From the IMG/VR virus record IMGVR_UViG_3300037472_000175, positions 1-25,990 of that record: a stretch of 25,990 nucleotides of DNA. One strand, given 5' to 3'. A program made the position numbers and the translations under genes. The stretch's first letter is position 1; every line of letters starts with the position of its first letter. Shown here one piece after another: positions 1 through 25,990 of the stretch. The notes below the pieces were generated by a model. That model saw nothing but the letters and a program-made list of their open reading frames with translations. It was not told the DNA's origin and did no database searches. The DNA is from a virus.

Positions 1-160
1 AAACGCCGAAAACCGGACAGTTTTTTGAGATTTCCGGACATGTCCGGAGCCGGGTTTGAAAAATGTCCGAAGAATTTCATCACTGTAAATCAATGGTTTG
101 TGGGAAAACCGGACACTTTTCCGGACGCTTTCCGGACATGTCCGGGGAATGGGGGTGACG
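1..160. promoter_or_regulatory. Upstream region with repeated TCCGGACA palindromes
   Basis: This non-coding leader before the replication operon is dominated by one motif. A perfect 16-bp palindrome, TCCGGACATGTCCGGA, lies at 33-48. A second copy, CCGGACATGTCCGG, lies at 132-145. Half-sites CCGGACA or close variants occur near 13-19, 64-70 (TGTCCGA), 109-115 and 121-127. The spacing and dyad symmetry suggest a dimeric DNA-binding protein, either a repressor operator or an origin-type site. The region could be translated as an N-terminal extension of the next gene from 25, but that peptide would consist mainly of repeats, so I treat it as regulatory. Confidence 0.5.
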
Positions 161-192
161 GCGGTCAATTGACACCCCGCCGCATTCGCCAG

Positions 193-1191
193 ATGCAAAC
201 CAACACCAAATCCACCAATCCCCTGGCCATCCGCCGGGGCCGAATCCCCCGACCTCAGAAGGTCGTCATCTATGGACCCGAAGGCGTCGGCAAATCGACG
301 CTCGCCGGTCACACACCAGACCCCGTCTTCCTCGACACCGAAGGCGGCACCCATCACCTCGATGTCGCCCGCTTGGATGCGGTGACGACTTGGGAGGAAA
401 TCACCGCTGCCGTCCAGCAGCTCGCCAAGGCGGACCATCCGTTCCGGACGCTGGTCATCGACACCGCAGACTGGCTGGAAAAGCGCCTCGCCGAGCATCT
501 GTGCCGGAAGGCCAACAAGGAATCCATCGAGGATTTTGGGTATGGAAAAGGCTGGGTGATCCTCGCCGAGGAGTTCGCCCGGTTCCTCAATTCGCTCGAC
601 GCCCTGCTCGCCCGTGGAATGCACGTCGTGTTCCTGGCCCACTCCACGGTGCGCAAGTTCGAGGCACCGGATCAGGCAGGAAGCTACGACCGGTTCGAGC
701 TGAAACTCAGCAAGCAGGTCGCTCCCCTGCTCAAGGAATGGGCCGACGTCGTGCTTTTTGGCAACTACGTCACCAAGGTCGCCGAGAAGGACAACGGCAA
801 GATGCGCGGCATCGGCGGCAAGGAACGTGTTCTGTTCGCCACGCACGCTGCGGCTTATGACGCGAAAAATCGTCACGGATTGCCAGACAAACTTCCGTTC
901 ACCATCGAGGCGTTAGCCCCGGTGTTCGGCGCGGTGGCGGAGTCGGGGGGCTCCGTCGCCGCGATACCGGAAGCGGCAGCTCAGTCGCTGGCCGACAAGC
1001 TCCGTGCGGCATTCGGTGCCCGTGAGGCGGATGTGATTCTATTCTTGATCGACCGCCAGCAAATCAAGGCGGGTGAATCATGGAATTCCGTTCCACAGGA
1101 TTACGCCGACCGTGTGCTCAACGCGCCGGATCGCTTCCTGCAGGCGGTCGATGAATTCAACAAGGCGAAGGAGGTCGCAACCGCCCGATGA
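193..1191 (+). CDS. Phage RecA-like AAA ATPase (AAA_24 nucleotide-binding protein)
   Basis: A 332-residue P-loop ATPase of the kind found next to phage recombination nucleases. The Walker A motif GPEGVGKS sits at residues 28-35. A Walker B-like TLVIDTADW follows near residue 90, and VVFLAHS near residue 150 is in the sensor position. Such proteins are thought to act in phage recombination or replication, possibly loading a single-strand annealing or SSB-like partner; that role is inferred. I chose the ATG at 193 because the longer frame from 25 runs through the palindromic repeats. The stop overlaps the next start (ATGA), so the two are probably translationally coupled. The C-terminal 80 residues have no motif I recognise. 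Confidence 0.8.
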   Translation: MQTNTKSTNPLAIRRGRIPRPQKVVIYGPEGVGKSTLAGHTPDPVFLDTEGGTHHLDVARLDAVTTWEEITAAVQQLAKADHPFRTLVIDTADWLEKRLAEHLCRKANKESIEDFGYGKGWVILAEEFARFLNSLDALLARGMHVVFLAHSTVRKFEAPDQAGSYDRFELKLSKQVAPLLKEWADVVLFGNYVTKVAEKDNGKMRGIGGKERVLFATHAAAYDAKNRHGLPDKLPFTIEALAPVFGAVAESGGSVAAIPEAAAQSLADKLRAAFGAREADVILFLIDRQQIKAGESWNSVPQDYADRVLNAPDRFLQAVDEFNKAKEVATAR

Positions 1192-2189
1192 GTGCGCTGC
1201 GTCCCTCCAACCTGCCGAAGCTGGCGGTTTGCCCGTGCTACGAGAGCAATCCCGTGGCCGGCCCTGCCGCTGAGCGCGGAACTTTGTTAGACACTGCGTT
1301 CCGTGCCGAACTGCTCGGACTGGAAGAACGCTTCTTGATCGCCAACAAACTTACGGCTGATGAGATCGCCGCTGTTAGCTGGTCGGTGTCGATGGTGCGG
1401 GCGATGTCGGGTCGCGAGCGCGTGCTTGCCCGTGAAGACGACTGCCGGGTGAAGATCCTCAATCTCACCGGCACGGCGGATGCCATCGTTCCGACCAAGC
1501 TCACCCACTTCGACCTGAAGACCGGTGCGCGGCGAAACTACCGCGAGCAGATGGCCGCGTATGCCCTCGGATTGATGGGCGCGCACTTCGCCTCGTCATG
1601 GACGGCGCACCTGTTGTTCTGCGACCAGCGCGAGATCGAGACGCACACGTTCACCTACGAGGAAGCACACTCCATCGTCGATCAGGTTGTCAAATCGTTC
1701 AACGATCCGGCAAAGCAGCCGAACCCGTGCGAATACTGCGGCTGGTGCGCCAAGGCGGACACCTGTCCGGCGCGTCTGGCGATGGTTGGCGAGACGCTAA
1801 CCGTGACGGAACCCGGCTTCGATTTCGATGCCGTGCTCGCCGATCCGGAAGAACTCGGACGGTTTCTATCAGCCTGTGCAGTGGTCGAGGACTTCCGCGA
1901 GCGGGCGAAGAAGATCGCCACCGAACGGATAAGGACCGGCGGCGATGTCCCCGGCTGGAAGCTCGTCACGCGCAAGGGCTCTGAATTCGTCGATTGCGAA
2001 ACAGTCGGCCACCACATCCAGCGAATGGGTTTCGGCCCGGTGCTCGCGGCCTACGGAAATCTATCAGCCTCCAAATTCCGCGACCTCTGGAGCCAGCGGA
2101 TGGCCAGCGGAAAACCATTCCCGGAAGAGTCGGTCAAACACGCCGCTCCATCGACCTATCTCAAACAAACCAAAACCAAAAAGAACTAA
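1188..2189 (+). CDS. PD-(D/E)XK nuclease with four-cysteine cluster (DUF2800/Cas4-like)
   Basis: A 333-residue RecB/Cas4-type nuclease. GTADAIV (Asp98) followed by HFDLKTG (Asp109, Lys111) forms the PD-(D/E)XK core. A C-terminal cluster of cysteines at 181, 184, 187 and 193 (C-x2-C-x2-C-x5-C) resembles the iron-sulphur or zinc cluster of Cas4 and AddB nucleases. Phage relatives (DUF2800) accompany AAA_24 ATPases and SSB-like proteins and are taken to be recombination exonucleases. The start overlaps the upstream stop as ATGA. The nuclease fold is well supported; exonuclease activity in recombination is inferred from family and neighbours. Confidence 0.8.
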   Translation: MSALRPSNLPKLAVCPCYESNPVAGPAAERGTLLDTAFRAELLGLEERFLIANKLTADEIAAVSWSVSMVRAMSGRERVLAREDDCRVKILNLTGTADAIVPTKLTHFDLKTGARRNYREQMAAYALGLMGAHFASSWTAHLLFCDQREIETHTFTYEEAHSIVDQVVKSFNDPAKQPNPCEYCGWCAKADTCPARLAMVGETLTVTEPGFDFDAVLADPEELGRFLSACAVVEDFRERAKKIATERIRTGGDVPGWKLVTRKGSEFVDCETVGHHIQRMGFGPVLAAYGNLSASKFRDLWSQRMASGKPFPEESVKHAAPSTYLKQTKTKKN

Positions 2190-2193
2190 AATC

Positions 2194-2619
2194 ATGCCCT
2201 CATACACCGCATCCACCCCGACCGAACGTCCCGATTTCGTTGATCCGGGCGACTATCAGGTCGAAGTCATCGACGCCATTGAGACGGTTTCCAAAACCGG
2301 CCATGAGATGATCGAACTCAAACTCAAGACGCTACTCGGAAGTTACCTCTATGATTTCCTCGTCTTCATCCCGAACGCGTTTTGGAAAATCGACAGCTTC
2401 CGCGCCGCCACCGGCGAAGTGGTTTCACCGGAGGAAGAAGTCGAAATCATCGCGGACGACCTGATCGGCCGCACCGGCAAGGCGCGACTCACCGTCGAGG
2501 AATACAACGGCAAGAAGCGCAACAAGGTCGTGGCCTGGCTGACCTCCAAGCCCGGCGCGTCCGCAGCACCGAAGTCCACCGCTAAACCCGCACCCCGCAA
2601 TTCCAATGAACCGTTCTAA
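2194..2619 (+). CDS. DUF669-like putative single-strand DNA-binding protein
   Basis: A 141-residue protein starting four bases after the nuclease stop. Its body is beta-rich, with alternating charged and hydrophobic residues such as YQVEVIDAIETV and RLTVEEYNGKKRNKVVAWL, as in OB-like or DUF669 phage proteins. The last 25 residues are a low-complexity Ala/Pro/Lys linker ending in SNEPF. That tip recalls the acidic, Phe-terminated tail by which SSB proteins bind partners. Position between the nuclease and the helicase supports a recombination or SSB role. The family call is from gestalt and context rather than a decisive motif. Confidence 0.6.
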   Translation: MPSYTASTPTERPDFVDPGDYQVEVIDAIETVSKTGHEMIELKLKTLLGSYLYDFLVFIPNAFWKIDSFRAATGEVVSPEEEVEIIADDLIGRTGKARLTVEEYNGKKRNKVVAWLTSKPGASAAPKSTAKPAPRNSNEPF

Positions 2620-2962
2620 CTCCAAGCCCAGGAACCTTGGCCGGCGGCTGGCAAAGATCGCCCGCAAGACTGAACTCAACGAGGCGGACAGGAAAACATT
2701 GGCCCAAGCATCCCGCCTTCTCGTGGACATGCACAGCCTGCTGCTTGTCCATGTTCGCCGCTTTGCGCGAGCTGCTGCCGATCCCGTAGGTGTGGAGTTT
2801 CAGCATGCATGCGGCCGGCATCCTAATGGCCCGACTGACGCGCTCACACTTCTCGGTCGTGAGGCGTTCCGGATCGACGCCTGCATCGGGCTCGACTGCT
2901 CGGAAAGACCACCGGTCTTGGAATTGGCTAAGTTCATTGTCTCTGAAAGGAGGTTCGTATGA
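2606..2962 (+). CDS. Small basic hypothetical protein in the replication operon
   Basis: A 118-residue protein of unknown function. The N-terminus is strongly basic (residues 2-22) and is followed by an amphipathic helical stretch around residues 25-60. The start overlaps the end of the DUF669-like gene by 14 bases in another frame, and the end overlaps the helicase start as ATGA. That double coupling is the main evidence that it is a real gene. No catalytic motif is visible. It could be a small DNA-binding accessory of the replication module, but nothing in the sequence proves it. Confidence 0.55.
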   Translation: MNRSNSKPRNLGRRLAKIARKTELNEADRKTLAQASRLLVDMHSLLLVHVRRFARAAADPVGVEFQHACGRHPNGPTDALTLLGREAFRIDACIGLDCSERPPVLELAKFIVSERRFV

Positions 2963-4479
2963 GCGAGGCTCCCAAAATGGGCCTGCGAGCCTATCAGATG
3001 AAAGCCCGGCAGGACATCCACAAGGGTTTTGAGAATTTCGACCGCCAGCTCGGCGTGCTGCCGACCGGTGGTGGCAAGACCATCCTCTTCAGCCGACTGG
3101 CTCAGGACTATCAACCGTCGCGCACGCTGATTCTCGCCCACCGCGAAGAACTCATTACCCAGGCTGTGGACAAGCTCCGCAGTTCCACTGGCCTTGAAGC
3201 CCAGGTGGAGATGGGTGAAGAGCGGGCGTCGCTCGATGCTCCGGTGGTCGTTGCCTCGGTTCAGACGCTCATGCGTGAAAAGCGCCGTGAGCGGTGGCCG
3301 CGGGATCACTTCGGCCTGGTAGTCGTTGATGAAGCACACCATGCGCTCGCCGACAGTTATCTCAACACGCTGGGTCATTTCGACGATCACGCCAAGGTGT
3401 TAGGTGTCACCGCGACACCTGACCGGGGCGACAAGAAAAACCTTGGTCGCTATTTCGAGAACATTGCCTGCGAGGTGACCTTGCTCGACCTGGTCAACCA
3501 AGGGTGGCTGTCACCGATCCGGGTGAAGACGGTGCCGCTCGAAATGAGCCTTCGCGGCGTGCGAACCACGGCAGGTGATTTCAGCGCCGATGATCTCGGC
3601 CATGCGCTGGAACCCTATCTCGAAAAAATTGCGGATGTGATGGTCGAGCACCGGCACCGCAAGACGCTCGTTTTCCTGCCATTGATCGCGGTGTCGAAAC
3701 GCTTCGCGCAAATGTGTCGCGACCGCGGGTTGTTGGCCGAACACGTCGATGGCCAGACGACTGAGCGGCAGGCGGCGCTTGAGCGTTTCAAGCGAGACGA
3801 GACACGCATCCTCACCAATGCGATGTTGCTCACCGAAGGATACGACGAGCCGTCGATTGATTGCGTGGTGTGTCTGCGGCCAACCAAAATCCGTGCGCTG
3901 TATTCGCAGATCATCGGTCGCGGCACGCGGATCTGGCCGGGCAAGGATCACCTGCTCGTGCTCGATTTCCTCTGGCAGGCGGAAGAACTCAGCCTGATGC
4001 GTCCAGCAAACCTGATCGCTGAAGACGATACGGACGCGAAGGCTCTCACCGACAAACTCGGTGCCGAGGGCGACCTGGAAGAGGCACGAGAAGAGGTTAA
4101 CGCAGATCGCACCCGTTCGCTCACCGACCGGCTCAACCAGAACCGGTCGCGGAGCGGCAGCGTGCTCGATCCCCTGGAGCTTGCCGTCTCGCTCAACGAA
4201 GCGGCTTTGGCCGAATACGTCCCGACGATGGCATGGCAGGCACAGGCACCCACGGACAAGCAGCTCGATGTGCTGCAGAAGTTCGGCCTCAATACCATGA
4301 GCATCCTGAGCAAGGGGCACGCGTCGATGATCCTCGACCGCCTCATCACCCGCCGCCAGCTCGGTCTGGCGACGCCCAAACAAGTCCGCGTGATGCGCCG
4401 CTACGGCCACCAACGCCCGGAACTCGCCACGTTCGAGGAGGCCAAACAATTCCTCGATGCGCGATTTGCCAACCGCTGA
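2959..4479 (+). CDS. SF2 DEAD/DEAH-box helicase (ResIII type)
   Basis: A 506-residue superfamily 2 helicase with the full motif set in order. Motif I is PTGGGKT near residue 36, motif Ia is LAHREEL, motif II is DEAH near residue 122, motif III is TATP near 152, and motif VI is QIIGRGTR near 317. An N-terminal LRAYQMKA Q-motif-like segment fits ResIII/RadD-type helicases. The last 120 residues lie beyond the helicase core and are unassigned; they may bind DNA or a partner. It sits inside the replication operon with ATGA coupling upstream, so a role in recombination or replication restart is likely. No nuclease or methylase domain is present, so it is not a restriction subunit. Confidence 0.88.
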   Translation: MSEAPKMGLRAYQMKARQDIHKGFENFDRQLGVLPTGGGKTILFSRLAQDYQPSRTLILAHREELITQAVDKLRSSTGLEAQVEMGEERASLDAPVVVASVQTLMREKRRERWPRDHFGLVVVDEAHHALADSYLNTLGHFDDHAKVLGVTATPDRGDKKNLGRYFENIACEVTLLDLVNQGWLSPIRVKTVPLEMSLRGVRTTAGDFSADDLGHALEPYLEKIADVMVEHRHRKTLVFLPLIAVSKRFAQMCRDRGLLAEHVDGQTTERQAALERFKRDETRILTNAMLLTEGYDEPSIDCVVCLRPTKIRALYSQIIGRGTRIWPGKDHLLVLDFLWQAEELSLMRPANLIAEDDTDAKALTDKLGAEGDLEEAREEVNADRTRSLTDRLNQNRSRSGSVLDPLELAVSLNEAALAEYVPTMAWQAQAPTDKQLDVLQKFGLNTMSILSKGHASMILDRLITRRQLGLATPKQVRVMRRYGHQRPELATFEEAKQFLDARFANR

Positions 4480-4494
4480 TCACTCACCCACAAG

Positions 4495-6519
4495 ATGCCA
4501 AAATACCATTCAACCGGGCTATCGCTGCCCCGGCGCACCCTCGACTACCTGCAACGCGGGGCGAGCGAGGGCATGCGCAATGCCGAACTCTTTGATGCGA
4601 CCTGTCAGTTCCGCGATGCCGGCCACCCGCTGGAGGAAACGGAAGGTCAACTTCTCGCCCGTGCGCTGGCCGACGGGCTCACCGAAGCCGAGGCGCGGAC
4701 GACCATCCGCTCGGTCTATGCCCGTTCTTCACGCGAACCGCTCGGTGCGGGCACAACACCGATGCCGAAGGCTTCGTCGCCCGCCGCACCACGGCGTCCG
4801 TCACTGACACCAGTCCACCGCGAACGATCCACCATGGCACTTCCAGTCACCATCGACGACGGATTTGTTAGGCTGCTCGACGCGTGCTTCCAGCCGGATG
4901 AATTCGTCGCCATCTCCCCGGCAGCAGAAAACGAGGAAGGTGAAATCGTTCCGCGCCGTGGCGTGACTCTAACCGCCACCGAATGGAAATCCAAGGCGGC
5001 GGCCAAGGGCGGCATCGACCGCGTGTTCGGCACCAAGCTCGGGTTGTTCCTTCGCATCAATCCGATGGCGAAGGGCGGCGCTAAAAACGAGGATGTCACC
5101 GCTTTTCGCCATGTGCTGGTCGAGTTCGACCGGGACGAGACCGGCAAAGCGATTCCCAAGGAAGAGCAATACCATGCGGTCATCGCCAGCGGCATGCCGG
5201 TCGCAGCCTTGATCGACTCGGGCAACAAGAGCCTGCACGCGTGGATCCGGGTGGATGCTCCGGACGAGAAGGAATACAAGCGCCGGGTCGAAATCATCTG
5301 GGAATGGTTTTCCGGCATCAACCTGGACAAGCAGAACCGGAATCCTTCGCGCCTGTCGCGCTGCCCGGACGGTTGGCGCACGGTCGATGGTGATGTTCGT
5401 CGCCAGGCCTTGCTTGCGCTCGAATTTGGCGCGGAGTCATGGACGGCGTGGGAGGCGGCACACTCGAATTCCGACCTGCCGCCAATCCTGCCCGGTCATG
5501 CGTTCATGGGACAGCCGGAACCCGAGCCACCGCAGCTCGTCGATGGCGTGTTGCATCAGGGCGCGAAGATGGTGCTCGGCGGCCCGTCGAAGGCGCGCAA
5601 GAGCTGGTCGTTGATCGACCTGATGCTATCGGTATCCACCGGCTCGCCGTGGTGGGGATTCCCGACACGGCAGGGCCGCGCCCTGTATCTAAACTTCGAG
5701 CTTCCGCCATTCGCACTGCAATACCGGATCATCCGGATTGCGGCGGCCAAGGAGATCGAGGATTTCACCGGTTTCGACATCTGGAATCTGCGCGGGCATG
5801 CGACCGACTTCTCGGCGCTCATCCCCAAAATCCTCGGGCGCATCCGCGATACCGGGTATTCGCTCATCTTGATCGACCCGATTTACAAGGGCCTCGGCGC
5901 ACGGAACGAAAACGACGCCGGCGACATCGCCAGCCTTCTCAACGAGGTCGAGCAACTGGCATTGAAGTCCGGAGCTGCGGCCGTCTTCGGCGCGCACTTC
6001 TCCAAGGGCAACCAGGCGGGCAAAGAATCCATCGACCGGATCGGAGGCTCGGGTGTGTTTGCCCGTGACCCCGACGTGATCCTGACCATGACACCTCACG
6101 CGGAAGACGACGCCCATGTCATCGACCTCACGTTACGCGCCCTGCCGCCTGTAAAGCCATTCGTCGTCCGCTGGTGCGAGTCGATCTTCATCACCGACCG
6201 AAACGCTGACCCTGCCCAACTCAAGGCTCCTCAGGGCAATCCCAAGAGCGAGAAGGCGAAGGCCACCTATAAGATGGGCAGCGCGGCCGACCGCTACGCC
6301 AGCGCCGTTGAAACCATGCCGCCGCTCGCCAATGGAAAGGTCCCTCAGGAGTCCGCCGTGCTGTCCTACGTCTCCGACCGGATCGCCGAGATCGACGGCG
6401 ACTGCACGCTCAAGGAAGCCCAGCGGGTTTTCCACTGCCTCGCCAACATGCGGAAGGGATCACCTTTCGTTTTCGACAAAGCAACCCGCCTATGGAGGGG
6501 GAGTCGCCATGGAGTTTGA
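4495..6519 (+). CDS. Bifunctional primase-helicase (AEP-like primase plus RepA/AAA_25 helicase)
   Basis: A 674-residue replication protein. Residues 20-80 form a helical domain like those attached to phage primases. Residues about 120-300 look like an archaeo-eukaryotic primase: LVEFD near 209, SLHAWI near 246 (the s-x-H motif) and NPSRLSRCPDGWR near 283. Residues about 350-560 form a RecA-like hexameric helicase. Its P-loop is degenerate (GGPSKARKSW near 362), with Walker B SLILIDPIYKG near 460 and GAHFSKG near 500. It probably primes and unwinds phage DNA. The P-loop lacks the usual Gly before Lys, which is seen in other RepA-like helicases. A strong purine-rich stretch near 6494-6501 lies within its 3' end. 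Confidence 0.82.
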   Translation: MPKYHSTGLSLPRRTLDYLQRGASEGMRNAELFDATCQFRDAGHPLEETEGQLLARALADGLTEAEARTTIRSVYARSSREPLGAGTTPMPKASSPAAPRRPSLTPVHRERSTMALPVTIDDGFVRLLDACFQPDEFVAISPAAENEEGEIVPRRGVTLTATEWKSKAAAKGGIDRVFGTKLGLFLRINPMAKGGAKNEDVTAFRHVLVEFDRDETGKAIPKEEQYHAVIASGMPVAALIDSGNKSLHAWIRVDAPDEKEYKRRVEIIWEWFSGINLDKQNRNPSRLSRCPDGWRTVDGDVRRQALLALEFGAESWTAWEAAHSNSDLPPILPGHAFMGQPEPEPPQLVDGVLHQGAKMVLGGPSKARKSWSLIDLMLSVSTGSPWWGFPTRQGRALYLNFELPPFALQYRIIRIAAAKEIEDFTGFDIWNLRGHATDFSALIPKILGRIRDTGYSLILIDPIYKGLGARNENDAGDIASLLNEVEQLALKSGAAAVFGAHFSKGNQAGKESIDRIGGSGVFARDPDVILTMTPHAEDDAHVIDLTLRALPPVKPFVVRWCESIFITDRNADPAQLKAPQGNPKSEKAKATYKMGSAADRYASAVETMPPLANGKVPQESAVLSYVSDRIAEIDGDCTLKEAQRVFHCLANMRKGSPFVFDKATRLWRGSRHGV

Positions 6520-6766
6520 ACCCGTCATTCGAGCAGGGTTTGCACCCCGGATTCAAATTGAGTTGAACCCGTTTGAACCCATCGCATCTAACAGAAAATC
6601 ACAGCTTATAAGCAACAAGCTGATTAGCATGCTGATTGGCATGATGATGGTTTACCTAAAGGTAAACAGAGCGCGAATCGGTAAACCGAGATTCGCGCGC
6701 TCTGGTTCTCCCTTTCAGGGACCAGCGCCATCAGTTTTAGATCGGCTGAAAGGAGGTTCAAAATGA
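6509..6766 (+). CDS. Doubtful 85-residue ORF overlapping an operator-like region
   Basis: This frame starts at an ATG preceded by a good Shine-Dalgarno-like GGAGGGGGAG and ends with an ATGA overlap onto the next gene, as a real gene here would. Against it, the DNA is AT-richer than its neighbours and full of repeats and inverted repeats (6540-6703). The peptide has no domain, and residues 35-50 are a run of Ile, Leu and Met caused by a repeat. I lean towards a non-coding regulatory or origin region that happens to be open. Confidence 0.3.
   Translation: MEFEPVIRAGFAPRIQIELNPFEPIASNRKSQLISNKLISMLIGMMMVYLKVNRARIGKPRFARSGSPFQGPAPSVLDRLKGGSK
6621..6703. repeat. Inverted and direct repeat cluster between primase and HTH gene
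   Basis: Three elements lie side by side. First is a direct repeat GCTGATT(A/G)GCATG starting near 6619 and 6631. Second is an inverted repeat GTTTACC-TAAA-GGTAAAC at 6650-6667, with a third GGTAAAC at 6680-6686. Third is a hairpin GCGCGAATC (6671-6679) / GATTCGCGC (6690-6698) with a 10-base loop. No T-run follows the hairpin, so a simple terminator is unlikely. It could be an operator for the HTH protein encoded just downstream, or an origin. Confidence 0.45.
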
Positions 6767-7341
6767 ACTCCGACGACTACGCCAAAAAACAGGCGAAGAA
6801 GGATGCCCAATACGAACGGGACTACGAGGCATGGGTGAAGTCCATGACCCTCGCAGAACGTCGGGAAGCTGAGAAGCTCGGCCTGCTCAAACCCTGCCTG
6901 CAACGGCATGGCAACGGCGCACCGGATCACGACATGGCGGAATCAACGCGAGCCAGCCACACGCCGGACATCGCGGCCTTAGTCGATCATGAAGGCGAAA
7001 AGGCCGGCGCTGTGACGCATGACGCCATTGACGCGCTTCGTCTCTTCGTCGCTGACCTGATCGCCGAAGGGAACACCCGGCTCACCGTGGAGTGCCTGGC
7101 CGTGGCTCTGGGACTCAGCGCTTACAACGGCGAGAGCATGACCGCAATCGCCAACCGACACGGAGTCACTCGCGCCGCCGTCTCCAAGAGGTGTGTTGAC
7201 ATCATCACTCACCTGAACCTCCAGCCGTCCCGCGCCATGCGCAGCGAGAAGGCACGCAAGATTTACCGAAACTCACGAACCAAACATCACCGAAAGAAAA
7301 AACATGGACACCCTTACCGACCTGCAATCGATCAACAGTAA
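6763..7341 (+). CDS. Sigma-70 region 4-like HTH protein
   Basis: A 192-residue protein preceded by a strong AGGAGG Shine-Dalgarno (AAAGGAGGTTCAAA then ATG). Residues 1-50 are charged and helical. A segment near residues 120-150 (GESMTAIANRHGVTRAAVSKRC) is a clear helix-turn-helix of the sigma region 4 or response-regulator type. The C-terminus is very basic (KHHRKKKHGH), consistent with DNA binding. It is probably a phage regulator of transcription, and the repeat cluster immediately upstream could be its own operator. The gene overlaps the next one by 38 bases in a different frame. A full sigma factor is unlikely because no region 2 is visible. Confidence 0.65.
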   Translation: MNSDDYAKKQAKKDAQYERDYEAWVKSMTLAERREAEKLGLLKPCLQRHGNGAPDHDMAESTRASHTPDIAALVDHEGEKAGAVTHDAIDALRLFVADLIAEGNTRLTVECLAVALGLSAYNGESMTAIANRHGVTRAAVSKRCVDIITHLNLQPSRAMRSEKARKIYRNSRTKHHRKKKHGHPYRPAIDQQ

Positions 7342-7918
7342 ATTCACGATGACCCCATGCGGGATTGAGTTTCACGGCGATCTCAGCTTCGAAGAGTGGG
7401 AATCAATCGGCCGCAAGCTCGGGAACGCTGAACGCTCCATCGGTTTCATGATCGGAGACTGGATCAACTACGCCGAGAACAAGTGGGGCGAGAAATACAA
7501 CGAGGCCATCGCATGCACAGGGCTGGAATATCAGACTCTGGCCGGCTACGCCCACGTCGCCAAGCGGGTTGATTTTTTGGCGCGCGCCAAAAATTTGACC
7601 TTCCGCCATCACCGCACGGTGGCGAAACTGAAAGATTCCGAGGAGCAAAAATACTGGCTCGAAATGGCAGAGAAGCACGCGCTTAGCTATCGCCGCCTCC
7701 AGAAGTCCATCAACTTTGGTCGCATTGCTACAGAAAATGAGGTCGAGGGCGACCCTGCCGACCGTGGCTATGTCACATATCTCGCCCTGCTCAATCGCAT
7801 CCGCCGCTGGTGGGCACGCGAGACCCAGAAGGCACCAGTGGATGAATGGGACGAAGATCGGCGCGAGGGACTCAAGAAAGACTTCAAGCTGATCCTCGAC
7901 ATCTACGAGGCACTCTAA
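7304..7918 (+). CDS. LmbU-like DNA-binding regulator
   Basis: A 204-residue protein. Residues 15-130 match the pattern I know from LmbU, the actinobacterial antibiotic-cluster activator: FEEWESIGRKL, then IGDWINYAENKWGEKY, TGLEYQTLAGYAHVAKRV, LTFRHHRTVAKL and a final YWLEMAEKHALSYRRLQ. That arrangement resembles a ParB-type HTH and suggests DNA binding. The C-terminus carries a Trp-rich basic segment, RRWWARETQK. The ATG is preceded by an A-rich GAAAGAAAAAAC, similar to the leader seen before genes at 10816 and 11681. A role as phage transcription or partition regulator is inferred. Confidence 0.6.
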   Translation: MDTLTDLQSINSKFTMTPCGIEFHGDLSFEEWESIGRKLGNAERSIGFMIGDWINYAENKWGEKYNEAIACTGLEYQTLAGYAHVAKRVDFLARAKNLTFRHHRTVAKLKDSEEQKYWLEMAEKHALSYRRLQKSINFGRIATENEVEGDPADRGYVTYLALLNRIRRWWARETQKAPVDEWDEDRREGLKKDFKLILDIYEAL

Positions 7919-7923
7919 CCAAC

Positions 7924-7995
7924 CGCAGGGAGGGACGGTCCCAGGCGAGTCTCATACCCTCGCCTCTGCGGGTTCAACTCCCGCCCCTGCAACCA
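7924..7995 (+). tRNA. Initiator-tRNA-like element (CAT anticodon) with collapsed D-arm
   Basis: A 72-base tRNA-like sequence lies between two genes. The acceptor pairs GCAGGG (7925-7930) with CCCTGC (7985-7990), then A7991, A7992 and an encoded CCA (7993-7995). Position 1:72 is a C:A mismatch, as in bacterial initiator tRNA. The T-arm is perfect (GCGGG-TTCAACT-CCCGC, 7968-7984). The anticodon loop CTCATAC (7951-7957) carries CAT, exactly 40 bases before the CCA end as in tRNA-fMet. Four of five anticodon-stem pairs form, with one T-C mismatch; a 7-bp pairing AGGCGAG/CTCGCCT is the alternative. The 5' half is four bases short: the D-arm is only GGGA-CGG-TCCC and lacks a G18G19 loop. Whether it is charged is unknown. 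Confidence 0.55.
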
Positions 7996-8006
7996 CTCAC
8001 CAAATC

Positions 8007-8198
8007 ATGACCACTCCAACTCAGCGACTCACACGACTCCTAGACGAAGGTGCGCGGTTCATGGTCGAACTGCCAGGACACGTCGCCATCGACCTCACTC
8101 CGGACGTGATCGCTGCGATGGAAGAGGTTCAAACGCACAACGCGCAGCGTGCTAAGATAACGATCACGATTGAAGAAAATCGGAGGAGCGAAGAGTAA
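8007..8198 (+). CDS. Small hypothetical protein
   Basis: A 63-residue protein of unknown function, just downstream of the tRNA-like element. It begins with a short helical segment and is acidic overall, ending RRSEE. The stop overlaps the ATG of the following HNH frame as TAATG, a coupling typical of this window. No motif is recognised. Confidence 0.5.
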   Translation: MTTPTQRLTRLLDEGARFMVELPGHVAIDLTPDVIAAMEEVQTHNAQRAKITITIEENRRSEE

Positions 8199-8575
8199 TG
8201 CAGATGACGTTCGACATCTTCGAAACGAAGTCACCTAGCATGAGCATTGACGAAGAGAACTGGAAGTCCATCACTTAAGCCCCTGGATACGAGGTTTCGA
8301 CGTTTGGCAGGTTCAGGCATCAACTCAGGGGTTCGCTCAAAGGAACCAAAGCTCACAACGGTTACATCCACATCGGTTTGATGATCGATGGCTATCAGAA
8401 GTGGATGTTGGCACACAGGGTCGTGGCCATGGAGTTTCTGGAAAATCCGAGGAATCATCCAGTGGTCAATCACATTGATGGCAACAGGGAAAACAATCGT
8501 GTCGATAACCTTGAGTGGGCAAGCAGATCCCACAACGCACGAGACATGTGGGCGAGGAAGAAGGGGCATGCCTGA
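8198..8575 (+). pseudogene. NUMOD4-HNH homing endonuclease interrupted by in-frame TAA
   Basis: Read in one frame, this region encodes a free-standing homing endonuclease of 125 residues. A NUMOD4-like motif (ENWKSI, then PGYEVSTFGRFR) precedes an HNH_3 domain (HRVVAMEF, VVNHIDGNRENNRVDNLEW). A TAA at 8276-8278 splits the NUMOD4 motif after residue 26. No frameshift is needed, because the frame before and after is the same. The 3' part could restart at ATG 8378 and would keep the HNH core (65 residues) but lose the DNA-binding motif. TAA ends other genes here, so it is not reassigned. A nonsense mutation is the simplest reading. Confidence 0.7.
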
Positions 8576-8672
8576 AACCCGCCGGGACCAGTTAGGGAGT
8601 CTTCTAGCCGTCAAGGACCGAGGCGGGGGTGTTCCGACCCTCGTTGAATTTACGTGATAAATTATTTTCGCG

Positions 8673-8839
8673 CTTCCCACATAACGGAGGTCTGGACGGG
8701 GACGCTGGGCACGAGGAAAATCTAGTAAAATCAACGGTTACAGCCGATTTCAGCTTCGAAGCAAACGCCCGAAAATGTGGGAAGTTGGGGTCTCTGCTTC
8801 CCACCTACTTCCCATCGCCGCGCAGTGCGCAACTTCCCA
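8673..8839. repeat. CTTCCCA repeats in a gene-free stretch
   Basis: The 294 bases between the HNH frame and the next gene (8576-8869) hold no convincing coding region. CTTCCCA occurs at 8673, 8797, 8808 and 8833, and once inverted (GTGGGAAG, 8777-8784), pairing with CTTCCCAC at 8797-8804 across 12 bases. The first copy follows an AT-rich TAAATTATTTTCG. This may be a promoter/operator region; no clear -35/-10 pair is visible. Confidence 0.35.
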
Positions 8840-8869
8840 TTGAATGGTTGACTTGGCGGGCCGGATCAA

Positions 8870-9202
8870 ATGGCAGGCTCCAAGCTCGAATCCCGGTTTC
8901 TCTTCCTCTGGCGTGTGGCGCAAGGTCCACCTCTGGAGCGGGAAGTCCACTTCCACCCCACCCGCAAATGGCGGGCGGATTTCGGACACACGGCGAGTCG
9001 GACGCTGATCGAAATCGAAGGCGGCATCTTCCAGCGCGGTGCCGGTCGGCACAACCGGGGAGCGGGTTATGCCAAGGATGCTGAGAAGTATCTTGAAGCC
9101 GTGCTGGCAGGCTGGACGGTCATCCGGCTGACCGAGAAGCAGCTCGACCTGGACTTCATCGAACGGATCGTCGCGTGGATCAATACTCCTCGGGGAGCAT
9201 GA
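8870..9202 (+). CDS. DUF559-like PD-(D/E)XK endonuclease
   Basis: A 110-residue small endonuclease-like protein. The core runs FHPTRKWRADFG (Asp of the active site near residue 36), LIEIEGGIF (the E-x-E/K strand near residue 48), then GRHNRGAGYAKDAEKY and GWTVIRLTEKQL. This order is that of very-short-patch-repair and DUF559 endonuclease folds common in phages, where Holliday-junction or nicking roles have been proposed. The length is typical. Its 3' end overlaps the 3' end of the minus-strand gene by 23 bases, so the two are convergent. Substrate is unknown. Confidence 0.7.
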   Translation: MAGSKLESRFLFLWRVAQGPPLEREVHFHPTRKWRADFGHTASRTLIEIEGGIFQRGAGRHNRGAGYAKDAEKYLEAVLAGWTVIRLTEKQLDLDFIERIVAWINTPRGA

Positions 9203-9458
9203 TGCAGGTTGAGGCCCGGTCACATTCCGTAATGATGTAGATACGCCGACCACCGCCGAGCTTGTAGTGGCTCAGGATGCGGTCGCCGTGGATCAGAGCA
9301 TCCTCGTTCGCCTGCTTGTCGCATTCGTCGAGGTCACCCCAGTCGCCGCAATGGTGGCGGTGCATGCAGGATGCCAGGTCGATGCCGAGCGCCATTGCTC
9401 CCGGTGTGGCGACTGTCCTTCCCAGCGGAAAGCGTGGTTCCATGATTCGGTATGCCAT
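9180..9458 (-). CDS. Plasmid/phage-type conserved small protein (LPEEY tail)
   Basis: A 92-residue protein of a family I know from broad-host plasmids and phages, with no assigned function. Features are LGRTVATPGAM near the N-terminus, a central HHCGDWGDLDECDK, the GDRILSHYKL segment and the C-terminal ITECDRASTCIMLPEEY. The Trp/Asp-rich centre and constant tail are diagnostic to my eye. It is the last gene of the minus-strand block and follows its neighbour by six bases, so it is likely in one transcript with the amidoligase. Confidence 0.7.
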   Translation of the reverse strand: MAYRIMEPRFPLGRTVATPGAMALGIDLASCMHRHHCGDWGDLDECDKQANEDALIHGDRILSHYKLGGGRRIYIITECDRASTCIMLPEEY

Positions 9459-9464
9459 GGCCGT

Positions 9465-9743
9465 TCATTCGTTAGGGATTCCCCATTCCGGGTGGCGCTT
9501 GCCGGTGGCGATCAGGCCGGATGCAAGCATGTCTTCGACCAGTGCCTTCGGCGGCCACGGGCGGTGCGTTTTTCCGGTCTGCATCTTCGATGCCCGTGCG
9601 GTGGCGCGGCAGTAGGACGGCACGTCGGCTTCCGGGTTGAAACTGTCGGCCCGCAGTTGGGTCATCAGGTCGGTGGCATCGACGGCGGAAAATGTCGCGC
9701 CGTCGATGGTGTGGTATTCGGTGTTCATGGTGGTCATTGTCAT
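9465..9743 (-). CDS. Hypothetical protein between amidoligase and LPEEY protein
   Basis: A 92-residue protein of unknown function, nine bases downstream of the amidoligase on the minus strand. The sequence has no transmembrane segment or signal peptide. A Lys/Arg-rich segment near residues 52-66 (SKMQTGKTHRPWPPK) stands out. Start could be the first Met or the Met at residue 6 (9728). Close spacing on both sides supports a real gene in a three-gene minus-strand operon. Confidence 0.5.
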   Translation of the reverse strand: MTMTTMNTEYHTIDGATFSAVDATDLMTQLRADSFNPEADVPSYCRATARASKMQTGKTHRPWPPKALVEDMLASGLIATGKRHPEWGIPNE

Positions 9744-9752
9744 TGGTGGAAA

Positions 9753-10559
9753 TCAGGCGGCCAGTTTTTTGGCGCGGGCGGTGTAGAATTTGTTCAGGCC
9801 TTTGGCGTTGATGGCTTGGAAGAACCACTTCATGCGGCTCATTCCGATGCCGGTATCTTCTGGGCGGTTGCGGACAGTGGCTGCGGCTTCGGCGGCGTCG
9901 AACATGCGGGCCATCAACCGCACCCAGTTGGTGATCTTGGCTGGATCGGTGGTTCCCGAGTGGTGGCGGACTTCCAGCGTCTGATGGCGGAAGTAGGAAT
10001 GGATGTTCAGCTTACGGTAGCGGCAGGGGTAGAGCGCCTTCATTTCCTCGATGCTGCGGCAGGCGTCGATCTTGCGGAAAATGCGGGAGCATTGGCCGCG
10101 ATGGTCGCCCGCTCCGACCGGTTCCCCGGAGAGGTTGGTCTGGCAGTAGGTGTTGGCGTTGCCCCGGCGGGAAGCGGGCTGAAAGGTATCGAGAACGTCC
10201 TCGAATTTCAGCCACATCTTGAAGAGGTTCTTCACCGCCTTGAGTGACATCGTGCGGGCGTCGAAATGGACATGGAGTCCGCACCGCCTGTCCACTTGGG
10301 CACCGGCGGCTTCGAGTGCGGCGGCGGCGATCCTGACTTCCTCGATGCCGGCCTCGCCTTCGAGAACTGGTGAGACGAGTTCCAAACCGCAGGAGCCGTC
10401 ATTGACGATCTTCCAGTGCGGTGTCGTGTCGTGGGAGTAGTAGGAAGATTCGACCCGGATGCCTGCGGCTCTCAAGCTCATGACGGCTTGCTCTTTGGTG
10501 ATGGTGGAGAGGAATTCGATCTCGACTCCGAAGCGGCGGGACATGGTCGGCGTTGTCAT
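9753..10559 (-). CDS. Phage amidoligase (Amidoligase_2, COOH-NH2 ligase)
   Basis: A 268-residue member of the glutamine-synthetase-like amidoligase family, which joins a carboxylate to an amine using ATP. Family marks appear in order: FGVEIEF near the N-terminus, DGSCGLELVSPVL near residue 55, CGLHVHFD near 95, and YRKLNIHS with LEVRHHSGTTDP near 205. The likely start is the ATG at 10559. A longer frame to 10661 crosses the divergent regulatory region and its added peptide looks random. Known relatives are proposed to make peptide-like modifications of proteins or metabolites. Target here is unknown. It heads the only minus-strand operon in the window. Confidence 0.75.
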   Translation of the reverse strand: MTTPTMSRRFGVEIEFLSTITKEQAVMSLRAAGIRVESSYYSHDTTPHWKIVNDGSCGLELVSPVLEGEAGIEEVRIAAAALEAAGAQVDRRCGLHVHFDARTMSLKAVKNLFKMWLKFEDVLDTFQPASRRGNANTYCQTNLSGEPVGAGDHRGQCSRIFRKIDACRSIEEMKALYPCRYRKLNIHSYFRHQTLEVRHHSGTTDPAKITNWVRLMARMFDAAEAAATVRNRPEDTGIGMSRMKWFFQAINAKGLNKFYTARAKKLAA

Positions 10560-10653
10560 GGGTAATATCTGCCATGGTGCCACCTCACGTCCATGGCTAA
10601 GTGGAGTTAGAGGAAAAAAGACAAAATATTTTCGCATCGTTTCACTCATAAAA

Positions 10654-10733
10654 CGTGCCAATCAAAACAGATTCGGAGCACTCCGAATGATGTGGAATTG
10701 GCACGCATCATGACGCTCATGCACCGTGCCAAT
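10654..10733. promoter_or_regulatory. Divergent intergenic operator-like repeats
   Basis: This lies between the minus-strand amidoligase operon and the + strand ligase cassette. CGTGCCAAT occurs at 10654-10662 and 10725-10733 and inverted at 10697-10705. Between them is a near-palindrome ATTCGGAG-CA-CTCCGAAT (10671-10688). The region is AT-richer than its flanks. The symmetry and the divergent layout suggest a shared control region for both transcripts; exact promoters cannot be fixed by eye. Confidence 0.5.
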
Positions 10734-10760
10734 TAACTATCTACCGGACGCCTCTTTGTG

Positions 10761-10830
10761 CCGAAAGAAAGACGAAAATGACATGGACTCAAGTTGTCAG
10801 ACTGGCAGATGAGGGATGATGAAAGCAATA
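10761..10830 (+). promoter_or_regulatory. Leader repeat copy 1 with 9-codon micro-ORF MDSSCQTGR
   Basis: First of three near-identical leaders. It reads GAAAGAAAGACGAAAA, then a short ORF at 10783-10812 encoding MDSSCQTGR-stop, then GGG and the start of the DNA ligase (10816 or 10819). Bases TCAGACTGGCAGATGAGGGATGATGAAAGCAA are nearly shared with copy 2. An overlapping frame from 10778 encodes a 13-residue peptide ending LADEG, so the coding frame is not certain. Confidence 0.6.
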
Positions 10831-11595
10831 ACTCCAAACCTAACGACGAAGCCACCGATGCTGGCGAAAAACTGGGACAAGACCATGCGGCCGGCCGGCT
10901 GGTGGATGTCAGAAAAACTCGACGGAGTCCGCGCCATTTGGGACGGGGAACATTTTCGCTCCCGTGGCGGCAACATCTTCCACGCCCCGGCTTGGTTTAA
11001 AGCAGGACTGCCCGCACTGCCGCTGGACGGCGAGCTGTTCGTCGGGCGAGGGAAGTTCAACGATGCGGTGAGTATCGTCCGATCCATGACCGCCGACTGG
11101 TCACCGGTTAGGTATTTGGTCTTCGATGTCCAAGCCGACGGGCCGACAGAAGACCGCCAACGCACGTTGCTAGCCCTGCAACTCCCCAGCCATGTCTTGA
11201 TAGTCGAGCAAGTGCGCTGTCAGTCAGATAACGCCCTGCTTGATTTCGAGCGTTCCATCCTCAACGGCAAAGGCGAGGGCGTCATGCTCCGCGCCCCGCT
11301 TTCACCCTATGAATTCAAGAGGTCCGGCCACCTCCGCAAGCTCAAGCGATTCATCGACGACGAGGCCACCGTGATCGGTCACCAGGACGGCGAGGGCAAA
11401 CACACGGGGCGGCTCGGAGCGCTGGTCTGCCAACTCAGGGACGGAACCACGTTCCGCGCAGGGTCCGGGTTCACCGACGCCGAAAGGGAAACCCCGCCGG
11501 CCATCGGCTCGATCGTCACCGTCCGCTACTTCGAACTGACGCCCGACGGTGTGCCACGCTTCCCGACTTTCATCGCCATTCGCAACTACGAATAG
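10816..11595 (+). CDS. ATP-dependent DNA ligase (minimal type)
   Basis: A 259-residue ligase with the nucleotidyltransferase motifs in order: motif I SEKLDGVRA (AMP-accepting Lys34, Arg39), motif III LDGELF (residues 70-75), motif IV GEGVMLRAP near 155 and motif V KLKRF near 176. A C-terminal OB-fold-like part follows from residue 180 (ATVIGHQDGEGKHTGRLGAL). It seals nicks in duplex DNA using ATP. There is no signal peptide, so it acts in the cytoplasm, unlike many minimal bacterial ligases. Length fits the smallest phage and LigE-type enzymes. It is the first gene of the + strand accessory run and sits directly behind leader repeat copy 1. The second Met (10819) is an equally good start. Confidence 0.88.
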   Translation: MMKAITPNLTTKPPMLAKNWDKTMRPAGWWMSEKLDGVRAIWDGEHFRSRGGNIFHAPAWFKAGLPALPLDGELFVGRGKFNDAVSIVRSMTADWSPVRYLVFDVQADGPTEDRQRTLLALQLPSHVLIVEQVRCQSDNALLDFERSILNGKGEGVMLRAPLSPYEFKRSGHLRKLKRFIDDEATVIGHQDGEGKHTGRLGALVCQLRDGTTFRAGSGFTDAERETPPAIGSIVTVRYFELTPDGVPRFPTFIAIRNYE

Positions 11596-11621
11596 GCCCC
11601 ATAAATCCATGCAGCTATCAC

Positions 11622-11692
11622 CCGAAAGAAAGACGAAAAATGATATGGACGTGCCCAATCAGACTGGCAGATGAAGGACGATGAAAGCAACA
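11622..11692 (+). promoter_or_regulatory. Leader repeat copy 2 with 9-codon micro-ORF MDVPNQTGR
   Basis: Second copy of the leader. The micro-ORF is at 11645-11674 (MDVPNQTGR-stop), six bases before the ATG of the 56-residue gene at 11681. The upstream purine run has one more A than copy 1. The downstream N-terminus (MKATT) also resembles that of the ligase (MKAIT), so the repeat extends into the coding sequence. Confidence 0.6.
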
Positions 11693-11851
11693 ACACTATC
11701 CATAGAGGCCCACGGAGTAAAAGGCATGAAGTCCGCCCCCTGGCACAAGACATTCAAGAGCGTCGAGGCGCTCAATACATGGGTCGAAAAGAACGGCGCA
11801 GAGGTCCACGGAATCCGCGAGATCCAAGCCGATGAACTGACGTTCCGCTGA
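11681..11851 (+). CDS. Small hypothetical protein behind leader copy 2
   Basis: A 56-residue protein of unknown function, too short to be noticed without its leader. It starts MKATTLSIE, contains TFKSVEALNTWVEKNGAEV (a helix-loop pattern), and ends LTFR. The sequence looks like a small globular alpha/beta protein, with no membrane segment. The leader repeat directly upstream and the position within a run of small genes support expression. Confidence 0.55.
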   Translation: MKATTLSIEAHGVKGMKSAPWHKTFKSVEALNTWVEKNGAEVHGIREIQADELTFR

Positions 11852-11876
11852 AAATTCAACCGCAACCAATACTAAC

Positions 11877-12095
11877 ATGAGCACCATCGACTTCACTAAC
11901 TGGAAAGACGCCCAACTCAAGATGACCCCAGACTTCATGTTCGGGGACCAACTGCCACTCGCACAAGCCGAGATTCAACGTCGCAAGGACGAGGGCATCT
12001 GGCTCACCGACGGCAGCACCGAGCGGGTCGCACAGATGATCCGCGACAACACGCCTGCCTCCCGCCGCAAGCTCTCCCGCCGCGTCCGCCGCTAA
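11877..12095 (+). CDS. Small hypothetical protein
   Basis: A 72-residue protein of unknown function. The first two-thirds are mixed and acidic, and the C-terminus is very basic (RRKLSRRVRR), suggesting contact with nucleic acid. It lies 25 bases after the preceding gene and 24 before the next, all co-directional. No recognisable motif. Confidence 0.5.
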   Translation: MSTIDFTNWKDAQLKMTPDFMFGDQLPLAQAEIQRRKDEGIWLTDGSTERVAQMIRDNTPASRRKLSRRVRR

Positions 12096-12119
12096 CAACC
12101 CACCCAACCACACACCACC

Positions 12120-12410
12120 ATGGACATTGAATACGTCAAACAACACCGCAGCCTGACCCTCGAATTCGGACGCGGCGAAACCTACTGCTCCAACAAGCCG
12201 ACGCTCTACGGCCACTCGACCTACGGACGCAGCTCGGTTCTCGCCGGTCGCCCACGCCGGGTATTTCTCGAAAGCTGGGATGATCTGGAATCCGCCCGCG
12301 CCGAACTCAAGGCCGCGAAGATCCGCTATGCCGACCTCTGCGATGCGGGCGGCTCCACCCACATCCCGGTGGACGTCATCACCGCAGGAATTCCCGACGA
12401 AGACATCTAA
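12120..12410 (+). CDS. Hypothetical protein
   Basis: A 96-residue protein of unknown function. It begins MDIEYVKQHRSLTLEFGRGE and has a Gly/Ser/Tyr-rich middle (LYGHSTYGRSS) followed by a helical ESARAELKAAKIRYADL. There is no membrane segment or signal peptide. It belongs to the accessory run and is followed 19 bases later by the DUF2786 gene. Confidence 0.5.
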   Translation: MDIEYVKQHRSLTLEFGRGETYCSNKPTLYGHSTYGRSSVLAGRPRRVFLESWDDLESARAELKAAKIRYADLCDAGGSTHIPVDVITAGIPDEDI

Positions 12411-12429
12411 CCCCAACCACCAAGATCCC

Positions 12430-13131
12430 ATGAAATCAGAATCCGAAATCCTCGATAAAATCCGCAAGCTCCTCCGACTGGCCGACCGCTCCCGCGGTTC
12501 CACCGAGAACGAAGCCAAGGTGGCACTGGCCAAGGCGCAGGAGTTGATGACCCGCCACAACATTGACTCGGCGCTCCTCCGCATGGAACGCGGCGAATCC
12601 AGCGGCGCGTCCTTCACTGTCAACAAAGGCAAGGTCGATCTGCCGAAGAGCCTCAATCCGGCAGACCTGATGATTCTCTCGATCCTGCAGGCGCACTTCA
12701 ACGTGAAGACGATCCTGATGCCCAACGGTCGCGGGACACCGGTGGACATCATCGGTGCCGCCGCCGACATCGACTTCGCGATCTACGCATTCAACTACCT
12801 GCGGCAGACATTCTTCCGCTGTTGGAACGAGTTCAAACTGACCCACGCCAACCCCGACAAGGCATCCTACTACCGGGGCCTGCGCGACGGACTGAACGCC
12901 GAACTCAAGGCAGCCAAGGAACGCGCCGAGCAATCCTACGCCACCGACCAGCGCCAGGCATACGGACTGGTCGTCGTGGATCAGGAGGCGGTGATCGCCC
13001 GCTACGTCGAGGAGAAATACGGCAAGCTCCGCAACCGCAACCAACGCCGCCGCAACCTGCATTCCGGCAGTTACGTCGCCGGTGAAACCAAAGGCCGGAC
13101 CATCCAAATCAACCGCCCGCTTCCGTCATGA
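12430..13131 (+). CDS. DUF2786 domain protein
   Basis: A 233-residue protein. The N-terminal 50 residues are a clear DUF2786 domain: ILDKIRKLLRLA, then STENEAKVALAKAQELMTRHNID. The rest (residues about 75-215) is a helical and mixed domain like that commonly paired with DUF2786, ending in a basic segment (RNRNQRRRN). DUF2786 proteins are frequent in phages and plasmids, and their function is not established. The chosen ATG at 12430 matches the usual N-terminus of the family. Its last bases touch the leader of the next gene. Confidence 0.75.
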   Translation: MKSESEILDKIRKLLRLADRSRGSTENEAKVALAKAQELMTRHNIDSALLRMERGESSGASFTVNKGKVDLPKSLNPADLMILSILQAHFNVKTILMPNGRGTPVDIIGAAADIDFAIYAFNYLRQTFFRCWNEFKLTHANPDKASYYRGLRDGLNAELKAAKERAEQSYATDQRQAYGLVVVDQEAVIARYVEEKYGKLRNRNQRRRNLHSGSYVAGETKGRTIQINRPLPS

Positions 13132-13138
13132 AATCCAT

Positions 13139-13210
13139 CCAACAGAAAGACGAAAAAAGACATGGACGCGCCCGATCAGACGGGCAGATGAGGGATGCTA
13201 TGACAACAGC
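13139..13210 (+). promoter_or_regulatory. Leader repeat copy 3 with 9-codon micro-ORF MDAPDQTGR
   Basis: Third copy of the leader. The micro-ORF is at 13162-13191 (MDAPDQTGR-stop), eight bases before the ATG at 13200. Here a 5-bp hairpin GCCCG-ATCAGA-CGGGC can form within the micro-ORF; in the other copies it is weaker. The alternative overlapping frame lacks a start in this copy, which favours the MD...QTGR frame. Confidence 0.6.
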
Positions 13211-13430
13211 ATCCATCACTAACAACCACCTGACCAAGGCGATGCAGCAAGGCATCCGCGAGCTTGAGAAAAACGGCTTCCACGCCCGGCGCATCCTGCC
13301 GGTCGATCCGATGGCCGGCATCCATGCCCGCGAGTTCCGCGCCGACTTCGCCAAGCAAACTCAAACCGGACTGCTGGTGTTCAGCGTCCGGATCGATACC
13401 GACGGCAACGTCACCAACCCCAAACCATAA
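13200..13430 (+). CDS. Small hypothetical protein behind leader copy 3
   Basis: A 76-residue protein of unknown function, from MTTASITNNH to the stop at 13430. The middle (AMQQGIRELEKNGFHARRI) is helical, and the end (GLLVFSVRIDTDGNV) is a beta hairpin. I chose 13200 over the in-frame ATG at 13128, because the latter would translate straight through the leader repeat and produce a low-sense peptide. Twelve bases separate it from the next gene. Confidence 0.55.
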   Translation: MTTASITNNHLTKAMQQGIRELEKNGFHARRILPVDPMAGIHAREFRADFAKQTQTGLLVFSVRIDTDGNVTNPKP

Positions 13431-13442
13431 CCAAACACCACA

Positions 13443-13958
13443 ATGAACAAACTGTATTGGATCGTCGCAGACGACAAAGAAACCAACGTATTCGAAGGCC
13501 GCTACCAAGGACGCACCCGAGGCGAGGCATTGAAACATCTCAAGCAGTCCATCGGGCGCAAGACGCTCAACGGATTGGTCTTCACCATCACCGAAATACC
13601 GGTGCCACTGATCCGCGAAATCGTCGCGGAAATCCTCGCCGGTGGTGACGGCAACGTCACCCCCGCCGCGAATGTCGTGCCGCTCACCCGACCGGTGCCT
13701 GATCCCAGCCCGGGACGTTACGACGCGTTCGCCGACGCGGCTGAGCCTGAACCAACGCCAGCGAAGGCCACGACACCCAAGGCGAAGGCATCCAAGCCCG
13801 CCAAGAAGGTCGGCAATCCCGGCCACGGCGACGAGCACTGGTCACAGGTCCGCTCCCATTGGGAGGAATGCCGCAGCGTGAAGCAGACCGCCGAACATTT
13901 CGGCCTTTCGCCCAACACGCTGAAAACCCGTATCCGCAGGGAGGGCTGGAACAAATGA
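13443..13958 (+). CDS. HTH protein with Ala/Pro/Lys linker
   Basis: A 171-residue two-part protein. Residues 1-65 form a small alpha/beta domain (YWIVADDKETNVFEGRY, then GEALKHLKQSIG). A low-complexity Ala/Pro/Lys linker covers about 85-122. The C-terminus is a helix-turn-helix, VKQTAEHFGLSPNTLKTRIRREGW, of the type seen in small regulators. It is likely a DNA-binding regulator or an accessory factor. The stop overlaps the next start as ATGA. Confidence 0.6.
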   Translation: MNKLYWIVADDKETNVFEGRYQGRTRGEALKHLKQSIGRKTLNGLVFTITEIPVPLIREIVAEILAGGDGNVTPAANVVPLTRPVPDPSPGRYDAFADAAEPEPTPAKATTPKAKASKPAKKVGNPGHGDEHWSQVRSHWEECRSVKQTAEHFGLSPNTLKTRIRREGWNK

Positions 13959-14290
13959 GCGCACCCGAATGGAAACCGACCGTTGGTAATGGCGCGAGCG
14001 TATGCCACTACTCCGACCGGACGGCCTGCACGATCACCCGCATCAGCCCCAGCGGCAAAACCATCTGGATGCAGGAGGACATTTCCATTCTCGATGGATG
14101 GAAACCCGAGTTCATCGCCGGTGGATTTGGTGGGCATTGCGTGAACAACACCGAGCAGACCTACAACTACTCGCCCAATCCCGAAGGGGCGATTCATCGC
14201 GCCAGCCTCCGCAAGGATGGTTGGTTCCGCACCACCAACGGTGAGCCGGTCATCCCCGGTCGCCGCCACTTCCACGACTACAACTTCTAA
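13955..14290 (+). CDS. Conserved plasmid/phage small protein
   Basis: A 111-residue protein of a type I have seen next to plasmid and phage accessory genes, function unknown. Marks are VGNGASVCHYSDRTACTI, SGKTIWMQED, a GGFGGH motif near residue 52, and a YNYSPNPEG...LRKDGWF end. Beta-rich, cytoplasmic, no signal peptide. Start and stop are both shared with neighbours (ATGA upstream, TAATG downstream). Confidence 0.6.
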   Translation: MSAPEWKPTVGNGASVCHYSDRTACTITRISPSGKTIWMQEDISILDGWKPEFIAGGFGGHCVNNTEQTYNYSPNPEGAIHRASLRKDGWFRTTNGEPVIPGRRHFHDYNF

Positions 14291-14529
14291 TGAAGGTCGA
14301 AGTCGAAAAATACCGCAAACCCGATGGCTACGCCACGCGCTACTGGTCGGTTAGGGTGGATGGCGAACTGCTCGCCGTCACCCTCTACCGCAAGGGCGCG
14401 GAGGCCGTCGCCCGGGCCATCATCAACCCCAATCCATATTCCCATGTCACGAACCTTGAAGATTCTGCCAACCCCGTCGCCGTGCCCTGTAAGTCCACCG
14501 CTGGCGTGGCGACCTACTGGACCCGATGA
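14290..14529 (+). CDS. Small conserved hypothetical overlapping the AAA+ gene
   Basis: A 79-residue protein. Residues 15-42 (RYWSVRVDGELLAVTLYRKG) resemble small plasmid-encoded proteins of unknown function. The start overlaps the upstream stop as TAATG. The last 28 codons lie over the start of the AAA+ gene in another frame, so its C-terminal part is probably less constrained. No catalytic motif. Confidence 0.55.
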   Translation: MKVEVEKYRKPDGYATRYWSVRVDGELLAVTLYRKGAEAVARAIINPNPYSHVTNLEDSANPVAVPCKSTAGVATYWTR

Positions 14530-15112
14530 CCTTTGCGGCCCTGCCGCCATAGTCGCCACTCGTCTGATCGCCAAAGCCCGCAAGCTCCACGACGATCCCG
14601 CCGTCCCGGTAAAACTCCTGCTCTACGGCCCGCCCGGTGTTGGCAAAACCAGCATTGCCGACATGATAGCAGACACGCTTTCCGGCACGCGCTTCGCGGT
14701 CGAGGAGTTCAACGGCAAGCTCGTCACCGTCGAAACGGTGAAGCAGTGGATGGGCACGCTTGGAGTCTGTTCGCTGTTCGGAGTCTATTCGGTGAAGATC
14801 ATCAACGAAATGGACCGCTGCACGCGGGATGCACAGGACTTGCTCCTGAGCTATCTCGACCGCCTGCCACCAGGGCGTGCGGTGATCGGCACTAGCAACT
14901 TGCAACTCGACCTGCTAACCGAAAGGTTCCAGACGCGCTTCCAGTCGATCAAACTCGCTGCACCTTCCACCGAGGAACTTGCGACGATGCTCCGCCGTCA
15001 CTGGCCAGTCGATGAAGCCACCTCGCTGCGGATCGCGGTCGGCAGCGGCGGATGCGTCCGGGCCGCGCTCGCTGATCTGGAATCCTGGCTGGATGCGGAG
15101 GGACTGTCATGA
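14444..15112 (+). CDS. AAA+ ATPase, clamp-loader-like
   Basis: A 222-residue AAA+ protein. An N-terminal WRPTGPDDLCGPA box near residue 23 is what clamp-loader subunits carry before their P-loop. Walker A is YGPPGVGKTS near residue 63. Walker B is degenerate (VKIINEMDR near 120, with Asn-Glu in place of Asp-Glu), and sensor 1 is VIGTSN near 147. It could load a clamp or a helicase, or remodel a protein-DNA complex; the substrate is unknown. The start at 14444 lies inside the preceding gene, giving an 86-base overlap. That is supported because the clamp-loader box falls within the overlap. It ends with an ATGA overlap. Confidence 0.72.
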   Translation: MSRTLKILPTPSPCPVSPPLAWRPTGPDDLCGPAAIVATRLIAKARKLHDDPAVPVKLLLYGPPGVGKTSIADMIADTLSGTRFAVEEFNGKLVTVETVKQWMGTLGVCSLFGVYSVKIINEMDRCTRDAQDLLLSYLDRLPPGRAVIGTSNLQLDLLTERFQTRFQSIKLAAPSTEELATMLRRHWPVDEATSLRIAVGSGGCVRAALADLESWLDAEGLS

Positions 15113-15354
15113 AGGCTCGTCTCCAACAACTCAGCTTCGACCGCCACGGTCGTCTCGCACGCGCCGTATTCCGCTACCGACCACCCGACATGCGGCGCGA
15201 AACCCCGGACACCGTGGAATGGCGCGACGTGGCCGGCAGTCGCGAATGGTTCGCTCTCGGATGGTGCCCGCCGGATGCGTGGAAAGCGATCCTCCCGCTG
15301 CTCGCGCAAGTCACCCATGCCGTTGACACCATTCAAAGCAGCGATGACGGATGA
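15109..15354 (+). CDS. Small hypothetical protein
   Basis: An 81-residue protein of unknown function, ATGA-coupled to the AAA+ gene and overlapping the ParB start by 11 bases. Features are a basic N-terminus, a Pro/Arg-rich middle (RYRPPDMRRE) and a Trp-rich segment (REWFALGWCPPDAWKAI). No known motif. Confidence 0.5.
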   Translation: MKARLQQLSFDRHGRLARAVFRYRPPDMRRETPDTVEWRDVAGSREWFALGWCPPDAWKAILPLLAQVTHAVDTIQSSDDG

Positions 15355-16003
15355 TTCTCCCAAAGCCCGCACCCTCGCCAATGGCATCGAAGTTTGGTGC
15401 AGCTTCGACAAGCTTGTGCCGGTGGGTGAGTTGAAACCCAACCCGCGCAACCCGAACACGCACCCGCAGCGGCAGATCGAACTGCTCGCCAAAAACATCC
15501 GCTACTTCGGATGGCGACAAACGATCACCGTCTCCAATCTCACCGGCCTGATCGTATCCGGCCACGGCCGTCTGATGGCGGCGAAGCACCTTGGCGCGGA
15601 AGTTGTCCCCGTGGACTATCAGGACTTCGCCAGCGAGAACGATGAACTCGCCGTGTTGGTCGCTGACAACCGGCTGGCCGAACTTTCCTCGGTCGATCTC
15701 AATGAACTCGAAAAAATCGCCAGCGAGTGGAAGGCAATCGACTTCGACACGATCCTCGCCGGATTCGAGCCTGCCGACCTCGAAGGACTGCTCAATCCCG
15801 GCGGCGATGACGACGATGAGGATGACGACGACGACCGCCACGACAAGGAACTCGACAAGAGTGATGTCACGGTCGCGGTCGGCCTCTATCGGTTCCGCAT
15901 CAGCCAAGAAGAATTCATCGCGTGGTGCGACCGCGTGAAACAGGAAGCCGGTTTCGACAAGGACTCGGTCATTCAGGAAATCCGCAGCCGCCTCGGACTA
16001 TGA
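15344..16003 (+). CDS. ParB/sulfiredoxin-fold protein, stand-alone
   Basis: A 219-residue protein. Residues 22-115 form a ParB N-terminal domain: LKPNPRNPNTHP, then LIVSGHGRLMAAKHLG with the GHGR motif at 73-76, and AVLVADNRLAEL. The segment FDTILAGFEPADLEGLL resembles the linker that joins ParB domains to adenine methylases, but no methylase follows in this gene. An acidic run (155-164) separates a C-terminal 45-residue tail (LYRFRISQEEFIAWCDR). ParB-fold proteins of phages include nucleases, CTP-binding proteins and proposed base-modification enzymes. It is coupled by ATGA to the next gene, another ParB protein. Confidence 0.78.
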   Translation: MTDDSPKARTLANGIEVWCSFDKLVPVGELKPNPRNPNTHPQRQIELLAKNIRYFGWRQTITVSNLTGLIVSGHGRLMAAKHLGAEVVPVDYQDFASENDELAVLVADNRLAELSSVDLNELEKIASEWKAIDFDTILAGFEPADLEGLLNPGGDDDDEDDDDDRHDKELDKSDVTVAVGLYRFRISQEEFIAWCDRVKQEAGFDKDSVIQEIRSRLGL

Positions 16004-17514
16004 ACATCACCCTTGAATCCATCGACGCCGTTAGGCCATCGACTTACAACCCACGGTCGGCAGTGCCCGAGCGGCTCGATCTGATCGAACTATCACTTCG
16101 GAAGCTCGGCTTCATCGCTCCGATTTTCGCTGACACGGATGGCGAAATCTTATCCGGTCACCAGCGCCACCTCGTCGCTGAGCGGATGGGTGCCACGCAT
16201 GTCCCGGTGTCTCGGACCAAGGCACTCGACCTCGACCAGCGCAAGGCGCTCAACATCGTGTTCAACCGGGCGACGAATGACTTCGATTTCAACAGCACAC
16301 CCGGACGGGTCACAAGTGAACTGCAATCGCTGGACATCCAGGCGCTCGCCTCCCGCATTCCCGACAAGGAAGTTGGCAGCAATGGATTCCTGCGGTGCCT
16401 CAAGCCCGCGGAAGTCGCGGTGAAGGATCTCTGCAAGGTGAACTCAGGCCGCTGGATCCAGTATGCCCGCAACCTCGCCCGCACGCTGCATCGCCACGGT
16501 ATCCTCATGCCCATCGTCTGCCGTGAGGATCTGACCGTCATCAACGGCATCGGCAGGTTAGAAATGCTGGCAGAGAAAGGTGCGGCATTTGCGCCCGTGG
16601 TTTTCGTCACCGATGAAGAAGCGGAATTCGCCCGGGCCATGATGAACCTGCTGTCGATGGACTTCGACATCCATACGCGGTATGCCGACATGCTCCGCTT
16701 CAATTCGTTCCGCCGCGCACGCCGCGTCCGGCGCGAACTCGGCAACGGCTTCATCTTCGCCACCCATGGCGCGAAGCCATGCAAGGATTTCGACATCGGC
16801 AAGGCGACGGATCGCACCCGCTGGGTGAAGGAACACGGCACGACCATTCTCGACTTCGGTGCTGGCCACCTGACGGAAACTTTCCTCCTGCGGCAAGCGG
16901 GTATCGACTGCACGCCATTCGAGCCGTATCGCCTCGGACCAGGGGGCATCAACAAAGCGGAGAGCGTGGAACTCGCCCGTGCATTCCTAGCAGAAGTTGC
17001 AGCAGGCAAGGACTGGACCAGCATCTTCATTGCCAGCGTTCTCAACTCCGTGCCGTTCCGCGAAGACCGCGAGCACATCGCCTGCCTGTGCGCTGCTCTC
17101 TGCCGCCCCGACACCAAGGTCTATGCCTGTGCATCCTCAGCAGGGGAGTCCGGCTGGCGGCAGGTCAATGGCAAGGCGTTCATGAATGAATCCAACGCGG
17201 GCAACATCGCGTTCCGCCTCGACTATGAACCGGGCATCCGCATCGGTGACTTTCAGGACAAGCCCAAGGTCCAGAAGTATCACACCGAGTCGGAGTTCCG
17301 CGACCTGTTCGGCCCGTTCTTCCGCTCAGTGAAGGTGGCGGACTTTTCCAACAATATCAACGCGGCCTGCACGTCGGCCCTCCCTGTGGACCTGGAAAAA
17401 CTTCGCACTGCCATTCAGTTCGAATTCGACCTGCCCTATCCGGATGGCACTCGCATGGATCTCGTGAAATGCGCCATGGACTCTTTCTCCCAACGTCTTC
17501 AGATTACCCTATGA
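16000..17514 (+). CDS. Double ParB-domain protein fused to a class I SAM-methyltransferase
   Basis: A 504-residue fusion. The first ParB domain covers residues 8-105 (YNPRSAVPERLDLIELSL, ILSGHQRHLVAERMGA). The second, more diverged one covers about 150-225 (HRHGILMPIVCREDL, INGIGRLEML). A Rossmann methyltransferase begins near 283 with motif I TTILDFGAGHLTE and acidic loop FEPY near 307, then SIFIASVLNSVPF near 345. No DPPY or NPPY is present, so it is not a typical amino-methylating DNA methylase. DNA or nucleotide modification is a reasonable inference, given ParB-fold and CmoA-like neighbours. It is coupled by ATGA on both sides. It could also be a regulatory or inactive enzyme. Confidence 0.72.
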   Translation: MNITLESIDAVRPSTYNPRSAVPERLDLIELSLRKLGFIAPIFADTDGEILSGHQRHLVAERMGATHVPVSRTKALDLDQRKALNIVFNRATNDFDFNSTPGRVTSELQSLDIQALASRIPDKEVGSNGFLRCLKPAEVAVKDLCKVNSGRWIQYARNLARTLHRHGILMPIVCREDLTVINGIGRLEMLAEKGAAFAPVVFVTDEEAEFARAMMNLLSMDFDIHTRYADMLRFNSFRRARRVRRELGNGFIFATHGAKPCKDFDIGKATDRTRWVKEHGTTILDFGAGHLTETFLLRQAGIDCTPFEPYRLGPGGINKAESVELARAFLAEVAAGKDWTSIFIASVLNSVPFREDREHIACLCAALCRPDTKVYACASSAGESGWRQVNGKAFMNESNAGNIAFRLDYEPGIRIGDFQDKPKVQKYHTESEFRDLFGPFFRSVKVADFSNNINAACTSALPVDLEKLRTAIQFEFDLPYPDGTRMDLVKCAMDSFSQRLQITL

Positions 17515-17963
17515 TCATCCTGCTAGACCTAAACTACACGCTGGTTGCTAACAATCCGGCACGCGGCACCACGCCAGTCCGAACGGACAAGCGAATCGCG
17601 GGCGAGCAATATCGCCAATGGCTCGTTGAGCTCGTCCGACCTCATACGGTCGTCCTGATCACCGCCCGCCCCGTGACCTGGACGATCCAAACGCTGGATC
17701 GCATCGAGCAGGAAACCGGCTGGCGACCACAGGACGCTTGTTTCGCCCCGAAGGGCTGGTGGAATCCACCAGCCATCAAGGAATACTTGCTCAAGAAGGA
17801 TGTGTTTCCGATCCATGGTGAGGACTCCAAATACGTCGCCATCGAGAGCAATCCACGGAGCCGCGAGATGTATGCAAAGTTCGCCATCCCGTGCTTCTGG
17901 GTGACGGAGGAAGGAACATGCCTGACCGAGGGCACGCGCATCGTCAAACGGCTGCCGCGTTGA
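17511..17963 (+). CDS. HAD-superfamily phosphatase-like protein
   Basis: A 150-residue HAD-like protein. Motif I is LLDLNYTLV with nucleophile Asp6, but the usual second Asp is Asn8. Motif II is LITARP (Thr51). Candidate motif III lysines are 81 and 90, and IHGEDSKYVAIE (residues 101-112) is in the motif IV position. The fold resembles the phosphatase half of phage polynucleotide kinases. Replacement of the general acid by Asn may lower phosphatase activity or change chemistry. It is coupled by ATGA to the ParB-methyltransferase gene, which suggests a joint pathway. Substrate unknown. Confidence 0.72.
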   Translation: MIILLDLNYTLVANNPARGTTPVRTDKRIAGEQYRQWLVELVRPHTVVLITARPVTWTIQTLDRIEQETGWRPQDACFAPKGWWNPPAIKEYLLKKDVFPIHGEDSKYVAIESNPRSREMYAKFAIPCFWVTEEGTCLTEGTRIVKRLPR

Positions 17964-17979
17964 CATCCGCCACGCGGGC

Positions 17980-18040
17980 ATGAGTGAAGCCCAACGTGAT
18001 GAGGTGATCCCCCCGTGGTGCCTGGCAGTTCGATCAGGAA
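17980..18040 (+). other. Probable severed N-terminus of the CmoA-like gene (+1 frame change at C6)
   Basis: From ATG 17980 the frame reads MSEAQRDEVI, then meets CCCCCC at 18009-18014. One C fewer would give MSEAQRDEVIPRGAWQFDQEV, running directly into the CmoA-like frame at 18041. GAWQFDQEVTAVFDDM is just what CmoA-like proteins have at their N-terminus. Mutation, assembly error and programmed shifting are all possible. Confidence 0.55.
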
Positions 18041-18703
18041 GTGACAGCGGTTTTCGACGACATGCTCCAGCGGAGCATCCCGCAATACAACGCGATGCGA
18101 ATGGTGACCTACGAGGTGGGGCGGCGCTTCGTGCAGCCCGGCACTGCCATCATCGACATGGGATGCTCCCGTGGTCAGGCGCTCCTGCCCTTCGTCTCCA
18201 ACTTCGGCGCTGCCAACGATTACATTGGCCTGGAGATCAGCGAGCCGATGATCGATGCGGCACGTCAGAACTTCACCTACCAACCGCACGGCAATCGCGT
18301 CACCATCCAGTCTGCCGACCTGCGCCACGAGTTCCCGAGTGTGACATCCAGCCTCGTGCTCTCGGTGCTCACCCTGCAATTCACCCCTATCGAATACCGC
18401 CAGCAGATCATCCGCCGCGTCTTCGAGTCGCTGGCTCCGGGCGGTGCCTTCATCCTGGTGGAGAAGGTGCTCGGCGCTACTTCGAAGCTCGACGAGGCGT
18501 TCGTGAATCTCTTCCTCAACATCAAGCGCGAGAATGGTTATTCGGAGAGCCAGATCGACCGCAAACGGATGTCGCTTGAAGGCGTGCTGGTTCCTGTCAC
18601 CGCTCGATGGAACGAGGAACTTCTCCACCAGGAAGGTTTCACGTCGGTCGATTGTTTCTGGCGGCACCTGAACTTCGCCGGATGGGTGGCGGTGAAAGCA
18701 TGA
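18041..18703 (+). CDS. CmoA-like carboxy-SAM synthase/methyltransferase, N-terminus frameshifted
   Basis: A 220-residue SAM enzyme from a GTG start. Order and wording match E. coli CmoA, which makes carboxy-SAM from SAM and prephenate: VFDDMLQRSIPQY, RRFVQPGTAIIDMGCSRG, LTLQFTP, GGAFILVEK, IKRENGYSESQID and LNFAGWVAVKA. Arg176 in RKRMSLEGV aligns by eye with the carboxylate-binding Arg199 of E. coli CmoA. Residues SPRGAWQFDQE lie in frame just upstream of the GTG, with no start codon and a TGA at 18005. An ATG at 17980 reads MSEAQRDEVI in the other frame. The shift point is a C6 run at 18009-18014. CmoB is absent. Confidence 0.75.
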   Translation: MTAVFDDMLQRSIPQYNAMRMVTYEVGRRFVQPGTAIIDMGCSRGQALLPFVSNFGAANDYIGLEISEPMIDAARQNFTYQPHGNRVTIQSADLRHEFPSVTSSLVLSVLTLQFTPIEYRQQIIRRVFESLAPGGAFILVEKVLGATSKLDEAFVNLFLNIKRENGYSESQIDRKRMSLEGVLVPVTARWNEELLHQEGFTSVDCFWRHLNFAGWVAVKA

Positions 18704-19320
18704 GCAAGCCACGGCCCCATGATGACGGGCGACCATCTCTCGATCCGGAAGTCGCCGGGAAGATCCTCGATGCCGACTTCCAGAACATCGTGAAGAAGGT
18801 CGCAGCGGGCAAACCGCTCACTGTTGCGGAACGTGCCCGTATCGAATCGCGGGCGGCGGGCAGCTCGGAAACCCTCGCCTATGCCAATACGCTCGTGGAA
18901 CTCGCCGCAGCGCTTGGGGTTTCCAGGCGCACGCTCACAACCTGGCAGAAGATGGAAGGCGCACCCAAGGCGCTGTCTAACGGAATGTGGCCAGTGGCCG
19001 ACTGGCGCGAGTTCGTCCGGCTCCGCGGCCTCAACGCCGGACGCGTGCCGGTCGGCAACGAGGAGGCGCTCAAGGCTCGCAAACTTCTAGCAGAAGTCGA
19101 AGAGCGGGAGCTTCGCATCGCGGTAAAGAAGGGCGAATACGTCGCCCTCACCAAAGTTCGCGAGGAATGGATCGGCCTGGTCGCCCAGGCGGCCTCCATT
19201 CTGCGGGCCAAATTCGAAAACGAGCTGCCGCCCGTGCTTTCCGGTCTCGATGCCACCGGCATCCAGCGGGAATGCCGCAAGGCGATTGATGAAGTCCTAC
19301 TTTGCCTCCACGAGTCATGA
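18700..19320 (+). CDS. Terminase small subunit (Nu1-like)
   Basis: A 206-residue protein directly before the large terminase. Residues about 60-105 contain a winged helix-turn-helix (LVELAAALGVSRRTLTTWQ, then VADWREFVRLRG) like lambda Nu1, which recognises cos DNA. A charged helical segment (EEALKARKLLAEVEERELRIA) near 125-145 likely mediates assembly, and the C-terminal third may contact the large subunit. The start overlaps the CmoA-like stop as ATGA. Position, HTH and length together make the call firm. Confidence 0.78.
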   Translation: MSKPRPHDDGRPSLDPEVAGKILDADFQNIVKKVAAGKPLTVAERARIESRAAGSSETLAYANTLVELAAALGVSRRTLTTWQKMEGAPKALSNGMWPVADWREFVRLRGLNAGRVPVGNEEALKARKLLAEVEERELRIAVKKGEYVALTKVREEWIGLVAQAASILRAKFENELPPVLSGLDATGIQRECRKAIDEVLLCLHES

Positions 19321-19469
19321 AAGTCCTCAAGGAAATCTGACGTGAGGCATGGCAACCACCCGACCGCCGCCCCGCCTGGCAATGGTGTGAGGATCACATC
19401 GAGGCCATTCCGTATTCGCCCAACCCGGGACGCTTCCGTTCGGAAAACTCGCCGTGGATTCGCGAAATC
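19317..19469 (+). other. Terminase N-terminal segment cut by TGA
   Basis: ATG 19317 overlaps the small-terminase stop as ATGA and reads MKVLKEI, then TGA at 19338-19340, then in the same frame REAWQPPDRRP and RFRSENSPWIREI up to the first later ATG at 19470. The PGRFRSENSPWIREI part is typical of the GpA N-terminus. No start codon lies between the TGA and 19470. The TGA is followed by C, a context known to be leaky; a CGA-to-TGA transition would explain it. Confidence 0.6.
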
Positions 19470-21137
19470 ATGGAATCGCTGGTCGATCCGCGCATCCGGC
19501 TCGTCTCAATCATCGCCTCGGTGCAGTCGTCGAAGACCACCGCCCCGGAACTCACGCTCTGCTACATCATTTCCAACCTGCCGGGGCCCGCCCTGTGGCT
19601 CGACCAAACCGACGAAGACGCCCGCGATTATTCCGAGTCGCGCCTGCAGAAACTCTTCGACCAGTGCCAGCCGGTCGCTCGGCTCATGCCCACCGGCATC
19701 CACCGCCACAAGCGCAAGAACAACGCGATCCAGTTCAACAATGGAATGATGCTGTGGATTCTCGGGGCGCATAACAAGACCAACCTCCAGCGGCGTTCGA
19801 TCCGCTGGTTGATCGGTGACGAGACATGGCGTTGGCCGCAGGGTCACATGGCCGAGGCCGAGGCACGCGTCACCGCCTTCGGCTGGCTCGGCAAGTGCAT
19901 CTTCATGAGCCAGGGCGGCGAGGAGGACGACGACACCCACCGCAAGTTTGAGATGACCGACCAGCGCGAGTGGACATTCGCTTGCCCGGAGTGCCATCAC
20001 CGCCAGCCTTTCAAATGGGAATGCGTCGAGTGGAGTAAGTCGGCGAGGGATGAATCCGGCGAGTGGGATTTTGACGAAGTCCGGCGCACCGCCGCGATGC
20101 GTTGCGAGTCATGTAATCACTACTTCAACGATGGCGAGCGCACCCGGCGTGAGCTCAATGCCACCGGTGCTTTCGTTACCAAGAATCCGAAAGCCTCGAA
20201 GGAAAACGTAGGCTTTCACTGGAATGCCTTGTGCGCGATGAGCTGGGGGCAGTTGGCCGAACTTTACCTGCGGGCGAAGGCGGCGGCGCGCAAGGGCGAC
20301 GTCTCGTTGTTGCAGCAGTTCTATCAAAAACGGCTTGGTCTGCCGTGGCGTGAGTATGTCGAAGACTACAAACTCGAAATCGTCAAATCCGGCTACAAGC
20401 GTGGCGAGACGTGGGAGGAAGAGGGCGCGATTGATCCGAAGAGCGGCAAAATCCTTGCGGCCCCGCTGCCCGAGCGAACCGGTCTCATCCCGCTGCGCTT
20501 TATCACCGTGGACTGCCAGATGGATCACCTCTTCGTTGTGGTCCGCTCGTGGTCTGCGGAGGGGTCGAGTCGTCTGATGTGGAACGAGCGCATCCTAACA
20601 TTCACCGACATCGACATTTTACAGGAACGCTTCGAAGTGCATCCGAGCCTTGTCTTCCTCGACGCCGGCTATGCGACCTACGACGTCTATCGTGAGTGCG
20701 CCAAACGTGGCTGGGTGGCTCTGATCGGCGACCGTCGTCCGGTCTATGCCCACAAGGGGCGCGACGGCAAAACCGTCCAGCGGTTCTATTCGCCCCGGCG
20801 TAAGGTAGTGCTATCGCACCGCCAACACTGCCACGTCCACTACTGGAGCAACCTCAACATCAAGGACACGCTCGCTCGCCTGCGGCGCAATCAGGATCCA
20901 GCCCAAGGCCCGACATGGGAAGTCCCTGACGACATCGAAGATGACTATCTCGCCCAGATGGAAAGCGAGCAGCGCATCAAGGAAAAGGGCCAGTGGATGT
21001 GGAAACAAATCGGCTCACGACCGAATCACTACTTCGACTGTGAGGCGGAACAGGCTGCCGCCGCCACCATGCTCAAGATCGTCGGACGCGAGTCGATCAT
21101 GGCCGCACCGGTTGACACTCCGGACAGGGAGTCATGA
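19470..21137 (+). CDS. Terminase large subunit (GpA-like)
   Basis: A 555-residue packaging motor and nuclease from the first intact ATG. The Walker A variant SVQSSKTT sits at residues 17-24, where GpA has Q-x-GKT. Walker B IGDETW is near 117. A cysteine pair set (CPECHH near 174, CESCNH near 213) suggests a zinc ribbon. The nuclease half has Asp residues in VDCQMD near 349, FLDAGYATYD near 398 and HYFDCEAEQ near 521, as in the RNase H-like fold. About 43 conserved residues lie upstream beyond an in-frame TGA. If that stop is real, translation must start at 19470 or read through. The gene ends with an ATGA overlap. Confidence 0.88.
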   Translation: MESLVDPRIRLVSIIASVQSSKTTAPELTLCYIISNLPGPALWLDQTDEDARDYSESRLQKLFDQCQPVARLMPTGIHRHKRKNNAIQFNNGMMLWILGAHNKTNLQRRSIRWLIGDETWRWPQGHMAEAEARVTAFGWLGKCIFMSQGGEEDDDTHRKFEMTDQREWTFACPECHHRQPFKWECVEWSKSARDESGEWDFDEVRRTAAMRCESCNHYFNDGERTRRELNATGAFVTKNPKASKENVGFHWNALCAMSWGQLAELYLRAKAAARKGDVSLLQQFYQKRLGLPWREYVEDYKLEIVKSGYKRGETWEEEGAIDPKSGKILAAPLPERTGLIPLRFITVDCQMDHLFVVVRSWSAEGSSRLMWNERILTFTDIDILQERFEVHPSLVFLDAGYATYDVYRECAKRGWVALIGDRRPVYAHKGRDGKTVQRFYSPRRKVVLSHRQHCHVHYWSNLNIKDTLARLRRNQDPAQGPTWEVPDDIEDDYLAQMESEQRIKEKGQWMWKQIGSRPNHYFDCEAEQAAAATMLKIVGRESIMAAPVDTPDRES

Positions 21138-21511
21138 AAACTGTCACCATTCTTCGCTTCCTCACCTTTGTTGGTTCCGCCCTCTCCACACTCGCTGCTC
21201 TCGATCTAACCGGCGTTGCCAGTTTGCTCGAACCCGGCATGGCGAAATACATGCTCGCCGCCGGTCCCGCCGCACTCGCCGTGAAAGAACTGGTCGTCGT
21301 GCTCGGCGACCTCTTCGACGACGGCAAGCCAAACAAATCGTTCAAGATCGGACTGTTCTGTTTCGCCATGGCGATTCTGACCATTCCGTTTCTTGCGTCC
21401 TGCGCCACGCCGCCCGTCGTCACCGGTGAATTTATCAGCAAGGACGGACGGCTCACTGTCCATCCCGACGGCCGCTTTGAAATCGTCGTCGATCCCCGCA
21501 CCGCCAAGTAA
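21134..21511 (+). CDS. Membrane protein, holin/spanin-like with internal lipobox
   Basis: A 125-residue membrane protein. Hydrophobic segments cover residues 7-25, about 36-60 and 72-89. The third ends in FLASC, a lipobox with Cys90, followed by a 35-residue soluble tail (GEFISKDGRLTVHPDGRFEI) with beta character. The neighbour is an endolysin, so a lysis role as holin or holin-spanin hybrid is the best guess. Start overlaps the terminase stop as ATGA. A plain phage membrane protein cannot be excluded. Confidence 0.55.
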   Translation: MKTVTILRFLTFVGSALSTLAALDLTGVASLLEPGMAKYMLAAGPAALAVKELVVVLGDLFDDGKPNKSFKIGLFCFAMAILTIPFLASCATPPVVTGEFISKDGRLTVHPDGRFEIVVDPRTAK

Positions 21512-21514
21512 GCC

Positions 21515-22072
21515 ATGAGTGCGCTGCTGTGGAAAAAGATCCAGTCGTTCCTGCGAATCATCGCTGACGGCATCCCGGGCGACCAAACGGCCTACGCGGT
21601 GGCTGCCAAACTCGGGCTGATTTCGCAGGCTCCAACCTTCGATTCTCGATCCGAGAGCAACATCTCCACCCTGGTTCCCAGCGCCCAGGCGAAGGCCCGC
21701 GAATGGCTGGTGCGATGCCGTGCCGAGGGGATCAACGTAAAGGTGATCTGCGGCCTGCGGAACTATGAGGAACAGGCGGAGCTCTATGCTCATGGCCGAA
21801 CCAAGCCCGGCCCCAAGGTAACCAACGCCATGCCCGGCTATTCGTGGCACAACTTTGGTGTGGCTTGGGACTTCGTGGTCTTCGACGCCAACGGCCAACC
21901 TCTGTGGGACAGTCCGCTGATGGAACGATGCGGAGTGATCGGCGAGGAACTCGGACTCGAATGGGGCGGACGCTGGAAGAGTCCCGAGGACAAGCCGCAC
22001 CTGCAACTGAAGACCGGACTCACGCTTGCCCAGGCACGCCAGCTTCAGAAGAACGGCGAGCGGATCGCATGA
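21515..22072 (+). CDS. Endolysin, M15 family L-Ala-D-Glu/D-Ala-D-Ala peptidase
   Basis: A 185-residue peptidoglycan peptidase that cuts stem peptides. The zinc site is clear: SWHNFGVAWD gives His112 and Asp119, and DKPHLQL gives His162 with Asp159 as likely catalytic acid. A short N-terminal segment (residues 14-36, ADGIPGDQTAYAVAAKL) resembles a half peptidoglycan-binding repeat. No signal peptide, so export needs a holin, and the membrane protein three bases upstream is the obvious candidate. Length fits T5-type and VanY-like phage endolysins. Its place between terminase and portal is unusual for lambda-like gene order. Confidence 0.85.
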   Translation: MSALLWKKIQSFLRIIADGIPGDQTAYAVAAKLGLISQAPTFDSRSESNISTLVPSAQAKAREWLVRCRAEGINVKVICGLRNYEEQAELYAHGRTKPGPKVTNAMPGYSWHNFGVAWDFVVFDANGQPLWDSPLMERCGVIGEELGLEWGGRWKSPEDKPHLQLKTGLTLAQARQLQKNGERIA

Positions 22073-22096
22073 TGCCGTTGACACCCGCCGCCGTGC

Positions 22097-22357
22097 ATGG
22101 CCCGCGGACTCTTTATCACTGGTTTCACGATTTCCGAGGTGCTCGCCATCCAGCAGCGGGCGAAGGAATTTCTGATCGAAGGCAAAACCCTCATGACCTG
22201 GAACGAGGCCGGCAGCTCGGCTTCGAAGCAGTTCACGATGCCTGTCGATCAGGTCCTTGAAGAATGTGGCCATGCGCTCCGCGTCCTTGATCCGGCCACC
22301 TACGGCAAACCCCGCATCGCCGTCGCATCCTTCATCTCCGGCTACCTCCCGAAATGA
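22097..22357 (+). CDS. Head-tail joining protein, gpW-like by position
   Basis: An 86-residue helical protein. It reads EVLAIQQRAKEFLIEGKTLMT, then a Gly/Ser turn, a beta-like KQFTMPVDQVLEECGHAL and a final helix. Size, helix-hairpin-helix layout and position between terminase and portal match lambda gpW, although sequence identity is not evident. It overlaps the portal start as ATGA. The ATG has no strong ribosome site; translation may depend on coupling. Confidence 0.55.
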   Translation: MARGLFITGFTISEVLAIQQRAKEFLIEGKTLMTWNEAGSSASKQFTMPVDQVLEECGHALRVLDPATYGKPRIAVASFISGYLPK

Positions 22358-23796
22358 ACCGCCTCAAGCACATCGCGCACCTGCTTTTGCCGCCGATCCT
22401 TCTTCCGAAGGCATGGGGATCACCCTACGAGTCGGCAAACTGGTCGCCCCGCCGTGGCAGCGTGCCGGGGGCATCGCCCACCGACGCGCGCAACGAGCTC
22501 ACGCCGGGTGTCCGCACCGAGTTGGTTCGCAAGTCGCGCTACATGCACAAGAACTCCGGGTTCGTGCGCGAGCTCGTCGCGAACATGGCGATCTACTCGA
22601 CGGGCGACGGCATTCGCGTGCAAGCACAGTCGCCAGATCCTGAGTGGAACCGTGCTGCGGAGGCGTATTTCGCAATGTGGTCGCCACGCTGTGAAGTGAC
22701 TCGCCGCTTCTCGTTTGAGGAATGCCAGGCGCTCGTCTGCCGGGGCATGGACATCGACGGCGAATACTTCATCCACAAGACCCGCGACGCTCAGGGCGAA
22801 CCACGCATCCAGTTGATCGAGTCCCACCGAGTCGGCGATCAGTTCGGCTCGCAGGAAACCATCGACGGTGTCGGTCTCGACGCATGGGGTGCTCCGGTTT
22901 TCTATCGGATGCTGGAGGACAGTGGAAAAAACCGCGATCTGGCCGCCGACTCTATCCTTCACATCCACGAACCGGAATGGGCGGGTGGAGTGCGTTCGCA
23001 TCCAACGATCCAGCATTCGATCAACCATGTGCTCGACGAGATGGAATTGCTCGCGCTGGAAAAACACGCGGTGAAGGACAACGCGGATGTGTCCCGCATC
23101 TTGAAAACGGCGCGTGGCGAAATTGATGACAATGGCGATTTCGTGGTCGGTGGCGCGGCAACCGGTAATGATTCGAGTGACCCGGTTTCACTGCAACGCA
23201 TCGTGGGTGGAAAACTGATAGCTCTCAAACCCGACGAGTCTCTCGACAGTTTCCAATCTAATCGCCCATCGCCCACGTTCACAGGTTTCCTCGAACACCT
23301 GCGTCGTGATTCCGCACTTGGGGTGATTCCCTTCGAGTTCGTGGCAGATTCGAGCAAGATCGGCGGCGCGGGTGTTAGATTGATTGTCGCCAAGGCGGAT
23401 CGCAGGTTCTCCTTCCGCCAGATGATCCTTGAAAGCCGCCTCATCAAGCCGGTGTGGGCCTACGTGATCGGCGATGCCATCGCACGAGGACTTCTGCCGC
23501 CCATCGAAGGATGGTGGAAAATCTGCACGGTTCCTCCCAAACGGGTGACCGTGGATGCAGGACGCGAGGCCCAACAGAACCGCGCCGATGTTGAGATGGG
23601 ACTCAAGACTCTCTCGGATCACTTCAACGAACAGGGCGCGGACTTCGGCGAGGAAATCGAACGCCGCGCCAGCGATGCGAAACTGATCCTCGAAACGGCG
23701 GCGAAACATGGTGTGCCAGTGGAAATGCTCTGGAAGCCGTCTGGCAGTCCGTTGACACCACCGACCGGGCGTGAACCCGGTTCTTCAACATCGTGA
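22354..23796 (+). CDS. Portal protein, lambda family (GpB-like)
   Basis: A 480-residue portal forming the dodecameric DNA channel of the head. It shows lambda-portal features: an early SPRRGSVPGASPTDAR, then ELVRKSRYMHKNSGFVREL and a central GMDIDGEYFIHK, QLIESHRVGDQFG and IQHSINHVLDEMELLALEK. The C-terminal part is helical and ends in a short Pro/Gly-rich tail. It overlaps the protease gene by 26 bases. Length is slightly under lambda gpB, which is usual for this family. Confidence 0.88.
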   Translation: MNRLKHIAHLLLPPILLPKAWGSPYESANWSPRRGSVPGASPTDARNELTPGVRTELVRKSRYMHKNSGFVRELVANMAIYSTGDGIRVQAQSPDPEWNRAAEAYFAMWSPRCEVTRRFSFEECQALVCRGMDIDGEYFIHKTRDAQGEPRIQLIESHRVGDQFGSQETIDGVGLDAWGAPVFYRMLEDSGKNRDLAADSILHIHEPEWAGGVRSHPTIQHSINHVLDEMELLALEKHAVKDNADVSRILKTARGEIDDNGDFVVGGAATGNDSSDPVSLQRIVGGKLIALKPDESLDSFQSNRPSPTFTGFLEHLRRDSALGVIPFEFVADSSKIGGAGVRLIVAKADRRFSFRQMILESRLIKPVWAYVIGDAIARGLLPPIEGWWKICTVPPKRVTVDAGREAQQNRADVEMGLKTLSDHFNEQGADFGEEIERRASDAKLILETAAKHGVPVEMLWKPSGSPLTPPTGREPGSSTS

Positions 23797-25084
23797 GTGG
23801 CTGATCCAGCCTGATGCCCTGCAATCCATGGCCGCATCATTGCGGGGACTGGTGGATCGCGGTGGCTTTCTTCCGAAGCAGGCATCCGAAAGCCCGCTGT
23901 TATCCATCGAAGACGGCATCGGCGTGGTCGCCATCGAAGGCCCTATCCTGCGAAAGCCCGATCTCTTCGCTCGGATTTTCTTCGGGGCCACCAGTTCTGA
24001 GGACATCGGCGCGGCGCTCCGCGAGGCAGCGGGGCGAGATGACATCAAGGCGGTGTTTCTCAACATCGACTCGCCGGGAGGAACCGTGGCCGGCACGCCG
24101 GAACTGGCGAATGCCGTTGCCGCCCTCGACAAGAAGAAGCCGGTTTACGCCTTCTCGTCCGGCCTGATGTGTTCGGCGGCCTACTGGATCGCAAGTCAGG
24201 CCCGCGCCATCTACGCCACGCCCTCCGCACAGGTCGGCTCCATCGGAGTGGTGCAAGCGGTGATCGACAATTCCGCTGCCCTCGATAGTGCGGGCATCAA
24301 GGTCGAGGTCTTCGCCGTCGGCAAATACAAGGCGATGGGCGCACCCGGCACGCCGCTCACCGACGATCAGCGCGAACTCATTTCCGCCAACCTCGCGGAA
24401 ATCGCCGGGGAGTTCCATGTGGCGGTTCTGGCAAAGGGTCGTGCGATTCCTGCCGAGGCGATGGAAGGACAAACCTTCAGCGGCAAGCAGGCCCAGCGTA
24501 ACAACCTCGCGGGCATGGTTTCCGACCGCGCCGAAGCGATGCGCCGTCTGCGCGTTTATCATGCGGCGGTTGACACGGGCGCACGGTCAATGGACACCAC
24601 CATCGAAGACCAGTTAGCCGAAGCCCGCACCCAGGTCACCGACCTCCAGCGGGACCACCAAGCTCAAACCGAGCTACTCAACGAGGCATCCACCAGCGTC
24701 GATTCACTGCGCGGCGAAGTTGAATTGCTCGCAGCTGAAATCGACACGCTCAAAGCGGAGCGCGATGAGGTGAAAAACCAAGCTGCCAATCTCATCACCG
24801 AGCGAGATGGAGTGAAGGCACAAGTCGGCTCGATGAAAACCCGCATCACCGAGCTTGAAGCATCGCAGTGCGACTTTGATCGGAAGTTGCAACTTGAAGT
24901 TGCCCGCGTCGTCGCCTCCACCGGCACCACGATGCCCGCCCATGTGACGCCTGCTGGAGATGCCTCCCAGGCAGCAGATCTCCACGCTCGCTTCGCCGCC
25001 ATCACCGATCCCGCCGAGCAAACCGCCTTCTGGCGCAAACTCACCCCGGAACAACAAGCCCTCATCCTCAAACACCAAGCCTGA
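23771..25084 (+). CDS. S49 (SppA/ClpP-like) head maturation protease with scaffold-like tail
   Basis: A 437-residue fusion. Residues 45-260 are an S49 protease like lambda gpC: FLNIDSPGGTVAGTPEL, MCSAAYWIAS with Ser135 and GKYKAMGAPG with Lys187 as the Ser-Lys dyad. Residues 275-380 are a long coiled coil (Glu/Gln/Leu heptads), and the last 45 are Pro/Ala-rich, resembling the Nu3 scaffold. A Met at residue 274 (24590) could start a separate scaffold product, as Nu3 does in lambda. The start is GTG, inside the portal gene; Met20 (23828) is an alternative. Confidence 0.85.
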   Translation: MNPVLQHREWLIQPDALQSMAASLRGLVDRGGFLPKQASESPLLSIEDGIGVVAIEGPILRKPDLFARIFFGATSSEDIGAALREAAGRDDIKAVFLNIDSPGGTVAGTPELANAVAALDKKKPVYAFSSGLMCSAAYWIASQARAIYATPSAQVGSIGVVQAVIDNSAALDSAGIKVEVFAVGKYKAMGAPGTPLTDDQRELISANLAEIAGEFHVAVLAKGRAIPAEAMEGQTFSGKQAQRNNLAGMVSDRAEAMRRLRVYHAAVDTGARSMDTTIEDQLAEARTQVTDLQRDHQAQTELLNEASTSVDSLRGEVELLAAEIDTLKAERDEVKNQAANLITERDGVKAQVGSMKTRITELEASQCDFDRKLQLEVARVVASTGTTMPAHVTPAGDASQAADLHARFAAITDPAEQTAFWRKLTPEQQALILKHQA

Positions 25085-25093
25085 TAGAAAGCC

Positions 25094-25990
25094 ATGTCCA
25101 ACACCCTTACCAACGTCAAAGACATCAAGGTCGCCCAACGGGCGCTCCAGCCCTTTATGTCGAACCTTCTGCCGGTCACGTCGTTCTCCACCGACTTCAG
25201 TCCGCAGCCTGCCGAAAAGTTAGACACCGTGCGTGTTCCGCTTGTCGGCTCGCCCAGCACGTCGAGCGACTTCGCCGGTGACTATTCAGCCAATGCTGAT
25301 TCCACGGTCACCGTGGTTCCCGTCACGCTCAACCGCCACAAATACAAGACCGTCCACGTCACCGCCAAGGAATCCGCCGAGACTTCGCTCAACGTGCTCG
25401 AAACCTTGGTGGAAGCAGCCGCCCAGCAACTCGCCCAAGACGTGCTGGTGGACATCTTCAGTTGCATCACGCTGGCCAACTTCGGCGCTCCGGGAATCGC
25501 CGCTCTCGCCCCCACCGCCTTCGATTACAAGAAGGTGCTCAGTCTGCGCGAAGCCTGCGGCAATGCCAAGATGCCGCCCAACCCGCGCTCGCTGGTGCTC
25601 GACGCCGGCTACTACACCAACATGCTCGCCGATGACGTGGTGGCCAAGAGCTTCAACTTGAACCTCAACGCCCCGGCCGTCACCGAAGGCATGGTCAAGC
25701 GGCTCGCCGGATTCAACCTGCATGAGACGTCGCTCATCCCGTCGGATCATGCGGAAAAGCTCGTTGGCTTCGCAGCCCATTCCAGTGCCGTCGCCGTGGC
25801 CATGCGCTACCTCCAACCGGTGGCTGACTACCAAGAGGCCGGGGCCGTCACCGATCCCACTACGGGCATGACCTTCGGCTACCTGCGCTTCACCGACACC
25901 CGCGCCAACAAGATCTTCATCACCCTCGAATGTCTCTACGGCTTCGCCCCGGCGAAAACCGACGCCCTCAAGCGGATCGTCAAACCATAA
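25094..25990 (+). CDS. Major capsid protein (HK97 fold, putative)
   Basis: A 298-residue protein in the position of lambda gpE, directly after the protease-scaffold gene with nine bases between. The N-terminal arm leads into FSPQPAEKLDTVRVPL, then KYKTVHVTAKESAE and LVEAAAQQLAQDVLVDIF (spine-helix-like), NPRSLVLDAGYYTNML, and a beta-rich C-terminus with FGYLRFTDTRANKIFI. These fit coat proteins of the HK97 fold. No separate decoration gene lies between it and the protease. The stop codon is the last triplet of the window. Confidence 0.8.
   Translation: MSNTLTNVKDIKVAQRALQPFMSNLLPVTSFSTDFSPQPAEKLDTVRVPLVGSPSTSSDFAGDYSANADSTVTVVPVTLNRHKYKTVHVTAKESAETSLNVLETLVEAAAQQLAQDVLVDIFSCITLANFGAPGIAALAPTAFDYKKVLSLREACGNAKMPPNPRSLVLDAGYYTNMLADDVVAKSFNLNLNAPAVTEGMVKRLAGFNLHETSLIPSDHAEKLVGFAAHSSAVAVAMRYLQPVADYQEAGAVTDPTTGMTFGYLRFTDTRANKIFITLECLYGFAPAKTDALKRIVKP

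Follow-up and report, generated by a model that had tools for sequence, protein, structure and literature searches.

The window, by which we mean the whole stretch of DNA analysed, is an IMG/VR virus record of 25,990 bases. Direct reading and a repeat search revealed three near-identical leaders with their ATGGAC at 10783, 11645 and 13162, and the pattern CAGACKGGCAGATGARGGA gave exactly 3 matches against 0.01 expected by chance. As the first-pass annotation had described, each leader carries a purine run of the GAAAGACGAAAA type and a micro-ORF of 9 codons plus TGA, and the downstream ATGs at 10816, 11681 and 13200 lie 3, 6 and 8 nt past the TGA, respectively. These three leaders are real, but the count of three was incomplete: a fourth, diverged copy was found on the minus strand at 10595-10568, head-to-head with copy 1. 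The features of the locus are as follows.

9753-10559, minus strand: amidoligase gene of the leftward arm
10568-10595, minus strand: core element copy 4, CATGGAC-N13-ATGGCAGA, diverged, 8 nt before the amidoligase start at 10559
10698-10732, unstranded: 35-bp palindrome TTGGCA-N7-TG-N5-CA-N7-TGCCAA, 84 bp upstream of copy 1
10739-10745, plus strand: -10-like heptamer ATCTACC (family consensus RTCTWWC)
10763-10781, plus strand: A/G-rich flank GAAAGAAAGACGAAAATGA upstream of copy 1, by direct reading
10782-10809, plus strand: core element copy 1, CATGGAC-N13-CTGGCAGA, before the DNA ligase gene
10783-10812, plus strand: micro-ORF MDSSCQTGR of copy 1, 9 codons plus TGA
10816-11595, plus strand: ATP-dependent DNA ligase gene, start at 10816 or 10819
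11644-11671, plus strand: core element copy 2, TATGGAC-N13-CTGGCAGA, before the small ORF at 11681
11645-11674, plus strand: micro-ORF MDVPNQTGR of copy 2, 9 codons plus TGA
11681-11851, plus strand: small ORF of 56 aa, IEAHGVKGMK family
13161-13188, plus strand: core element copy 3, CATGGAC-N13-CGGGCAGA, before the small ORF at 13200
13162-13191, plus strand: micro-ORF MDAPDQTGR of copy 3, 9 codons plus TGA
13200-13430, plus strand: small ORF of 76 aa, MTTAS family (the MTTAS gene), alternative in-frame start at 13128

Copies 2 and 3 are preceded by a flank of the same A/G-rich type as copy 1. The reading frame of copy 4 has 12 codons, and its stop overlaps the amidoligase start as ATGA. No family match was obtained for the small ORF at 11681-11851 or for that at 13200-13430. 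The in-frame ATG of the MTTAS gene at 13128 overlaps the preceding stop as ATGA, and given this ATG the leader of gene 13200 could be coding in another frame. The upstream frame of the MTTAS gene (13128-13430 in the window) was open through the leader in the copies inspected by eye.

Comparison of 117 distinct catalogued copies showed that the constant part of the leader is CATGGAC-N13-CNGGCAGA, a bipartite element of 28 bases. The bases A1, T2, A5, C6, A25 and A27 were never altered, and no length change was observed in any of the catalogued copies. Variable-gap scans yielded no length variants with leader-type flanks; the matches were unrelated coding sequence only. These copies are distinct, but their number is not one of independent events, because they are related by descent and gene conversion. 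The element is always in the sense orientation relative to the downstream gene, and the proteins encoded downstream belong to ∼13 unrelated families. GGCAGA ends 8 nt short of the start codon in the amidoligase copies and L299, 9 nt short of it in the first-gene copies and most MAYR copies, and 11 nt short of it in the MTTAS-gene copies. On its upstream side the element is flanked by either an A/G-rich sequence (AAAAAAGAC) or CTTAGMC. An intact element was also found ahead of vestigial ORFs (L023, L039, L068, L073, L011 and L276; for example MKAT and MKATTPNP, each followed by a stop), which argues for a function at the operon head without separating RNA from DNA, and also fits a role at the level of transcription. 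Elsewhere in the window, a 204-aa gene at 7304-7918 with a weak ParB-HTH match has the same A-rich GAAAGAAAAAACATGGAC start context without the second box.

Dozens of IMG/VR contigs, together with contigs of Akkermansiaceae and Verrucomicrobiaceae MAGs, carry further copies of the element, which bears out the suggestion that it is a conserved phage element linked to gene starts. The exact degenerate pattern was matched in 67 stretches of IMG/VR. In GTDB, the matches judged real by their flanks were all on contigs of Akkermansiaceae, Verrucomicrobiaceae or Akkermansia MAGs or genomes, and nine such genomes had only 1-3 matches apiece. No convincing match was found among the INPHARED phages. In 20 viral records there was one divergent locus per phage, usually with 1-4 copies; nearly all copies thus sit at this one locus and are not spread phage-wide, contrary to the phage regulon proposed at first. 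Homologues of the DUF2786 gene at ≥66% identity came mostly from the same leader-bearing contigs, and the distant homologues whose upstream DNA was read had no element. In the 103-kb record IMGVR_UViG_3300042564_006100 a complete leader locus occurs twice, near 28-29 kb and again, 57 kb away, near 85-88 kb, as would result from two phages in one record or from a duplication. A solitary leader (L092, ∼1379-1408, minus strand) followed by a short unrelated ORF was observed in a 582-kb Akkermansiaceae contig and is possibly a prophage remnant.

Nine codons and the stop are kept in 78 of the 117 copies. The micro-ORF is longer in 20 and runs in frame into the gene in 7; with 2 more that have no stop before the gene start, 9 copies are stop-less. 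ATA replaces ATG in 5 copies from four phages, and GTG or TTG, which are tolerated start variants, never takes its place in the 117 copies. A premature in-frame stop is present in 5 copies from three lineages, and the TGA was lost in at least four lineages: L165/L292 (TCA), L013/L279/L280 (TCG), L290/L335 (TCA) and L276/L277 (TGG). In one phage (L260/L012, IMGVR_UViG_3300042885_001483), ATA was found in both the first-gene and the amidoligase leaders while ATG was kept in the MTTAS-gene leader, a pattern that suggests a concerted change.

Pairwise pN/pS ratios for micro-ORF codons 2-9, which are rough for such short and related sequences, were 3.7 in the amidoligase set (0.27 for its genes), 0.97, 2.96 and 1.97 in the three first-gene sets (0.24, 0.05 and 0.34 for the genes), and 0.40 in the MTTAS-gene set (0.50 for its gene). 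In four of the five gene sets, codons 3-7 drift with no sign of purifying selection, and codon 7 varies synonymously in the MTTAS-gene copies. The third bases of GAC, GGC and AGA almost never vary, and not at all in the MTTAS-gene copies or the amidoligase set. Ratios of ∼1-3.7 in four of the five sets, together with ATA starts, premature stops and TGA losses, speak against the conserved 9-codon peptide that the first-pass annotation had put forward. The peptide, start and stop of the micro-ORF are not the conserved object, and the 9-codon micro-ORF inside the element is probably largely incidental. Indels that break the micro-ORF were sought in the homologous leaders and none occurs; a fixed leader length is at least as much to be expected of a linear recognition element as of a micro-ORF.

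Strict and relaxed Rfam searches returned nothing relevant for the leader, and no description of the motif was found in the literature, in agreement with the earlier statement that no named motif fits. RNAalifold predicted no shared structure, whether from the first-gene set or from all copies together. Taken by itself, the MTTAS-gene set shows some folding (mean z of -2.2 against shuffled folds), and its covariation term is minor. Stems pairing GCCA with UGGC and GCCC with GGGC were considered as candidates and rejected, being broken in most copies. The 16S tail of one host genome was CACCUCCUUU, carrying the normal CACCUCC. GGCAGA was considered as an alternative Shine-Dalgarno sequence and was rejected for showing no pairing with the host 16S tail; weak GAGGG or GAAGG is added only in the first-gene and MTTAS-gene copies. 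Start-context enrichment across the phage genes was uninformative. A consensus scan of 10480-13500 for sigma-70 promoters, taken as TTGACA/TATAAT-like hexamers 16-18 nt apart, revealed none. The window proteins scanned gave only weak HTH matches and included no confident phage sigma factor or RNA polymerase.

Related phages carry the palindrome in 71 distinct versions, with one or two in each divergent region; it precedes most arm-head copies and some internal ones. The spacing between the palindrome and the RTCTWWC that follows it is constant at 6 nt. The distance from palindrome to element is mostly 74-76, 84-86 or 92-93 bp; the values of ∼66, 75, 85 and 92 are suggestive of helical phasing and come from too few independent events to establish it. 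Because internal copies occur without the palindrome (MTTAS-gene copies and window copy 2), the element is independent of the putative palindrome promoter unit. Left arms headed by the MAYR gene have no palindrome, and in these four phages 41-44 bp separate the divergent copies, which leaves little room for two separate promoters. The 35-bp palindrome is probably the operator of a regulator. RTCTWWC is not convincing as a sigma-70 -10. We infer that the two would together form an operator-promoter, with the element then ∼20-30 nt inside the mRNA; by this geometry, the 5' UTR probably includes the element. At 10671-10688 of the window, a perfect palindrome ATTCGGAGCACTCCGAAT adjoins the putative operator, with variants in several relatives.

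The conservation, fixed geometry, position and orientation of the element, and the non-conservation of peptide, start and stop, were read directly from the copies. Our best reading, which we hold tentatively, is that of a start-associated element read in mRNA at translation initiation in a clade of Verrucomicrobiota (Akkermansiaceae-type) phages. It would form part of the transcribed 5' UTR where each arm of the divergent operon begins, and also before at least one internal gene. There it would serve as a linear bipartite recognition site around translation initiation, acting as an initiation enhancer or as a translational operator for a phage or host factor. Arm-head transcription would probably begin upstream, at the palindrome-controlled promoter. 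The upstream promoter, the RNA-level reading and the translational control are what we infer from sequence. In favour of this reading are the fixed box spacing and near-invariant bases of the 117 distinct copies, the sense orientation 8, 9 or 11 nt before the starts of ∼13 unrelated families, and the pN/pS of 0.97-3.7 in four of the five sets with the ATA starts and the stop gains and losses. The arm-head copies behind the palindrome and RTCTWWC, which would put the start site upstream of the element, also count for it, as do the internal copies that have no palindrome and the layout shared with SAS/ESAS. Against it count the weak RTCTWWC, the promoterless consensus scan, the palindrome-less MAYR phages, the intact elements ahead of vestigial ORFs, the relatedness of the copies, and the micro-ORF ratio of the MTTAS set being slightly under that of its gene. 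A more specific proposal, in which CAUGGAC-N13-CNGGCAGA in the 5' UTR is the target of a phage-encoded RNA-binding factor or an altered ribosome that thereby selects these starts during infection without a Shine-Dalgarno sequence, is in our judgement unlikely.

The element might instead be read as DNA, either as a phage-specific promoter with CATGGAC as a -35-like and GGCAGA as a -10-like box and a near-leaderless mRNA, or as an asymmetric stoperator-like repressor site. Box centres ∼21 bp apart, a fixed spacing of about two helical turns, would suit such a role, as would the A-rich tract upstream, the non-conserved RNA fold, the location at the heads of both arms, the 41-44 bp between divergent copies in four phages, the lack of any other sigma-70-type promoter found, and the retention of the element where the adjacent ORF is vestigial. 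However, GGCAGA is poor as a -10, the window proteins scanned include no confident phage sigma factor or RNA polymerase, most arm-head copies are preceded by a separate unit of palindrome plus RTCTWWC, and a distance to the start codon that hardly leaves 8-11 nt is rather what translation signals show. We regard a DNA-level element as somewhat unlikely.

It is quite unlikely that the micro-ORF is itself translated, with a start at ATGGAC in A-rich context, a stop and re-initiation (coupling or attenuation), the peptide sequence being of minor importance. Such a mechanism could account for the 9 codons plus stop in 78 of the 117 distinct copies, and for two further observations: out-of-frame copies mostly terminate ahead of the gene start or overlapping it, and the 7 in-frame copies that have no stop are fused with the gene. 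A real gene, the one at 7304, likewise opens with ATGGAC in an A-rich context, and in the MTTAS-gene copies position 21 varies freely just where the Thr codon has four-fold degeneracy. But four phages have ATA in place of ATG and none has GTG or TTG there, premature stops arose in three lineages and the TGA was lost in at least four, pN/pS is ∼1-3.7 in most sets, in-frame indels are absent, the micro-ORF of one copy (L296/L322) extends into the gene in a different frame, and an overlapping stop is automatic for genes starting with ATGA. That the leader is mainly a recombination joint, a duplicated linker for gene swap or deletion at the operon head with its similarity due to gene conversion, seems very improbable. 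The leader and first codons are common to different first genes, the first-gene copy of L039 has the core of its own MTTAS-gene copy, ATA is present in both leaders of the L012 phage, and vestigial ORFs are left after the leader, all of which such a joint would explain. Homogenisation alone does not predict near-invariance confined to the two boxes with drift in the intervening 9-13 nt, and the strict position and orientation relative to the start codon also oppose it. On the plus strand of the contig of L039/L022, at 3616, the first-gene leader (L264) has the core of that phage's own MTTAS-gene leader, which suggests gene conversion between leaders.

As far as the literature and libraries searched show, this family of start-associated elements is previously undescribed. 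The closest layout is that of SAS/ESAS of cluster K mycobacteriophages, start-associated asymmetric sequences of unknown function (PMC3203893, PMC12699233, PMC11373665 [Adephagia]), a subset of which have an upstream inverted repeat with a putative promoter (PMC3203893, PMC11373665). Both are short asymmetric sequences a few nt from the starts of unrelated genes of non-structural regions, in one orientation, and absent from host genes; both have an upstream inverted repeat linked to a subset of sites, here the 35-bp palindrome, which is missing before the internal MTTAS-gene copies. SAS is a 13-bp sequence, GGGATAGGAGCCC, with a Shine-Dalgarno sequence, whereas the element here is an unrelated bipartite 28-nt sequence whose second box is not Shine-Dalgarno. 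There are 1-4 copies at one divergent locus here versus 11-19 across an arm, and the micro-ORF inside most copies and the different palindrome further distinguish the two. CATGGAC-N13-CNGGCAGA did not match the SAS consensus GGGATAGGAGCCC. By analogy, the element may work like SAS/ESAS, but it is not a member of the mycobacteriophage family, because it is unrelated in sequence and lacks the consensus that defines SAS.

The stoperators of L5 are asymmetric, oriented with transcription and repeated in short intergenic spaces, and the element shares these properties. The L5 sites are 13 bp long and bound by the phage repressor, whereas the element is tied to start codons. These sites of L5, a cluster A mycobacteriophage, have themselves been contrasted with SAS (PMC3203893). 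Leader-peptide attenuators and coupling micro-ORFs likewise have a short ORF ending next to a gene start; here, in contrast, there is no codon bias to one amino acid, the peptide is not conserved, start and stop were repeatedly lost, and no leader fold is conserved.

The natural variants of the element (ATA starts, lost stops and vestigial ORFs) help to separate the peptide, RNA and DNA readings. The locus offers a second, unrelated case of the SAS/ESAS layout, with a probable palindromic operator, a short spacer and a start-associated element, in phages of another bacterial phylum. This suggests that gene-start-linked recognition elements may be a recurring phage strategy and not a mycobacteriophage oddity.
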